From Chloroflexota bacterium (GTDB lineage: Bacteria > Chloroflexota > Anaerolineae > Anaerolineales > Anaerolineaceae): a DNA stretch of 64,000 nucleotides. This document shows positions 1 to 64,000 of the stretch, one piece after another. The stretch is taken from positions 248,001-312,000 of the forward strand of contig JAKAFP010000004.1 of the NCBI GenBank assembly GCA_021825925.1. The letters are read 5' to 3'. Under the pieces are notes generated by a model. That model searched no databases. It was not told the DNA's origin and saw nothing but the letters and a program-made list of their open reading frames with translations. Both the position numbers and the translations under genes were made by a program. Every line of letters starts with the position of its first letter. Positions within the stretch are counted from its first letter, which is position 1.

Positions 1-765
1 CTTTTTGAATTGATTGACCAGCACACCTACGATCCACAGTTCGGCGGCAATATCGAGTGCCGTGCACGGGATTGGAGCCGGCTTGAAGATATGCGCCTAA
101 GCTCGATTGACCTGAACTCGTCAAAATCCATGAACACCATGCTGCACTTACTTGAAGCCTGCACCGCCTTGACCGGCATCTGGCAGGATGCCAAACTCAG
201 CAAACGCTTTGAGGATTTGATCAACCTCTTTACGAACACCATCATTGATCCCAAAAGCGGTCATCAACTTCTATTCTTCGATGATCAATGGCGGTCCCTT
301 TCTAAGAACATTTCTTACGGGCACGATATTGAAACCAGTTGGCTTTTACTTGAAGCCGCCGAGGTTTCAGGCAAGCCAGGGATCATCGAAAAAGCCAAAG
401 CCAATGCAGTTCGAATGGCACAGGTTGTCTATGATCAATCACTGCAACCTGACCACAGCATCCTTTACGAAGCGGGTCCCGACGGACACAAGATCACGGA
501 CCGGCACTGGTGGGCACACGCCGAGGCCGTGGTTGGCTTCTACAACGCCTACGAAATTTCTAAGCAGGATCACTTCCTGCAAGCTTCCACCAATGTATGG
601 AACTATATTCAAGACCATTTCATCAATCGCACCGATGGCGACTGGTTCAAATTGCTGCGAGAAGACGGTTCACCCTATCTGGACCATTACAAAGTTTCGC
701 CCTGGGAATGCCCTTATCATCATGCCAGGATGTGCTTTGAGATGATCAGACGCCTGGCAGATTAA
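1..765 (+). CDS. cellobiose 2-epimerase-like (AGE family), 5' truncated
   Basis: N-acylglucosamine/cellobiose 2-epimerase family, an (alpha/alpha)6-barrel sugar epimerase acting on the reducing-end glucose or mannose of beta-1,4-disaccharides. The reading frame is open from base 1 (LFELIDQH...), so the N-terminal part lies outside the window and the internal TTG at 10 is not the real start. Visible family motifs are KSMNTMLHLLEA, SYGHDIETSWLLLEAAE, DRHWWAHAEAVVGF and a C-terminal PYHHARMCFEM, which carry the His and Trp/Glu residues that line the active site in this family. No signal peptide can be judged. The end overlaps the convergent MFS gene by 4 bp. With the GH130 phosphorylase at 34675 and the GH2 mannosidase at 22058 it would fit mannobiose conversion to mannosyl-glucose (inference). 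Confidence 0.85.
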   Translation, partial: LFELIDQHTYDPQFGGNIECRARDWSRLEDMRLSSIDLNSSKSMNTMLHLLEACTALTGIWQDAKLSKRFEDLINLFTNTIIDPKSGHQLLFFDDQWRSLSKNISYGHDIETSWLLLEAAEVSGKPGIIEKAKANAVRMAQVVYDQSLQPDHSILYEAGPDGHKITDRHWWAHAEAVVGFYNAYEISKQDHFLQASTNVWNYIQDHFINRTDGDWFKLLREDGSPYLDHYKVSPWECPYHHARMCFEMIRRLAD

Positions 766-2033
766 CTGGGTTCCACCAGGGGTTGTTCAACTGCAGGTTT
801 TCGGATGATCACCCATACCAACAAAGCGCCAATTACGAACAATCCCATATTCATTACAAAGGGCAGCGAACGGTTGATCGCCGAGAGCTGCCCTGCTATC
901 CAACCAAAAGGTGAAGTGAACAAGATCAATGTCGCATAAACCACCGCGCTGATACGTGCACGTTCCTTGGTTTCCATGGCTACTGCCAGCAAAGATTCTG
1001 TCATCGGGCTGACCAGTGAAACCGCTGCTCCTTCAAGCACGATACTGATCACCAACAGAACCACTGAATGCGCCGGCATGAACACTAGCAATGCCTGGCT
1101 TAAAAAATACATGGCAAACCCAACCCACAGGGGTAATCGAAAATGCAAAAGATTGGTAAGCCGCGGACCGATGACAAAGAACCCCACTGTGGTAATTATG
1201 GATTTCAACATGACAAAGATCGCGATCTGTGAATTAGCGAAACCCAACTTACTGGTGAACAACACTCCCCAAAAACTGCCGTTGACTGTTGAAAAAATGT
1301 TGGTGATTACCATCAACGAAAGAGCACCCAGGATGGGTTTGGAACGAAAGACCTGCTTGATCACACTTCGGTAATCACCCATTAAACTGATGATGGAACT
1401 GCCACGCGTTTCTTCCATACGCTGCACGCCGCGGCCAGTTTCTTTCGAAAAAGCGAAGAGGATCGCCGCTTTGGCTGTGATCATGATCGAACCAAAAACA
1501 AGCAACCCACGCATGGCGGGGATCAGTCCAAATTTTTGGACGATCCATCCTCCCAGCGGTGAAAAGAAAGCTGAACAAACCGCGAAGATCATGATCCAGG
1601 TCCACATGTGCACCACATGCCGTTCTTCGGCGTCTTCGATCAGCAAACAGGTCCAGGCCGTGTGGGCAATGCGGAACAAACCATTGATCATGGCGGCAAT
1701 CACAAAATAGGTCGTGTTTTGGGCAACCGCCCAGATCAGACATGGAATACTCCAGGTGATCAGATCTGTCACAAACAAGGTCAACCGTCGGCCAAACTTA
1801 TCAGTGATCGCGCCGCTGAGGATGGCGCTAATGATCTGAAACACCAACCCGAGACTGGCGATCGTACCGATCCACTGGTCAGTGACCCCAAGCGCCAGCA
1901 TGTACACGGAGAGAAATGGAGCATAAAGATTATAAGGAATGCCAAACAAAGGTTCTGTAAGCACGGTGACGCGTGGATTTCCCCTTAATTCTCCGAGGGA
2001 TTGAAAAAGAGGATGGTTTTTAATATGAGTCAT
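762..2033 (-). CDS. MFS transporter, 12 TM
   Basis: Major facilitator superfamily membrane transporter of 423 residues, the usual length, with about 12 hydrophobic segments. The loop 2-3 signature GAITDKFGRR is present near residue 100. Substrate cannot be read from sequence. It lies 38 bp downstream of the GH3 gene bglX on the same strand, so a bglX-MFS operon importing a sugar or glycoside is likely. The start at 2033 is an ATG (MTHIKNHPLF) with only a weak ribosome-binding site. Confidence 0.85.
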   Translation of the reverse strand: MTHIKNHPLFQSLGELRGNPRVTVLTEPLFGIPYNLYAPFLSVYMLALGVTDQWIGTIASLGLVFQIISAILSGAITDKFGRRLTLFVTDLITWSIPCLIWAVAQNTTYFVIAAMINGLFRIAHTAWTCLLIEDAEERHVVHMWTWIMIFAVCSAFFSPLGGWIVQKFGLIPAMRGLLVFGSIMITAKAAILFAFSKETGRGVQRMEETRGSSIISLMGDYRSVIKQVFRSKPILGALSLMVITNIFSTVNGSFWGVLFTSKLGFANSQIAIFVMLKSIITTVGFFVIGPRLTNLLHFRLPLWVGFAMYFLSQALLVFMPAHSVVLLVISIVLEGAAVSLVSPMTESLLAVAMETKERARISAVVYATLILFTSPFGWIAGQLSAINRSLPFVMNMGLFVIGALLVWVIIRKPAVEQPLVEPS

Positions 2034-2071
2034 GAATTATCCAATACTTCAATATGAAACAGGTGAAAGGC

Positions 2072-4258
2072 TTATTCCACCCGCAGCGGTACTTTCAATA
2101 GATCACGGTCTCGAGAAGAAGGTCCCACCAGCAGTTCAAAATCACCTGGCTCAACCACATTTATTCCCTCTGAATTCACGATCTCAAATGCTTCAAATGG
2201 CAGTTCAAATTCAACCGTCTTTTTCTCACCGGCAGCCAACGCCACACGGGCAAATCCTTTTAGCGCCTTGTTCACCCAGGTTGCGGAGGTGACCACATCG
2301 GTTACGTAAGCCTGGACAATCTCAATCCCATCGCGTTTACCGATATTTTGCACATCAACGCTCACCTTTGCAGATTGACCCTTGGTCAATACAGGTGTTT
2401 TCAACTGCAGATTTGAATAGCGGTAGCTGGTATAGCTCAGCCCATGCCCAAAGGGGAAAAGCGGTTCCTGGGTCATGTCGGCATAGCGATCACCATGCTG
2501 TCCGCGCACCTGGCTGTAGAACACAGGCTGCTGCCCCACGTGCACGGGAATGGATATGGTCAGTTTGCCGCATGGATTGATCACACCGAACAATGCCTCG
2601 GCAATTGCCCGGCCACCTTCCATGCCGGGATTGAATCCTTCAAGAATGGCAGCTGCGCATTTGGCGGAGGCAGGGAGCACCAACGGTTTACTGTTGACCA
2701 GCACCACCACCATGGGCTTGCCGGTCTTTTCAAGGGCGTCCAATAAAGCAACCTGTCCACCCTGCAGTTCCAGCGTGGCGGTACTGTTGGTCTCGCCGAT
2801 ATATTTTAGGTGGTCGCCAACCACCGCCACCACTACATCCGCTTTTTGAGCAGCAGCCACGGCAGCAGGAATACCGGAAAGGTCACCCTCCACGATGGAG
2901 CAGCCTTTTTCAAAAAGGATGGTGGTCCCGGCAGGCGCCAGAGCGCGGATGCCGTCAAGGACGGTCGTGGTCTTTTCGCGCGGTTGTTTGCCAGCCGCAG
3001 CGGGGTGTTGGGATGAACCCAGACACCAGTCGCCCAGTTGGGACATATCGTCATCGGCATTGGGTCCGATCACGGCAATGGTCTTTGTTTTAGCCGCATC
3101 CAGCGGCAGCAGGCCGTTGTTTTGCAGCAGGATCAAACTCTGGCGTGCAGCATCCAGGTTGGCGGCTCGGTGATCAGGTCGGTTCACTTCGATGGCGGCT
3201 CGGTCCAGATCTGGCCGGCGCGGATTTTCGAACAGCCCCATGCGGAATTTCAAAGTTAGCAGGCGGGCGCAGGGTGCGTCAATTTCGGCTTCCGCCAGAC
3301 GGCCGGTTCTGACCGCCTCAATGGCGCCTTCGTAAAATTCGGGGGTGGTCATCATGATGTCATTGCCGGCGCGCAGCGCCACAATGGCGGCTTCAGCAAA
3401 ATCGGCGCAGATCTTTTGTTGTTTGACCAGGCTGCCAACGTTATCCCAATCAGTCACCACTACCCCCTTAAAACCCCACTCATCCTTGAGCACTTCAACC
3501 AGCAGCCAGTGATTGACGGTGGAAGGCTGTCCTTCAATGGACTGATAACCGGTCATGAAGGTCATGGCGCCAGCCTGTACAGCACGCTTGAAAGGAGGCA
3601 GGAAATAGCTGCGCAGCTTGCGGCGCGACAGGTCGGCCTCGGAGGAATCGCGTCCACCCTGGGTTTCACTGTAACCGGCATAATGCTTGGCCGTTGCCAG
3701 TACCGCCGTTGGGTCACTGAGACCCTTGCCCTGGTAGCCGCGGATGAGCGCGGAGGCAAACTCGCCAATCAAATAGGGGTCCTCGCCGAAGGTTTCTCCG
3801 GTACGTCCCCAACGCAGGTCACGGCTGAGGCACAGAACCGGAGAAAATGTCCAATGGATGCCGGTGGGGCACATTTCTTCAGCGGTCACCCGTCCCACCT
3901 TTTCAAGCATTTCAGGGTTCCATGCTCCTGCCATGGCCAGCTGGGTGGGAAAAATGGTCGCGCCTTTCCAGAAGGAGTGTCCATGGATGCCGTCTTCGCC
4001 GATCAGCAAAGGAATGCCCAAACGGTTCCTGGAGGCCAGATCCATGGCGCGGTTGATCTTTGCGCCCAGAATGTGCAGCAATGACCCGGGCTGGCGGGTG
4101 TTGATAAAAGAGAGATCCTCTTCACGCGCGTCCCACAACATGAGTTGGCCGACTTTCTCCTCGAGGGTCATGCGTCCGAGCAAGTCGGCCACACGGTCTT
4201 CAACTGACAAGCTGGGATCATGGTAAGCGGGAGTGGTCGCGGGGGCATTTTGGGTCAT
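2072..4258 (-). CDS. bglX: GH3 beta-glucosidase, BglX type
   Basis: Glycoside hydrolase family 3 exo-enzyme, 728 residues, cytoplasmic (no signal peptide). The N-terminal TIM barrel holds GEDGIHGH (residues 88-95), the KH pair at 191-192, and the nucleophile Asp270 in VVVTDWDN. The alpha/beta sandwich and a C-terminal fibronectin-III-like domain (from about residue 620) complete the standard three-domain layout. The start ATG has a good Shine-Dalgarno AGGAGT. The downstream MFS gene probably shares the transcript. Upstream on the minus strand are a TATAAT (4323-4328) and a CCGG-centred LacI-type operator (4295-4306). Beta-glucosidase is most likely, but GH3 specificity (glucoside, xyloside, N-acetylglucosaminide) cannot be fixed from sequence alone. 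Confidence 0.9.
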   Translation of the reverse strand: MTQNAPATTPAYHDPSLSVEDRVADLLGRMTLEEKVGQLMLWDAREEDLSFINTRQPGSLLHILGAKINRAMDLASRNRLGIPLLIGEDGIHGHSFWKGATIFPTQLAMAGAWNPEMLEKVGRVTAEEMCPTGIHWTFSPVLCLSRDLRWGRTGETFGEDPYLIGEFASALIRGYQGKGLSDPTAVLATAKHYAGYSETQGGRDSSEADLSRRKLRSYFLPPFKRAVQAGAMTFMTGYQSIEGQPSTVNHWLLVEVLKDEWGFKGVVVTDWDNVGSLVKQQKICADFAEAAIVALRAGNDIMMTTPEFYEGAIEAVRTGRLAEAEIDAPCARLLTLKFRMGLFENPRRPDLDRAAIEVNRPDHRAANLDAARQSLILLQNNGLLPLDAAKTKTIAVIGPNADDDMSQLGDWCLGSSQHPAAAGKQPREKTTTVLDGIRALAPAGTTILFEKGCSIVEGDLSGIPAAVAAAQKADVVVAVVGDHLKYIGETNSTATLELQGGQVALLDALEKTGKPMVVVLVNSKPLVLPASAKCAAAILEGFNPGMEGGRAIAEALFGVINPCGKLTISIPVHVGQQPVFYSQVRGQHGDRYADMTQEPLFPFGHGLSYTSYRYSNLQLKTPVLTKGQSAKVSVDVQNIGKRDGIEIVQAYVTDVVTSATWVNKALKGFARVALAAGEKKTVEFELPFEAFEIVNSEGINVVEPGDFELLVGPSSRDRDLLKVPLRVE

Positions 4259-4294
4259 GGAAAACTCCTGAAAACTGAAGAATAATTTAGTATT

Positions 4295-4306
4295 GGAACC
4301 GGTTGC
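4295..4306. promoter_or_regulatory. LacI-type operator upstream of bglX
   Basis: GGAACCGGTTGC with the perfect core AACCGGTT at 4297-4304. It sits downstream of a TATAAT (minus strand, 4323-4328) and before the bglX ribosome-binding site. The minus-strand string GTTATGCAACCGGTT is found identically at 24751-24763 and its left flank, upstream of the mannosidase operon. Central CCGG with dyad symmetry is typical of LacI-family sites. The LacI protein encoded at 4505 is the nearest candidate binder. Confidence 0.65.
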
Positions 4307-4415
4307 ATAACCGAATGCACTGATTATACCTTAAGGTCCGCGTTTTTGGTTTGGCACGTCTTTGTCGTGTTTCACACCACACAAACGCCCCAATTACAGC
4401 CAATCTTAAAAATTG

Positions 4416-4446
4416 TTGACATTTTTCATTGGCCGTGCAATAATAT
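4416..4446 (+). promoter_or_regulatory. sigma-70-type promoter of the lacI gene
   Basis: TTGACA at 4416-4421, with AATAAT (17-bp spacer) or TAATAT (19-bp spacer) as the -10 element, ending at 4446. The palindromic operator begins 4 bp further on. It may drive the whole lacI-xylan block, because no equally good promoter is visible between lacI and the binding-protein gene. Confidence 0.7.
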
Positions 4447-4449
4447 CGG

Positions 4450-4481
4450 TATCGTTACCGGTATCAATACCGGGAACGATA
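4450..4481. promoter_or_regulatory. 32-bp palindromic operator before lacI
   Basis: A 32-bp inverted repeat with one mismatched pair. The arms are TATCGTTACCGGTAT and ATACCGGGAACGATA around a central CA. Each half contains an ACCGG(T/G) core, with cores 12 bp apart. It lies directly after the -10 element and before the ATG at 4505, the expected place for autorepression. Confidence 0.75.
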
Positions 4482-4504
4482 TCACTCTCCCGATCGAGTT
4501 CATC

Positions 4505-5518
4505 ATGTATAAGAAAAAACGGTCCATCACAATTCAAGATGTCGCGCAGTCTGCCGGAGTGTCGGTGTCCACCGTTTCTCGTGTGCTCAATGGCAAAGTG
4601 GACGTTGCCCGCGAAACCCAGGATCGCATCATCAGCGTCATCGAAGAGTTGGGATACACCTCCAACCTGGCCGCACGCAGCATGCGCAGCCAGAAGAAGA
4701 ACTTGATCGGTTTGATCATGCCTGACATTGCTTACCCGTTTGCCATCGAGGTCATGAAGGGTGTCAACCGCGCCATTGCTGAATCTGAATTTGACCTGCT
4801 GGTTTACACCACCGGCGACGTACGCAAGAGCGGACGCGCTTCAGCAGAACAAAAATATGTGTCACTCCTCACCCACTCCATTTCGGATGGCGTGATCATT
4901 GTCGCCCCCGTGGTGGCTGAATTCAATTCTGACGAACCGATCGTTTCCATTGATCCCGTCATGAGCAATCCCAGCTACCCCTCCGTGCATGCCACCAACT
5001 ACCAGGGCGCCATTGACGCCATGGAATACCTATTCAGTCTCGGCCACAAACGGATTGGTTACATTGGTGGTCGTTTGGAACTTGAAAGCGCCAACCGCCG
5101 TCTGTTGGGCTATCAAGACAGCCTGGCCAAAGCAGGACTTCCAATTGATGAAAGCCTGATCAAATCAGGAGATTACACCACCACATCTGGTATCACCTGC
5201 GCACGACAACTCCTCGAACAACCCGACCGTCCCACGGCCATTTTTGCCTCCAACGATCAAAGCGCCATGGGTGTCTTTCAGGTTGCGGAAGAGATGGGCT
5301 TGCGCATTCCCGACGATCTATCGCTGATAGGATTCGACAACATCCCTGAATCCAAATACCTGGGATTAACCACCGTTGACCAATTCATATCAGAAATGGG
5401 CTACACAGCCACGCAAATGTTAATCAAGATCATCAACGATATACCTCTTGAGGACCAAACCTTCCGAATGCAAACTCGCCTGGTGATACGTTCATCCTGC
5501 CGAAAGATTGGCGGTTAA
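4505..5518 (+). CDS. LacI-family transcriptional repressor
   Basis: LacI/GalR regulator of 337 residues, normal for the family. The N-terminal helix-turn-helix reads TIQDVAQSAGVSVSTVSRVL, followed by a hinge helix (NLAARSMRSQ) and a periplasmic-binding-like sugar sensor ending in the usual TRLVIRSSC. I chose ATG 4505 because an upstream in-frame start would add 53 residues encoded across the promoter and operator. It is followed by the xylo-oligosaccharide transporter and xylose genes, so a xylose or xylobiose effector is a reasonable inference. A 32-bp operator at its own promoter implies autoregulation. Confidence 0.92.
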   Translation: MYKKKRSITIQDVAQSAGVSVSTVSRVLNGKVDVARETQDRIISVIEELGYTSNLAARSMRSQKKNLIGLIMPDIAYPFAIEVMKGVNRAIAESEFDLLVYTTGDVRKSGRASAEQKYVSLLTHSISDGVIIVAPVVAEFNSDEPIVSIDPVMSNPSYPSVHATNYQGAIDAMEYLFSLGHKRIGYIGGRLELESANRRLLGYQDSLAKAGLPIDESLIKSGDYTTTSGITCARQLLEQPDRPTAIFASNDQSAMGVFQVAEEMGLRIPDDLSLIGFDNIPESKYLGLTTVDQFISEMGYTATQMLIKIINDIPLEDQTFRMQTRLVIRSSCRKIGG

Positions 5519-5607
5519 TCAACACCTGGTTTCACTTATTCGGCTTAATAAAAATCCCCAATAGAAAGGAGAAGGGAGGTGAGTGTGTCAGATCAATTAA
5601 ATAAATT

Positions 5608-5676
5608 GCAGGCCTTCTCTCGACCCTAGAAAGATGATAGAAGACCTGCGAAGTTGTGTGGAGGCGTTCTCCGCAC
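5608..5676 (+). other. two hairpins in the leader of the binding-protein gene
   Basis: First hairpin: GCAGG/CCTGC with CTTCT/AGAAG continuing the stem (5608-5649). Second: GTGTGGAG/CTCCGCAC with a 5-base loop (5656-5676). A ribosome-binding-site-like GGGAGGTG stands at 5574-5581 and could open a 14- to 16-codon leader reading frame ending in TAG within the first hairpin. The role may be mRNA stability or attenuation. No clear U-run follows, so these are not ordinary terminators. Confidence 0.4.
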
Positions 5677-5719
5677 GTTTCAATTATAGCTTGTACCAAC
5701 CAAAAAAAGGAGAAGGATC

Positions 5720-7057
5720 ATGACCAAAAAGTTGTTTGCTTTAATCAGTGTAGTCATTATTGCTACACTCCTCCTCGCAGCCTGCGGAACCCCCGCGACC
5801 GAAGCACCTGCTGCAACCGAAGCTGCTGCTACCGCTGCAGCCACTGAAGCACCTGTTGCTACCGAAGCTGCTGAGCCCGTCACCATCACCTGGTGGCACA
5901 TTACCACCAAAGATCCCGGTCTTACTGAATTCCAGAAGATGGCCGATGATTACATGGCGATGCATCCCAATGTAAAAATCGAGATCACTGTCCTCGAAAA
6001 CGAAGCTTTCAAAACCAAATTGACCACTGTCATGCAGTCCGGCGAAGTTCCTGATATCTTCCAGAGCTGGGGCCAGGGCGGAATGATCGAACAGGTCAAT
6101 GCCGGTCTCTTGAAAGACATCTCCGCTGACCTCAAAGGCGAATGGGGCGATAGCCTTGGTGCCTTGGATGCCTTCGCTGTTGATGGCAAGAACTACGGTG
6201 TGCCCTGGGATATGGGTGCTGTGACCTTCTGGTACAACAAAGACCTCTTCGCTAAAGCTGGCGTTGAAGTTCCCACCACCTGGTCTGAATTCCTGACCGT
6301 CTGCGAAAAACTCAAAGCCGCTGGCATCACCCCGATCTCCGTGGGTGAAGGCGACAAATGGCCTGGCATGCACATCTGGGCTTACCTCGTCTCCCGCATT
6401 GGTGGAGCCGAAGCATTCAGCGCTGCAGCCGCCACTGGCGATGCCCGCACTGGTTCCTTCAACGACGAAGCTTTCGTTCAAGCTGGTTACGAATTGAAAA
6501 AACTTGTTGACGCTGGTTACTTCCAGGAAGGTTTCTTGGGCGCCACCCACGATCAAATGAACGCCACCTTTGGTAATGGCGAAGCAGCAATGGAACTCGG
6601 CGGCCAATGGTCTCCCTCCGTTGAAAAAGCCAACAGCGCTGATGGCGTTGGTGTCAAAAATATGGGCATGTTCAACTTCCCCGCTGTTGAAGGTGGTAAA
6701 GGTCTTGTGACCGATCTTGTCGGTGGTGGCAATGGTTTTGCCATCGGCAAAGATGCCGAACCTGAAGCGATTGACTTCGTCAAATATTTGACCAATCTTG
6801 ACAATCAGAAGATCGTTGCATCCACTGGCATGGGTATTCCCGTGGCCAAGGGTGCTTCTGAATCAATTGCCGATCCCAACATGGTTATGGTTGCTGACGC
6901 AGTTGCCAATTCAACCTATTACCAACTGTACTTCGACCAGGTTCTGCCTTCAGCCATGGGCAGCATCATCAACGACGCAGTACAAAAGATCTTCGCTGGC
7001 ACCGCAACTCCTGAAGAAGTTTGCGCTGAAATCGAAGCTGGTTTCCTGGCTCAATAG
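5720..7057 (+). CDS. carbohydrate ABC transporter substrate-binding lipoprotein
   Basis: Extracellular solute-binding protein family 1 (CUT1 type), 445 residues. The signal peptide ends in lipobox LAAC with Cys22 as the lipid-modified residue. A low-complexity Thr/Glu/Ala/Pro linker (residues 23-50) follows, then the ligand-binding domain starting VTITWWHITT. The ribosome-binding site AAAGGAGAAGG is strong. Two permease genes follow after a 189-bp gap containing a stable hairpin, and a beta-xylosidase, xylose isomerase and xylulokinase follow those, so xylo-oligosaccharides are the likely cargo. Anchored outside the cytoplasmic membrane. Confidence 0.92.
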   Translation: MTKKLFALISVVIIATLLLAACGTPATEAPAATEAAATAAATEAPVATEAAEPVTITWWHITTKDPGLTEFQKMADDYMAMHPNVKIEITVLENEAFKTKLTTVMQSGEVPDIFQSWGQGGMIEQVNAGLLKDISADLKGEWGDSLGALDAFAVDGKNYGVPWDMGAVTFWYNKDLFAKAGVEVPTTWSEFLTVCEKLKAAGITPISVGEGDKWPGMHIWAYLVSRIGGAEAFSAAAATGDARTGSFNDEAFVQAGYELKKLVDAGYFQEGFLGATHDQMNATFGNGEAAMELGGQWSPSVEKANSADGVGVKNMGMFNFPAVEGGKGLVTDLVGGGNGFAIGKDAEPEAIDFVKYLTNLDNQKIVASTGMGIPVAKGASESIADPNMVMVADAVANSTYYQLYFDQVLPSAMGSIINDAVQKIFAGTATPEEVCAEIEAGFLAQ

Positions 7058-7070
7058 TTGCTTTGAAACA

Positions 7071-7101
7071 TTGGCAGGTGCGGAGACTCCGCACCTGCCA
7101 A
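7071..7101 (+). other. intercistronic hairpin after the binding-protein gene
   Basis: A perfect 14-bp stem (TTGGCAGGTGCGGA with its complement) and a 3-base loop, with no U-run after it. Position and form match the mRNA-stabilising hairpins known after periplasmic binding-protein genes in sugar transport operons, which raise binding-protein level over permease level. Partial termination is an alternative. Confidence 0.6.
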
Positions 7102-7246
7102 ACAAAAAATCAAGTCCGTTCCCCAGGTTAACAATAATTTAAACGATTTAGATCAGAAGTGAACTCCCTGTAGGACAGTATTCGGAATAAGCAAAAGTCA
7201 ATCAAATCGATCACCCGAATATTATCAGGCACAGAAAGAGAAGATT

Positions 7247-8188
7247 ATGCAATCGAACCCTGCCAAAGAAAACTTATTGAACCCAAAACCCTCCGGATTA
7301 TCGAGAAAAGTAAAAGACCGAATGGTCATCGTTCTTTTTCTTTTTCCTGCTCTCGTAATTTTCATGCTCTTTGTGATCTATCCGATATTCCGCTCTGTTT
7401 ATTACAGCACCTTTGATTGGAAGGGGTTGGGCGCCGCCACTCACAATATTGGACTGGAAAATTACAGAAAGATCCTTGTTGATGCCGTATTCCAAAAATC
7501 TGTCCTGAACGTCATCATCATCATCGTGCTATCTTTGGTACTTCAGCTTCCAGCAGCAATTATTCTTTCTACCATGGTCTCCCGCGATCTACCCGGACGA
7601 GCCATGTTTAGAACCATTTTTTTCCTTCCCTATGTTATTTCTGAGGTAAACGCAGCTATCATGTGGATGCTGCTTTACACCCCAGAACCAGAACGAGGTC
7701 TGATCAACGGTGTTTTGGTCGCATTGGGAGCAAGCCCGGTCAATTGGCTTGCGAATATGAATATCGTTTTATTTGCTGTTTTTGTGGTCTTGACATGGAA
7801 ATATTTCGGTTTTCACATGTTGCTCTATCTCACCGGGTTACAAAACATTCCCACGGAAATTGAAGAAGCAGCGCGCATGGATGGCGCCAATTCTTTTCAG
7901 AATTTTTGGTACATAACTTTACCTCTGTTAGGCGGCACGATCAAAACTTCGGTGCAAATGTCGGTTTTGGGTTCCATTCAACAATTCATTCTGGTTTGGG
8001 TTATGACCAAAGGTGGGCCGGTCAATGCCAGTGAGGTCATGGCTACCTACATGTATCGTTTTGGTTTCGTCAGATTCCAATTTGGATACGGCTCTGCTGT
8101 AGCGATCATTATGTTCCTGATCTGTGTCATCTTTTCATTACTCTATCGCCAACTCACCAACAAACCAGATTATTTGACTGGGCTTTAG
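7247..8188 (+). CDS. sugar ABC transporter permease, MalF/UgpA type
   Basis: Inner-membrane permease of the CUT1 family, 313 residues, six predicted membrane segments. The cytoplasmic EAA loop reads EEAARMDGANSFQNFWYITL, the contact site for the ATPase. It is separated by 14 bp from the second permease. No ATP-binding subunit is encoded nearby, as is common for CUT1 systems that share one MsmX/UgpC-type ATPase made elsewhere. Xylo-oligosaccharide import is inferred from neighbours. Confidence 0.93.
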   Translation: MQSNPAKENLLNPKPSGLSRKVKDRMVIVLFLFPALVIFMLFVIYPIFRSVYYSTFDWKGLGAATHNIGLENYRKILVDAVFQKSVLNVIIIIVLSLVLQLPAAIILSTMVSRDLPGRAMFRTIFFLPYVISEVNAAIMWMLLYTPEPERGLINGVLVALGASPVNWLANMNIVLFAVFVVLTWKYFGFHMLLYLTGLQNIPTEIEEAARMDGANSFQNFWYITLPLLGGTIKTSVQMSVLGSIQQFILVWVMTKGGPVNASEVMATYMYRFGFVRFQFGYGSAVAIIMFLICVIFSLLYRQLTNKPDYLTGL

Positions 8189-8202
8189 AAAGGTTTTACA
8201 TC

Positions 8203-9072
8203 ATGCAAAGAATTATCCCTACTCCCCGTTGGATGAGAAAAGCTGTACCCAGATTTTTTCAATATTTGCTATTGACAATCACCACGATCTTGATCTTCGT
8301 GCCTATTGTGATCTTGCTTTTTGGCAGTGTTAAAACCACCGGTCAAATGTATTCAACGCCATACACTATTCCCAATCCACCCAATTGGTCAAATATCCAA
8401 TTAATTTTATCCACCCCATCCTTTTGGGGCATGATGAAAAACAGTTTGATTGTCATGGTCTCCACGACTTCCCTCACTGTTTTGCTGTGCTCATTAGTCG
8501 CGTTTGTATTCTCACGGCTTGAATTCCGAGGCAAAAACTGGATCTTTAATTTATTTACTATTGGTCTGATGTTCCCCATCAACGTTGCGATTCTACCAGT
8601 GTATTTTGTTTTGAGGCAGTTGGAACAATTTGGCATCAATATGATAGACAGCCTGATGGGTGTCATTCTGGTACAAACAGCGTTCCAACTATCAGGAAAC
8701 ATCATGATCCTGCGCGGATTCTTCACAGCGGTCCCCAAAGAATTGCAAGACGCTGCCTATATAGACGGCTGCACCAACTTTGATTTCTTCTGGCGCATTT
8801 TGCTACCGCTTGTCAAACCCTCATTGGCTGCCATTGCAGCACTCATCATGATCGCAAGTTGGAATGACTTGCTTGTTCCGCTTGTAGTATTAAACAATGA
8901 CAAACTCTGGACCTTGCCACTTGGAACTATGCAATTTCAAGGACAATACTCATCTGATCTGGCGATCATATCTGCTTTTGTTGCTTTATCCGCCATCCCG
9001 ACCATCATCTTCTATTTCTTTGCAGAGAAACAAATCGTCGCAGGGTTGACCGCCGGTGCGGTTAAAGGTTAA
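8203..9072 (+). CDS. sugar ABC transporter permease, MalG type
   Basis: Second CUT1 permease, 289 residues, six predicted membrane segments, with EAA loop QDAAYIDGCTNFDFFWRILL near residue 190. It forms the heterodimeric channel with the product of the preceding gene. The ATG at 8203 follows an AAAGG ribosome-binding site. A 134-bp gap separates it from the beta-xylosidase gene and contains no terminator that I can see, only a short GGTACT direct repeat. Confidence 0.93.
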   Translation: MQRIIPTPRWMRKAVPRFFQYLLLTITTILIFVPIVILLFGSVKTTGQMYSTPYTIPNPPNWSNIQLILSTPSFWGMMKNSLIVMVSTTSLTVLLCSLVAFVFSRLEFRGKNWIFNLFTIGLMFPINVAILPVYFVLRQLEQFGINMIDSLMGVILVQTAFQLSGNIMILRGFFTAVPKELQDAAYIDGCTNFDFFWRILLPLVKPSLAAIAALIMIASWNDLLVPLVVLNNDKLWTLPLGTMQFQGQYSSDLAIISAFVALSAIPTIIFYFFAEKQIVAGLTAGAVKG

Positions 9073-9206
9073 TCGGACTTTGATTTTTGAACTTAAATAT
9101 TCACATGGTGTTGTTACCAGAAAAGCTCCAGGTACTGCAAGGTACTCAATGAGATTCCACGGAAAATAGCACTAATGGTTTTGAAATTATGATTAAGGAG
9201 TACCTA

Positions 9207-11351
9207 ATGAGTGAAAGTGACCACGCGGATCACCCTGCGTACCTGAACACTGCGCTTCCATTTTCAGAACGGGCAAAAGACCTGGTCAGCCGTTTAACGC
9301 TTGACGAGAAGATCGGTCTGATGAACCATCCAGCACACGGCATTCCGCGTTTGAACATCCCCAAGTACAACTATTGGAGTGAAGCACTGCATGGCATGGC
9401 CCGCAACGGCCGTGCGACCGTCTTTCCACAGGCCATCGGCATGGCCGCCACCTGGGATAAAGAATTGATCCGTCAGGTTGCCACAGCCATCAGCGATGAA
9501 GGCCGCGCCAAGTATCACGCCGCACTGCGCCGAAACGGTTATACCGGCCAGTATCAGGGGCTCACGGTGTGGTCTCCGAACGTCAACATCTTTCGCGATC
9601 CCCGCTGGGGTCGCGGACAGGAAACCTGGGGCGAAGATCCCTTCCTGACCGGTGAAATGGCAGCAGAATTCGTCAAAGGACTGCAAGGCGATGACCCCAA
9701 GTATCTCAAACTGGCCGCCTGCGCCAAGCATTACGCCGTCCACTCCGGACCCGAAAAAGACCGCCACACTTTCAATGCCGTGGTGACCAAACGTGAACTC
9801 TACGACACATATCTGCCCGCATTTAAGAAGCTGGTCACCGAAGCCAATGTGGAATCCGTGATGGGCGCCTACAACCGCACCCTGGGTGAGGTTTGCTGCG
9901 CCAGCGATCTTCTCATTAGAGAAATTTTGCGCGGTGAGTGGAAGTTCAAGGGCCATTTCGTTTCGGATTGTCTGGCGCTCTCTGACTTCCACCTCAATCA
10001 CAAGGTCACCAAGGATGAAGCAGAATCCGCTGCCATGGCCATTAAGCACGGCTGTGACCTGGGCTGCGACCACGTTTATGACCAGATCCCAGAAGCCATT
10101 CAACGGGGTATCCTCACCGAAGCCGAAGTGGACCAATCACTCGAACGCACCATGCTCACCCGCATGAAATTGGGCATGTTCGATCCGCCCGAATCTGTAC
10201 CCTACGCTTCCATCTCCACCGATGTGGTAGCCTGCGACAAACACCGCAAGCTAGCCTATAAAACTGCCACCGAGGCCGTTGTTTTACTTAAAAACAAAGG
10301 TAACATCCTCCCCATCAAACCTTCCACCGAAAAGATCTTCGTTACCGGCCCCACTGCCACCAGTATCGAAGTGTTAATGGGCAATTACTACGGATTCAAC
10401 AACCAAATGACCACCCTGCTTGAAGGCATCACCGGACGTTTACCCGAAGGCATGGGCATGGAATACCACTCCGGTGCCCTTTTGAAACACACCAGAGAAA
10501 TCAAGGAAACTTGGGCACCAGGCATGGCGCAATCCGCGGATGTGGCCATTGTCTGCGGAGGATCCTCCTCCTTCATCGAAGGTGAAGAAGGTGAATCGCT
10601 GCTCTCCCCGCAAAACGGAGACCGTGAAAGCATCACTCTGCCAGCCAGCCAGGTGAATTACATCAAGGAACTTTCCATAGCCGGCGCCAAGATCGTTCTG
10701 GTGCTCACCGGCGGCAGCCCGATCGCTCTGGGCGAAGTCGAAGACATGGTGGATGCCATCCTCTTCGTCTGGTATCCAGGCATGGAAGGCGGCAAAGCCG
10801 TTGCAGATGTTCTCTTCGGTGATGTATCCCCCTCAGGCAAACTTCCATTGACCTTTCCGAAATCCCTTGAACAGCTTCCTGCCTTCGATGATTACAGCAT
10901 GACCGGCCGTACTTATCGCTATATGACCCAGGAACCGCTCTTCCCCTTCGGCTTTGGTTTGAGCTACAGCACTTTTGAATATTCCGATCTGAAGCTCGAA
11001 AAAGACGCCATTCAACAAGGTGAATCACTCGCCCTTCAATTCACCGTTAGTAATACGGGCGCATACACCGCAGCTGAGGTTGCCCAAATCTACATGAGCG
11101 ACCTGCAAGCTTCCACCATCGTTCCTCTCCAACATCTGGTTGGTTTTGAAAGGTTCGAATTGCGACCTGGAGCCAGCCGCACCATGGTTTTCAAATTAAC
11201 CCCTGAAATGATGTCTTTTATCAATGATGAAGGTAAACTCACTCTTGAAGCGGGTGAATTCAAGCTGGAAGTGGGTGGATGCTCACCCAGCCCCCGCGGA
11301 CAGGCTTTGGGCGCCCCCAAACCATTGGTAAAGATATTTACTGTAAAATAA
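9207..11351 (+). CDS. GH3 beta-xylosidase
   Basis: Glycoside hydrolase family 3, 714 residues, no signal peptide, so cytoplasmic. Motifs YWSEALHGMARNG, NIFRDPRWGRGQETWGEDP and the KHY/HSGPEKDRH segment are those of the xylosidase/arabinofuranosidase branch. The nucleophile is Asp254 in FVSDCLALSD, where Cys after the Asp replaces the Trp of glucosidases. A C-terminal fibronectin-III-like domain is present. I chose ATG 9207 over an in-frame start 18 bp upstream because AAGGAG is correctly spaced from 9207. It would release xylose from imported xylo-oligosaccharides for the next two genes. Confidence 0.9.
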   Translation: MSESDHADHPAYLNTALPFSERAKDLVSRLTLDEKIGLMNHPAHGIPRLNIPKYNYWSEALHGMARNGRATVFPQAIGMAATWDKELIRQVATAISDEGRAKYHAALRRNGYTGQYQGLTVWSPNVNIFRDPRWGRGQETWGEDPFLTGEMAAEFVKGLQGDDPKYLKLAACAKHYAVHSGPEKDRHTFNAVVTKRELYDTYLPAFKKLVTEANVESVMGAYNRTLGEVCCASDLLIREILRGEWKFKGHFVSDCLALSDFHLNHKVTKDEAESAAMAIKHGCDLGCDHVYDQIPEAIQRGILTEAEVDQSLERTMLTRMKLGMFDPPESVPYASISTDVVACDKHRKLAYKTATEAVVLLKNKGNILPIKPSTEKIFVTGPTATSIEVLMGNYYGFNNQMTTLLEGITGRLPEGMGMEYHSGALLKHTREIKETWAPGMAQSADVAIVCGGSSSFIEGEEGESLLSPQNGDRESITLPASQVNYIKELSIAGAKIVLVLTGGSPIALGEVEDMVDAILFVWYPGMEGGKAVADVLFGDVSPSGKLPLTFPKSLEQLPAFDDYSMTGRTYRYMTQEPLFPFGFGLSYSTFEYSDLKLEKDAIQQGESLALQFTVSNTGAYTAAEVAQIYMSDLQASTIVPLQHLVGFERFELRPGASRTMVFKLTPEMMSFINDEGKLTLEAGEFKLEVGGCSPSPRGQALGAPKPLVKIFTVK

Positions 11352-11372
11352 TAATGAAATAAGGAGCTCGTT

Positions 11373-12539
11373 GTGACTGAATATCTTCCAAAACCCGAAC
11401 ACAAATTTACTTTCGGCCTGTGGACCGTTGGCAACACTGGACGTGATCCATTTGGTGAACCCACCCGTGCCAAGAAATCTCCTGTTGAAATCGTCCACTT
11501 ATTGGCTGAAGTCGGCGCCTGGGGCGTCAATTTCCATGATGATGACCTGATTCCCATTAATGCCACCCCTTCAGAACGCGCCACCATTATCAAGGACTTC
11601 AAAAAAGCCCTGGCAGATACAGGTCTGGTCGTCCCCATGGCCACCACCAACCTTTTCGGTGACCCCATCTTCAAAGATGGCGCTTTCACCTCAAATGATC
11701 CCAAGGTTCGCGCCTATGCTTTGCAAAAGGTCATGACCAATATTGACCTGGGCGTTGAACTCGGCGCGAAAGTTTATGTTTTCTGGGGCGGACGTGAAGG
11801 CACGGAAACCGATGCCTCAAAAGACCCCATCACCTCCACCAAACGGATGCGTGAAGCCATGAATTATCTTTGCGAATACGTTAAAGATCAAAAATACGAC
11901 CTCAAATTTGCACTCGAAGCCAAACCCAACGAACCACGCGGCGACATCTATAACGCCACCACGGGCCACATGCTTGGTTTCATTGCGACCCTCGATCACC
12001 CCGAAATGGTGGGCGTCAACCCGGAAGTTGCGCATGAACACATGGCTGGTCTGAACTTTACCCACAACGTCGCCCAGGCATTGGACGCCGGCAAGCTCTT
12101 CCATATTGACCTCAATGATCAATCCTTTGGTCGTTTCGACCAGGATTATCGCTTTGGCATGGTCAACCAAAAAGCCGCCTTCTTCCTGGTCAAATTGCTC
12201 GAAGACAACAAATATGACGGCAGCCGCCACTTTGACGCCCACGCCTACCGCACTGAAGATTATGAAGGCGTCAAGAATTTCGCACGCGGATGCATGCGCA
12301 CCTACCTCATCTTGAAAGAAAAAGCCGCCAGATGGAATGCAGACAAAGAAATTCAAGGCATCCTGGCTGAAGTGAATGCAGATGACGGCTCCATGAACAA
12401 ATTCATGGGCAAATATTCAACCGATAAAGCCAAAGCCCTTAAACAACAGGTCTTCGACCGCCCAGCCATTGCCGCCCGCGGCTTGGATTACGAACGCCTT
12501 GATCAACTGACCGTTGAAATTCTGCTCGGCGTACGCTAA
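11373..12539 (+). CDS. xylA: xylose isomerase
   Basis: D-xylose to D-xylulose isomerase, metal-dependent TIM barrel, 388 residues, the short actinobacterial type. The N-terminus has [20 protein letters not shown]. The catalytic His/Asp are in [11 protein letters not shown], and the metal-binding carboxylates are in [31 protein letters not shown] and [13 protein letters not shown]. The start is a GTG, supported by AAGGAG at 11361-11366. It lies between the beta-xylosidase and xylulokinase genes with gaps near 20 bp, so it is clearly one operon. Confidence 0.96.
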
Positions 12540-12559
12540 ACATTATTTGGAGTGACCCT

Positions 12560-14059
12560 ATGGCATATTTTTTGGGCATTGACACCTCTACCACCTCCAG
12601 TAAAGCCTTGCTGATGGATGAAACAGGCAAGGTCGTCGCCGTAGCCTCAGCCCCCCATACCCTGCAGACACCCTATCCACTGTGGTCCGAACAAGACCCG
12701 CAGGAGTGGTGGCAGGCCGTATCCACCAGCATCAAATCAGCCCTTGAAATTGCCAAGATCAATAGCGACCAGGTTGGCGCCGTTGGTCTCACCGGCCAAA
12801 TGCACGGCCTCGTTCTCATGGATGAAGATGGCAGGGTTTTACGCCCCGCCATCTTATGGAATGATCAACGCACGCAGGCACAATGCGACAGGATCCATGA
12901 AAAGATCGGTAAAGAAGCTTTCATTCAGATCACCGGCAACGTGGCCCTCACCGGATTTACCGCACCCAAGATCTTGTGGGTAAAAGAAAATGAACCTGAA
13001 GTCTACGCTAAAGCCAAACACGTTTTACTTCCCAAGGATTACGTCCGTTATAAACTGACCAATGACTACGCTATGGATAAAGCCGACGGAGCTGGCACGG
13101 TGCTCTTCGATCTGCACGCCCGTGATTGGTCCAACCTTATCCTGAAAGCGCTTGAGATCCCACATACCTGGATGCCGCGCACTTACGAAGGCTCCGAGAT
13201 CACCGGCACTATCAGTCACGAAGCAGCAGCCTTGACCGGGTTGAAAGAAGGCACTCCCGTGGTGGCAGGCGGAGGTGACCAGGCAGCCGGTGCTGTGGGT
13301 ATGGGTGCGGTGGAACCAGGCGTTGTTTCTCTCACTCTGGGCACCAGCGGAGTGGTGTTTGCCACAACTCCAGCCGCCTATATTGAACCAGCCGGCCGTC
13401 TACACGCTTTTTGCCACGCCGTCCCGGGTATGTGGCACTTTATGGGCGTTATGCTCTCCGCAGCGGGCAGCCTGCAGTGGTACCGTGATACTCTGGCTCC
13501 CAATGTGGATTTCGACACCCTGTTAAAAGATGCCGAGAACATCCCTGCAGGCAGTGAAGGGCTTGTTTTTCTGCCGTACCTTTCCGGTGAACGTACTCCC
13601 TATCCTGATCCACTTGCCAGGGGGGCATTTATTGGCCTGACCCTGCGCCACACCCAGGCGCACATGACGCGTGCCGTGCTCGAAGGGGTAGCATTTGGTC
13701 TCAAAGACAGCTTTAACCTGATCAAAAACGCCGGTTTGGGCAAGATCACCCAGGTGCGTGCATCAGGCGGCGGCACCAAGAGTCCACTCTGGCGGCAGAT
13801 CCTTGCCTCTGTGCTGGATGTGGAACTGGTCACGGTCAATTCTGCAGAAGGCGGAGCCTATGGAGCTGCCTTGCTGGCCGGTGTTGCCGGCGGCACCTGG
13901 CAGGACGTACCCACAGCCTGCAATGAATGCATCAAGATCACGGGCAGCACCTCCCCTGTTGCCAGCCAGGTAGAAACTTATAACAAGGTATATTCCATCT
14001 ATCGGGATTTGTATCCGGTGTTGAAGAACAAATTTGCAGCGCTGTCTGAAATAGTTTAA
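12560..14059 (+). CDS. xylB: xylulokinase
   Basis: FGGY-family kinase of 499 residues that phosphorylates D-xylulose to xylulose 5-phosphate, feeding the pentose phosphate pathway. Motifs: N-terminal GIDTSTTSSKALLMDE, substrate-binding GLTGQMHGLVL and LWNDQRT, catalytic Asp in VAGGGDQAAGAVGMG, and C-terminal RASGGGTKSPLWRQ. It is the last gene of the xylan block and is followed by an intrinsic terminator. Confidence 0.95.
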   Translation: MAYFLGIDTSTTSSKALLMDETGKVVAVASAPHTLQTPYPLWSEQDPQEWWQAVSTSIKSALEIAKINSDQVGAVGLTGQMHGLVLMDEDGRVLRPAILWNDQRTQAQCDRIHEKIGKEAFIQITGNVALTGFTAPKILWVKENEPEVYAKAKHVLLPKDYVRYKLTNDYAMDKADGAGTVLFDLHARDWSNLILKALEIPHTWMPRTYEGSEITGTISHEAAALTGLKEGTPVVAGGGDQAAGAVGMGAVEPGVVSLTLGTSGVVFATTPAAYIEPAGRLHAFCHAVPGMWHFMGVMLSAAGSLQWYRDTLAPNVDFDTLLKDAENIPAGSEGLVFLPYLSGERTPYPDPLARGAFIGLTLRHTQAHMTRAVLEGVAFGLKDSFNLIKNAGLGKITQVRASGGGTKSPLWRQILASVLDVELVTVNSAEGGAYGAALLAGVAGGTWQDVPTACNECIKITGSTSPVASQVETYNKVYSIYRDLYPVLKNKFAALSEIV

Positions 14060-14089
14060 TAAGCTCTCACATTCATCAACCCAAAAAAT

Positions 14090-14113
14090 GCCCCGACCTG
14101 GGGCGTTTTGTTT
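14090..14113 (+). terminator. intrinsic terminator after xylB
   Basis: GCCCC/GGGGC stem with 5-base loop GACCT followed by GTTTTGTTT. It closes the lacI-to-xylB block and insulates the tetR promoter that starts 37 bp further on. Confidence 0.8.
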
Positions 14114-14149
14114 ATTTGGGTTCCGTAAATCATGCTTTCCCATTTACCC

Positions 14150-14191
14150 TTGACATATAATGAATGAATATTATAATATTCATTCATTATA
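14150..14191. promoter_or_regulatory. tetR promoter buried in a perfect 36-bp palindrome
   Basis: TTGACA at 14150-14155, 16-bp spacer, TATAAT at 14172-14177. A perfect inverted repeat spans 14156-14191, each arm reading TATAATGAATGAATATTA. It contains the heptad-like ATGAATGA steps typical of TetR-type operators in which -ATTCAT- arms flank an AT core. A repressor bound here would cover the spacer, the -10 and the start site, so autoregulation of the following TetR gene is very likely. Confidence 0.85.
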
Positions 14192-14222
14192 AAGAAAACG
14201 TTACAACTTGGAGGACTCAACC

Positions 14223-14852
14223 ATGTCAGCAGCCCAAGGCAGAACCAAAACAGGTGACAAAAAGACAGCAATCTACGAATGCGCTAAACCGCTTTTTGAA
14301 AGCCGTGGCTTCAAAGACACCAACGTGCCCGAAATCGCCCAGGCTGCAGGTATCGCCACCGGAACATTTTATCTCTACTACTCTTCTAAAGAAAAACTCT
14401 TTATGGATATTTTTCTAGAAGAAAACGTAAAGCTAAAAAAGTCCATTCTCGAAACTGTCGATCCAGAAGGAGAACCGCTTCAAGTTATTCAAAAAGTCAT
14501 GCTGCTCAACAATCAGGGTATGCTTGCTAATCCCATCTTGCGTGAATGGTACAACAAAGATGTGTATAACAAAATCGAATCCAAATATCGCGAAGAAAAT
14601 GGTCTTGAAAAAGTTGATTTCATGTACGACTCATTTGTCGAGATCGTCAAGAAGTGGCAGGCCGATGGAAAAATGAGAACTGACATGACAGGTGAAATGA
14701 TTATGGCAATATTTAGTGTGATTCTCATGATTGATGTCCACAAAGAAGAAATCGGACTTCAATTCTTCCCCGAAATCCAGGAACATATCACAAAATTTGT
14801 GATGGACGGCCTTCGGATCAAAACAAATACACTTGGCACACAGAAACAATAA
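14223..14852 (+). CDS. TetR-family transcriptional regulator
   Basis: TetR/AcrR regulator, 209 residues. The N-terminal helix-turn-helix is FKDTNVPEIAQAAGIATGTF with the usual YLYYSSKEKLFMDIF recognition and connector segment. The C-terminal ligand domain is not assignable to a known effector. I chose ATG 14223 because GGAGG sits 8-9 bases upstream. It is followed by apbE after 10 bp, so it probably regulates its own operon through the palindrome at 14156-14191. Confidence 0.92.
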   Translation: MSAAQGRTKTGDKKTAIYECAKPLFESRGFKDTNVPEIAQAAGIATGTFYLYYSSKEKLFMDIFLEENVKLKKSILETVDPEGEPLQVIQKVMLLNNQGMLANPILREWYNKDVYNKIESKYREENGLEKVDFMYDSFVEIVKKWQADGKMRTDMTGEMIMAIFSVILMIDVHKEEIGLQFFPEIQEHITKFVMDGLRIKTNTLGTQKQ

Positions 14853-14862
14853 GTGAGGCAAT

Positions 14863-15837
14863 ATGTTGAAGGTAAACCAACAAACAGCACAGCGAACTCA
14901 TTACGGAATGGGGACGGTGATGAGTCACAAAGTCTTTGGCATGTATGCTGAAGAAAGCCTGGACGCCGTTTGCCGTGAACTTTCCCTTCTTGAAGAATTA
15001 CTAAGCCGCTTCATCCCCGAAAGTGAAGTCAGTTGCATCAATCAAGCAGCCGGCAAACACAATGTACATGTCAGTCCTGAGACTTTTGATATTCTGACCA
15101 GATCAGTGGAACTTTCAGCACTTTGTCTTGGAAATTTTGACGTCACCATCGCGCCCCTGGTGGCACTGTGGGCCATAGGCAAAGACACCTTCATACATCC
15201 TGTTGAATCTGACATTCAAAGGACCTTGGCTTTGGTTAGTTATCACGACATTATCTTGGATTCTTGCCACCAAACTGCCGGCTTGGATAAACCAGGTCAA
15301 GCGGTTGACCTTGGAGGGATCGGTAAAGGATATGCAGGCGATTGTATTCTCGATACTTATCGTTCCTATGGGGTCACATCTGCCTATTCGAACCTAGGAG
15401 GCAACGTGATCACTATGGGAACAAAACCTGATGGTACTCCTTGGCACATTGGTATTCAACATCCCCGTCAACAGGAATCCCTGCTTGGTACTGTTTCTGT
15501 TGCTGACCAATGCGTGGTGACCTCCGGAGATTATCAACGCTGCTCTAAAACCACAAATGGGAATTTCTTCCATCACATAATCAATCCACACACTGGATTC
15601 CCCTCACAATCAGGAGTAATCAGCGTCAGTATCGTAGCTGAAAATACCATGACAGCCGATGCTTTATCCACTGCGTTGTTTATTTCAGGTATCAGTCATG
15701 GGCTTGAAATACTTAAGAGCTTTCCGAAGACCGAAGCCATCTTTGTGGATGCGGATGTAAAAGTCTTCGTAACCAAGGGGTTGAAGAATAACTTTCAACC
15801 CGCAGAAGGCATCCAATTCGAGATTGCAAATGAATAG
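14863..15837 (+). CDS. apbE: FAD:protein FMN transferase, ApbE family
   Basis: Transfers FMN from FAD to a Thr of target proteins. 324 residues. Motifs: GTVMSHKVFG near the N-terminus, FDVTIAPLVALW, DLGGIGKGYAGD, SNLGGNVITMG, the VVTSGDYQR segment and HHIINPHTGFP, then the Mg-binding ADALSTALF. Unlike many homologues it shows no signal peptide or lipobox, so it may act from the cytoplasmic side or be exported by an unusual route. Its probable substrate is encoded 14 bp downstream. Confidence 0.93.
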   Translation: MLKVNQQTAQRTHYGMGTVMSHKVFGMYAEESLDAVCRELSLLEELLSRFIPESEVSCINQAAGKHNVHVSPETFDILTRSVELSALCLGNFDVTIAPLVALWAIGKDTFIHPVESDIQRTLALVSYHDIILDSCHQTAGLDKPGQAVDLGGIGKGYAGDCILDTYRSYGVTSAYSNLGGNVITMGTKPDGTPWHIGIQHPRQQESLLGTVSVADQCVVTSGDYQRCSKTTNGNFFHHIINPHTGFPSQSGVISVSIVAENTMTADALSTALFISGISHGLEILKSFPKTEAIFVDADVKVFVTKGLKNNFQPAEGIQFEIANE

Positions 15838-15851
15838 AAAGGTTTTTGATT

Positions 15852-16274
15852 ATGAAAAAGAAAGGTAAAGGAAAAATGGTTGGTTGGATCATTCTATTGG
15901 TCGTCTTGACCGCAGCTGGCATCCCGGCCGGTATTGGCATTTCAAAGCTCAACAAAGAACATAATGAAGCAAGAATTGTGTCTCTTAATGGTGTTGACTT
16001 CAACAATCTTGAAGATGGCGAGTACATCGGAACTTATGAAGGCGGCATGTATAAATGGCGTGCCAACACGGTCAAGGTAACAGTATCTGGAGGCAAGGTC
16101 ACTGAAATAGAACCTGTTTCAGGTGTGGTTGACCAGGGCAACGGCTCCACAAAAATGCTTTACGATCGTGTCATTGCAAATCAGTCTTTGATGGTGGATA
16201 CCATCAGTGGCGCCACCCTCACCTCAAAAGGATATCTCAAGGCGGTTGAAATTGCCCTTTCCCAGGCGAACTAA
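15852..16274 (+). CDS. membrane-anchored FMN-binding domain protein
   Basis: 140 residues. A lysine-rich start is followed by one membrane segment (GWIILLVVLTAAGIPAGIGI), then an FMN-binding domain outside the membrane. The ApbE flavinylation motif is DTISGATLTS, where the Thr after SGA would receive FMN. Such small flavinylated proteins act in trans-membrane or extracellular electron transfer. I chose ATG 15852 rather than a TTG 6 bp upstream because of ribosome-binding-site spacing. No partner oxidoreductase lies next to it, so the electron donor and acceptor are unknown. Confidence 0.88.
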   Translation: MKKKGKGKMVGWIILLVVLTAAGIPAGIGISKLNKEHNEARIVSLNGVDFNNLEDGEYIGTYEGGMYKWRANTVKVTVSGGKVTEIEPVSGVVDQGNGSTKMLYDRVIANQSLMVDTISGATLTSKGYLKAVEIALSQAN

Positions 16275-16341
16275 GGAATAAGTTTCATGAAATTGAAAGC
16301 ATCATGAAAATATTGGCTATTGACAGCCACAGAAAATAAAG

Positions 16342-16367
16342 GTTGAATCGCTATGATTCAACTTTTT
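16342..16367 (+). terminator. intrinsic terminator after the FMN-binding gene
   Basis: GTTGAATC/GATTCAAC stem, 5-base loop, then TTTTT. It ends the tetR-apbE-FMN-binding operon. Confidence 0.75.
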
Positions 16368-16391
16368 AATATCTACCGTAATTATTTCCAA

Positions 16392-16421
16392 TTGTGAAAA
16401 TTAGTTGGTCATTTGTATAAT
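16392..16421 (+). promoter_or_regulatory. promoter of the PPOX-type gene
   Basis: TTGTGA at 16392-16397, 18-bp spacer, TATAAT at 16416-16421, 36 bp before the ATG at 16457. Confidence 0.55.
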
Positions 16422-16456
16422 TGAGGCATCAACAAGTCAAAGGATCATTAATAATC

Positions 16457-16894
16457 ATGGGCAATGTCTCGGTTCAAAAACTAAACCTGATCAATGAATT
16501 ACTTCAACAACCCCTCATCGCCAGGATGGCCACTGCTGACCTTAATGGGCAACCGCACGTGGTGCCTGTCTGGTTCGGCTGGGATGGAACCACACTTTGG
16601 ATCAGTTCGTATTCCAATACGCGTAAAGTGGGCGAACTGGAAAAGAACCCAAAGATCTCAGTAGTCATTGATGTCGCCAAAGAAAACGGGGAGAACAAAG
16701 GCGTGATCTTTGAGGGGTCAGTGGAGCTTATCAAAGGACCGCGTGAGTTCCTGCGCGAAAAATTTGTGTGGATCTACACCCGCTACCTGGGTCCCAAAGG
16801 TGTTCTGGCCGAGGAACCCCAAAGCTGGATCGAAGATCCACACAATTTGATCATAAAACTCACCCCTAACAAAGTGATCGGTTTATATCTCTAA
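16457..16894 (+). CDS. pyridoxamine 5'-phosphate oxidase-family protein
   Basis: Split-barrel flavin-binding protein, 145 residues. The pattern of a helix, then PLIARMATADLNGQPHVVPV and TRKVGELEKNPKISVVID, is that of the PNPOx-like superfamily (FMN, F420 or heme binding). It is not a true PdxH by length or C-terminal motif. Function remains open: possibly a small flavin or F420 reductase. It ends with a 4-bp overlap into the convergent hydrolase gene. The start at 16457 avoids an unsupported upstream extension of 12 codons that begins inside the TATAAT. Confidence 0.8.
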   Translation: MGNVSVQKLNLINELLQQPLIARMATADLNGQPHVVPVWFGWDGTTLWISSYSNTRKVGELEKNPKISVVIDVAKENGENKGVIFEGSVELIKGPREFLREKFVWIYTRYLGPKGVLAEEPQSWIEDPHNLIIKLTPNKVIGLYL

Positions 16895-17712
16895 GCGATC
16901 TTTGTCAAAAATGCTTGCACAACTTCCATATATTTTTCAAACTGATCGCGGCGGATGTTATGCCCGGCGCCATCAATATGCACGACTTCAAGCTGGGTCA
17001 CGCCCTGCTTCAACACAGCTGCATCTTTCTCCCCCACGATGGCGCCTTTAACCGTATCAGCGGTCAGCATCAAAGCCGGGCAAGAAATAGACTTGACCAG
17101 GGTTTCAAAATCCATTGAAGGTAGATCATCCATGGAGACCATTTTTACGATTTTGGGACTGTAACGCAGCTTGGAATTCACCCAGGGTTCCATTTCAGCT
17201 TCTGCCCAACCCGGGTTGCCTGCGTGGACTTCACCGAAAAGGTCTTCTTTTGTTTTTCGTTTATTCGATTCGATCCACAACGCCAATGGGTTGGGCGTTG
17301 GTGATTCACCTTTGTCCGTTTTCTTGACCATCCAGAATGGCGGAGGATCTTCCAAAACGATGGCCCTGGCGACATCCGGGAACAACCCTGCCAGTGTAAT
17401 AGCGGTGATGGCACCCATCGAGTGCCCTATAATGATTGGTTTTTCCAATTTTAGTTCCTTGATCAACGCCGCCACTTCACCTGCCATGACGGTTAAGGTA
17501 TAACCATCGTCAGGCGCTTCTGATTTTCCGTGGCCGCGTAGATCAACCATGATTACATCATATTTGGCAGCCAATACATCTGCAATAGGAGTCCAACACA
17601 AACCATCATCAGTCACCCCATGTAAAAGCACCATGGGCGGCTTGCCGCCACCGGTGCGGTAAAAATGCAGGTTGACGCCCTTCGCAATGACATCTCCAGA
17701 AATATAATCCAT
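16891..17712 (-). CDS. alpha/beta hydrolase
   Basis: Alpha/beta-hydrolase fold protein of 273 residues. The oxyanion strand is MVLLHGVTDD, the nucleophile elbow is GHSMGA, the acid is probably the Asp in LTADTVKG, and the base is His in DGAGHNIRRD. DLRGHGKSEAPDDGY is typical of the epoxide-hydrolase/haloperoxidase-like group. The substrate cannot be assigned. I chose ATG 17712, which has GGAG 6 bases upstream. Confidence 0.88.
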   Translation of the reverse strand: MDYISGDVIAKGVNLHFYRTGGGKPPMVLLHGVTDDGLCWTPIADVLAAKYDVIMVDLRGHGKSEAPDDGYTLTVMAGEVAALIKELKLEKPIIIGHSMGAITAITLAGLFPDVARAIVLEDPPPFWMVKKTDKGESPTPNPLALWIESNKRKTKEDLFGEVHAGNPGWAEAEMEPWVNSKLRYSPKIVKMVSMDDLPSMDFETLVKSISCPALMLTADTVKGAIVGEKDAAVLKQGVTQLEVVHIDGAGHNIRRDQFEKYMEVVQAFLTKIA

Positions 17713-17805
17713 CTTAATCTCCAAACCAAAAGTATTGAGGTTCTAAAAACCTCCTTGTCCATCGCTGCCTTTTCAGTAGGAAGATCCACTGTTTATTACT
17801 AGGCC

Positions 17806-17818
17806 TGTCTGACAGACA
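17806..17818. promoter_or_regulatory. short palindrome upstream of the alpha/beta hydrolase
   Basis: TGTCTGACAGACA, arms TGTCTG/CAGACA around one base, about 95 bp upstream of the hydrolase start in the gap between that gene and the end of the GH3 gene. It has TetR-operator character. No clear promoter was recognised beside it. Confidence 0.3.
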
Positions 17819-17885
17819 AAGAGGTTATTGGTGTTACTCAGATTCAAGTCTGTTTATAACTATATCTCAAATCTGAAGGTTTGCG

Positions 17886-19727
17886 TTAATAAGTAAGGCC
17901 AAATCCATACGCGTAAAGCGGATTTTCTGAATCGTGAGGTAGGTCTTCCTTCTGGTTGCGCACCGCTTCCATTGAACTGGGCAGTTCAAAAGGCAGTTTC
18001 CCTTGCGGCTTGGCCTTACCAAAGATCACATTCATCACGGCTGCATCATCCGCACCATATTCGCCGATCACTGCTTTTGCAGCTGCGTTGATCTCGGGGA
18101 AGACCGCAGGACGATCAAGGTACAGCACCACGATGGTCGGTACGGTTTTGCACAAAGTCAAAATATCTTCCTTCACCTGTCCTTTGAAATCCAGATCACC
18201 GTGATGAAAACCGCGTTGGAATGGGTTTTTGGTATCCAGTGGCACCCAGGGTGTATCCAGGCGCAAGATGGCAATATCAGCCTGTTTGGGATCATCCACA
18301 AGTATGCCGTATTGGGATGCCACTTCGGGTTTGATGTTGGCGACATGAAGCTTAAGCTTGCCTTTTAAGGGCAGCACCTGCTGGTCATTTTTCAACAAGG
18401 TCATGGCTTTTTCTTGCGAAGCCATGCCAACCGCGACCGAAGCAGGCGCCCCGATTACCGAAGACACCTGGCTTTCGTCTACAAACGGGTTGTCAAACAG
18501 TCCCAATTGGAACTTTTGACGTAAAAGACGCCGAATGGATTGATCAATTCGTGTTTCAGACAGCTTGCCGCTTCTGACCAGTTCAACCACGAATTCTGAG
18601 CAGCTTTCTCCGCCGAATTGATCCACACCGGCGTTGATTGCCTTAAGAACTCGCTCCGGTTCACTTAAGTGCTCCACTCCCCAGGCGCGTGCTTCCCAAA
18701 CCACATCCCCCATCGGCACGTCCGTGATCAAACCCCAGTCTGTGCAGACCACTCCGTCAAATTTGTATTTGTTGCGCAGCAGATCGGTGATGATGTACTT
18801 ATTAAACGACATTGCCACATTCTCATCCGTTTGATCGGTAGGCACACCGTAATACGGCATGATCGAAGCTGTCTTGGCTTCAAACGCCGCTTCAAACGGG
18901 ATCAGGTGGTAATTAAAATTATTGCCCGGATAAACCTGACCCTTCTGGGTGGCAAAATGCGGATCAAGGCCTTCTTTTTGCGGTCCACCACCCGGAAAAT
19001 GTTTGGTCATACAAGCCACGCTGTGAGATCCCAAAGCGGAACCTTGAAAACCTTTGATGTAAGCCTTCACCAGACGGGCTGCCACGTGGGCGTCTTCTCC
19101 AAAAGTTCCACTAACGCGCGGCCAGCGCGGTTCGGTGGCCAGGTCAATTTGGGGATGGAGTGAAACCCTGATGCCAACAGCCAGGTATTCTTTCCGCGCG
19201 ATCTCGGCGAATTGTTCGACCAGGTCGGCATCATCCAGTGCGCCAAAACCCAGTGTTTCACAAAACTGGGTGAATTCATTTGCCGCCATCGAAAAGATGT
19301 TGCGGGTGAAATGGTTGCGTGGATCTGAGGCAATCGTAATGGGAATGCCCAGCCGGGTTTGTTCTTCAAACTTTTGCAGCCGGTTGTACCAGGCAGCCAC
19401 CACCTTTACCCCCGGTACGCCCCAGAGGTTGAAATGGTTCATTTTTTGCTTGGTGATCATGGTCGAAGCAAAACTGCCAAACTCAAAGTTGCCCGGTTTT
19501 TCTTCGATAGAGCCATCCTCGGCGATCACTGAGCCATCCATAAACATCATGCCGGCTTTTTCTTCGAGCGTCATCTGCTTGAGCAGATCCTCAATGCGAG
19601 CTTCAATGGGTTGCCGCGGATCTTCGTAAACATCCAATTTGCCGTTGTGGTTCAGATCACGATACGAAAAACCGCTTTCAGTCTTCAATAGGTCAGAATG
19701 CTGTTTGGTAATTTCATCAAGTGCCAT
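17886..19727 (-). CDS. GH3 glycoside hydrolase with an EF-hand-like N-terminal loop
   Basis: Family 3 enzyme of 613 residues with barrel and sandwich domains but no fibronectin-III domain (it ends YAYGFGLTY). The putative nucleophile is Asp330 in VVCTDWGLITD, and KHFPGGGP carries the conserved KH motif. Near the N-terminus, RDLNHNGKLDVYEDP has the D-x-N-x-N-G-x-L-D spacing of a calcium-binding EF-hand/dockerin-type loop. The start ATG 19727 has GGAG 8 bases upstream, while a closer ATG at 19733 is less well spaced. It is the last gene of the GH2-GH3-GH3 operon. Substrate is uncertain: beta-glucoside or beta-mannosidic oligosaccharide. Confidence 0.88.
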   Translation of the reverse strand: MALDEITKQHSDLLKTESGFSYRDLNHNGKLDVYEDPRQPIEARIEDLLKQMTLEEKAGMMFMDGSVIAEDGSIEEKPGNFEFGSFASTMITKQKMNHFNLWGVPGVKVVAAWYNRLQKFEEQTRLGIPITIASDPRNHFTRNIFSMAANEFTQFCETLGFGALDDADLVEQFAEIARKEYLAVGIRVSLHPQIDLATEPRWPRVSGTFGEDAHVAARLVKAYIKGFQGSALGSHSVACMTKHFPGGGPQKEGLDPHFATQKGQVYPGNNFNYHLIPFEAAFEAKTASIMPYYGVPTDQTDENVAMSFNKYIITDLLRNKYKFDGVVCTDWGLITDVPMGDVVWEARAWGVEHLSEPERVLKAINAGVDQFGGESCSEFVVELVRSGKLSETRIDQSIRRLLRQKFQLGLFDNPFVDESQVSSVIGAPASVAVGMASQEKAMTLLKNDQQVLPLKGKLKLHVANIKPEVASQYGILVDDPKQADIAILRLDTPWVPLDTKNPFQRGFHHGDLDFKGQVKEDILTLCKTVPTIVVLYLDRPAVFPEINAAAKAVIGEYGADDAAVMNVIFGKAKPQGKLPFELPSSMEAVRNQKEDLPHDSENPLYAYGFGLTY

Positions 19728-19755
19728 GTTCATTTCTCCATGAAAAAAAAGGCGA

Positions 19756-22032
19756 TTAACCAAGTACCTGTTTTAACAGGTCAGCGACCATATCATCCGC
19801 GGTTTTTGGAAGTTGGCTTTGCATAAAGAGCAAAATACTTGCCAGGGGCATATCGCCAAACATCATCATGATATCCGCACCAATGCCGGCTTCAGAACCT
19901 TCTTCAGCTCCAAACGCTTTTCGACTGAGCGATTCGACCTGCGCAAAGAATGGTGTGAATACTTTATTCCCGATGGGATCCTCCATCCATTCGCGGATGG
20001 TGGACTCCTTGTTTAACAGACAGGGCAGTTTGAGGGTGGATTCCAGTGTCACAGTTAATTTTTCACGAATGTCGGCTGCGGAAGCTGCGATCAACAGATC
20101 GAACTCTCCATCTTCAGTGATCCACTGTCCATAAGAGGGGTGATAATAAGCAAAAGAGCGGAAATCAAGTTTGATCGAAACAGTCTTGGTTTCTCCGGGT
20201 TTTAGCTCCACCTTGGCAAAACCTTTGAGTTCTTTTTCGGGACGCACCAACTTGGATTTCTGGTCATGAACGTAGACCTGCACGATCTCCTTGCCTGCCA
20301 TTTTACCGGTGTTGGTCACATCTACTGAAACGGTAACCCCTTCTGTGTCTTTGAAGGATTTCTTGGACACTTTGGCATTGCTATAGGCATAAGTGGTATA
20401 GCTTAACCCGTAACCGAACGGGAAGAGAACAGGCATCTTTTTTACATCATAATAACGATAACCAATGAAGAGTCCTTCGCCATAACTCACTTTGCCAGCT
20501 CCACCAGGCCAATTGATAAAGGCAGGTGTATCTTCCAACTTGGCAGGGAAGGTTTCAGCCAGCTTGCCTGATGGATTCACACGGCCAAACAGCACATCAG
20601 CGATGGATACACCACCCGCCTGACCCATCATCCAACCCTCAAGTACAGCCGCCACGCCGTCAATCCACTCGCCCATCACCACCGGGGCGCCGTTATTGAG
20701 CACCACCACCGTGTTGGGTTGAATGGCAGAGACCGCCTTGATCAACGCCACCTGCTGATCGGTCAGATCAAGATCGGCGCGATCATAACCTTCAGATTCC
20801 TTGAAAGACGGAAGCGCAATATAAAGCAGCGCCACATCCGCAGATTTTGCAAGAGAGACGGCTTTGTCCACCATGGCCTGGTTGAAGGAGTTGTCCGTGG
20901 GATAGCCTTCTGCATAGGTGATCTCGGCGTTACCAGCCTGGGCTTTGATCTCATTAAAAGGAATGGCCACCTTGGTGGGATTGATATGAGAACTTCCACC
21001 GCCCTGGAAGTGTGCTGCCTCGGCGGAGCGTCCGATCACAGCTATGTGTTCATGTCCCTTCAACGGCAGCAGACCGTTGTTCTTGAGCAGTACCATGCCC
21101 TCTGTGGCGATTTGGCGGGCCAGTTCGTGATGGGCGTCCACATCGAATGTGCCTTTTTTGGGTGTTTCTTTGGATTTATAGACGATGCGCAAAATTCTGC
21201 GCGCGGATTCATCCAGAATCTTTTCATCCAATTCACCAGCACGCACCGCGTCCACCACCTTTTGGGTTCGCTGTGCTTGTGGACCGGGCATTTCCCAATC
21301 CAGGCCGGCTTTGAGAGATTTCACACGATCATGGACAGCGCCCCAGTCTGAGACCACCAATCCTTCAAAACCCCACTCATTTTTCAAGATCTCTGTCAGT
21401 AAATGATAATTTTCGGAGGCATAATCGCCATTCACTTTATTGTAAGAACACATCACAGTGTAAGGCTGTGCTTCTTTAACGGCCTTTTCGAAGGCAGCCA
21501 GATAGATCTCGCGTAAGGTGCGCTCATCCACCTCAGAGCTGATGCAGAAACGTTGGAATTCCTGATTGTTGGCTGCGTAGTGCTTCAGGGAGGTTCCGAC
21601 GCCCTTGCTCTGAATGCCCTTGATGATATTGACAGCCATTTCACCGGCCAGGAATGGGTCCTCAGAAAAATACTCAAAGTTACGTCCACCCAAAGGGGAA
21701 CGTTTCATGTTTGCTCCAGGCCCCAACAACACATCCACGTTAAGGGCGATGCACTCTTCCGCCAGGGCTTCGCCCATTTTCTTGATCAGATCCACATCCC
21801 AGGTTGAAGCGGTGCACGACGCGGTCGGGAAGCAGGTTGCAGGCAGGCTGGTTTGGGCAATGGAAGTGACATCTTGAACTCTTCGCACGCCATGCGGACC
21901 ATCTGACACCACCATTTCAGGGATGCCAAGCCTCTCAACGGGTGTGGTTGTCCAATTGCTCGCGCCTGTCACCAGGGCGGCTTTTTCTTCAAGGGTCATT
22001 TTCGCCACAAGGGCCTTAATATCTTCAGACAT
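19756..22032 (-). CDS. GH3 beta-glucosidase-like enzyme
   Basis: 758 residues, cytoplasmic. Motifs: VSDGPHGVRR (residues 42-51), LLGPGANMKRSPLGGRNFEYFSEDP read in two overlapping parts near residues 102-125, KHYAANN at 150-156, and nucleophile Asp229 in VVSDWGAVHD. A fibronectin-III-like domain follows the sandwich, and then an extra C-terminal tail of about 90 residues (after DIREKLTVTLES) that is common in this GH3 branch. No PA14 insert is evident. The ATG has a strong AAGGAG. It lies 25 bp downstream of the GH2 gene. Confidence 0.9.
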   Translation of the reverse strand: MSEDIKALVAKMTLEEKAALVTGASNWTTTPVERLGIPEMVVSDGPHGVRRVQDVTSIAQTSLPATCFPTASCTASTWDVDLIKKMGEALAEECIALNVDVLLGPGANMKRSPLGGRNFEYFSEDPFLAGEMAVNIIKGIQSKGVGTSLKHYAANNQEFQRFCISSEVDERTLREIYLAAFEKAVKEAQPYTVMCSYNKVNGDYASENYHLLTEILKNEWGFEGLVVSDWGAVHDRVKSLKAGLDWEMPGPQAQRTQKVVDAVRAGELDEKILDESARRILRIVYKSKETPKKGTFDVDAHHELARQIATEGMVLLKNNGLLPLKGHEHIAVIGRSAEAAHFQGGGSSHINPTKVAIPFNEIKAQAGNAEITYAEGYPTDNSFNQAMVDKAVSLAKSADVALLYIALPSFKESEGYDRADLDLTDQQVALIKAVSAIQPNTVVVLNNGAPVVMGEWIDGVAAVLEGWMMGQAGGVSIADVLFGRVNPSGKLAETFPAKLEDTPAFINWPGGAGKVSYGEGLFIGYRYYDVKKMPVLFPFGYGLSYTTYAYSNAKVSKKSFKDTEGVTVSVDVTNTGKMAGKEIVQVYVHDQKSKLVRPEKELKGFAKVELKPGETKTVSIKLDFRSFAYYHPSYGQWITEDGEFDLLIAASAADIREKLTVTLESTLKLPCLLNKESTIREWMEDPIGNKVFTPFFAQVESLSRKAFGAEEGSEAGIGADIMMMFGDMPLASILLFMQSQLPKTADDMVADLLKQVLG

Positions 22033-22057
22033 GTTCCACTCCTTAAATGTGTGTTAT

Positions 22058-24529
22058 TTATTTTGCTGCGCCGTGCGCGTAAGAGTCATAAACTGAACGC
22101 ACTTTCAATGCAGCTTGAACCTGGGCAGCCGTCCAACCGGATGGCAAAGGTACTGATATGGTGATTTTGCGTCCCGCAGGTAGATCAAAGTAGTTGTCGC
22201 TGAAAACACCGTCTGCGCCTTCGAGATTGACTTCCACCAATTTGGCCAGGGTCTTGGAAGTCAATTCTATTTGGACTAATGCTTTATCCACTGCTGCCTT
22301 GGCTGAAATCCCGGCATCCACCAGATTGAGATGCTTGGTCGGGACGAAGAAAGCCGTCTGCCTTGTGAGCATTTGCTCACCCTTGAAAAGCTCGGCAATG
22401 AAGACCATGTCCCGCCGTGTATCGTCAGTGACAACATCGCCAAAATCAAGTGCGCAGATCTGGGATACGCCAAATGCGTCCACCTGTGCATCCGCTTTGC
22501 CTGACTTGACCACCTTACCATCCAGCGATTCCAAGGACCAGCGCAGGGAACCCGACCAGGCTTCACGTGACTCGTTGGTGACATACACATTCTGCTCAGT
22601 GGGTTTATCTTCGATCGAAAGCAGCAGCGGAGCATAGAATTTACGGGCAGCGTAATGCAGCGCCTTCCAGCGGCCAAAATAATCCAGGCTTGACCAGGAC
22701 GCAACAGGCCAGCAGTCATTGAGCTGCCAGTAGATGATGCCTGAAACGCGGTCCGTATTTCGGCGCCAGTGTTCCACCCCGTAACGGATGCCTTCGGCTT
22801 GCAAGACCAGGCTCAAGTAAACCAATGATTCAAAGTCCTTTGGCAGACGGAAGGTATCGAGCATTTGGGCGACCATTAACTGGTTACCGCTGTCATTTTT
22901 CTGGTGCCTTTCCATGATATAGGAGGTCATGTTCCAGTCGGCCTCTTCGGCATAGGTCTTGATTGTCGCAAGCGGGGGCAAGGCCTGGAAACCAAATTCA
23001 CTCATGAAACGCGGATACTGGGAACGGTAAGCCGTGAACGGTTTGCGTCCATGCCAGACATCCCAATAATGGGCATCTCCCTGCCTCTGTCCGTTCGGGT
23101 CCACAAAAGGAGTATCAGAAGAGGGGGAACTCGGCCAATAGGCGTGATCAGGGTCTTCTTCCTGACACCATTCAAACAGGGTGTGGTGGAAGAACTTATC
23201 ATAAGCATCTCTCAAAGCATTTAATGAGGGATCCTTCCAATTCCAATCCACCCAGCCCCATTCCATCTCGTTGTTGCCACACCATAAAGCCAGGCTGGCG
23301 CGGTGGCGCAATCTGCGGATGTTCTCAACGGATTCAATGCGAACGTTTTCAAGGAACTCCGCCTCATCCAGTGGATAAACACTGCAGGCATAAACAAAGT
23401 CCTGCCAGATTAAAATGCCATAGCGGTCGCATAGATCGTAGAACCGTTCTTCCTCATAAAAACCACCACCCCACACCCGCAGCATGTTCTGGTGGGTCAG
23501 CGCCGCATCGCGAATTAAGCTTTCCATATAGGCATCTGAAATGCGTGTCGGGAAGGAATCTGCCGGGATCCAGTCTGAACCCTTGGCAAACACCGGTAAA
23601 CCATTCACTACAAAGGTAAATGACTTACCCCATTCGTCAGGTTTCTGAAGCAGTTCAATCGTGCGCAGCCCCAATTGAAAATCTTTGCGATCGAGTTGCA
23701 CAGAACCCTGCAAAACTTCAACACTCACCTTGTAAAGCGGTTGGGCGCCGTAGCCGTTCGGCCACCATAATTGAGGTTCAGCAATTTCAGTGCTAAGGGT
23801 TACTTTGCTGTTGACCGCTGCCGAAGTTTCAATCACTTTGCCATCCGGAGCGGTTATTTTGAGTACAGCCTGAACTTCTGCCTTTTCATAGGTTTGCAGG
23901 GCAACTTCAGCAGAAACAGTGACCTTGCCATTAACATGCTGCTGCCGTAAATGCACTTCTTCGAGGCGAACAGATTCGTATCCTTCGAGTCGGATATCCT
24001 TCCAAATGCCGATGGGAGGAAGTTGAGGACCCCAATCCCAGCCAAAGTGGCAAGGGGCTTTGCGCAAGTGCGGTCCGCCTGGAATAGCCTGAGAAACGCC
24101 GGGTAAGAAACGGATCTTATCCTGTTCCGCCCCGTACCTGACCGGAGACATGAACGAAACCTGCAATTCATTCCTGCCTGTTTTTAGCAGTGCTTTCACA
24201 TCCCAGCGGTACTGTCTGAACATGTTGTTTGTTTTGCCTAATTCATGGCCGTTCAATCGAATTGTCGCAAGTGTGTCAAGACCATCACACACCAAAAAGA
24301 GGTGAGGCTTATTGTATACATCTGCGTCAACCGTAAACTCGCTGGCATAATCCCAGTCGCTTTCAGCAACCCACTGTACTTTTTTCTCATTATCCCCGAC
24401 AAATGGATCAGGAATGCGATCCAACGCCAATAGATCGGTGTGAACGCCACCCGGTACAGTTGCAGGCAGCCATTCCTGCGAATCTGATTTTCGAAACTTC
24501 CATTGACCTGCCAAAGACTGAATTTTCAT
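22058..24529 (-). CDS. GH2 beta-mannosidase
   Basis: Family 2 exo-beta-mannosidase of 823 residues, the usual length, cytoplasmic. Domain order: jelly-roll sugar-binding domain (PATVPGGVHTDLLALDRIPD near residue 20), immunoglobulin-like domain, TIM barrel, C-terminal beta domains. The acid/base Glu is in LWCGNNEMEWGW (about residue 419) and the nucleophile Glu is in FMSEFGFQALP (about residue 510). WVAESDWDY and HFGWDWGPQLP are mannosidase-specific. It hydrolyses mannobiose or mannosyl-glucose to monosaccharides. First gene of a three-gene operon. Confidence 0.93.
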   Translation of the reverse strand: MKIQSLAGQWKFRKSDSQEWLPATVPGGVHTDLLALDRIPDPFVGDNEKKVQWVAESDWDYASEFTVDADVYNKPHLFLVCDGLDTLATIRLNGHELGKTNNMFRQYRWDVKALLKTGRNELQVSFMSPVRYGAEQDKIRFLPGVSQAIPGGPHLRKAPCHFGWDWGPQLPPIGIWKDIRLEGYESVRLEEVHLRQQHVNGKVTVSAEVALQTYEKAEVQAVLKITAPDGKVIETSAAVNSKVTLSTEIAEPQLWWPNGYGAQPLYKVSVEVLQGSVQLDRKDFQLGLRTIELLQKPDEWGKSFTFVVNGLPVFAKGSDWIPADSFPTRISDAYMESLIRDAALTHQNMLRVWGGGFYEEERFYDLCDRYGILIWQDFVYACSVYPLDEAEFLENVRIESVENIRRLRHRASLALWCGNNEMEWGWVDWNWKDPSLNALRDAYDKFFHHTLFEWCQEEDPDHAYWPSSPSSDTPFVDPNGQRQGDAHYWDVWHGRKPFTAYRSQYPRFMSEFGFQALPPLATIKTYAEEADWNMTSYIMERHQKNDSGNQLMVAQMLDTFRLPKDFESLVYLSLVLQAEGIRYGVEHWRRNTDRVSGIIYWQLNDCWPVASWSSLDYFGRWKALHYAARKFYAPLLLSIEDKPTEQNVYVTNESREAWSGSLRWSLESLDGKVVKSGKADAQVDAFGVSQICALDFGDVVTDDTRRDMVFIAELFKGEQMLTRQTAFFVPTKHLNLVDAGISAKAAVDKALVQIELTSKTLAKLVEVNLEGADGVFSDNYFDLPAGRKITISVPLPSGWTAAQVQAALKVRSVYDSYAHGAAK

Positions 24530-24608
24530 GTTTTGTTTCCTGTTTTCCTGGTTTTTAATAGTGTTTAATTCCGTATAAACTATACAACGAACTCAAGCGC
24601 AATTCTTA

Positions 24609-24644
24609 AAACAAAATAAAAGCTTGCCCTAACAATTGGCAAGC
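24609..24644 (-). terminator. intrinsic terminator or attenuator before the GH2 gene
   Basis: On the minus strand GCTTGCC/GGCAAGC forms a stem with a 9-base loop, and the run TTTTATTTTGTTTT follows. It lies between the Opp-type operon and the GH2 start at 24529. If the mannosidase promoter lies at the operator (24754-24765), this terminator is inside its 5' leader and would attenuate it. Otherwise it ends the transporter operon. Confidence 0.65.
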
Positions 24645-24753
24645 CTATGATCATCAAATCCAATAGCAAACAACCGCCAATCCAATGGGCTGTTTGCTTC
24701 CTCATGCTGAATCAAAATTTTTTGAACATCCACGAGCCACATTCCTTTGTTAT

Positions 24754-24765
24754 GCAACCGGTTGC
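24754..24765. promoter_or_regulatory. LacI-type operator upstream of the mannosidase operon
   Basis: GCAACCGGTTGC, a perfect 12-bp palindrome, within GTTATGCAACCGGTT, a 15-base string that also occurs upstream of bglX near 4297-4311 on the other strand. It is 225 bp upstream of the GH2 start. I could not find a convincing -35/-10 pair beside it. Confidence 0.65.
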
Positions 24766-24777
24766 GAAGAGGGTCCG

Positions 24778-24806
24778 ACTAAAGGAAGCCAGTGGCTTCC
24801 TTTAGT
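24778..24806. terminator. long perfect hairpin between the two leftward operons
   Basis: A perfect 14-bp stem (ACTAAAGGAAGCCA and complement) around a single central base, 55 bp after the end of the last transporter gene on the minus strand. Only a short U-rich end follows, so it may be a weak terminator or an RNA-end protecting structure for the Opp-type operon. Confidence 0.55.
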
Positions 24807-24861
24807 CATTCATTTCTTATGGTAGAGAACACCACAGTTTTGTGGTTTTCACTTCCTTACA

Positions 24862-25686
24862 TTAATTGGTTTTGATATCTACCGTCGAAAGATCCCATTC
24901 TTCATGGATCTTGGGGACGTCATTGAGTAAGCGTTTGGTATAAGCTTCTTTTGGCCGTAAAATAACTTCGTCGGCGGTTCCGCTCTCAACAAATTTACCA
25001 TGCTCCATGATAAAGACCTTGTCTGACACAAAATAAGCCAAACCGATATCATGGGTGATGAAGATGATGGTCATGCCGGTATCATTACGGAGTTTCAACA
25101 ACATATCCAGGATGGTTGCACGTGAACAGGCATCAATCATGGAAGTTGGCTCATCAGCCAGAAGGATTTGTGGTTTCAACAAGAAAATACGTGCGATCAT
25201 TAGGCGCTGCATTTGTCCGCCTGAAAGTTCGAACGGATATTTGTTGGTTAATTCCGCGAATTTCAGGTTAACAAAGCTGCATGCCTCGGTCATCATTTCG
25301 ACCTTTTTTTCATACGGGAGGTTTTTTCCACCGCGCATGTTGATACAATCGAGGAACAAGCTGTCAATTTTGTTGAAGATATTGTATGAAGAAAACGGGT
25401 CCTGGAAAATGGCCTGAATATTTGTCCAGTACTCTTTTTTTGCTTTTTGAGATCGAATGTCTCGCTTTTTACCCTTGAAGTAGATCTCGCCTTCAGTTGT
25501 GTTGATCAAACCCAGCAGCATTTTTGCCAATGTCGTCTTGCCGCTGCCTGATTCACCCACAATGGAGACAATTTCACCTTCAGCAAAATCAAAATCAACA
25601 TGATCCACGGCCATATTTCGATTACGGCCAAGACCAAAGACTTTGGTCAGCCCGACACCCTTAAGGCATGATTTTTTCTCAGCCAT
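24862..25686 (-). CDS. oligopeptide/oligosaccharide ABC transporter ATPase, OppF type
   Basis: 274-residue ATP-binding subunit. Walker [14 protein letters not shown]-loop in the [10 protein letters not shown] segment, signature LSGGQMQRL, Walker B ILLADEP, and H-loop FITHD. It overlaps the preceding ATPase gene by 8 bp. It pairs with the OppD-type subunit to drive the two permeases. The neighbouring glycosidases suggest that the cargo is a manno- or gluco-oligosaccharide rather than a peptide, as known for several peptide-type transporters of Thermotoga. Confidence 0.93.
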
Positions 25687-26686
25687 TTTTGTATGCCTTT
25701 CTCAGCTGTTCTTCTGTAAAGATACAACGGTAAGAACGATTACCTTCCAGATACATCATATCCACTGGATAACGTTTGCATTCAGGAGTAACGTATTTGC
25801 AGCGTTCTGCGAATCGGCAACCTTCAGGTGGTTTCTTCAGATTGGGCGGTGTTCCAGGGATGGCGGTCAGTTTGGTATCTTTCAAACCGCTTTCGGGAAC
25901 AATAATGGAACCCATCAGCCCTTTTGCATAAGGATGAATGGGGTCAAACACTGTCTGCTGGGCGGAACCTTTCTCTACAATCTGGCCCGCATACATCACC
26001 ATGATGTCATCCGTCACGTTATAAAGCAGAGGAAGTTCATGGGTGATGAAGATCATCGCTTTGACATAACCTTTTTCCATCATATAGCGCAGCATTTTGA
26101 TGACCATTTTCTGCGACGTAACATCCAATGCGGAGGAAGGTTCATCGGCGATCAATATTTTGGGTTCAAGGATGACCGATGTTGCAATGACTGTGCGCTG
26201 CTTCATACCGCCAGAAAGTTCTACGGGATATCTCTGCAGCACTTCTTTGGGGAGACCTAATACTTCGAATCGTTCTCTTGCAAGTTCATAAATGTCTTTT
26301 TTGGATACTTTTGGATCGTGCGCTTGAACCACATCTTCGATGAAATTGATGATTTTCTGAGTTGGGTTTAACGCATTCATGGCTGCCTGGGGGATGTAAG
26401 CAATTTCATTGCCCAGGATGGATTTCCGAACAGAATCTGGCGCCATGCCAGTGATATTCTGCCCATCAATGATGATCTCACCGCTGGTATAGTGAAGCGG
26501 AGAGAAGTAGTATCCCATCAAACTCAATGCCAGGGTGGATTTTCCACAACCGGATTCACCTGCAATACCCAGTGATTTCCCTTCTTCAACTTGAAGTGAA
26601 ACATGGTCCACCGCGTAAACATCTTCGTTGAATCGGGTGATATATTTTGTGGTTAGTTCTTTAACTTCCAGCACTACTTTTCCCAT
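25679..26686 (-). CDS. oligopeptide/oligosaccharide ABC transporter ATPase, OppD type
   Basis: 335 residues. Walker [14 protein letters not shown]-loop in [13 protein letters not shown], signature LSGGMKQR, Walker B ILIADEP. The C-terminal extension has the four-Cys pattern [15 protein letters not shown] plus a later Cys, which in the OppD/DppD group binds an Fe-S cluster. The start is uncertain: a GTG at 26695 directly abuts the stop of the preceding gene, while ATG 26686 (MGKVVLE) has AGGTG 8 bases upstream and is preferred. Confidence 0.93.
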
Positions 26687-26695
26687 ATCAATCAC

Positions 26696-27949
26696 CTAAT
26701 CCCTTAATGCAGGATTGAATACTTGATCCAAACCTGTATTCATTAAATTCATCGAGAAAGTAATCAATGCGATGACTATTAGGACGGGGAAGTATGCCCA
26801 CCATTTGCCCAAGATTTGAGCCTGATAGATCATTGCCCAGTTCATCATTAAGCCAAGGGTTGGCACTTCACTGGTTTTTGGACCCAACCCAAGGACTGAC
26901 AGAGAAGCTTCTGCCAGGATGGCCGAAGAAATCTGCAGAATCAGTGCCATCACAACGTAAGAAGCGATATACGGCAAAATATCATGGGTAATAATAAAGA
27001 AAAGGGAATGTCCCGATAGTTTGGACAAGTTAACATGATCGCGATTACGCAGTGAAATAACCTGTGATCTTACCGCTCTGGTCGTCCAAACCCATGAAGT
27101 AAAACCGATGACCGTAGCCACCATGACTGCACCGCGGTGTTCCTGGCCCACACTATAAGAGATGAGGATCAGCAGCACAAAACTGGGGATGACGGTGAAG
27201 AGGTTGGTGATGAACATGATCACATCGTCCACCGTGCCACCGATATATCCAGAAAGCAGCCCCAATACCAAACCAATAAAGGTGGCGATCAGACCAGCGA
27301 TCAAGCCGATCATGAGTGAAACACTTGTCGCTTTGACCAGTTCGGTCAGAACATCACGGCCAAAATTGTCTGTTCCCAGCGGAAGTGTTCGGACACTGGC
27401 AACTTCTTTAATATTTACATAATCCGACTGATTGATCTGTCCAACTTGTTCAAGAGTGCCTGTGTCAACATTTTTCGCGGCCAAAATCAAGCCCTCTGTT
27501 GACAACAAGCCTGCAAGAGATTTATCAAGTCGTTGGTAATATCTTTGCTTTGAAAATATCATCCCTGGAATATTTTTCTTGGGATCATAATTCTTTGTCC
27601 ATTGATCAAGTAATTGAATGGTGTTGGTTGTATCAATCTGATCCTCAGGAACACCGACCAATACCAAATAATCTTTAATATCTTTACGTTCCTGATCACC
27701 CAATTTGGCCGCAATTCTTTTTGCTTCCGCATCAGGTAGATTTAATATGTATGCGTTAGATGAAAAAACCGTATCATAGGTGCTGACATAGGTCCCCGGC
27801 GGGAAGAAGGATCCCTGTGCAATAATCTCCAATGGAGGATTTGGGACGAACAATGGATAGATTATTACGGTCAACAGGAGTGCCATAAAAATACAGAATC
27901 CTGTTACAAATTTGCTGGAATGGAAGACTTGCTGAAGAGTATGTTTCAT
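26696..27949 (-). CDS. ABC transporter permease, OppC/DppC type
   Basis: 417-residue membrane protein. A first transmembrane segment near residues 17-36 is followed by an unusually large extracytoplasmic region (about residues 37-205), then five membrane segments with the BPD_transp_1 loop. [19 protein letters not shown] is the conserved OppC motif just before the second segment. It is longer than the usual 280-320 residues because of the extracytoplasmic insert. It lies 14 bp downstream of the OppB-type gene. Confidence 0.92.
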
Positions 27950-27963
27950 ATCATCATCTCTGC

Positions 27964-28968
27964 CTAATCTGTCTGCGCAGCTTTAATGCGCGGGTCGATC
28001 AAACCATAAATGATTTCGATGGCAAAGTTTGCAAGTAAAACCATAACGGTAATGATGAGGGTAACCGCCGAAATCAGTGGGTAATCCTGCCCTTGAATGG
28101 CAGACAGTAGAGTGGTGCCTAACCCAGGGTAACTGAAAATAATTTCAGCAACCAAGGCACCGCCGACCATGGTTCCAATTGCCAGTGCCAAACCGGTGAT
28201 CTGGGGCAGCATGGCATTTCTGAACACGTAACCGACGATCTTGCTATCTTTGATCCCGAGGAAACGCGCATATTTAACATAATCTGCGTTTAATTCGTAA
28301 ATTGACATTGAACGCATACCAATCGCCTGACCACCAATAGCGATCAAAACAATTGACCAGAAGGGCAGTTGATAGTGAACAATGACAGACCAGATAAAGC
28401 GCCAACTGAATTCGGGGATAAGGTCAAAACCGTAGCCACCAGAGGTTGGAAGCCACTTTAAATCTACGGCAAAGATGACCAACAGAATAACCGCCATACC
28501 AAATGCGGGAAGATTGCTGACAAAAAGGCTGATCGGCATAATGACTTTATCAAACCCTTTACGAATGTATGCCGCCAGCACCCCTAAAATGTTTCCAATG
28601 ATCCAGCCTACAATGATCGCTGGAAATTGGAGACACACAGTCCACCAGATGGAGGATTTAAGAATATCCACAACGGGTCGGGGGAATTGACTGAATGATG
28701 ATCCAAAATTACCTTGAAAAACGTTGCTTACGTACAAGAAAAACTGAGTGATCATTGGCTTATTAGTGCCAAATTGTGTAGCATATTGTTCGTAAACTGC
28801 TTTCATCCCAGTGGAGTTCGACATGCCTTGAGCAAGACGGGCCACAATGGCTGCCACAGGATCACCCGGCATCAAACGGGGAAGGGTGAAATTAAGAATA
28901 AAGGCAAACAATGCAGTAACCAATAACCAAAGCAGCTTGTTTAAGAAATACCTGCGGTATCCTTTCAA
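27964..28968 (-). CDS. ABC transporter permease, OppB/DppB type
   Basis: 334 residues, six membrane segments, typical OppB length. Conserved features: N-terminal [12 protein letters not shown], the loop [19 protein letters not shown], and [20 protein letters not shown] near the C-terminus. It forms the channel with the OppC-type subunit. It follows the binding-protein gene after 77 bp. Confidence 0.93.
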
Positions 28969-29045
28969 GGCAATACCTCCTTATATTAGTTAACAGCCAT
29001 GTCCCGTGATGTACGGAACATGGCTGTATTTTACTTCAAATCAGA

Positions 29046-30953
29046 TTACTTAACCAGAGTCAGGTTGTAGAGACCGGCGATGGAATAGCCATCGGTCAGA
29101 TCAAGCGGTGGAACTGCAGGATCGGTTCCGTCACCTTCGTGCGGGAAGTTTGTCCAGACAGATTCGTTGACTGTATGGAAAGCTTGCGGGCGATACATCA
29201 GGGTGAAGGAAGGAACATCAGTCAAGTATGCTTTGACAAGGGCGGTGTAATCTTCTTTCAACTTGGCAGCATCAGTTTCATTGGGGATGGCAGCAATCAG
29301 AGCATTAACCTCAGGATTGTTGTAGCCACTCCAGTTACCGTTCCAGTTGTTGGTGGTTCCAGCGAATTCACCAGAGAGCAGGTGGCGAATACGTCCCCAA
29401 GGTTGGGTGGGGCCAGCGCCGTCAGACCACATCATGAAGATGTCATATCCGGTGGCGGGAAGTGGGGAGTTGGTAACAACAGTCTGGTAAACGCCCCATT
29501 CGGGGTATTGGGTGGTGATTTCGATACCGATGTTCTTGCCAGCAGCGGCAACAACTTCGATTGCAGCTTGCCAGTCAGACCAGCCATTGGGGCAGGTGGC
29601 GACATAGGACAATTTCTTGCCATCGATTTCGCGGAAGCCATCACCATCGGTGTCTTTGATTCCAGCACCGTCAAGGAGGGCATTTGCACCTTCGATGTCA
29701 TTGCCAGCCCACTGCAGGTCTTTCACAGCGTCATGATCGTACATGGCCTGTTCGCCAGGAGTCGGGTTCATGAGGGACCGTGGAACCTGTTGGAAGGTGG
29801 CGGATTGGTTGGTCATAGCATTTGCAATGATGGTGTCATAATCAACAGCCATGGCGATTGCTTTGCGGACTTCAACTTTATCCAGACCCAAGGAGGCGGT
29901 GTTGAAGAAAGCGGTGGGAAGGCTGGCGCCGATGCCGTAGGGGGCTTCGGGGAGGTAGGTTGAAATGGGCAGACCCTGTTTTAACCAGAGATCCTGGACA
30001 TTGGAGTTGAACTGTTGGGAAACGTCAACTTCACCGGCCTGGAGGGCAGTGGTTCCAGCAGCGTTGTCTTTGTAGATGATGTGAGCCAAGTACTTGGGAG
30101 CGGGCAGTTTACCCCACATGGAGGCGTCCTGACCCCAGTAAGCATCGTTACGGCCATAGACAACTTTGGTGTCATCAGAGAAGAATTTTCCGTAAGGACC
30201 AGAGTACACAACGTCGTCAGCAACATCAGCCATGAAGGCAGTTGCATCGCCGCCGGTGCGGGCTTCCAAAGTTTCGGTCCATGCTTTTTGAATGACATAG
30301 TTGCTGCTCAAGTAAGCCTGAACAAGCAGGGGATTGAGTGCTTTGCCATTGTCGCCCAAGACAGCCTGAACCTCAACGGTGGCGGGATCAACTGCAACGA
30401 TGTCAGCAATGTAGGCTTTGTTGGCGGCGCCGAACTGGGTGTTGTATTTCACATGGGAAGCCCAGGTGTAAGCAACATCATCAGCGGTCACAGCGGTGCC
30501 ATCAGACCATTTGGCGGCAGCTTTGATTTTGAAGGTGATCTTGGTCATGCCTTCGTCCCAAGCATAGGGGCCGTCAGCCAACAGAGGATATACCTTGCCA
30601 TCCATCATGTTGTACATGTAGGGGGTTTCGAACATGATTGTGCGGGCGTTGTCTTGCTGGGCAAGAGCCATGGCGTTGTTACAGTTGGAGCTGTAGGGGT
30701 TCCAACAAACAACGGCACTCCACTGCTGACCATTGAAATACAAGGTCTCGGTGCGGGGGAGGACGGTATCGCCAGCAACGACATCAGCTGCGGCTCCACC
30801 AGAAGCTGCGGGAGCTTCGGTAGCGGCAGCGGTAGCTGCAGGAGCTTCTGTGGCGGCAGCGGTGGCTGCGGGTGCTTCAGTAGCTTTGGCGCAGGCGCTC
30901 AAAGCCATGGTGAAGACAACAATAATTGTCAAAACAAACATCAAACGTTTCAT
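29046..30953 (-). CDS. family 5 extracellular solute-binding lipoprotein
   Basis: 635-residue binding protein of the peptide/oligosaccharide transporter. Lipobox LSAC with Cys21, then an Ala/Thr/Glu/Pro repeat linker (to about residue 55) like that of the xylan binding protein. SBP_bac_5 hallmarks include [19 protein letters not shown] and a late [11 protein letters not shown]. First gene of the five-gene operon, with ribosome-binding site AAAAGGAGAAAG. The nearest promoter I can recognise lies about 600 bp upstream. Sugar cargo is inferred from the adjacent mannoside genes. Confidence 0.92.
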
Positions 30954-31557
30954 TTCTTCTTTCTCCTTTTATAGTACGGGTTGGAAAATATCAAACCTTC
31001 CACAAGCAAGACTGTTTAGATTAACCACCTCCTTTATTACAAGATCTTAAGTAAAAAAGTTGAGAGAGTTCTATCTGTCGCAAATAACTTACATTAACAT
31101 TCTACTCTCAAACCATACTCTGATAATTAGTGCTTTTAATAATTTTTTAAAGTTCTTGCTTTCTTACAAACAGCATGGACCATTGATCTTTACTTGAATC
31201 GAACCAAGATTAGCTCATTATTGAATAATCAATTTTTCTGGAAAATGTACTTGTGTGTTTTACCTTGGACGCCGTTGAATTTTTCATCATTTCAACGATT
31301 ACCCCCCTTAGGGTAACATCTTTGGAACATTCACAAGTATTATCCACCTTGAAATGGGTGGTATGGGACAAAACTGCTTTACACAAGAGCGGCATACAAT
31401 CCTTCTGAGCTTCCTCTTTACCTGAGTAGACTAGTTCGGAACCTGATAACTGCCGATATTTCTTCAACCAAGTTTTTGTTCAGCACCGATCTGTGGGATT
31501 TACCCCAAAAAAAGCAATTTGTTATCGGTGAATTTCATGAGAGCGCTTTCAACGAAT
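30954..31557 (-). other. long AT-rich leader before the Opp-type operon
   Basis: About 600 bp between the operator-linked promoter (31564-31592) and the binding-protein start. Visible elements on the minus strand: hairpins CCACC/GGTGG and TTACCC/GGGTAA, and a strong ribosome-binding-site-like AAAGGAGGTGG (31026-31036) followed by a possible 19-codon frame (from a GTG) whose TAA abuts the binding-protein ribosome-binding site. An 85-codon frame at 31210-31467 has a TTG start and no ribosome-binding site, and I do not call it a gene. Nothing matches a riboswitch class I know. Confidence 0.35.
31538..31551. promoter_or_regulatory. GCGC-centred LacI-type operator
   Basis: TGAGAGCGCTTTCA, a near-perfect 14-bp palindrome resembling TGGAAGCGCTTCCA at 35734-35747. 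It lies 12 bp downstream of a minus-strand -10 element, so it would block transcription toward the Opp-type operon. Confidence 0.6.
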
Positions 31558-31563
31558 ATGGGT

Positions 31564-31592
31564 ATTATATGTATTTTTTTTGGAAAAGTCAA
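31564..31592 (-). promoter_or_regulatory. promoter directed toward the Opp-type operon
   Basis: On the minus strand TTGACT (31592-31587), 17-bp spacer, TATAAT (31569-31564). It is an excellent match, but about 610 bp from the first recognisable gene in that direction. The remaining 31593-31941 stretch toward the chemoreceptor gene holds a TCTAGA direct repeat (31874 and 31890) and no feature I can name. Confidence 0.65.
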
Positions 31593-31941
31593 TCACTTTT
31601 AATATTTCTCATTTTTTTGTTACTTAATCTGCACTTGGAATAAAAACCATGATCATTCCTTCCCATAATCTCATAACTGTTCAAGAAAACAGAGTGCCTT
31701 TTGGTACAAAAACCAAAATTTTCATATCTTTTACTGGGATTTAATAGCTTCATGAACTGTTTTCTGCTAAAACTAGTAGGCATTTAAAATAACCTTGCGA
31801 CATCTCCGCCTTTTGGTTTTTATTATGTACGCCCGCCTTTTGCCACCAATATTACTGGTATTTAGATTGCCCATCTAGAATTTAAAAAATCTAGAATAGT
31901 ATTTCTGCACTTATAACTTATTAATTGTTACAGGAGAGAAC

Positions 31942-34596
31942 ATGACTGATCACACTGCAAAAAAAAAGAAGTTAATAGAAAACCGAAAAACCATTGGTTT
32001 TATGATTTCCAGCGACCTTGAAAACCATTTTCATGTTCCGATCTGGCGTGGGGTTTCTGAAGTAGCACAAGAAGAAGACTGTAACCTGATCACCTTTTTA
32101 AACTCCAACGTATGGTACTCTCAAGAGACCATTAACAAAAACAAAACCATTTACAAACAGATCAACACCCACACACTGGATGGGATGATTTCGTTTGATT
32201 TTGGCGTCCCCTGGGTCATGGAACACCTTGCCCATTTTGAATCCGCGGCCAATGTGATCGTCAATTACCCACGCAAGAATTACCCCTGCCTGACCATCAG
32301 CCAAAAAGGGATCAAATCAGTGGTTGATCATCTCATCACTGTTCATCACAAAAGCAAGTTTATTTACATCAGTGGTAATAAAGGGAATTTCGAGGCCGAA
32401 TCCAGATTGGATGCCTTTAAGGAATCACTGTCCGAGCACAATATCCCATTTGAACAAGATCGTGTGTTTTACGGTAACTTTGGGGATGTCTCATGCGGCT
32501 ACCGCTTTGTAACAGAAGCCATCGAAAAACGACACCTTTCCTTCGACGCGGTTGTATGTGCTAATGATAATATGGCAACCTCTGCCATGGCTGCCCTTGA
32601 AGAACATAAACTGGCAGTCCCCTACGATGTGGCGGTTACGGGTTTTGATGATGATTCAAGAGCAAAATCCAGCATCCCCCCCATGACCACCATTCGAGCA
32701 TCATTTTATACTGTCGTCCGTAAAGGGACTCATAAACTTGTTCGAAAATTAAAAGGTGAATCCATCCCCAATGAAACAGAGGTTTTAAGTTCAGATCTTG
32801 TCATTCGCCGTTCGTGCGGGTGTCTGCCTGATTCCATTCGCAATGCAGCCACTTCCAAAACAAAAATTGGATTTTTAAAACTTCCAGGAAAACTAAAATT
32901 GGAATCCATCAACAAAGATTTGGAAGAATTGGTTGGCGAAAAATCGAAACTTCTTCCGGCCGGCTGGCAATCCAATTTGTGGGATTCCTTTCATGCTGCC
33001 CTCAAAACTAAAAATGTTGATCTTTTCATCCAACAAGTGGATTTGATCCAGCGGGAATTCCTCAAACAAGAAATCAACCTCGATATCCTCCAGGAAATCC
33101 TCTCGATGATGCGCCAGAATTTTCTACTGTCAGCGAAGGGGAATGTGGGTCGCCTTGGGTATTTTGAAGATTTCTTCAACCAGGCAAGGGTGTTCATTTC
33201 GGAGATCATTGACCAAAAACAAATTCGTGAAAACCTGAACATTGATTCTCAGTATGTATTGCTGCTCCAATGTATTAATAAACTGATCACCACGTTTGAC
33301 ATGAATGGCTTGATGGATGTTTTGGTGTCAGAAGTTCAGCCTAATTTAAATATCCCTGGTATTTATCTCGTCAAATTTGAAGATACTGAATGGCCAGCCA
33401 AAACCGGGAGGTTGATCCTTGCTTCCAACGAACAGGGACGGATGGATCTGGGTTCCGAAGGCATTCTTTTTGATGTGGACCAATTGCTGCCGTACAAAAT
33501 CATTGACGCGACGAAACGACAAAACCTTCTCGTGGCTCCCCTCTCTTTCAAAGAAGAAAATTTGGGTTATGCGATTTTTGAAGTGTCACACTTGGGTGGA
33601 TTCTACGGCCAACTGACCACTCAGATCGCAAGCGCCTTAAAAGGCGCCATCCTTTTCAAACAACGTGATGCATTGATCCAAAATGTAGCACAAAACGCCG
33701 CCAAAATTTCTGATGTGTCTGATAAATTGACCATCACTGTCAACAGCACCAAAGACGCCATGAACCAGATCGCTCAATCCATGAGCCAGGTTGCCAAGGG
33801 AGCTTCTGAACAGGCACAGGTGGTCAACCAGGCTGCCCTCTCGATAGACAACATGGCCAATGCCAGTCAAAAGATTGCCGAAGATGCCAATACCGGCAAC
33901 ACCTTTGCTGCGCAGGCTGCCAATGATGCTCAAGAAGGGGCCTTTTTAAGCAGTTCGACTGTAAAAGATATGAATGAGATCAAACAGATGGTGGGCAACG
34001 CCTCTGAAAAGGTCAAAGAGATGAGCAAGCACTCCGATAAAATCAGCTCGATCGTTGAGACCATTGAAGATATCGCCTCTCAAACCAACCTTCTGGCATT
34101 GAATGCAGCCATTGAAGCTGCCCGGGCTGGCGAGCATGGCAAGGGGTTTGCCGTGGTGGCCGACGAGGTCCGCAAGTTGGCTGAAAAATCATCACTATCT
34201 GCCAAAGAGATCGCCGGTCTGGTGATCACGATCCAACAATCCATCTCTGAAGCTGTAAAATCAATGGCTCAGAGTGATGCCGAAGTATCCAATGGTGTTT
34301 CACAGGCAAACAAGGCCAACCAGGCACTCGCCAATATTCAACAGGCTGCAGACCAGGTTTACAAACGCGTGAACGAGATCTCCGAATCCGCCGGTAACAT
34401 CGCCACACAAGCTTCTCAAATGGCTTCTGCTGTTGAAAACATCGCCAGCGTCACCGAAGAAAACACTTCTGCCACCGAAGAAGTTAATGCCTCTGTGGAA
34501 GAGATCAATGCTGAAATGGAAGAAATGGCTTCATTGACCCACTCCATGATGGATATGGCGAATGCCATGCGCGACCTGGTCAACCTCCACCAATAA
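31942..34596 (+). CDS. soluble methyl-accepting chemotaxis protein with a LacI-type sensor
   Basis: 884 residues, no membrane segment and no signal peptide. Residues 16-296 form a LacI/GalR periplasmic-binding-like sensor without the helix-turn-helix, ending in the [11 protein letters not shown] motif seen in sensor-GGDEF relatives. A helical linker and a GAF-like region (about 430-570) follow. From about 590 to the end is a methyl-accepting coiled coil. The CheA/CheW-binding hairpin tip holds [20 protein letters not shown] and [19 protein letters not shown] (about residues 708-750). There is no C-terminal CheR-docking pentapeptide. It probably senses an internal sugar. It is flanked by the oligosaccharide transporter and GH130 genes, with no che genes in the window. 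Confidence 0.9.
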
Positions 34597-34620
34597 TCGG
34601 CAAAAATTACAAACGCAGAT

Positions 34621-34657
34621 ACCAGTCCGGCAGAGATTACCGGACTGGTTGTTTTTT
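34621..34657 (+). terminator. intrinsic terminator after the chemoreceptor gene
   Basis: ACCAGTCCGG/CCGGACTGGT stem, 9-base loop, then TGTTTTTT. It separates the convergent GH130 gene. Confidence 0.85.
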
Positions 34658-34674
34658 GACCGCAGGACATCTAT

Positions 34675-35649
34675 TTAAAGATCGTTTGTGGACTTCACAA
34701 AATCCAGGATGTCATTGATCTTGCAAAAAGCCAAACCCGTCACGGTATCTGCACCACCGTAATATATGGCGATCCTGCCAGTTGGTTCGTCATAAAGGGA
34801 CGCGCAAGGGAAGGCAACATTGGGGGTGTCACCCACGCATTCATATAAGGTTTGCGGAGACATGAGGTAAGGACCGCCGCGTTTGATCACCTTCCAGGGT
34901 TGTTCGAGATCAAGCAGGGCTGCTCCGTAGCTGTAAACAAAGCCGTTGCAAGAGGTCAGTACACCATGATAGAAAAGCAGCCAGCCTTCAGGGGTTTCAA
35001 TAGGTACAGGGCCGGCACCCACTTTAGTGCTCTGCCACCCGCCCTTGGTTCCCATAACGAAACGGTGCTCGCCCCAATGCACCATATCGAGGCTCTGGCT
35101 GATATAAATATCGCCAAAGGGAGTGTGTCCGTTGTCACTGGGTCTGCTGAGCATTACATATTTGCCATTGATCTTGCGTGGGAAGAGTACACCGTTACGG
35201 TTGAAGGGTAACAAGGCGTTTTCAAGAAAATGGAATTTTTCAAAATCATAGGTGTAACCGATACCGATGGTTGGGCCGTGGTAACCGTTGCACCAGGTGA
35301 CATAATAGCGATCTTCGAGCCAAACCACGCGCGGATCGTAGCGATATTGGTAGCGGCCGATCTCAGGGTCATCGCACAACCAGTCAATGGGTGCGTCTTC
35401 GAGTTTCCAAGTGTAGCCATCTTCACTGAAACCGCGGTGTAAATTCATTTCCCGCTTTTTATTATCACATCTAAAAACCCCGGCAAATTTTCCTTTGAAT
35501 GGCACCACTGCACTGTTGAAAATACTGTTGGAGGATGGGATCAAATCGCGCGGAATGATCGGATTGTCCGAGTAACGCCAGATGATCTCAGAATTACCTG
35601 CGGGGCGATCCTGCCAGGGAATATTTGGTAATGCATTTGAAGCAGTCAT
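34675..35649 (-). CDS. GH130 beta-mannoside phosphorylase
   Basis: Family 130 inverting phosphorylase, 324 residues, five-bladed beta-propeller. Motifs [56 protein letters not shown]-type substrate loop ([16 protein letters not shown]) and [19 protein letters not shown]. It would split beta-1,4-mannosyl-sugars with phosphate to mannose 1-phosphate. The subfamily (mannosyl-glucose versus manno-oligosaccharide) cannot be settled by eye. ATG 35649 is chosen for its AAAGGG. A longer frame to 35763 would run across the operator. Divergent from its probable regulator at 35792. Confidence 0.88.
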
Positions 35650-35699
35650 AAGATTTAGCCCTTTCTTGTTAATAATTCTATATGGATTAGACCGGAATA

Positions 35700-35752
35700 T
35701 TGACTCCCGATCAATTTGATGTATACTGAATTTTGGAAGCGCTTCCATTATA
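35700..35752. promoter_or_regulatory. divergent GH130/lacI promoters sharing one operator
   Basis: Rightward: TTGACT 35700-35705, 16-bp spacer, TATACT 35722-35727. Leftward: TATAAT on the minus strand at 35752-35747 with a weak -35. Between them is TGGAAGCGCTTCCA (35734-35747), a perfect 14-bp palindrome of LacI/CcpA type. One bound repressor would block both promoters. Confidence 0.8.
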
Positions 35753-35791
35753 GCATAATCCATAACTCATAACTACTGGTCAAACAAAATC

Positions 35792-36859
35792 ATGAAAAAG
35801 CAGCTGGATAACAGCGTGAGCAATTTAACCCTGGATGATATTGCAGCCCTGGCCGGTGTGTCACGTTCCACGGTTTCAAGGGTGGTTAACGAACATCCTA
35901 GCGTCAAAAAGGATGTCCGCCAGCGCGTTCTTGGCATCATTGAAGAACACCACTTTCACCCTAACGCGGCGGCCAGAACCCTGGCTATGCAGCGTTCATG
36001 GACGATCGGGTTGATCCTTCCCCACAGTGTCAGCACGTTTTTTACCGACCCGTACTATCCCAATTTGTTAATGGGCATTGCCAAAGCATGCAATCTTTAT
36101 GGCTATACCCTTGCCCTTTTTTTGGTCAGCACCAAAGAGGATGAAGAGAACGTTTTTCCCCGCGTCGGACGCAAGGGTTTTCTCGATGGTGTCATCGTTC
36201 AATCAGGGCATCACGGCGACCAGGGAGCCATCGGCCGAATGGTGGATAAAAAGATCCCACTGGTGGTGCTCGGCCGTCCGGTGCGCTCTGATAACGTGAC
36301 TTACATTGACATTGACAACATCAACGCAGTCAAGTCGGCCGTGACCTATCTTTATCAAACAGGATGCCGAAAAATCGCCACCATCACCGGCCCCATTGAC
36401 AGCACGGTGGGCATTGATCGGTTGGAAGGCTACCGTCAGGCGATCAAGGAACAAAATGGCTTGCTGGATGAAAACCTGGTTGTAGAAGGCAATTTCACCG
36501 AAACTGGCGGTTACCTGGCGATGCAGAAATTGCTGCCGCTTCATCCAGACGGCGTATTTGCAGCATCAGACGTAATGGCCGCTGGAGCCATGAAAGCCAT
36601 TGAAGAAGCCAGTTTACGCATTCCAGAAGATATTTCCATCATCGGTTTCGATGATCTGCCAATGCCTTCCTATGGCAGCAATCAGCTTTCAACCATCCGC
36701 CAAGATGTTCCTGAATTGGGTTTGAAATCGGTTGAAAACCTCATTGAACTGATAGAAGATGAATCCATTCCTCCACACCACATCCTGATGGGCACGGAAC
36801 TGATCATTCGAAAATCCTGTTTTAACCTCAATGCTTTTCGTCAATCTGAAAAACAATAA
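35792..36859 (+). CDS. LacI-family transcriptional regulator
   Basis: 355 residues. Helix-turn-helix LDDIAALAGVSRSTVSRVVN, hinge helix NAAARTLAMQ, sugar-sensor domain ending MGTELIIRKSC. ATG 35792 follows the operator/promoter region closely, with no strong ribosome-binding site. Divergent from GH130, so it probably controls mannoside use. The similar operator at 31538 suggests that the Opp-type transporter is in the same regulon. Confidence 0.92.
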   Translation: MKKQLDNSVSNLTLDDIAALAGVSRSTVSRVVNEHPSVKKDVRQRVLGIIEEHHFHPNAAARTLAMQRSWTIGLILPHSVSTFFTDPYYPNLLMGIAKACNLYGYTLALFLVSTKEDEENVFPRVGRKGFLDGVIVQSGHHGDQGAIGRMVDKKIPLVVLGRPVRSDNVTYIDIDNINAVKSAVTYLYQTGCRKIATITGPIDSTVGIDRLEGYRQAIKEQNGLLDENLVVEGNFTETGGYLAMQKLLPLHPDGVFAASDVMAAGAMKAIEEASLRIPEDISIIGFDDLPMPSYGSNQLSTIRQDVPELGLKSVENLIELIEDESIPPHHILMGTELIIRKSCFNLNAFRQSEKQ

Positions 36860-36957
36860 AAACACTATTGTTTCATCTTGTGACTAATTGTCATAGAGTG
36901 CGTTATCTTGTAGAATCAATCTGATGCTAAGCATCATAGCATCTTCTTCCAGTTCGA

Positions 36958-36992
36958 CCAATAAAATCCGTCTTTCCAACGGGTTTTATTGG
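36958..36992 (+). terminator. hairpin after the lacI gene
   Basis: A 14-bp stem with one G-T pair (CCAATAAAATCCGT against ACGGGTTTTATTGG) and a 7-base loop. It probably terminates the lacI gene. A possible promoter TTGTCA-17-TAGAAT (36888-36916) lies upstream of it. Confidence 0.6.
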
Positions 36993-37102
36993 TTTAAAGC
37001 AACAGATTTCTAAATTCTGATATATTTATGACCTCCATAATTGATAATAGCTTAATCATTCATCATCATATAGGCACTTGATCAATTCACAGAGGTTTAA
37101 AT

Positions 37103-37753
37103 TTGACCAATATCCTTGAAGTCGAAGAACTCTCAAAAAAATATGCTGATTATTATGCAGTTTCGCCGGTCTCTTTTTCACTTGCACCGGCTCAAATTGC
37201 TGTGATCACAGGCCCAAATGGTTCGGGAAAGACCACCCTTTTCTCCTGTCTGACAGGGCTGATCCCACCCAGCAGTGGTTCAGTTAATGTCACCGGGTTT
37301 GACTTGCATCAAGATGAACTGGAAGTTCACAGGCGTATGGCCTCCGTACCTGATGTTCCCCGTTTCTACACAGAACTGACCGCCTGGGAACACCTTGAAT
37401 TTATCGCTTCTGCCAACAATTTGGATAAAAATGAAATAGAGGTCCGTGGTAAAAAGTTATTGGAAGATCTGGGTTTATGGGAAGCCCGCAGCCTCTTTCC
37501 ACACAACTATTCCAGAGGTATGCGTCTGAAACTTGGTCTGGCGCTGGCCTTTATTCGACCCTTCGATGTGCTCCTACTGGATGAACCTACTTCAGCCCTG
37601 GACATTGAAAGTGTGGAACTGCTGCTTGATCTTTTGCGTGGCTGCCGCGAAACAGGCAAGACCATTCTGCTCTCAACTCACGATCAACGGTTAATTGATT
37701 CGCTTGCTGATCGGCACTTTTTCATTAATAACGGCATTATCAAGGAAGCCTGA
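37103..37753 (+). CDS. ABC transporter ATP-binding protein
   Basis: 216 residues. Walker A GPNGSGKTTLF, signature variant YSRGMRLKLGLAL (SRGM in place of SGGQ), Walker B VLLLDEPTSALD, H-loop LLSTHD. This is the type found with ABC-2 membrane partners. The start is a TTG after AGAGG. It is followed after one base by the membrane subunit gene. Export substrate unknown. Confidence 0.9.
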   Translation: MTNILEVEELSKKYADYYAVSPVSFSLAPAQIAVITGPNGSGKTTLFSCLTGLIPPSSGSVNVTGFDLHQDELEVHRRMASVPDVPRFYTELTAWEHLEFIASANNLDKNEIEVRGKKLLEDLGLWEARSLFPHNYSRGMRLKLGLALAFIRPFDVLLLDEPTSALDIESVELLLDLLRGCRETGKTILLSTHDQRLIDSLADRHFFINNGIIKEA

Positions 37754-37754
37754 T

Positions 37755-39320
37755 TTGAAAGCGATCCATTGGCTGCGCTCCAAACAGGAAGAAAACGAGC
37801 TTGGTTACTGGCTCTCTTTTGTTGCTTATGATCAACAAGACCGTTCATTGATCAACAAAGCCTATTTACTCTACCTGGTGATCTTCTTTTTCATCTGGCT
37901 GATGATGGTGCTTTTCTTCTTTGCAAAATTTGGCGGGATGGCATTGGCCTATTTAAGCGCAGATCGATCAGCATATACATCCATAATGATCGAATGGACA
38001 ACCTTAATTTGTTGGAACCTTTTCGGCCTGTTCCAATCCTCAAGAAGAAGCCCCGTGGTCTTCTCAGAAACGGACCGGTCATTGGTCTGCCAGACACCGG
38101 TCAGCCGCCGCGCACTCGTATTGCGCTGGCTGTGGATGCCCTGGTTTAAGAGCGCATTGGCTTTTTGGTTCCTGGCGCTCGTTCTCGGTTTTTCCGCCGC
38201 CGAACTAAATTTTGCCGGTGTTGCATCCTCAAATGCGATTTTTACTTATGTTGGTTTTGGTATTAGAGCCCTGGTCATGATCATTCCGATCCACCTGGCT
38301 TTGTATGTGTTTCAATGGATAATCGGAGTTCTGCGCCTGCAGAAAAACAGTCGAAAAGACTGGATCATTTTTCCAGCCCTCGCTCTCGGATTGATCCTTT
38401 TAAGCGTCTTGGTTTTTAGCGCTTCTCATTTATCCATTCTGATGTCGCCCGACTATATTAATGGAAGCGGTGCCTCCCCTCTTTTATTGGATATCGGTAT
38501 GGCTTTGATCATGCTGGTTTTCCTTTATGCAGTCTCACGTAATTTCAATTTAAACCGGGCTGCGCAGGAAACCTCCGAAATGGAAATGCTGACTACCGCG
38601 GCCAGGTATGGGTTTACTGATCTTGTTGAACAAAAACGGCTGCAAAACAGACTCTCGAGCAAGCGAAAGATCGCTTTGACTGCCAGGTACAAAGGCGACG
38701 CCGCCTTGACGTGGAAGAATCGCATCCAGGCAATGCGTGGATGGAACTGGAAACAGGTCTTACCGCTCGCGGCTGTGTTCGGTGTCACCCTGGGTCTGCC
38801 TCTGGTTCCCGGTTTCTTGAGCAAGTTACTCGCTTTGTTCTTTTTTGTCTTACAAATTGGGCCCATTATGACCCTGAGGCTGCGCAGCGACCTGGCTTGT
38901 TGGCCGATCCTGCAACAGCTTCCGATTCGCAAGTCACAAGTGCTGATCCGGGATATTGTCTCTGGTATGCCGCTACTTTTGGGGGTTGGTCTGTTGGGGT
39001 TGGTGTTTTCTGCTCTCGTTTCAAAAACCTTCGCGCTGAACTTTCTTTTCATCCTGCCTGGGCTGCTTGCCATCCTCGGATTCACTGCCGCGATTGATAT
39101 TTTTCGCAAATCGAAAAGCGATCTATTGATCAACGGTACGGTTCCCTCTGTGGGTACGCAGGGAGTCATTCTCGGCGTGGTTGGCGCGGTCATCCCATTA
39201 GGTTTGGCCTCTGCTTTAAATAACCTACCTGGCTTGTTACTCTCAACGGCTGCCAGCTTCGCCATCACCTGGATTTGCTACAAATTCGCGGTTTTCTTCT
39301 TTAAAGGGATAAAGTCGTAG
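37755..39320 (+). CDS. ABC-2-type transporter membrane subunit
   Basis: 521 residues with about ten or more hydrophobic segments, the partner of the preceding ATPase. I place the start at TTG 37755, with AAGGA 8 bases upstream, rather than 60 bp further upstream inside the ATPase gene. I recognise no substrate-specific motif. Drug, lipid or bacteriocin export are all possible. Confidence 0.8.
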   Translation: MKAIHWLRSKQEENELGYWLSFVAYDQQDRSLINKAYLLYLVIFFFIWLMMVLFFFAKFGGMALAYLSADRSAYTSIMIEWTTLICWNLFGLFQSSRRSPVVFSETDRSLVCQTPVSRRALVLRWLWMPWFKSALAFWFLALVLGFSAAELNFAGVASSNAIFTYVGFGIRALVMIIPIHLALYVFQWIIGVLRLQKNSRKDWIIFPALALGLILLSVLVFSASHLSILMSPDYINGSGASPLLLDIGMALIMLVFLYAVSRNFNLNRAAQETSEMEMLTTAARYGFTDLVEQKRLQNRLSSKRKIALTARYKGDAALTWKNRIQAMRGWNWKQVLPLAAVFGVTLGLPLVPGFLSKLLALFFFVLQIGPIMTLRLRSDLACWPILQQLPIRKSQVLIRDIVSGMPLLLGVGLLGLVFSALVSKTFALNFLFILPGLLAILGFTAAIDIFRKSKSDLLINGTVPSVGTQGVILGVVGAVIPLGLASALNNLPGLLLSTAASFAITWICYKFAVFFFKGIKS

Positions 39321-39422
39321 CATACTGATCCATAATTCTCACGACTGGCAAGCCTTAATAATTGAATAGGGGCGGAACAAAATCAGGAAAATGAAAGATA
39401 TCAAAACTAAATTATTGATGTA

Positions 39423-39455
39423 AAAAACACCCAATATAGGATATTGGGTGTTTTT
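39423..39455. terminator. bidirectional terminator between convergent genes
   Basis: A perfect 15-bp stem, AAAAACACCCAATAT, with its complement, and a 3-base loop AGG. The A-run and T-run give a U-tail on both strands. It serves the ABC-2 gene (+) and the AOR gene (-). Confidence 0.9.
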
Positions 39456-39482
39456 GAAACAAATGAAAATAAATGGAACTCT

Positions 39483-41381
39483 TTATTTAACGCACCAACC
39501 CAGGTCCAGTTCTTCGAGTTTTTCTAATGAAGGAACTCCCTCTTTTGACCAACCCATGGTTTGGTAATGCAAATCAATGGCTTTTTCCAGTTTTTCAGCA
39601 TCCACTGCTACTCCACTTGTCGGGCCTGACCCCTTCAACGGCACAAAGAATTTATCAGGTAATCTATCGTCTTTTCTGGAGAAACCTTCTCTAATATTAA
39701 AGACCCGCATCATGTCAAGGCGCCGTTCACCTAATTTCATCAACTCTTCTACAGTAACATCCCATCCCGTGCACCCATTGACGAGATCCCTTGTTTCAGC
39801 CGGACCAAACAAGGTCCAGGCAGGCCCAAAAACGAATTGACAAAGCGTCAAACTATCGAGCATACTGTAAAAAGTATGGGTCAAGCTGGCAAACTTCACT
39901 TTTTCAGGTCCGAAATCGCCTGCTTCAGGAGGATTGGTCAAGCCAAGCATCGCTAATCGCTCAAAATAGAGGTCGGCGCCACCAACTTCGTACATCCAGT
40001 CATGTTCGCTGGATTGATGGTCTGCACCAAATGCATTGACGGCATAGATCAGAGCAAGTGATTTTTTTGCTTGCGGCATGTGAGCCGGGGCTTCTTCATT
40101 TTTTACCGTAACAAGAAGCTTCTTGGCTTCAGCTCCCCATAAATCTGCTGCCCTGGCCGAACCGAGAGACAATGTTTTTCCTAACGGTGTGGATTTTTGA
40201 ACAATTTGCTTGAGCACTTCCAACATGGCAGAAGTATTACCAAATTTCAGTTCAAGTCCGCCTGTGTCTTTGGTCGAAATGATGCCCTTCTCAAAACACT
40301 CCATGGCAAAAGCAATAGTCGCCCCGCAAGAGATGGTATCCACGCCATAGTCATTGCAAATCTGATTGGCATAACAAATAGCCTCCAGATCTGATATTCC
40401 ACAATATGAACCAAAAGTACCAAGGGTTTCATATTCAGGTCCGCCAAAAGCCGGATCAACTTTATAACCATCTTTTTCTGCCTCAACCACTCGTTTGCAT
40501 CGAACAGAACAGGCAAAACAAGTATCAGTCTTCTTTAAGATGGTCTCTGTCATTGTTTCTCCAGAGATCTTGGCGGCTTCTTCGAACTGGCCTTCGGTAT
40601 AGTTTCTGGTCGGGAACGTGCCCAAGTCGTTTTGGAAAGCCACTACCGAAGCTGTTCCATGCTTTGCCAAACCATCAACATCGGGGTTTTCACTCACATC
40701 GTGCGCCCCCTGTTTGGCAAGCGCAGTTAACAAGGCCTGGTTTGCAACAGAGAGCTTCTTGGTTCCTCTGACGGCCACCGCTTTAAGGTTTTTGCTCGCC
40801 ATCACGGCCCCCATACCCGTACGGCCGTTGTTGCGATTAACCATATTTACAATGCTTGAAAACAGAACACCGTTTTCCGCGGCTGGTCCTATTTGAGCAA
40901 CCTGGATCTTGTTGTCATTCAGTTCTTCTTTGATCAGGCGATCAACTTCATTTGTGGTTTTACCCCACAAGTGAGAGGCATCTCGAATTTCAGCTTTGCC
41001 ATCACTGATCCAGAGATAGACTGGTTTTGGTGATTTACCCGTTATTACAATCCCGTCAAACCCGGCAAATTTTAATTCCGCAGGGAAAAATCCCCCCGCT
41101 TGAGAATCACCTATGCCCCCACTCATCGGTGATTTGGCATTGACATTGATCCGGCTTTGACCAGGCACAGCTGCCCCGGTGGTTACGGAACACATAAAGG
41201 TTAATATATTGGCCGGTGAAAGTGGATCAGTCTGAGGAGGAATTCCTTTAAGGAGGTAATATAACCCCATGGCGCCACCCCCCATATAAGTCCTATAAAA
41301 CTCCTCTGGAGGGTTCTCTATTTCAATTTTCATAGTTAAGAGATCAATGTGAAGTATCGAACCTGTGTAACCAAAAGACAT
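39483..41381 (-). CDS. tungsten-dependent aldehyde:ferredoxin oxidoreductase
   Basis: AOR family, 632 residues, oxidises aldehydes to acids with ferredoxin as acceptor (or the reverse). N-terminal bis-pterin domain starts GYTGSILHIDL and contains GQSRINVNAKSPMSGG and FAGFDGIVITGKSP. The [4Fe-4S] cluster Cys residues are in CFACSVRCKR, with the last Cys in LDSLTLCQFVFGP. The start has GAGGAGGAG. Divergent from a MoaD-like gene. Role: disposal or interconversion of aldehydes in fermentation. The exact aldehyde is unknown. Confidence 0.93.
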   Translation of the reverse strand: MSFGYTGSILHIDLLTMKIEIENPPEEFYRTYMGGGAMGLYYLLKGIPPQTDPLSPANILTFMCSVTTGAAVPGQSRINVNAKSPMSGGIGDSQAGGFFPAELKFAGFDGIVITGKSPKPVYLWISDGKAEIRDASHLWGKTTNEVDRLIKEELNDNKIQVAQIGPAAENGVLFSSIVNMVNRNNGRTGMGAVMASKNLKAVAVRGTKKLSVANQALLTALAKQGAHDVSENPDVDGLAKHGTASVVAFQNDLGTFPTRNYTEGQFEEAAKISGETMTETILKKTDTCFACSVRCKRVVEAEKDGYKVDPAFGGPEYETLGTFGSYCGISDLEAICYANQICNDYGVDTISCGATIAFAMECFEKGIISTKDTGGLELKFGNTSAMLEVLKQIVQKSTPLGKTLSLGSARAADLWGAEAKKLLVTVKNEEAPAHMPQAKKSLALIYAVNAFGADHQSSEHDWMYEVGGADLYFERLAMLGLTNPPEAGDFGPEKVKFASLTHTFYSMLDSLTLCQFVFGPAWTLFGPAETRDLVNGCTGWDVTVEELMKLGERRLDMMRVFNIREGFSRKDDRLPDKFFVPLKGSGPTSGVAVDAEKLEKAIDLHYQTMGWSKEGVPSLEKLEELDLGWCVK

Positions 41382-41405
41382 TTTCTCCTCCTCGTGCTTA
41401 TTATA

Positions 41406-41433
41406 TTGACAGGGATAAAATTATTGTACAATA
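41406..41433. promoter_or_regulatory. AOR/moaD intergenic promoter with palindrome
   Basis: Rightward TTGACA (41406-41411) with TACAAT (15-bp spacer) or CAATAT (17-bp spacer). Overlapping is TATTGTACAATA (41422-41433), a perfect 12-bp palindrome that could be a shared operator. Leftward, a TATAAT lies on the minus strand just before the AOR ribosome-binding site. Confidence 0.5.
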
Positions 41434-41465
41434 TTGAGAGGAGTTAAAGCAAACACTTTTTGACC

Positions 41466-41711
41466 ATGAAAATAAAAGTTTCAATTCTCGGCTCAATCAG
41501 ATCATACACAAATGAAGATGCGTTTTATATAGAACTCGATCATTTGTCCACGGTGAATGACGCCATCCAAAAAGTTGTTGAAGTTAAACCCGATTTACAA
41601 AGAGTAATGAAATATCTGTCGGTGTCTGTCAACAACACACTTGTCGCCAGAAAACACCTGATTTCGGACAATGACGAGATCACTCTTTTTTCACGCCCAG
41701 GTGGGGGATGA
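41466..41711 (+). CDS. MoaD/ThiS-family sulfur carrier
   Basis: 81 residues, beta-grasp ubiquitin-like fold ending in FSRPGGG, the C-terminal Gly-Gly needed for adenylation and thiocarboxylation. LISDNDEITLF is the typical last strand of MoaD. Next to AOR it most likely donates sulfur for the tungstopterin dithiolene. I chose ATG 41466 (MKIKVSIL). The ribosome-binding site is poor. Confidence 0.85.
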   Translation: MKIKVSILGSIRSYTNEDAFYIELDHLSTVNDAIQKVVEVKPDLQRVMKYLSVSVNNTLVARKHLISDNDEITLFSRPGGG

Positions 41712-42051
41712 ATATAATTCACCTTATTTGAGCCGAAAAATTGTAAACCAATACACATTTATTGACCTGGATGTCATCCCCCTCACCCGCAGCGCCATGC
41801 AGTTCATTCTATTCCCTATCCGTCGACCTCAGCCATCTTTTCCTGGTATGTATGAGTGCTCCTCCTCTATTCTTCACCAGGATCGCATCACCAATCGGGT
41901 GGGTGCAGGGATACAACTAGCAACAGGTATCCTGACCCAGCCAATGTTGGATGACGGTCTGTTTCAGATCAAAGAAGTGCTGGATTTTTCGGCGTTATCT
42001 GACAAATTGGCCCTTTTACATGAAATCAAATTAGTAGATAAAAAAGAATAA
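41701..42051 (+). CDS. hypothetical protein downstream of the MoaD-like gene
   Basis: Open frame overlapping the last 11 bp of the MoaD-like gene. The start is uncertain (GTG 41701 or TTG 41728), with no good ribosome-binding site. About 116 residues with no family I recognise. The C-terminal half (GAGIQLATGILTQPMLDDGL onward) has codon use like the neighbours and alternating helix-like patterns. It could be a small AOR-associated protein or the remnant of a longer gene. Confidence 0.4.
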   Translation: MGDEYNSPYLSRKIVNQYTFIDLDVIPLTRSAMQFILFPIRRPQPSFPGMYECSSSILHQDRITNRVGAGIQLATGILTQPMLDDGLFQIKEVLDFSALSDKLALLHEIKLVDKKE

Positions 42052-42259
42052 GTCAAAATACGTTTATTAATAAAATAATTGAGCAAATCAATTCCCACAA
42101 TTGCGAACTCAAAACTGATAACTTCAATATCAATATTTCATTTATAGATTTAATGTCAAGAATATTTAATGGAATTATGAAAAAAAGGATTATCCTCAAA
42201 AAAGATAAAACAAAATTGTGATTGTATAATTATTTTCAACAAGTAAAAAAGGTGGGATC

Positions 42260-43882
42260 ATGATTTATATCAAAGAAAGTGTTTATTCATTACCTGAAGA
42301 CTCTTTATGCAAAGATGTCGTTATTCCATTACTTAAAGCAATGGGATATCAGGATGTTTATTATTATCATGGTGGATCTGGAGAACAAGGAAAAGATATT
42401 GTCTGTTGGGAAAAGGATAAATTAGGTTCCCGGAAAAATTTAGCAATAGTAGCAAAAGCCATAAAAATCTCAGGAAAGGCTGCTTATGCAAGTGGAACAA
42501 CAAGTGAGATAACAACACAAATTCAACAATGTTTTGGGGGAAGTTATCTTGATAATGTTTCTGCAGAACCTCAAAAAATCCATGAATGTTGGGTAGTTTC
42601 TAATAAAGAGATTACTAAGGAAGCAATCGTAGCAATTGAATCAAGCCTTCATTCAATAAATCTAGTAAATAATACATCTTTTATTGGTTTCGAAAAACTA
42701 TGGGAATTAATCGAAAAATATTTACCTGTTGATTCTGTTTTTAATAAACTTCAAGAAGTAGGAGAAGTTCTATCTACTGTAGACCCCCACTACCAGCCAA
42801 GAATTACTCTTGATCTTAATAATAGAATCAGCTTAGAAATATTGGAAAAATATCCTGGTGCATCTATAGAAAAACCTATAGTTTTGTCTACTGTTTTTCA
42901 ATTCCCATCAACACCTGAAGGTACTACTGCAAAAGAAGCATTTACAAGAAGTATCGAAACAGGAGAACCTTCTGAAATTCCACTCGAATTTTTAAAGTCA
43001 TTAGAATTACCTGACATCTTTAAAACCTTATTTAAAGAAGTTGATTACAAAAAAGGATCACTTCAAATAGGAGAAGTTGTTAATCCCAAGCATTTATTTA
43101 TAAAAATACAAATTCTATGTAGAGATGGGGATAAATCAGAAATAGAAGGGATTGATTTATGCGTGAAGTGGCAAGGTTCAAAAAAAACCACTCTTGTTAA
43201 TATAGAAGAAAATCGATTGTTCAATATTTCGCTTGAGATTTACCCTGAAAGGTCAACCGCAGATATTGCTATTACAAAGAATAAATTACTTTCAAGAAAT
43301 GCATATCAACTTTTTCTAATTTCCTATACGCTAAATTGTTTAAGTAAACCATGTAGTATTAAATTAATTGATCAACACACAGGATTAACTTTTCTTTCTC
43401 AAGAGACAGAAGGATTAGGAGAACCAATCTCTCAAAATGAATTAGATTTACTTAATGATTTTGCGGAACTCCAAAAGAAAAACAATTTTCCAATTATTCT
43501 ACCTTTACGATCAATCAATGATGAAGAAGATCGAATTATTTCAAGTATTCGATCAATAGTTCATAAACCAATCCGATTCCAAAAATGGGTCCGACAAGAA
43601 GCAAGATTTGACGCCAAAGGAATTAACCAAATCTTACAAACCATAAAAGATAAAGGAGTAGTGGATTTCCATATTGAAGCAGAACAGAAAGTACGATTAT
43701 TTGAGCAAGACATATCATTGGGCAAAATGAAGATAACTTTTAAAAATGCAATTGTTGAAAATATTGAGGAAATTCAACAGAAAATGGAAAATCCTTCAAT
43801 GGAATCATCAATTAATGTTGTTTTTATCCCTAAAAACCCAAAAGAAAAAGCAAGAGTGGAATTCTTGGATTGGATACTATAA
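42260..43882 (+). CDS. restriction-endonuclease-like protein with unknown C-terminal region
   Basis: 540 residues. Residues 10-75 resemble the PD-(D/E)xK/Mrr nuclease core: a helix (CKDVVIPLLKAMGY), then GEQGKDIVCW with Asp46, then LAIVAKA with Lys66. The position usually held by Glu or Gln two residues before the Lys is Val64, so catalysis is doubtful. The remaining 450 residues match nothing I know. The gene is strikingly AT-rich (one 60-base row I counted, 42301-42360, is 33% G+C), as is the 200 bp before it, unlike its neighbours, which suggests horizontal transfer. A defence role is an inference. Confidence 0.7.
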   Translation: MIYIKESVYSLPEDSLCKDVVIPLLKAMGYQDVYYYHGGSGEQGKDIVCWEKDKLGSRKNLAIVAKAIKISGKAAYASGTTSEITTQIQQCFGGSYLDNVSAEPQKIHECWVVSNKEITKEAIVAIESSLHSINLVNNTSFIGFEKLWELIEKYLPVDSVFNKLQEVGEVLSTVDPHYQPRITLDLNNRISLEILEKYPGASIEKPIVLSTVFQFPSTPEGTTAKEAFTRSIETGEPSEIPLEFLKSLELPDIFKTLFKEVDYKKGSLQIGEVVNPKHLFIKIQILCRDGDKSEIEGIDLCVKWQGSKKTTLVNIEENRLFNISLEIYPERSTADIAITKNKLLSRNAYQLFLISYTLNCLSKPCSIKLIDQHTGLTFLSQETEGLGEPISQNELDLLNDFAELQKKNNFPIILPLRSINDEEDRIISSIRSIVHKPIRFQKWVRQEARFDAKGINQILQTIKDKGVVDFHIEAEQKVRLFEQDISLGKMKITFKNAIVENIEEIQQKMENPSMESSINVVFIPKNPKEKARVEFLDWIL

Positions 43883-43899
43883 CTATTTAGAATCTAGTA

Positions 43900-45723
43900 T
43901 TAGCCGTTATCCAGCTCTTCCCAGCGTTGATAAGCTTGCGCCAACTCCTCTTCAATTTCTTTTAACCGTGCCGCCGTTTTGGCAATTTCATCCGCGTCCC
44001 CCTGGTAGAACGATGCATCCGCCATGCGCTTGCCGATCTGGGCTTGTTCGTCTTCCAAGGTTTCGATGCGCACGGGCAGTTCAGCCAGTTCACGCTGCTG
44101 CGCTTCAAGTGCTTTTTGTTCTTTGTAGCTTGGTTTGCGGTTGGAGTCCGCTTTGGCTTCCATCTTCGGGTTTTCCGTCACAGATTTACTCGATTTTACC
44201 GGCACAGATGGTTTCGCCGCGGCCTGGCTTTGTCGGACCCAATCATCATAGCCCCCAACATATTCCACGGCGTTGCCCCGCCCATCCAAGGAAATAGTGC
44301 TGGTGACCAGGTTGTTTAAAAACTCGCGGTCATGGCTGACCAACAACAGCGTTCCCGAATAATCCAGTAGCAGATCCTCAAGGATCTCGAGGGTATCAAT
44401 ATCCAGGTCATTGGTGGGTTCGTCCATAATCAGCAGGTTTGTGGATTTTGCGAACAGGCGGGCCAGCAGCAATCGGTTACGTTCTCCTCCTGAAAGGGCT
44501 GTGATCGGCGCCTGCACCCGTTCCTTGGTAAACAAAAAGTCTTCCAAGTATCCCATCAGGTTACGGCTTCTGCCGTTGATCATGATGGTGTCACGTCCCT
44601 GCCCCACATTATCCAGCACCGATTTGGATTCATCGAGCTGCGAGCGCAGTTGATCGAAATAAGCAACTTCCAGGTTGGTGCCCAATTCCACCATACCTGT
44701 GTTTGGCGTAAGCTCCCCCATCAAGAGACGCATGAGCGTGGTTTTGCCCGAGCCGTTCGGCCCGATGATGCCCACCTTGTCGCCGCGTTGGATGATGGTG
44801 GAAAAATCCTTGATGATCGGTTTGTCGCCGTAGGCGTAGCTCAGGTTTTCCGCTTCGATCACCAACCGTCCGGAGCGTTTGACTTCCTGCAGCTGGATCC
44901 TGGCCTTGCCGGCGCTTTCACGTCTTTCACTGCGCAGTTCGCGCAGCCGTTTCAATGCCCTGACCCTACCTTCGTTGCGGGTACGACGGGCTTCGATCCC
45001 GCGGCGAATCCAGGCTTCTTCCTGCGCCAGCTTTTTATCAAAAAGCACGTTGTGCTCCGCTTCATTTTCAAGCATGGCTTCTTTGCGTTTGATGAATGTG
45101 CCGTAATCGCAGTTCCAGTCAAAAAGCCGCCCGCGATCCAACTCCACGATGCGGTGGGCGATACGCTGCAAAAACTGCCGGTCATGGGTTACGAAGAAAA
45201 GCGTCCCGCCCCAACGAGATAGAAAATCTTCCAGCCAGGCGATCGAATCAATATCAAGGTGGTTGGTGGGTTCGTCGAGTAATAAGAGATCCGGATTGTT
45301 GACCAATCCGCGTGCCAGCAGTACCCGCCTTTTCAGCCCTGCGGAAAGAGTGTCAAAGTTGGCGTCGCCATCCAGCCCCATGCGTGAAATAACCTGGTCC
45401 ACCTGGAGCTGACGCTGCCAGTGTTCGTCCACGCTTTTTTCTTTGGTGTCAAAACCGGCTGAAACGATATCATGCACTATGCCGGTCATTCCCAGAGGCA
45501 CTTCCTGCGGCATATATGCGGTGCGAACGTTCTGCTGCCGCGCCACCTGCCCCGACTTGGGCAGGATGTCACCATTGATCAATTTCATCAGTGTGGATTT
45601 GCCCATACCATTGCGTCCCAACAGACCGATCCATTCTCCGGCTTCGATCTGCAGGTTGACCTCTTCAAGCAGCAAAGGACCGCCAAACCCGAGGCTGACA
45701 TTTTGTAAACTGATTAACGCCAT
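43900..45723 (-). CDS. uup: ABC-F family ATPase, Uup-like
   Basis: 607 residues, two fused ATPase domains and no membrane part. Walker A GRNGMGKSTLMK and GPNGSGKTTLMR; signatures LSAGLKRR and LSGGERNR; Walker B LLLDEPTNHLD and LIMDEPTNDLD. The inter-domain linker is rich in charged residues, and the C-terminal coiled coil (about residues 530-605) is the DNA/ribosome-binding tail of Uup. Such proteins act on ribosomes or on DNA intermediates. The first signature has Ala in place of the usual Gly. Confidence 0.9.
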   Translation of the reverse strand: MALISLQNVSLGFGGPLLLEEVNLQIEAGEWIGLLGRNGMGKSTLMKLINGDILPKSGQVARQQNVRTAYMPQEVPLGMTGIVHDIVSAGFDTKEKSVDEHWQRQLQVDQVISRMGLDGDANFDTLSAGLKRRVLLARGLVNNPDLLLLDEPTNHLDIDSIAWLEDFLSRWGGTLFFVTHDRQFLQRIAHRIVELDRGRLFDWNCDYGTFIKRKEAMLENEAEHNVLFDKKLAQEEAWIRRGIEARRTRNEGRVRALKRLRELRSERRESAGKARIQLQEVKRSGRLVIEAENLSYAYGDKPIIKDFSTIIQRGDKVGIIGPNGSGKTTLMRLLMGELTPNTGMVELGTNLEVAYFDQLRSQLDESKSVLDNVGQGRDTIMINGRSRNLMGYLEDFLFTKERVQAPITALSGGERNRLLLARLFAKSTNLLIMDEPTNDLDIDTLEILEDLLLDYSGTLLLVSHDREFLNNLVTSTISLDGRGNAVEYVGGYDDWVRQSQAAAKPSVPVKSSKSVTENPKMEAKADSNRKPSYKEQKALEAQQRELAELPVRIETLEDEQAQIGKRMADASFYQGDADEIAKTAARLKEIEEELAQAYQRWEELDNG

Positions 45724-45800
45724 GAAACAAAAATCCTTAAATAAATATTTCTCTATCCAAGGGGTAGATTATATCCCAACGCATGTAGAAAAAGGTGTTC

Positions 45801-48800
45801 TTAGAAATCTGTGCAGGTGTTATGGAAGGTTTCACCTTCCGGCATAAAAGTATTCCACTCTGCTTGAGTCATGTTTCGACCTGCGATCTGACAGGCTTTT
45901 TCCACCCAAGAATCTATCCTGACATCCCACAGGACAATACTGTTATCCCAACTACCTGATACCAACCGATATCCATCCGGAGAAAAAGATAACGCTTGAA
46001 CTGAAGAGGTATGGCCAATAAGTGGTTGACCTATTGGTTTTGGAAGTAACGGACTCGATACATCCCACAAACGGATTGAACCATCCAATCCACCGGATGC
46101 CAGTATTTTCCCATCAGGATTAAATGCAAGGCTGATGATCCAATCAGTATGACCAACAATTTTTTGCCCAATTCTTTTAACTTCCTCAGCATTACTTATA
46201 TCCCATAAAATTATTGTGTGATCGTTACCAGCAGATGCTAAAATTTTTCCGTCAGGACTAAATGCCAAGCATTGGATGGAATCAGAGTGTTGGATTAATG
46301 GTTTCCCAAGTTGTTTGGGGTTTTGTGGATTGCTGATATCCCAAAGAAGAATACTATTATCCCAACCGGCAGTCGCCATCACCTTTCCATCAGGGCTTAT
46401 TTCAATAGCAGTCAAAACATCAGAGTGCCCGGTTTTTATGTCACTTAATTTTTTGGGTTGGTTGATATTACTGATATCCCAGAGAATTACAGTCTCATCA
46501 AAGCTCATCATTGCAAGGATGGTACCGTCACGATTAAAAGCGACATCGGAAGGACCTGCCGCATACTCCGGTAACGGATTTCCTATTAGCTTGGGATTTT
46601 GTGGATTGGTGAAATCCCAAAAAGAAAGTGTTTGGTCTGCGTTTCCAGTAGCCAGTATTTTCCCGTCGGGGCTAAAATCTATGCTGTAAACCCAATCTGG
46701 CTGTTTTGGAAATGGTTGATTGGCATTCCAATTTAGGCTTGGCGTACTGATATCCCACAAAAACAGTGCTTGGTCATCACCACCTGACACCAACCATTTT
46801 CCATCTGGACTGATTGCCAGGGTTTCGATTGAATCTGAGTGGCCAATCAGTTTTTGCCCCAATGGTTTTGGTTCATCCATGACAGTAACATCCCATAAGA
46901 TGACTGCTCCATCTGAGGCACCTGATGCTAACATCCCACCGTCTCGACTAAATGAAACGCTATTAACATCTCCTGTATGTCCTTCTAGTGTTTGACCCAT
47001 TTGCTTTATGAGTTTTGGATTCCTGATATCCCAAATTTTTGCAGTATGGTCATTACCACCAGAAGCCAGCAGGCTTCCATCAGGAGAAAAATCCAGACTG
47101 TTCACGAACTCGGTATGCGCTTCGAAGGGTTGTCCAATTAGCTTGGGTGAATCTGGAGTGCTGATATCCCACAAGGAGATCAAACCATCCAAATCTCCAG
47201 ATGCAATCGTTTGTCCATCGGGGCTGAAAACCACGATACTCCCCACGCCGTTCTCATCCTCAATTGATTGTCCGATTTGTTTTGGAGCATCCAATTGACT
47301 GATATCCCACAGGGTAATATTAGAGCCAATCCCTGCAGTAGCAAGCAATTTTCCATCAGGACTGAATGCAACACTATAAATCCAGATTTGGTCGGTTGCA
47401 AATGGTTCACCTATAATTTTTGGGTCTCTTGGATCCCTTATATCCCACAAGATCACTTTATTATCCACACCAGTGGAAGCCAAGACGGTACCGTCAGGGC
47501 TGAAGGCAAGACCGTCTACCTCGCTACTATGCCCATAAAAAGGACTTCCAATAAGTTCAAACATATCTGGCCCGCTCACATCCCAAAGACATATTGATCC
47601 ATCATCATTGGATGAAGCGATCAACTTTCCATCTTTGCTGAAAACCACAAATTGGATACTTCCATTATCAGGTGATGTTTGTTGACCAATTTGCCTTGGT
47701 GATCCTGGCTGATTTAAATCCCAAAGTATTAATCTGCCATCATTACCGGCACTTATAAGTTTATTTCCCAGAGGGCTTAAATCAACACTTCTTACATAAT
47801 CGGTATGTCCTACTAAAAAGTGTTTTAATCTCAAGTGAGATTGCAAGATTTCTAATAGATTACCTGCAGCCCACATGGAACTATTGGCTTTTTTAAGGGA
47901 TTCCACTCCCAGGAGAAGTGCCAGATCAAATTGTTTTACAGATTGATAAAGTGCCTCCGATGCCAGTTGCCGATTGATTGCCAAATCCCGTTCTTGTATT
48001 GCGATTGATTCAGCAGTCGCCCTTAAATTCTCTTGCTTAACAGCCTGGTTCCTTTGACCAAGTGCAACACCACCAAGCACCAATGCAACCAACAACCCAA
48101 CGCCAATTACCCAACTGATCATTCGTTGCCTTTGACGAGACTTTTGCTCTAATCTTAATTTTTCAGTTTGATTTTTGGTTTCTTCTTGCCGGCTTGCAGT
48201 AACATACTCGATTTGCATCGAAGACGACTGAGGGTTTTTACCGCTGGCTTTTAAAAGCATACGCTCAGACTCTTCTAATGCAGCCCCGTGGAGAAGATAT
48301 CCAGGATTGTGATCGTTGTTTTCCCATAACAAAGCACTTACCTGTAAACGTGTGTGAAATTTAACCCAATCCCAATCAGTGTGGATGGCCTCATTAAGTT
48401 TTTGTATCGCTTCTTTGAATTGTGGCATCTCAGGGAGTGCAATTTGTTTATCTTCAAGGTTTTCAGATTGAATTGCAGGATTGATCTCAATTTTGAAGAG
48501 CTGATCTCTTTTAAAAATGATCCAATTAAATTGTGGCAGTTCAGGGATGAAATCTTGGATTTTTCTAACGGTCAGATCATCAACGACAATGGGAATAATC
48601 CTTTTATGATTCTTGAGTGCATGGTCAATCTCATCTCGACAAACATGGGAACCAATGGAGTGGTGGCTGATGATAAATATAAAAACATTGGAACTCTCAA
48701 TGGCGTCACGAATTTCCTGCCACCACTTTTGACCGATCGGAATTCTCTCCCAATCAATCCACGTTTCTAATTGACTTTCTTGAAGTGCTTCTCTGATTAA

Positions 48801-48851
48801 CCTGGCAAAGGCGATGTCTTTTCGTGAGTATGAAATAAATACATCAGACAT
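45801..48851 (-). CDS. TIR domain, membrane segment and 14 WD40 repeats
   Basis: 1016 residues. N-terminal TIR domain (1-95) begins DVFISYSRKD. Glu74 in HVCRDEIDHALKNHKRIIPI aligns with the catalytic Glu of SARM1-type TIR NADases. A helical segment leads to one membrane helix (244-264, ISWVIGVGLLVALVLGGVAL), then a coiled region. After that come 14 WD40 repeats (about 345-985), each ending in a WD pair, enough for two seven-bladed propellers. A short C-terminal segment, ACQIAGRNMTQAEWNTF, closes it. Bacterial TIR-WD40 proteins are signalling or defence proteins. The partner is unknown. The TIR domain would be on the opposite side of the membrane from the propellers if the helix spans it. Confidence 0.92.
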   Translation of the reverse strand: MSDVFISYSRKDIAFARLIREALQESQLETWIDWERIPIGQKWWQEIRDAIESSNVFIFIISHHSIGSHVCRDEIDHALKNHKRIIPIVVDDLTVRKIQDFIPELPQFNWIIFKRDQLFKIEINPAIQSENLEDKQIALPEMPQFKEAIQKLNEAIHTDWDWVKFHTRLQVSALLWENNDHNPGYLLHGAALEESERMLLKASGKNPQSSSMQIEYVTASRQEETKNQTEKLRLEQKSRQRQRMISWVIGVGLLVALVLGGVALGQRNQAVKQENLRATAESIAIQERDLAINRQLASEALYQSVKQFDLALLLGVESLKKANSSMWAAGNLLEILQSHLRLKHFLVGHTDYVRSVDLSPLGNKLISAGNDGRLILWDLNQPGSPRQIGQQTSPDNGSIQFVVFSKDGKLIASSNDDGSICLWDVSGPDMFELIGSPFYGHSSEVDGLAFSPDGTVLASTGVDNKVILWDIRDPRDPKIIGEPFATDQIWIYSVAFSPDGKLLATAGIGSNITLWDISQLDAPKQIGQSIEDENGVGSIVVFSPDGQTIASGDLDGLISLWDISTPDSPKLIGQPFEAHTEFVNSLDFSPDGSLLASGGNDHTAKIWDIRNPKLIKQMGQTLEGHTGDVNSVSFSRDGGMLASGASDGAVILWDVTVMDEPKPLGQKLIGHSDSIETLAISPDGKWLVSGGDDQALFLWDISTPSLNWNANQPFPKQPDWVYSIDFSPDGKILATGNADQTLSFWDFTNPQNPKLIGNPLPEYAAGPSDVAFNRDGTILAMMSFDETVILWDISNINQPKKLSDIKTGHSDVLTAIEISPDGKVMATAGWDNSILLWDISNPQNPKQLGKPLIQHSDSIQCLAFSPDGKILASAGNDHTIILWDISNAEEVKRIGQKIVGHTDWIISLAFNPDGKILASGGLDGSIRLWDVSSPLLPKPIGQPLIGHTSSVQALSFSPDGYRLVSGSWDNSIVLWDVRIDSWVEKACQIAGRNMTQAEWNTFMPEGETFHNTCTDF

Positions 48852-48996
48852 AAATCCTCATTTTCTATTATTGAAAAGTTGGACATCATTTATTGAATTA
48901 TTAAGTTAGCCCGCCAGCATTCCACCCGTAAATTGAAAAAATGGATAAACAGGAATTTATACGAATAAATAATAACCTTGAAGTCTATATATATTG

Positions 48997-49024
48997 TTGC
49001 ACAAAAATGTCATTTTTATATTAA
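48997..49024 (+). promoter_or_regulatory. promoter of the UPF0718 permease gene
   Basis: TTGCAC (48997-49002), 16-bp spacer, TATTAA (49019-49024), then a strong AAGGAG before the ATG at 49097. Confidence 0.45.
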
Positions 49025-49096
49025 CCCACATTTTTTGCGTCCTTTTTTGAAGCCTTCCGTCTACTTATTCAAATCAACCTTTAAGGAGCTATAAAA

Positions 49097-50248
49097 ATGG
49101 ACTTCATCATCACTGTTTTTCTCAAAGCACTCTCTCAATTGGGCACCTCGCTGTTACACAACTGGCCTTATTTGCTGATCAGCATCGTGGTGGCAGTCGG
49201 TCTCAAAATCGTCATGGACCCCAAAAAAGCATCCGAATTTCTTTTGAAACACAACAAAGTGGGGGTTCTGGGGGCTGTCGCGGTAGCCGTTACCACCCCG
49301 TTTTGTTCCTGCGGCACCACGGCCGTGCTGCTGGGGATGATGGCCACCGCCATGCCCTGGGCGCCCATTATCGCATTCATGGTGGCATCGCCGTTGACCT
49401 CCCCGGGAGAACTGATCTACAGCGCGGGGTTGTTCGGCTGGCCGTTCGCGATCGCCTTCTTCGTTTCCTCGATCCTGTTGGGTCTGGCAGGCGGGTTGAT
49501 CGGTGATTTTCTGGATCGAAAGAAATGGCTAAAAAACCAGTCTCGATTTGACGAACCTGCTCCAAAAAAGAGTTCTCTAAAGATTTCGGCTTCCGCTCCG
49601 GCATGCGGATGCACTCCACAGCCGAGCTACATCATCAATCGGCCGGTCAGTGTGGGTAACACTACTTCTTGCTGCGGACCAGCCGTCGTGGCTGCTGCTC
49701 CCGCACCTGCCACCTGTGGTTGTGGGTCAGCACCTGTGACCGCCCAACCAGCTCCAACATCCTCCTGCGGTTGCGGTTCCGCGCCCGTCGAATCCACGCC
49801 AAAATCATTGACCCTAAAAGAACGGTTTACGTGGCAAGCTATTTCTGACGCTTTCATGTCCACAGCCCCCAAATTGCTGCTCATGTTTATTGGTTTTGCC
49901 TTTATCGGCTTCTTCCTGAATGGATTGATCCCCGCCGGTTGGATCACAACCCTCTTCGGTTCGGGCAACATCTACAGCGTGCCGCTGGCTGCCACCCTTG
50001 GCCTTCCCTTCTATATAAATACTGAAGGGTCTCTGCCCCTCGTTCGTGCATTGATTGACGGCGGCATGAGCCAGGGCGCCGCACTGGCCTTCATGGTCAC
50101 CGGTTCGGGAACTTCCATCGGCGCAGTGATGGGTGCCCTGGCCATCGCCCGCTGGAAAGTCATTACGGTCGTGATTGCCACACTCTGGGCAGGGTCCATC
50201 ATTTTGGGTTACGCTTACAACATGATCCTGGCTTCCGGTTTAATCTAA
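49097..50248 (+). CDS. UPF0718/DUF318 permease with Cys-rich loop
   Basis: 383-residue membrane permease of the family that includes ArsP-type organoarsenical exporters. TTPFCSCGTTAV (Cys70 and Cys72) and the related C-terminal half (GTGSGTSIGAVMG) are family hallmarks. Between the two halves is a linker rich in Cys (residues 170-226: Cys170, 172, 192, 193, 207, 209, 224, 226) including two copies of CGCGSAPV, which looks like a metal- or metalloid-binding region. Substrate unknown: arsenic, copper or a thiol-reactive compound is possible. Followed by sigZ. Confidence 0.88.
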   Translation: MDFIITVFLKALSQLGTSLLHNWPYLLISIVVAVGLKIVMDPKKASEFLLKHNKVGVLGAVAVAVTTPFCSCGTTAVLLGMMATAMPWAPIIAFMVASPLTSPGELIYSAGLFGWPFAIAFFVSSILLGLAGGLIGDFLDRKKWLKNQSRFDEPAPKKSSLKISASAPACGCTPQPSYIINRPVSVGNTTSCCGPAVVAAAPAPATCGCGSAPVTAQPAPTSSCGCGSAPVESTPKSLTLKERFTWQAISDAFMSTAPKLLLMFIGFAFIGFFLNGLIPAGWITTLFGSGNIYSVPLAATLGLPFYINTEGSLPLVRALIDGGMSQGAALAFMVTGSGTSIGAVMGALAIARWKVITVVIATLWAGSIILGYAYNMILASGLI

Positions 50249-50264
50249 GACATCCTGTCCTAGC

Positions 50265-50298
50265 AAAAAGGAGTTGGCTGACTGCCAACTCCTTTTTT
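50265..50298 (+). terminator. intrinsic terminator after the permease gene
   Basis: AAAAAGGAGTTGGC/GCCAACTCCTTTTT, 14-bp stem, 5-base loop, U-run. It separates the permease gene from sigZ, so the two genes are probably not simply cotranscribed. Confidence 0.9.
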
Positions 50299-50348
50299 GA
50301 GATTTCAGATAATGATATGATTGAGGAAAACAGGAATAAAATTTATCC

Positions 50349-50906
50349 ATGCATACTTTGGAAACCATCTGGGATCAAACCAGCGCAAAACTGAAAGCCT
50401 TCATCCTGCACCGGGTGGAGGATGAAGCCGCCGCTGAGGACCTCTTGCAAGAGGTTTTTTTACGCGTTCATCAAAACATGTCCTCACTCAAGGACTCTGA
50501 AAAATTGGAAAGCTGGCTTTATCAGATCACCCGCAACGTAATCATTGATCATTATCGCTCACGCCGCATCCACAGTGAACTACCCGAAACCCTGGCCGAC
50601 CCCCAGGAACTATTTATTGAAGACGATGCCGTTGCCGAACTTTCCGGCTCCATGTTGGATATGGTTAATGAATTACCCTCCCCTTATCGGGAGGCGCTGC
50701 TCCTGACGGAATACGAAGGCCTTTCCCAGCAGGACCTGGCCACGAAGCTTGGAATTTCGCTCTCTGGCGCCAAATCTCGCATCCAGCGTGCCAGACAAAA
50801 GATCAAAGATTCCCTGCTCACCTGCTGCCATTTTGAATTCGATCGCTACGGCCGCGTCGTGGATTATTGGGAAGCCTGCTGCTGCTGTTCTTCGAAACTT
50901 TGCTAA
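50349..50906 (+). CDS. sigZ: SigZ-type ECF sigma factor with Cys-rich tail
   Basis: 185-residue sigma factor. Region 2 contains AAEDLLQEVFLRVHQN and LYQITRNVIIDHYRSRR. Region 4 is LLLTEYEGLSQQDLATKLGI with SGAKSRIQRARQKIK. The tail starts CCHFEFDRYGRVVDY (Cys159-160), the SigZ signature, and ends in CCCC (177-180) and a final Cys185. No anti-sigma gene is adjacent. The Cys-rich tail could sense metal or thiol stress directly. The gene may activate the Cys-rich permease upstream (inference). Confidence 0.9.
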   Translation: MHTLETIWDQTSAKLKAFILHRVEDEAAAEDLLQEVFLRVHQNMSSLKDSEKLESWLYQITRNVIIDHYRSRRIHSELPETLADPQELFIEDDAVAELSGSMLDMVNELPSPYREALLLTEYEGLSQQDLATKLGISLSGAKSRIQRARQKIKDSLLTCCHFEFDRYGRVVDYWEACCCCSSKLC

Positions 50907-50915
50907 GGTATTTAA

Positions 50916-50950
50916 ACAATCCCGATTTCAGAAAACGAAATCGGGGTTGT
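50916..50950 (+). terminator. hairpin after sigZ
   Basis: ACAATCCCGATTTC/GAAATCGGGGTTGT with one G-T pair and a 6-base loop. Only a weak U-rich end follows. Confidence 0.6.
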
Positions 50951-51014
50951 GCCTTAATTTAGTATGTTTTTAAATAACACGTCGTCAACAACATTTATAT
51001 CGTCAGAAATTGGT

Positions 51015-51341
51015 TTACTGCACCGCTTTTTCAAACGCTTCAATCACCCATTCGTTGATACTCATTTGTTCTGATGATGCTTGAAGTGCAATTTCTCGAT
51101 GCAATTCTGGAGTAATTCTTACATTAAACTTGCCAGAATAAGGTCTTTCGGGAGAAATACCATCCTGCTTGCACATATCCAAATACAAATCAATTGACTC
51201 TTTAAATGAGTTTTCGACTTCTTCAGGTGTTCTTCCTTGAAAGGTCAACACCGTTCGCAGCCCCAATACTTCACCTGTAAAAATCTTTCCATCTGAGTCA
51301 TATTCAATGTTATTACCGATATACCCTTTATATTTCAACAT
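51015..51341 (-). CDS. hicB: HicB-family antitoxin
   Basis: 108 residues. N-terminal HicB partial RNase H-like fold (GYIGNNIEYDSDGKIFTGEV and TPEEVENSFKESIDLYLDMC) with a C-terminal ribbon-helix-helix-type DNA-binding segment (FNVRITPELHREIALQA). It neutralises HicA and represses the operon. It lies 4 bp downstream of hicA. Confidence 0.9.
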   Translation of the reverse strand: MLKYKGYIGNNIEYDSDGKIFTGEVLGLRTVLTFQGRTPEEVENSFKESIDLYLDMCKQDGISPERPYSGKFNVRITPELHREIALQASSEQMSINEWVIEAFEKAVQ

Positions 51342-51345
51342 GTCG

Positions 51346-51606
51346 TTACTCCACTTTTGTTATTCCTGCAGTTGTTAAGAACCTTCGTATTCTTTTAAGA
51401 TCACTTTGATAGATGGTGTGTCCGGGATGTGGCTTATGAAAAACTGCATATTCGCCATTCAACTTAATTCCATGTGCCGAACCACCTTGTTGCCTTACTG
51501 AAGCTCCTAAAAAGATGAGTAAATTGAGAAAATCGTCCCAATCAATATCTGTTCGATCAGGTTTTTCATTTATGAGTTCGTAGGTGCGTTTCGGTTTCTT
51601 ACTCAC
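51346..51606 (-). CDS. hicA: HicA-family toxin
   Basis: 86 residues, double-stranded-RNA-binding-like mRNA interferase. The conserved core is GGSAHGIKLNG, with the catalytic His region, then FHKPHPGHTIYQSDLKRIRR. It starts with GTG (VSKKPK). It is longer at the N-terminus than a minimal HicA of about 60 residues. First gene of the hicA-hicB pair, under a palindromic operator. The start codon nearly coincides with the predicted transcription start. Confidence 0.82.
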   Translation of the reverse strand: MSKKPKRTYELINEKPDRTDIDWDDFLNLLIFLGASVRQQGGSAHGIKLNGEYAVFHKPHPGHTIYQSDLKRIRRFLTTAGITKVE

Positions 51607-51612
51607 ATCAAT

Positions 51613-51641
51613 ATGGTACTAATTTTTAGTACTATTGTCAA
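51613..51641 (-). promoter_or_regulatory. hicAB promoter with operator in the spacer
   Basis: Minus strand TTGACA (51641-51636), 17-bp spacer, TACCAT (51618-51613). The palindrome GTACTAATTTTTAGTAC (51616-51632) fills the spacer and touches the -10. HicB bound there would exclude RNA polymerase. Confidence 0.7.
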
Positions 51642-51660
51642 CACTTATTACAATAAATTT

Positions 51661-51688
51661 CACCCCCGGTCAAATTTCGCCGGGGGTG
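51661..51688 (-). terminator. intrinsic terminator near the end of metY
   Basis: CACCCCCGG/CCGGGGGTG stem with a 10-base loop. It lies upstream of the metY 3' end only in plus coordinates, that is, 25 bp past the metY stop... on the hicA side it faces the other way. Since metY (minus strand) stops at 51713 and the hairpin is at lower coordinates, it is correctly placed downstream of metY, followed by an A/U-rich tail. Confidence 0.75.
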
Positions 51689-51712
51689 CTGTGTAGGAGG
51701 GACTTATGGTTC

Positions 51713-53032
<1,320 letters not shown>

Positions 53033-53108
53033 TTAGATTATTTATTTAAGATCCTGAAAACAGTATGAAGTACGCTTCGCATGTCTGATTTATCCATTCT
53101 TCTCCTTT

Positions 53109-54047
53109 TCACAATCCAACCGATGAGAACTGTTTGAATTGCGACAAATCGTATGGTGTTTCCTGGTAGACGTAATAGTTGATCCAGTTGGCAAACAGCA
53201 GATGCGAATGCCCGCGCCAGCGTACGATCGGCGCTTTGGTGGGATCATCGTCGGCGAAATAATTCACCGGTATCGCGATGGGCAGGCCTGCCTTGACATC
53301 GCGGTCATACTCTGCTTTAAGCGTCAGTGGATCGTATTCGGAGTGGCCGGTGATGAACACTTGCCGGCTCTCGGGGTGCGCCACAATGTAAACACCGGCT
53401 TCATCTGATTCCGCGATCACCTGCAGCCCTGGTACCTTTTCGATATCCTCGCGGCGGATCTCGGTATGCCGTGAATGGGGAGCGTAAAACACGTCGTCAA
53501 ATCCGCGCAGCAGTTTGACGTTCTTCTCGGTCACGTTGTGCTTGAAAACACCAAACTGCTTGGCCGCCAGTGGATATTTGAGGACGCCAAAGTGATGGTA
53601 TAAACCAGCTTGTGCTCCCCAGCAGATATACAAACGGGCGAACACATGAGTTGCAGCCCAATCCATAATCCGGGTCAATTCGTCCCAGTAATCCACCTCT
53701 TCAAAGGGCAGCTGTTCCACCGGTGCCCCGGTGATGATCATGCCGTCAAACAACTGGTCGCTGACCTGTTCAAAGGTCTGATAGAAATTGAGCAAGTGTT
53801 CTTCGGGAGTATTCTTGCTTTGATAAGTCCCGGTGCGCAGCAGCGTGACTTCCACCTGCAGGGGGGTGTTGCCCAGCAGCCTTAATAGCTGAGTCTCGGT
53901 GGTGATCTTGGTGGGCATCAGATTGAGCAGCGCTATCTTCAAAGGACGGATATCCTGGTGGGAGGCGCGACCTTCATTCATCACAAAAATATTCTCGTTT
54001 TGGAGCGTCTCGTAAGCGGGTAATTGATCGGGTATTCTGATTGGCAT
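53109..54047 (-). CDS. metAA: homoserine O-acetyltransferase, MetA family
   Basis: 312 residues. Nucleophile Cys142 in YICWGAQAG. Residue 111 is Glu in [16 protein letters not shown]: in this family Glu111 gives acetyl-CoA specificity and Gly111 succinyl-CoA specificity, so this should be an acetyltransferase, in keeping with the downstream metY. First gene of the metA-metY operon. ATG with AAAGGA. Confidence 0.93.
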
Positions 54048-54070
54048 TTTAGCTTCCTTTGATTAGATAA

Positions 54071-54107
54071 TAAAAACGACCTCTTCGGAGTGGATAAGAA
54101 GAGGTCG
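54071..54107 (-). terminator. expression-platform terminator of the SAM riboswitch
   Basis: On the minus strand CGACCTCTTC/GAAGAGGTCG with an 11-base loop, then TTTTTA. It lies between the aptamer and metA. With SAM bound, this terminator should form. Confidence 0.88.
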
Positions 54108-54127
54108 ATATACCAAATTCAGATCTC

Positions 54128-54229
54128 CTCTCATCTTCCAGATTGTTCCTGCCGGAGTTGGCACCTTGTTCGTTTGAACAGGTTGTCGAGGCTTCTCAGG
54201 GCCGGTCCCTCTGCCTCTCTGGATAAGAG
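54128..54229 (-). ncRNA. SAM-I (S-box) riboswitch aptamer
   Basis: Minus strand, 102 nt. P1 pairs CTCTTATC (54229-54222) with GATGAGAG (54135-54128). Conserved core strings are GAGGCAGAGGGACCGGCCC, GAAGCCTCGACAACC and AAGGTGCCAACTCC, in S-box order, with the P3 and P4 hairpins between. Followed by an intrinsic terminator and then metA-metY. High SAM should switch the operon off. Confidence 0.96.
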
Positions 54230-54257
54230 CGATACGATATTCAATTTTTATGTCGTT

Positions 54258-54289
54258 TTGTAGGGGAGGTTCATGAACCTCCCTTACAA
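54258..54289. repeat. palindromic repeat copy 1
   Basis: 32-bp hairpin with arms around GGGGAGGTTCA/TGAACCTCCC. Related to the longer element at 61393-61450, which shares GGGGAGGTTCA. It looks like a dispersed REP/MITE-like repeat and lies between the upstream terminator and the SAM aptamer. Confidence 0.6.
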
Positions 54290-54293
54290 TTAG

Positions 54294-54323
54294 AAAAAAG
54301 TCCGGGAGCATTTCCCGGACTTT
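54294..54323 (-). terminator. first-stage terminator in the met leader
   Basis: AAAGTCCGGGA/TCCCGGACTTT stem with a 5-base loop. On the minus strand it is followed by TTTTTT. It lies between the Met-rich leader peptide and the SAM riboswitch, so transcripts starting at the promoter at 54509-54537 must pass two terminators before metA. Confidence 0.85.
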
Positions 54324-54414
54324 CATTTTCTTGGGTCAGCTCCTTGTCTTGCTTTTCAGGAGCTTTACACTTTCTTGATCAGACCGCCTGGATGCAGGCA
54401 TGCCATAGAGTGTG

Positions 54415-54483
54415 TTAAAGCTCCTCGCTTCGGCACATCATGCACATGTCCATCATTCTAGTTACTTCCAGTCGTGTCGTCAT
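54415..54483 (-). CDS. Met-rich leader peptide, 22 aa
   Basis: Minus strand ATG to TAA, reading M-T-T-R-L-E-V-T-R-M-M-D-M-C-M-M, then C-R-S-E-E-L. Six of 22 residues are Met (1, 10, 11, 13, 15, 16) with two Cys. AAGGTGA sits 8 bases before the ATG, and a good promoter 25 bases before that. It precedes alternative RNA pairings and an intrinsic terminator, then the SAM riboswitch and metA-metY. This is the layout of a ribosome-mediated attenuator sensing Met-tRNA charging (inference). Too short for similarity-based calls. Confidence 0.7.
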   Translation of the reverse strand: MTTRLEVTRMMDMCMMCRSEEL

Positions 54484-54508
54484 TTCAATTTCACCTTATT
54501 AGTTGAAA

Positions 54509-54537
54509 ATATTACAACTTTGAAACATCAAAGTCAA
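54509..54537 (-). promoter_or_regulatory. met operon promoter
   Basis: Minus strand TTGACT (54537-54532), 17-bp spacer, TAATAT (54514-54509). Start site expected near 54502, about 455 bp before metA. Confidence 0.8.
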
Positions 54538-54603
54538 GTACCTTGGTGAAATTTTAAGATTAGGAATTGATAAAGTACGGATAGGGTTACAAAGGCTATT
54601 CGA

Positions 54604-55569
54604 TTAAATCTTACTTCGGCGATAGACAAAGAAATAAACAGCCAGAGGCCACCAGGCAATCGCAAAAATTGGATAGATCGCCCAGATCGTGTGAGGCGAA
54701 GTAATCCAATTAGTGGCGACAAATAATGCAGTGGTAAGTGTTGCTCCCGCCACGGAAAAACTCAATGCTTTCCCTGGTTTACCAAAAACGATTGCTAAAG
54801 GCCACCATAAAATGGAGAAAATTGGATAGATAGCCCAAGGGAAGCCTTTGAACACAAACAGGTTCAATACTATGTAATAAACGATTCCAATAGTGCTACC
54901 AATTATGGTGACGTTCAGTTTACCCAGGCTTTTTTTCAGATACATGGCAACAGGCCACATCAAAATGGGATAAAGGGTGAACAAAACCCAAGGGCAGTTG
55001 GGAGTTTTTGTGAAATTATCAAAGGTAAGAAACCCAATGATTATCAACGCCCCCAACACTGAAAATAATCGCATTCTTTCAAACGCACGAAAATAAGCGC
55101 TCAAGGGCCACCAGATCAAAGCAAAAACCGGATAATGACACCAAAGGACCGAAGGTGTAAAGATCACATTGACCAGGATGAAAAAGGCGCTCAGAATGAT
55201 GCTGCTGATCAGTGAAAACAACTTGTAATTTTTTGTGCCGAAGAAGATGCCCAAGGGCCACCATAAGATTGCTACGGAGGGAATTAAGAACCACGGAAAA
55301 TTCCATGAGGTAAAGTAATTGGTGAGAAACAACAATATGATAGTGAGCAGGCTTCCCACCAACGAGAGAACGAAAGCCGAACGATTTTTTGAAAAGAACA
55401 CTCCGATCGGCCACCAAAGGACTGCATAGGTTGGATATACAAACCATGGAAAGCTTCCGCCAACCGTAAAGTTGATATAAGCGGCAAAAAATATAATTAT
55501 TAGACTGGCTGTAATAGAGAATGCAATGGCATTACGATGCTTTCTCGTTTGAAGGGTTGTATCAGGCAT
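54604..55569 (-). CDS. membrane protein made of six tandem WWP repeats
   Basis: 321 residues, almost entirely hydrophobic. Six repeats of about 50 residues, each with a helix, then an aromatic-rich FPWxxYPxxAxLWWPLxxxF-like helix (FVYPTYAVLWWPIGVFF in repeat 1, AIYPIFSILWWPLAIVF in repeat 5). Repeat 4 is degenerate (LYPILMWPVAMYL). About 12 membrane helices are expected. It overlaps the preceding gene by 8 bp. Two copies of the same repeat occur in that gene. I know no function for it. Confidence 0.8.
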   Translation of the reverse strand: MPDTTLQTRKHRNAIAFSITASLIIIFFAAYINFTVGGSFPWFVYPTYAVLWWPIGVFFSKNRSAFVLSLVGSLLTIILLFLTNYFTSWNFPWFLIPSVAILWWPLGIFFGTKNYKLFSLISSIILSAFFILVNVIFTPSVLWCHYPVFALIWWPLSAYFRAFERMRLFSVLGALIIIGFLTFDNFTKTPNCPWVLFTLYPILMWPVAMYLKKSLGKLNVTIIGSTIGIVYYIVLNLFVFKGFPWAIYPIFSILWWPLAIVFGKPGKALSFSVAGATLTTALFVATNWITSPHTIWAIYPIFAIAWWPLAVYFFVYRRSKI

Positions 55570-56161
55570 CTATACTCTCCTCATTTGTATTCTTTTTTCG
55601 CAGAGTGTGAAAGAGCATAGCTATTGGCCACCAAAGTACAGCAAAAGTTGGATAGACAAACCAGATAAATTTGGGGGAATAGTAGAGATTAATAAACAAC
55701 ATAAGCCCAAAAATGAGGAAAAAACTGCAAATCGAGAAAGGCAACCCAACCGCAACATCCTTCTTCAAATGAATCCATCTGAAATACAAAGACATCGGCC
55801 ACCACAATACTGCAAATATCGGATAGACAAACCAAATGGTTTTAGGGGTGTAATAAAAATTGATGAACAAGAAAAGGCCGCTGATCAATAGCGCACCCCA
55901 TATTGAAAAAGCTAATGAAAGCCCTGCATTTTTACTTTTAGTTATTCCGCCAAAGTTTTCAAGTTCGGGACGTAAATCGTCAATATCTCCAAAATCTTGA
56001 ATAGCCTTCTGAACAGCTTCTTCTCTAGTTTGTCCTTTGGTTATCAGGTTGTTCACTTTTTCATTCAGATTTTGAGTGATTTCTTGCATTAATTCACGTT
56101 TGCGCTGACTATCTTCAATCTTTTCAAACAATTTGTTGATGTGATTTTCAATTTCGTTCAT
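55562..56161 (-). CDS. HAAS-domain membrane protein with two WWP repeats
   Basis: 199 residues. Cytoplasmic N-terminal helical domain (1-75, with LMQEITQNLNEKVNNLITKG and AIQDFGDIDDLRPEL) of the HAAS/DUF1700 type, which in other operons binds PadR regulators. Then four membrane helices in two repeats ending FVYPIFAVLWWPMSLYF and FVYPTFAVLWWPIAMLF. It overlaps padR by 4 bp (ATGA) and the next gene by 8 bp. Confidence 0.82.
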   Translation of the reverse strand: MNEIENHINKLFEKIEDSQRKRELMQEITQNLNEKVNNLITKGQTREEAVQKAIQDFGDIDDLRPELENFGGITKSKNAGLSLAFSIWGALLISGLFLFINFYYTPKTIWFVYPIFAVLWWPMSLYFRWIHLKKDVAVGLPFSICSFFLIFGLMLFINLYYSPKFIWFVYPTFAVLWWPIAMLFHTLRKKNTNEESIDA

Positions 56162-56493
56162 TTCAAATCCTCCATAAAAATATCAATGATTTCGCGTGCA
56201 TTCTGCCAAGCACGGATTTCTTCCTTCAAATAATTCTCGCCCGATTCGGTGATGCGGTAATACCGACGGCGACTGCCAAAAGAGACATCACCCAAATAGG
56301 TATCAATTAGTCCCTTTTTTACCAACCTTTGAAATACGGCATACAATGTAGCTTCCTTAATTTCGAATTTATTCTCGGTCCTGGTGGCAATTTCATTGGA
56401 TATTTCATATCCATATGTATCTTTTTCGTGGATCAGTCTTAGGATAATGGCATCCAAATGCCCGCGTATGATATCGCTATTGATGATTGTCAT
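56158..56493 (-). CDS. PadR-family transcriptional regulator
   Basis: 111 residues. Winged helix: GHLDAIILRLIHEKDTYGYE, then EATLYAVFQRLVKKGLI, the PadR recognition segment, then the wing SFGSRRRYYRITESG. A short C-terminal helix is for dimerisation. First gene of a tightly overlapping three-gene operon. Three operator-like repeats lie over the start site of its promoter. Confidence 0.92.
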   Translation of the reverse strand: MTIINSDIIRGHLDAIILRLIHEKDTYGYEISNEIATRTENKFEIKEATLYAVFQRLVKKGLIDTYLGDVSFGSRRRYYRITESGENYLKEEIRAWQNAREIIDIFMEDLK

Positions 56494-56532
56494 GGCTCCT
56501 CGTACTTGATTGAATAATTCTATCTGACACTA

Positions 56533-56578
56533 TACTATTTGATAGTACACTATCTAATAGTACTCTATCTGATAGAGT
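56533..56578. promoter_or_regulatory. three tandem PadR-type operators, 15-bp spacing
   Basis: Inverted repeats TACTAT-TTG-ATAGTA (56533-56547), ACTAT-CTA-ATAGT (56549-56561) and ACTCTAT-CTG-ATAGAGT (56562-56578). Their centres are at 56540, 56555 and 56570, exactly 15 bp apart. They cover the region just downstream of the -10. Confidence 0.8.
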
Positions 56579-56579
56579 T

Positions 56580-56607
56580 ATTATAGCCACGTTTCCAAAA
56601 AAGTCAA
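56580..56607 (-). promoter_or_regulatory. padR operon promoter
   Basis: Minus strand TTGACT (56607-56602), 16-bp spacer, TATAAT (56585-56580). The operator array follows directly. The rest of the gap to 56867 holds a TATAAT near 56725 for the rightward operon and a CGCTCC/GGAGCG hairpin (56821-56852). Confidence 0.8.
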
Positions 56608-56867
56608 TACCTGGTAAAAAAACCACGACTCAAAAATTTGAGGGAGAAACTCTGTCATAGGTATTCACAAGAATTGTTATGTTATCAAATCGAAAATGAA
56701 ACTTTATTTTCACGATTCTCTGATGTATAATTTCTTTTATTAATCCGCTGGGTCTTCGTATCACTCAAACGGTTAAACCCAAAAAACAAAGTAAACTAAA
56801 TAGAATTGATAGATAATCATCGCTCCCCAACAAAATTTATAATACTGGAGCGTGTGGAGGCATATTA

Positions 56868-58310
56868 GTGAAAGCACAGACCCCAACCATCCAAAAAAAC
56901 ACTTTGGTGATGAAATTTGGTGGTACTAGCGTGGGCACACCTGATGCCATGCGCCAGGTTGTGTCCATCGTGAAAAATGAAAAAGCGCAATGGAAAAACG
57001 TGGTTGTGGTCACTTCTGCCTTAAGCGGTGTTACTGACACCCTGCTCAAAATGGCTTCCACCGAAGCCATTTCCAACCCCAAAGCATTGGATAAATACGC
57101 CATAGAGCTGATCCATAAACACGATGAGATCGCCAATGCATTGATCCACGAACCCGTCCTCTTTCAACAAACCATCCAGGCGATCAATGAAGTGATCAGC
57201 CAGGTCGTCAATTTATGCAAAGCCATTGCTGTGTTGGGTGAATCCACCCCGCGTGTGATGGATACTGTTGCCTCGGCAGGTGAACGCATGTGCATCCATC
57301 TGCTGTCAGCCGCTTTGATCTCTGCCGGCGTTCCGGCAACCGCCATCGAAGCCACCCGCCTGATCGTCACGGACGATCATTATGGTGACGCCCATCCTGA
57401 TTTTGTGCACACCAAAAAGAACACCTGCAAGGTACTCAATCCGATCCTCGAGACCGGCAAAGTGCCGGTGATCACCGGATTCATGGCTGCCAGCGAAACG
57501 GGCACCATCACCACCCTTGGGCGCGGTGGCAGCGACTATTCAGCCGCCATCATCGGCGCCGCCCTGCCCGCGGATGATGTGTGGATCTATACCGATGTCA
57601 ACGGCGTGATGACCGCTGATCCCCGCCTGGTGCAGGATGCCGCCACGGTTCCTGTCTGCTCCTTCCGCGAGATCGCCGAACTGGCCTATTACGGCGCCAA
57701 AGTCCTGCATCCCAAGACCATCCGCCCTGTGATTGAAGCCGGCATCGGTCTGCGCGTGTGCAACACTTTCCAGCCCGAACACCCCGGCACCCGCCTGGTC
57801 TCCGAACTGGATGCACAGCACGACGTGATCAAAGCCATTACCACCGTTCGCGGACTAAAACTGATCACGCTTGAAGGACGCGGCATGTTGGGCGTTCCGG
57901 GTGTGGCCGCCAAGACCTTTGAAACAGTCGCCAGGCTGGGTACGAGCGTCCCCCTGATCACCCAGGCTTCCTCTGAGCAGAGCATCTGCTTTGCCGTCCC
58001 GAGTGAAAAAGCCGATCAGGTCATTGCCATGCTCTCCAAATCGTTTGCCCATGAGATCGAAAGTCGCGACATTGATCGCGTTTGGGCCACCGATGAAGTC
58101 GGCATTGTCACCGTCGTGGGTGAAGGCATGCGTTCAACACCGGGCGTTGCGGGTCGTGTCTGCACGGCGCTTGGCGACAATAAGGTTAACATTGTTGCCA
58201 TCGCCCAGGGATCATCCGAAGTAGCCATTTCTGTGATGGTCAACGCAGCGGACTTGCAGCCCGCACTTAAAGTGCTGCACAAATTGATCAATCATTCTGA
58301 TGCGTCCTGA
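56868..58310 (+). CDS. aspartate kinase
   Basis: 480 residues, first step of the aspartate pathway. VMKFGGTSVGTPDAM at the N-terminus, the nucleotide-binding TLGRGGSDYSAA, and two C-terminal ACT domains (for example LEGRGMLGVPGVA and VVGEGMRSTPGVAGRV) for feedback control. The class with ThrA-like sequence but no fused homoserine dehydrogenase. GTG start with GGAGG. First of four genes for threonine. Homoserine dehydrogenase is not in the window. Confidence 0.94.
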   Translation: MKAQTPTIQKNTLVMKFGGTSVGTPDAMRQVVSIVKNEKAQWKNVVVVTSALSGVTDTLLKMASTEAISNPKALDKYAIELIHKHDEIANALIHEPVLFQQTIQAINEVISQVVNLCKAIAVLGESTPRVMDTVASAGERMCIHLLSAALISAGVPATAIEATRLIVTDDHYGDAHPDFVHTKKNTCKVLNPILETGKVPVITGFMAASETGTITTLGRGGSDYSAAIIGAALPADDVWIYTDVNGVMTADPRLVQDAATVPVCSFREIAELAYYGAKVLHPKTIRPVIEAGIGLRVCNTFQPEHPGTRLVSELDAQHDVIKAITTVRGLKLITLEGRGMLGVPGVAAKTFETVARLGTSVPLITQASSEQSICFAVPSEKADQVIAMLSKSFAHEIESRDIDRVWATDEVGIVTVVGEGMRSTPGVAGRVCTALGDNKVNIVAIAQGSSEVAISVMVNAADLQPALKVLHKLINHSDAS

Positions 58311-58339
58311 CCGGCGCACCAGTGAAACCGAGGAAAATT

Positions 58340-59395
58340 ATGTCTGATCGTATTCCCGTCGCCGTTTTGGCTGCCACAGGCAGCGTCGGCCAGCGTTTCA
58401 TCCAGCTTCTGGATGGACACCCCATGTTTGAAGTGGTGGCGCTCACCGCTTCTGACCGCAGCGTCGGTCTTCCCTTCTCCCAAGCCTGCCATTGGATCAT
58501 CTCAAGCGACATGCCCGAATGGGCGCGCAATATGGTCGTTAAACCCACGGAGCCTTCATCCGCGGCTGTGCCTTTGGTCTTTTCAGCCCTGCCCGCAGAT
58601 GCCGCAATGGATGTTGAACCCGCCTTTGCGCGGGCCGGCAGCATGGTTTGTTCCAACGCTTCCACCTACCGAATGGAACCGGATGTCTCCATCCTCTTCC
58701 CCGAAGTCAACCCCGACCAGGCGCACATCATCCCCATTCAACGCCGCCTGCGCGGATGGTCCGGCGGTATCATCACCAACTCGAACTGCACCAGCACCGG
58801 TTTGACCGTGGCGCTGAAACCCCTTTATGATGCGTTCGGCATCAAAAAGGTTTTCGCCGTTTCCATGCAGGCACTTTCCGGCGCGGGTTACCCGGGTGTG
58901 CCTTCGCTCGATATCATTGACAACGTGGTTCCTTACATCAAGGGCGAAGAAGAAAAAGTCGAGATCGAACCGCGCAAAATCCTCGGCCATGTCGAAGGCG
59001 ATGCCATTGTCAACGCAGATTTCGCTGTTTCGGCGCACACCAACCGCGTTCCTGTTGTGGATGGACACACCGTGGTCTTTTCGGTGGAACTAAGCCAGAA
59101 GGCCAGCCTTGAGCAGGTTAAGGATGCCCTGCGCTCCTACATGGCCCCTGAAGTCAGCCGCGATCTGCCCTCTGCACCCAAACCCGTGATCGTGCTGCGC
59201 GACGAACCCGACCGTCCCCAACCCCGCCTGGATCGCATGACCGGCAGAGGTATGGCCACCGTCATCGGCCGCGTACGCCCCGATTCCATTTACGACTACA
59301 AAATGGTTACCTTATCCCACAATACCATCCGCGGCGCGGCTGGCGGCTCGGTCTACAACGCCGAACTGCTGGTCAAACTCGGTTACGTCAAGTAG
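58340..59395 (+). CDS. asd: aspartate-semialdehyde dehydrogenase
   Basis: 351 residues, archaeal/fungal-type Asd. NADP-binding AATGSVGQRFIQLL. Catalytic Cys in TNSNCTSTGLT (about residue 152). His in GRVRPDS/NTIRGAAGGS context of the C-terminus. I chose ATG 58340 over a GTG 18 bp upstream because of GAGGA spacing. Reduces aspartyl phosphate to the semialdehyde. Confidence 0.93.
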   Translation: MSDRIPVAVLAATGSVGQRFIQLLDGHPMFEVVALTASDRSVGLPFSQACHWIISSDMPEWARNMVVKPTEPSSAAVPLVFSALPADAAMDVEPAFARAGSMVCSNASTYRMEPDVSILFPEVNPDQAHIIPIQRRLRGWSGGIITNSNCTSTGLTVALKPLYDAFGIKKVFAVSMQALSGAGYPGVPSLDIIDNVVPYIKGEEEKVEIEPRKILGHVEGDAIVNADFAVSAHTNRVPVVDGHTVVFSVELSQKASLEQVKDALRSYMAPEVSRDLPSAPKPVIVLRDEPDRPQPRLDRMTGRGMATVIGRVRPDSIYDYKMVTLSHNTIRGAAGGSVYNAELLVKLGYVK

Positions 59396-59407
59396 CAGAG
59401 GATCATT

Positions 59408-60469
59408 ATGACAGCATACTCAGGTGTTCTTGAAACCTACCGTCCTTTTCTGGATATCCCCGCCCACACCCGCACTGTCACCCTGCTGGAAGGCAATACT
59501 CCGCTCATCCCCATGCCCAACCTTGCCCAGACGCTCGGGGATGGATTTGAGCTTTTTGTCAAGTTTGAGGGTATGAATCCCACCGGGTCCTTCAAGGATC
59601 GCGGCATGACCGTGGCTATCAGCGAAGCCTACGGACGCGGCGCCAAGGCCGTGATCTGCGCCTCCACTGGCAACACGGCCGCCTCGGCCGCCGCCTATGC
59701 CTCCCGTGCGGGTATGCGCTGCATCGTCATCATCCCCGCCGGCAAGGTCGCCACCGGCAAACTGGCCGGCGCCGTCGCCTACGGCGCAGAAGTCATCCAG
59801 ATTGACGGTTCGTTTGACGACGCGCTCAACCTGGTGGTGGCCATTTCAGAACGACATCCCATCGCCCTGGTCAATTCGCTCAACCCGTACCGCCTCGAAG
59901 GGCAGAAAACCGCCGCCTTCGAGATTTGCGATGTGCTTGGTAAAGCCCCAGATTGGCTTGCTTTACCTGTTGGCAATGCCGGCAACATTTCCGCTTACTG
60001 GATGGGTTTCAAACAGCTTCACGAACGCAAGAACACCGCCCTGCCCCAGGTGCTCGGAGTGCAGGCTGAAGGGTCCGCACCATTGGTGCTGGGTCACCCC
60101 GTGGAACATCCTGAAACCATTGCCACGGCCATCCGCATCGGCAAGCCCGCCCGCGCGGAACAGGCGCTCGAAGCCGCCGAAGAATCAGGTGGACGCATTA
60201 CCGCGGTCAGCGACGATGAAATCCTAAAAATGCAAAAATTGCTGGCTACCAACGGCGTGTGGGTTGAACCCGCCTCCGCTGCGGGGGTTGCCGGTTTGGC
60301 TCACGAACTGGAACGTGGCAAAATTGACCTAAAGGGAAAAGTGGTGGCCGCCGTCTGTACCGGCCACGGTTTGAAAGACCCTGATATCATTACCAAAGAC
60401 ATGGCCAAACCCACCATCCTGCCCTCAGAAATGGGAGCCCTCGAAGATTATCTGGCCAGAGAGAAGTAA
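59408..60469 (+). CDS. thrC: threonine synthase
   Basis: 353 residues, PLP fold type II. The cofactor Lys is in NPTGSFKDRGM, followed by CASTGNTAASAAAYA and the C-terminal VEPASAAGVAG. It is the short class lacking an N-terminal extension. 12 bp after asd. Confidence 0.95.
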   Translation: MTAYSGVLETYRPFLDIPAHTRTVTLLEGNTPLIPMPNLAQTLGDGFELFVKFEGMNPTGSFKDRGMTVAISEAYGRGAKAVICASTGNTAASAAAYASRAGMRCIVIIPAGKVATGKLAGAVAYGAEVIQIDGSFDDALNLVVAISERHPIALVNSLNPYRLEGQKTAAFEICDVLGKAPDWLALPVGNAGNISAYWMGFKQLHERKNTALPQVLGVQAEGSAPLVLGHPVEHPETIATAIRIGKPARAEQALEAAEESGGRITAVSDDEILKMQKLLATNGVWVEPASAAGVAGLAHELERGKIDLKGKVVAAVCTGHGLKDPDIITKDMAKPTILPSEMGALEDYLAREK

Positions 60470-60470
60470 G

Positions 60471-61379
60471 ATGCGCAATCTCATTCGCGTTCCTGCCACT
60501 ACTGCCAATCTCGGCCCCGGTTTTGACTGCCTCGGGCTGGCGCTTGACCTATGGAACGATGTCGAAGTGGAAGCGGTTGGTAATAAGCTAAGCATGACCG
60601 TGGAAGGTGAAGGAGCCAACGAAGTTCCTCTAGACAGCTCCAACACGATTTATAAAGCCATGGTCACCTATGCGCAAAGACATCACAAAAGCCTGCCCAA
60701 AGGCATTCAAATGCACTGCAGGAACCGCATCCCCTTTGGAGCGGGTTTGGGTTCAAGTGCCGCTGCCATCGTTTCAGGCATTCTGGCCGCCTCTGCACTA
60801 TTGGATATTCCACAGGATGTGGCCGACCAGCTCGATTGCGCCACCCAGATCGAAGGGCACCCTGATAATGTGGGACCCTGCCTCATGGGCGGATTGGTCG
60901 CTGCCATCGTGAACGATCAAAAAGTCGTCGCTCGCAAACTTGAAGTCGCATCTCTTTCGCTTATGGTCGTGGTGCCTGATTTCCACTTCCCCACCAAGGC
61001 AGCCCGCGCTGCCCTGCCCACCGAACTGGCCCGCAAAGATGCCATCTATAATCTTGGGCGTCTTGCTCTGCTGACCAATGCCATGGGCAGGGGCGATCTT
61101 GACCTGCTTGCAGACACGATGCAGGACAAACTCCATCAGCCCTACCGCATTCCCGCCATCCCCGGCGCTGCGGATGCCATCAACGCTGCAACCCAAAACG
61201 GCGCTGCTGCCGTGGCGCTCTCAGGTGCCGGCCCCAGCCTCTTGATCGTTTTACATAACGACAGCGAACGCACCAAAGTCGGTAATGCTGTACAAACTGC
61301 TTTCAAAGCAGCAGGTCTTGTCGCACGCATATTCACCCCCACCATCGCCCTTTCCGGCGGGTCAATCTCGGTCATATAA
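60471..61379 (+). CDS. thrB: homoserine kinase
   Basis: 302 residues, GHMP kinase. N-terminal VPATTANLGPGFDCLGLAL, ATP loop PFGAGLGSSAAAIVSG, C-terminal LSGAGPSLLIV. It follows thrC after one base, so the two are translationally coupled. Supplies O-phosphohomoserine to ThrC. Confidence 0.95.
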   Translation: MRNLIRVPATTANLGPGFDCLGLALDLWNDVEVEAVGNKLSMTVEGEGANEVPLDSSNTIYKAMVTYAQRHHKSLPKGIQMHCRNRIPFGAGLGSSAAAIVSGILAASALLDIPQDVADQLDCATQIEGHPDNVGPCLMGGLVAAIVNDQKVVARKLEVASLSLMVVVPDFHFPTKAARAALPTELARKDAIYNLGRLALLTNAMGRGDLDLLADTMQDKLHQPYRIPAIPGAADAINAATQNGAAAVALSGAGPSLLIVLHNDSERTKVGNAVQTAFKAAGLVARIFTPTIALSGGSISVI

Positions 61380-61392
61380 AATCTACACCAAA

Positions 61393-61450
61393 AATCGCAG
61401 GGGAGGTTCACGCGAAGCGTCCCCTTGCGGGAAGAACCTCCTCTACGATT
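61393..61450. repeat. palindromic repeat copy 2
   Basis: Long imperfect hairpin with arms beginning AATCGCAGGGGAGGTTC and ending GAACCTCCTCTACGATT, with a GC-rich inner hairpin. It shares GGGGAGGTTCA with copy 1 at 54258. Between convergent thrB and the molybdenum hydroxylase it may also serve as terminator. Confidence 0.6.
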
Positions 61451-61475
61451 ATTTTATAACCATCAATTGAATAAT

Positions 61476-64000
61476 TTACTTCTTCAACCCCTTCAACACT
61501 CGATCCGGAGTCAGCGGAAGTTCGCGGATCCAGACGCCCGTGGCGTTATGCAGCGCGTTGGCAATCGCCGGGGCAACACCGTCAATCGCGATCTCTGAAA
61601 CGGATTTTGCGCCGTAAGGTCCGCTGGGCTCATCGGTCTGGACGAAAATAACATCCATCACCGGCATTTCCGCCGCCTTGGGCACACGATATTTCACCAG
61701 GCTCGGATTGAGCGGCTGGCCTTTTTCGTCAAACAACATTTCCTCGGTCAGCGCAAAACCCAAACCCTGTGACATGCCGCCTTCCACCTGCCCGGCAGCG
61801 GTGATCGGGTTGATCACCCGTCCGCAATCCACAAGCATCAGCAAACGTTCGACCTTGATCTCGCCGGTTTCGGTGTTCACTTCGATCTCGGCGAACTGTG
61901 CCGAAGTCGGCGGCGGGCTCATCGGACTGGTGTGCGACGCGGATGCAATGATCTGGTGCTGGTTCTGCATGTGCAGGCTGCTCAAGCCGATATCCTTGAA
62001 GCTCACGCTTCTGCCATCGGCGGCCGTTACCTTACGATCTTTAACCGTGAATTGGGTGCCCTTCGGCAGTTCAAGCATCACGGCGGCCTGTTCTTGTAGT
62101 TGATCCTTGATCAGTTTGGCGGCCTTTAACACGGCGTATCCGCTAATGTAAGTGGTGCTGCTGGCATAGGCACCCTTGTCAAAGGGGGTGAAATCCGTGT
62201 CGGAAGAATAGACAATGATGTCATCCAGCGGGATGCCCAATTCTTCGGCGGCGATCTGTCCAAGGATGGTGTCTGATCCGGTGCCCAGGTCCGTGGCGCC
62301 GATCATCAAGTTGAACGACCCGTCGTCATTCATTTTCAGGGTAGCAGAGGCCATATCCAGGTCGGCGATACCGCTGCCGTGCATCGAGATGGCAAAACCG
62401 ATGCCCTTGCGGATCGGTCCGCTCTGGTTCTTATACTTCGCACGTTTCGCTTGGTAGTCAGTGGCTTTCGCGCCGATATCCACGCACTCGGCAATGCCGC
62501 TGGTGGTCAGGGTCTGTTCAACCCCTTCGCGTCCCTCACCCAATTTCTTGGAGAGATTCATCGCATCACCGACCTTGAGCCAGTTCCGGCGTTTGAATTC
62601 CACCACATCCAGCCCAAGTTTATCGGCAATTTCTTCCATCAATACTTCAATAGCGTACTCGCACTGCATCGCACCGTATCCGCGGAAAGCGCCGGCAGGG
62701 GGTGTGTTGGTGTAAACCACATCGCAGTTGAAACGGATATTATCCGGGTTATACAGGGTCAATCCTTTGAAGCCGCCGACCATGTTGACGGTCAGTGCGT
62801 GGCAACCATAAGCGCCGGTATCGCCGATCAAATTCAGTTCGGCTGCGCTGACGCGGTCACCCTTGACACCGATCTTGTAGCGGATGACCATGGCGTGCCG
62901 GCTGCGGGAGCTGGTGAATTCCTGGGTGCGGGTGTAAACCATCTTGACCGGTCTGCGGGTCTTGAGCGTCAGATGGGCACACAGGTCTTCAAGGATCATT
63001 TCCTGTTTGTTGCCAAAGCCTCCGCCGATGCGTGGTTTGATCACGCGGATCTTCTTGACCGGCAATCCGATCAACGGCGCCACCATGCGGCGCACGTGGA
63101 AGGGCACCTGGGTGCTGGTGCGCAGCACCAGGCGGTCATCTTCATCCAGGTAGGAGATGCACACGTGCGGTTCGAGATGCACATGCTGCTGTTTGGGGGT
63201 GTGATATTCACCTTCGAAGATATGATCGGCTTCGCCAAAGGCTTTTTCAATGTTGCCATAATCCGCTTCAATGTGGCAGACCACGTTGCGTTTGGCATCA
63301 AAAATGCCTTCAGTGTCTTTTTCAGCATGCACCATCGGCGCCCCGGGTTTTAAGGCTTCTTCGGGGTCAATGATGGCGGGTAATACTTCATAATCCACTT
63401 CGATCAGGCTGAGTGCCTGTTCGGCGATCTCGATACTCTCGGCGGCCACCACGGCGACCCGGTCGCCAACATGCCGCACCACATTATCCAGGCTGACCTG
63501 GTCGTAGGGCAGCGGCTGCGGATAGCTTTGTCCGCCGGTGGCGTACTTAATGCGCGGAACGTCTTTGTATGTCAACACGGCGTGCACACCGGGCAGGGCG
63601 CGCGCCTTGCTGGCGTCAATATTGCGGATGTTGGCGCTGGCATGCGGACTGGTCAACAGTGCGCCGTAAAGCATGCCTTCCATGTGGATATCACCGGCGA
63701 AAACGGGTTTGCCCTGTGCCAGTTTTTTGCCATCCACTTTGGTCTCGGCCTGGCCGACCACCGCTTTGAGCGGCATTTCGGCGGGGGTCAATACCAGCGG
63801 CGGCAGCGGAAGATGCTCCGTCTCGCGGCGGTAAAACGCTTCGGGAAGGTTGATCTGGGTCGCATCTTTGGGCAAAACACCTTCAAGATGCGTATAAAGC
63901 TCAGGGGTCTCGCCACGCAGGTAGGCCGCAGCCCGTTGAACGGCGGCAACACCACGTACGTAGCCTGTACAGCGGCAGATGACGTTGTTGATCGCCTTGC
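61476..64000 (-). CDS. fused [2Fe-2S]/molybdenum hydroxylase, xanthine dehydrogenase family (partial)
   Basis: The frame is open to the window edge, so the 5' end is missing; a TTG at 63875 is internal. Upstream of it the frame encodes NNVICRCTGYVRGV, the second Cys pair of the [2Fe-2S] domain of XDH/CO-dehydrogenase small subunits. This therefore joins the Fe-S subunit and the large molybdopterin subunit in one chain. Mo-domain motifs: TQVPFHVRRMVAPLIG, RIGGGFGNKQE, PPAGAFRGYGAMQ, and C-terminal GPYGAKSVSEIA with the catalytic-Glu region. Such fusions resemble the selenium-dependent xanthine dehydrogenase/purine hydroxylase group, but the substrate is not certain. Confidence 0.9.
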   Translation of the reverse strand, partial: KAINNVICRCTGYVRGVAAVQRAAAYLRGETPELYTHLEGVLPKDATQINLPEAFYRRETEHLPLPPLVLTPAEMPLKAVVGQAETKVDGKKLAQGKPVFAGDIHMEGMLYGALLTSPHASANIRNIDASKARALPGVHAVLTYKDVPRIKYATGGQSYPQPLPYDQVSLDNVVRHVGDRVAVVAAESIEIAEQALSLIEVDYEVLPAIIDPEEALKPGAPMVHAEKDTEGIFDAKRNVVCHIEADYGNIEKAFGEADHIFEGEYHTPKQQHVHLEPHVCISYLDEDDRLVLRTSTQVPFHVRRMVAPLIGLPVKKIRVIKPRIGGGFGNKQEMILEDLCAHLTLKTRRPVKMVYTRTQEFTSSRSRHAMVIRYKIGVKGDRVSAAELNLIGDTGAYGCHALTVNMVGGFKGLTLYNPDNIRFNCDVVYTNTPPAGAFRGYGAMQCEYAIEVLMEEIADKLGLDVVEFKRRNWLKVGDAMNLSKKLGEGREGVEQTLTTSGIAECVDIGAKATDYQAKRAKYKNQSGPIRKGIGFAISMHGSGIADLDMASATLKMNDDGSFNLMIGATDLGTGSDTILGQIAAEELGIPLDDIIVYSSDTDFTPFDKGAYASSTTYISGYAVLKAAKLIKDQLQEQAAVMLELPKGTQFTVKDRKVTAADGRSVSFKDIGLSSLHMQNQHQIIASASHTSPMSPPPTSAQFAEIEVNTETGEIKVERLLMLVDCGRVINPITAAGQVEGGMSQGLGFALTEEMLFDEKGQPLNPSLVKYRVPKAAEMPVMDVIFVQTDEPSGPYGAKSVSEIAIDGVAPAIANALHNATGVWIRELPLTPDRVLKGLKK

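Follow-up and report, generated by a model that had tools for sequence, protein, structure and literature searches.

The leader-peptide attenuators of the trp, his, leu and thr operons share a run of codons for the product amino acid, helices that exclude one another and an intrinsic terminator, and in trp-type systems an untranslated leader terminates. Leaders built on Met codons have also been proposed. According to the available part of one article, a MetL leader precedes metBA in Campylobacter jejuni, where attenuation was proposed, and within the Epsilonproteobacteria MetL occurs in C. jejuni, C. coli and C. doylei only (PMC3847290). The accessible portion of another article gives a ribosome-profiling start signal for C. 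jejuni metL and suggests that a Met transporter gene is preceded by a Met-rich frame, MMYQMR (PMC11955535). In Streptomyces lividans, a metL frame lies before metNIQ (PMC8079986, in part). As far as the accessible parts of the surveys extend, no methionine leader was found in Actinobacteria in 2005 (PMC1262725), a 2010 attenuator screen mentioned leader peptides in Proteobacteria and Actinobacteria and, for bacilli, a His leader (PMC2965389), and a 2013 survey was confined to the His, Leu, Thr and Trp attenuators of Rfam (PMC3766115). Arrangements of two sensors in series have been described as well, namely a T-box and SAM riboswitch tandem listed for ssu-type operons of Bacillota (PMC12452182, in part) and the tandem attenuators of Salmonella mgtCBR, in which short translated frames in one leader control transcription (PMC3641672, in part). 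The text of a review of tandem riboswitches contains neither "leader peptide" nor "attenuat" (PMC9481103). Among the matches listed in full-text searches of the open-access literature, which are weak evidence of absence, neither a Met leader in Chloroflexota nor the stacking of a SAM riboswitch with a leader-peptide attenuator was reported.

In this study, we analysed a stretch of 64,000 nucleotides from a Chloroflexota bacterium of the Anaerolineaceae (the window), in which a Met-rich leader precedes a SAM-I riboswitch and the genes metA and metY. Like C. jejuni MetL, whose RNA ends soon past the stop codon, the leader is a short Met-codon frame before a Met biosynthesis operon; unlike it, MetL has 20 codons with 3 Met, belongs to another phylum and, in the part of the article available, is described with neither alternative helices nor a SAM riboswitch. 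The S. lividans frame likewise places Met and Cys codons (CMCRRMC) ahead of a Met gene, but in the accessible text its transcript is leaderless, its operon encodes a transporter and, according to its authors, it is without a typical Rho-independent terminator. With the trp, his, leu and thr attenuators the window shares the codon run, the exclusive helices and the intrinsic terminator, although read-through of an untranslated leader is predicted here for some of the loci, unlike in trp, and the antiterminator, unlike that of classical attenuators, joins the third RNA segment to strands from either side of the terminator loop. The T-box and SAM tandem, in so far as its source was available, also sets a sensor of tRNA charging and a SAM sensor in series, but a T-box binds tRNA directly and requires no translation, whereas a leader frame predicted to be translated is found here. 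The Salmonella case involves other signals in another phylum, and the accessible part of its source makes no mention of a SAM aptamer. Met leaders as a kind are thus already known, as proposals in Campylobacter and Streptomyces, and the leader of the window is a variant of them.

Organization of the locus

The whole arrangement, from promoter to metY, spans positions 54537 to 51713 on the minus strand (Table 1). The original prediction, made from the letters of the window alone, had placed here a promoter, a 22-codon Met-rich frame with a ribosome-binding site and three pairing segments, and all of these are present at the positions given. It had also proposed an intrinsic terminator, then a full S-box aptamer with a terminator of its own, and then metA-metY, an order confirmed by the Rfam model RF00162, by folding and by NCBIfam. 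Because metA scores as the acetyl-forming kind and metY as an O-acetylhomoserine sulfhydrylase, the operon belongs to the direct-sulfhydrylation route.

Table 1. Features of the metA-metY leader region and operon, in window coordinates
Feature	Position	Strand	Basis
Promoter TTGACT-17-TAATAT; presumed source of the leader, both terminators and the operon transcript	54537-54509	-	sequence and sigma-70 consensus scan
SD-like AAGGTG	54497-54492	-	sequence
Leader frame, 22 codons and TAA, MTTRLEVTRMMDMCMMCRSEEL	54483-54415	-	sequence, translation
Met cluster ATG ATG GAC ATG TGC ATG ATG, candidate sensor	54456-54436	-	sequence
Segment 1, AGGAGCTTT, overlapping the leader stop codon	54425-54417	-	sequence, covariation
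Segment 2, AAAGCTCCT, partner of segment 1 or 3	54366-54358	-	sequence, covariation
Segment 3, AGGAGCT, partner of segment 2 or 4	54344-54338	-	sequence, comparison
CCC, inner strand of the composite antiterminator, against GGG 54316-54314	54335-54333	-	comparison
Intrinsic terminator 1, GAAAGTCCGGGA-aatgc-TCCCGGACTTTT; includes AAAGTCCGGGAAATGCTCCCGGACTTT (54323-54297); T run after	54324-54296	-	sequence, comparison
Segment 4, GCTCC, loop and 3' arm of terminator 1, partner of segment 3	54309-54305	-	comparison
Dispersed palindrome AGGGAGGTTCATGAACCTCCC, between the two switches, outside the mechanism	54284-54264	-	genome search
SAM-I (S-box) riboswitch aptamer	54229-54128	-	RF00162, 84.0 bits
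Terminator 2 (S-box switch), stem 54107-54098/54086-54077	54107-54070	-	fold, -15.7 kcal/mol
metA, homoserine O-acetyltransferase	54047-53109	-	NF047918 (MetA_acetyl), 505.9 bits, cut-off 460.5
metY, O-acetylhomoserine sulfhydrylase	53014-51713	-	TIGR01326 (OAH_OAS_sulfhy), 668.3 bits, cut-off 495.1

The consensus scan gave no promoter-like match in the interval between terminator 1 and the aptamer, and a weak one (9/12) inside the leader frame at 54483-54455. The 141 nt from 54430 to 54290 fold with an energy 4.6 SD under that of shuffled sequences, none of 200 shuffles reaching it. The palindrome has eight sites with at most two mismatches in the host genome, that of the window included, against none for the reversed control, and it is missing from the related locus L003.

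The aptamer, which matches RF00162 over model positions 1-108 of 108 at 84.0 bits against a gathering cut-off of 44.4 (E 2.3e-18), is a SAM-I (S-box) riboswitch, with SAM binding predicted from its sequence. Downstream of P1, both the terminator fold and a competing antiterminator fold were found for this switch. Rfam scanning of the whole window at gathering level returned RF00162 only, with no T-box (RF00230) match in the leader, and T-box matches are present elsewhere in the host genome. Among the Rfam leader families (His, Leu, Thr, Trp and others) there was no match up to E 5 in positions 54225-54545, and no Rfam family of any kind matched that interval better than E 0.57. The host has two other SAM switches, before genes that read by eye from their translations as metK and metH, and a Met leader was not found at either of them. 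A second metA of the host (L020, also L153; G000:C2:157-161 kb), 66% identical and followed by a metY-like gene, has its own tandem of leader and SAM switch.

Met-clustered frames upstream of metA and metY

Homologues of metA were collected from 61 relatives, of which 18 gave a match, and from 350 genomes across the order, of which 106 did so at E <= 1e-60, and the DNA was read before metA, or before metY where metY stands first. We examined 84 of the 120 listed places, 80 of which have enough upstream DNA; the stretch inspected was 450 nt. A Met-clustered frame was defined as one with at least 3 Met in 8 codons, the start excluded, and the SAM-I signature as a sequence pattern. Such a frame is found in 23 of the 80 upstream regions, compared with 1.58 expected from dinucleotide-preserving shuffles and 0/80 on the reverse strand. 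In 14 of these 23 the automatic finder detects a terminator downstream of the leader, and further ones were seen by eye. The SAM-I signature occurs in 51 regions; seven carry both elements, 16 the leader alone, 44 the SAM signature alone and 13 neither.

Six of the seven tandem loci are the metA operons found in the window's genus, L001 (that of the window) and L020 being from the same genome; the seventh, L025, belongs to genus g16. All six operons of the genus carry leader and SAM switch (16 genomes were searched; five have the operon, one of them in two copies), L005 ending at a contig end inside the leader. The pairing of Met leader and SAM switch put forward in the original prediction is therefore seen in a second genus as well, while other relatives have just the leader or just the SAM switch before the same genes, which indicates that the two largely substitute for each other. 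The upstream alignment of metA that it had suggested was carried out and revealed that the Met run is conserved, with compensatory changes in the helix of segments 1 and 2 and, more narrowly, in that of segments 2 and 3. The leader frame is kept in L002, L003 and L004, other loci of the layout described below keep the Met cluster with different surrounding residues, and between L001 and L020 the frame downstream of the Met run differs with the cluster kept.

Several members of the group with neither element carry related features. The SAM switch of L013 lies just outside the 450 nt; L121, L124, L129 and L052 have the leader layout by eye, with just two clustered Met; and in L055, L109, L110, L112 and L125 a cysK-like gene stands ahead of metY, with a regulator-like gene further upstream (by eye) in four of these five. 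Neither leader nor SAM switch was found in the inspected upstream DNA of L012, L047 and L049. Among named genomes, seven of 80 loci were flagged (1.2 expected), four of them in Anaerolineae (L154, L155, L158 and L161, the last being the cultured Ornatilinea apprima P3M-1, which has the leader without the SAM switch); the remaining three (L175, L203 and L222) lie in genomes titled as Bacillota-type, a count at about chance level. In L203 (Erysipelotrichaceae NK3D112), a GTG-started frame, MIRKYAAENMRMPMPR, is found just ahead of metA and may be due to chance. A shortage of T-boxes was considered as a cause of the leaders and ruled out, since T-box matches occur in 61 of 61 relatives, 49 of them above the cut-off.

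The four-segment layout and its covariation

The four-segment layout of the window (type A) is common to 13 loci: L001-L005, L020 and L095 (g1); L025 and L076 (g16); L006 (g2); L022 and L023 (g45); and L075 (g46). The spacings are nearly constant, with 60-72 nt between segments 1 and 2, 19-23 nt between 2 and 3 and 32-38 nt between 3 and 4. A sigma-70-type promoter, TTGAC-17-TA (match of at least 9/12, 17-nt spacer), is present in 12 of the 12 readable loci, and the distance from the end of the -10 element to segment 1 is 81-88 nt where upstream DNA is readable (L005 left out). The last Met codon lies 6-18 nt ahead of GGAGC in 11 of 13 loci, those that were scored.

A model built from ten type A loci retrieved three more (L075, L076 and L095) at E <= 2.3e-12. 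The search across the order yielded 31 rows, of which 12 were strong (E <= 2.3e-12) and the other 19 weaker. Fourteen rows were inspected: the three strong ones among them were new, and nine of the 11 weak ones resemble, by eye, ordinary gene-end terminators, the other two (L078 and L080) having Cys/Met leaders. All 12 strong matches fall in family f1, and in the search across the class only the window's own genome matched at E <= 1e-4 (1 of 298 genomes); type A thus seems to be confined to f1. L075 and L076 precede cysK (L076 by TIGR01139 above the cut-off, L075 by eye). At L076 (also L150; G030:C17) the order is leader, cysK, SAM switch and metA, so that a gene separates the two sensors. L095 (G002:C207), an orphan or relocated copy, has the type A leader and terminator and shows no SAM signature; an MFS_2 transporter gene follows about 400 nt downstream.

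Covariation was assessed in an alignment of ten type A loci, with structures drawn from those very sequences, a bias in their favour. Helix 1:2 has double changes at four of 12 pairs, and the stem of terminator 1, whose pairs are 100% kept, at four of seven. The covariation score was reached by 0/500 shuffles and fell from 0.280 to at most 0.103 once the partners were slid; the number of doubly changed pairs was reached by 5/500 shuffles, and the number of pair types is ordinary (121/500), for helix 2:3 likewise not above shuffles. Helix 2:3 has double changes at three of eight pairs, of which 81-110 alone pairs in all ten loci (UA in six, AU in four); 80-111 is unpaired in four of nine and 87-104 in eight of ten. 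The outer part of helix 3:4 displays conservation without covariation, one end pair never forming and the next forming in four of ten loci. Near invariance of the GGAGC and GCUCC cores is expected if each core has two obligatory partners. The exclusive helices are thus backed by covariation, clearly for helix 1:2 and the terminator and, for helix 2:3, mainly at one pair, so that the compensatory changes in the alignment favour the mutual exclusion of 1:2 and 2:3 originally drawn from the window alone, more narrowly for the second helix.

A predicted composite antiterminator

The original prediction had found no clear pairing between segment 3 and the terminator. Such a pairing does exist. In the window, GGAGCugaCCC (54343-54333) pairs with GGGaaauGCUCC (54316-54305): the loop and 3' arm of the terminator supply GCUCC as the partner for the GGAGC of segment 3, and the bases immediately following this segment pair with the terminator 5' arm. 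In relatives, the inner strand changes along with each new terminator arm: CCUGAG:CUCAGG in L022 and L023, CCUGAG:CUCGGG in L006, UUCUCG:CGAGAG in L025, UUCUC:GAGAA in L075 and CUCG:CGAG in L076. The composite antiterminator is the minimum for the stretch from segment 3 to segment 4 in 13 of 13 type A loci. When the linkers were shuffled, p ranged from 0.008 to 0.41 per locus and was 3.4e-4 combined over eight lineages (one value per lineage, the better value being used for two sibling pairs). Within the genus of the window, the CCC:GGG pairing of the inner helix does no better than shuffled linkers in L001-L004 (p 0.30-0.41). Over the full transcript, the terminator is energetically ahead of the antiterminator in 12 of 13 loci.

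Folding with ribosome positions

Type A transcripts were folded to the point where segment 4 has just emerged from the polymerase. When the fold starts at segment 1 and this segment is free, the antiterminator probability is at least 0.91 in ten of 13 loci (L075 0.69, L005 0.25, L006 0.00), and with 22 nt at segment 1 masked it is at most 0.08 in 11 of 13 (L003 0.35, L025 0.76). With the whole leader included, the antiterminator reaches at least 0.97 in ten of 13 when the ribosome stands three codons ahead of the last Met (L075 0.69, L005 0.28, L006 0.00), at least 0.94 in five of 13 when it stands at the last Met, and at least 0.94 in seven of 13 (window 0.946) with no ribosome. A ribosome over segment 1 lowers it to at most 0.18 in nine of 13, among them L005 and L006, which form it at no more than 0.28 in every ribosome state; L022 (0.58), L003 (0.90) and L025 (0.91) keep it, and L020 (0.33) does so partly. 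A clean flip between a ribosome at the Met run and one at segment 1 is obtained with the whole leader in seven of 13 loci (L001, L002, L004, L023, L075, L076 and L095) and without the upstream leader in nine of 13. The window flips both ways; with the whole leader, its antiterminator falls from 0.998 to 0.175 when the ribosome shifts from the Met run to segment 1.

Once the complete terminator is present, the antiterminator is at most 0.002 in 11 of 13 loci (L022 0.07, L023 0.88). The terminator therefore prevails at equilibrium in nearly all loci, and the switch must be kinetic, by trapping. Known attenuators also decide kinetically. According to the toe-print rule, a ribosome protects about 10 nt past the A-site codon; a ribosome with its A site at the last Met would therefore reach about 54426, adjoining segment 1 (54425). 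The stop codon lies 27-48 nt beyond the start of GGAGC in seven of 11 scored loci, so that the covering ribosome would there be passing rather than parked.

Other Met-leader layouts

A different layout, in which the leader tail pairs with the 5' arm of the terminator, precedes metY or metA in genus g17 and in families f8 and f14. The duplex of tail and arm is better than with shuffled tails (p <= 0.05) in 11 of 16 leaders, which were picked because the pairing had been seen by eye. In folds of truncated transcripts, in which masking of the tail abolishes the pairing by construction, the probability of tail:arm pairing is at least 0.99 in 11 of the 15 leaders folded without a ribosome (L051 0.00, L117 0.00, L122 0.18, L123 0.39) and at least 0.89 in 12 of 15 with the ribosome at the last Met (L048 0.05, L051 0.46, L053 0.67). 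The metA gene at L050 (G287:C285) is preceded by a doubled arrangement, in which one Met leader and its terminator are followed by a second such unit.

Met leaders with yet another arrangement are found at L008 and L011. A trp-like reading of these two, in which a 5' segment shields the leader tail, was rejected, as L008 lacks this fold and L011 adopts it in part. L078 (G071:C410) has an MRACLCCMC leader before an SsuA-family gene and a cysK-like frame, and L080 (G065:C57) has an MMACMC leader before a nitrite/sulfite-reductase-like gene; both perhaps point to a wider family of sulfur leaders. The frames MFFSTCCCMSMCA at L017 (G058:C9) and MLLLNASNCMMASHHNGAA at L018 (G045:C340), translated by eye, precede metA homologues with 33-35% identity to that of the window, the one at L017 scoring as MetA_succinyl.

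Discussion

We consider the element to be real, conserved and regulatory; comparison supports the proposed mechanism, and so does folding in the case of the window. The explanation that we regard as probable, given these comparisons and models, is a ribosome-mediated transcription attenuator sensing Met codons, placed in series with a SAM-I riboswitch on one transcript. That the leader is a Met-codon attenuator is very probable, and the alternation of the four segments as drawn is somewhat more doubtful but still favoured. When charged Met-tRNA is scarce, the ribosome would pause in the Met run (54456-54436), just before segment 1 (54425), and leave segment 1 free to pair with segment 2; segment 3 would then join CCC..GGG and GCUCC in the antiterminator, and the RNA polymerase would read through. 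When Met is plentiful, the ribosome would proceed to the stop codon within segment 1 and cover this segment, so that segment 2 would pair with segment 3, the antiterminator would be blocked and terminator 1 would form. Transcripts extending beyond terminator 1 would then meet the SAM switch. Expression of metA-metY is thus likely to require both slow decoding of Met codons and low SAM; Met-tRNA charging as the signal, and the passage of both terminators in vivo, are what the sequence arrangement leads us to infer.

Other readings of the same RNA deserve attention, and the strongest of them concerns the signal. The leader might respond to sulfur amino acids broadly (Cys and Met) or to a general slow-down of translation rather than to Met-tRNA alone. 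Cys codons are interleaved with Met codons in many leaders (MMDMCMMC, MMCMCMC), related leaders stand before cysK (L075 and L076), before the reductase-like gene of L080 and before the SsuA-family gene and cysK-like frame of L078, and CCCMSMC occurs before the MetA_succinyl gene of L017; however, the Met clusters of several metA or metY leaders are free of Cys (MMLMVM in L011, MAMAM in L025, MMPMPGM in L051), and we consider this broader signal unlikely, though it is the rival to be taken most seriously. It is improbable that the leader attenuator is a relic in the window's genus, with regulation by the SAM switch alone. Such a view would agree with the weak inner antiterminator helix of this genus and with the SAM-only relatives, which do without a leader, but the Met run, the segments and the terminator are kept in six of six genus copies, the frame start and promoter in the five uncut ones, and the changes in L005 and L020 leave the terminator and pair 81-110 paired.

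Two further readings concern the nature of the RNA and of the frame. A long stable fold with an invariant GGAGC/GCUCC core might suggest a riboswitch for an unknown ligand, the Met frame being coincidental, yet type A and the layouts in which the leader tail pairs with the terminator arm (L048-L053, L063 and L115-L129) share the Met cluster and the terminator and no RNA core. Because this common denominator of the layouts is the Met cluster and the terminator, codon sensing is favoured over a ligand aptamer, and with the excess of Met-clustered frames (23 against 1.6 expected) and the lack of any Rfam hit below E 0.57 across 54225-54545, we give the ligand little credence. We give still less to the idea that the frame codes for a small protein with a function of its own, such as a Met/Cys metal binder: Met/Cys-rich stretches recall metal-binding peptides, but the non-Met residues, the length and the C-terminal part of the frame vary among relatives, and in the cases inspected the frame precedes a terminator and, mostly, sulfur genes. 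A Met-codon attenuator followed by a SAM-I riboswitch is therefore the reading that we retain.

Beyond the window, we tentatively raise the possibility, from comparison and modelled folds, of an Anaerolineales family of Met-specific leader attenuators, many of them default-on (the antiterminator forms when no ribosome is present), which in one genus is stacked on a SAM riboswitch to form a two-input gate for Met-tRNA and SAM. A new phylum and several RNA layouts would thereby be added to the Met leaders, for which the earlier proposals in the open-access literature searched are those in Campylobacter and Streptomyces only. A translated leader is an awkward sensor of Met because a shortage of Met endangers both the initiation and the elongation of translation. 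Read-through of the untranslated leader is predicted in seven of 13 type A loci and in 11 of 15 of the layout that pairs leader tail and terminator arm, and the antiterminator predicted in such leaders would make the initiation problem harmless. If the default-on behaviour is true, starvation that also hits initiation (fMet-tRNA) would still switch the operon on, and this design would be a solution to the problem behind the rarity of Met sensing by translated leaders. The tandem form, in turn, would separate two pools that need balance, the Met used in protein synthesis and the SAM used in methylation.
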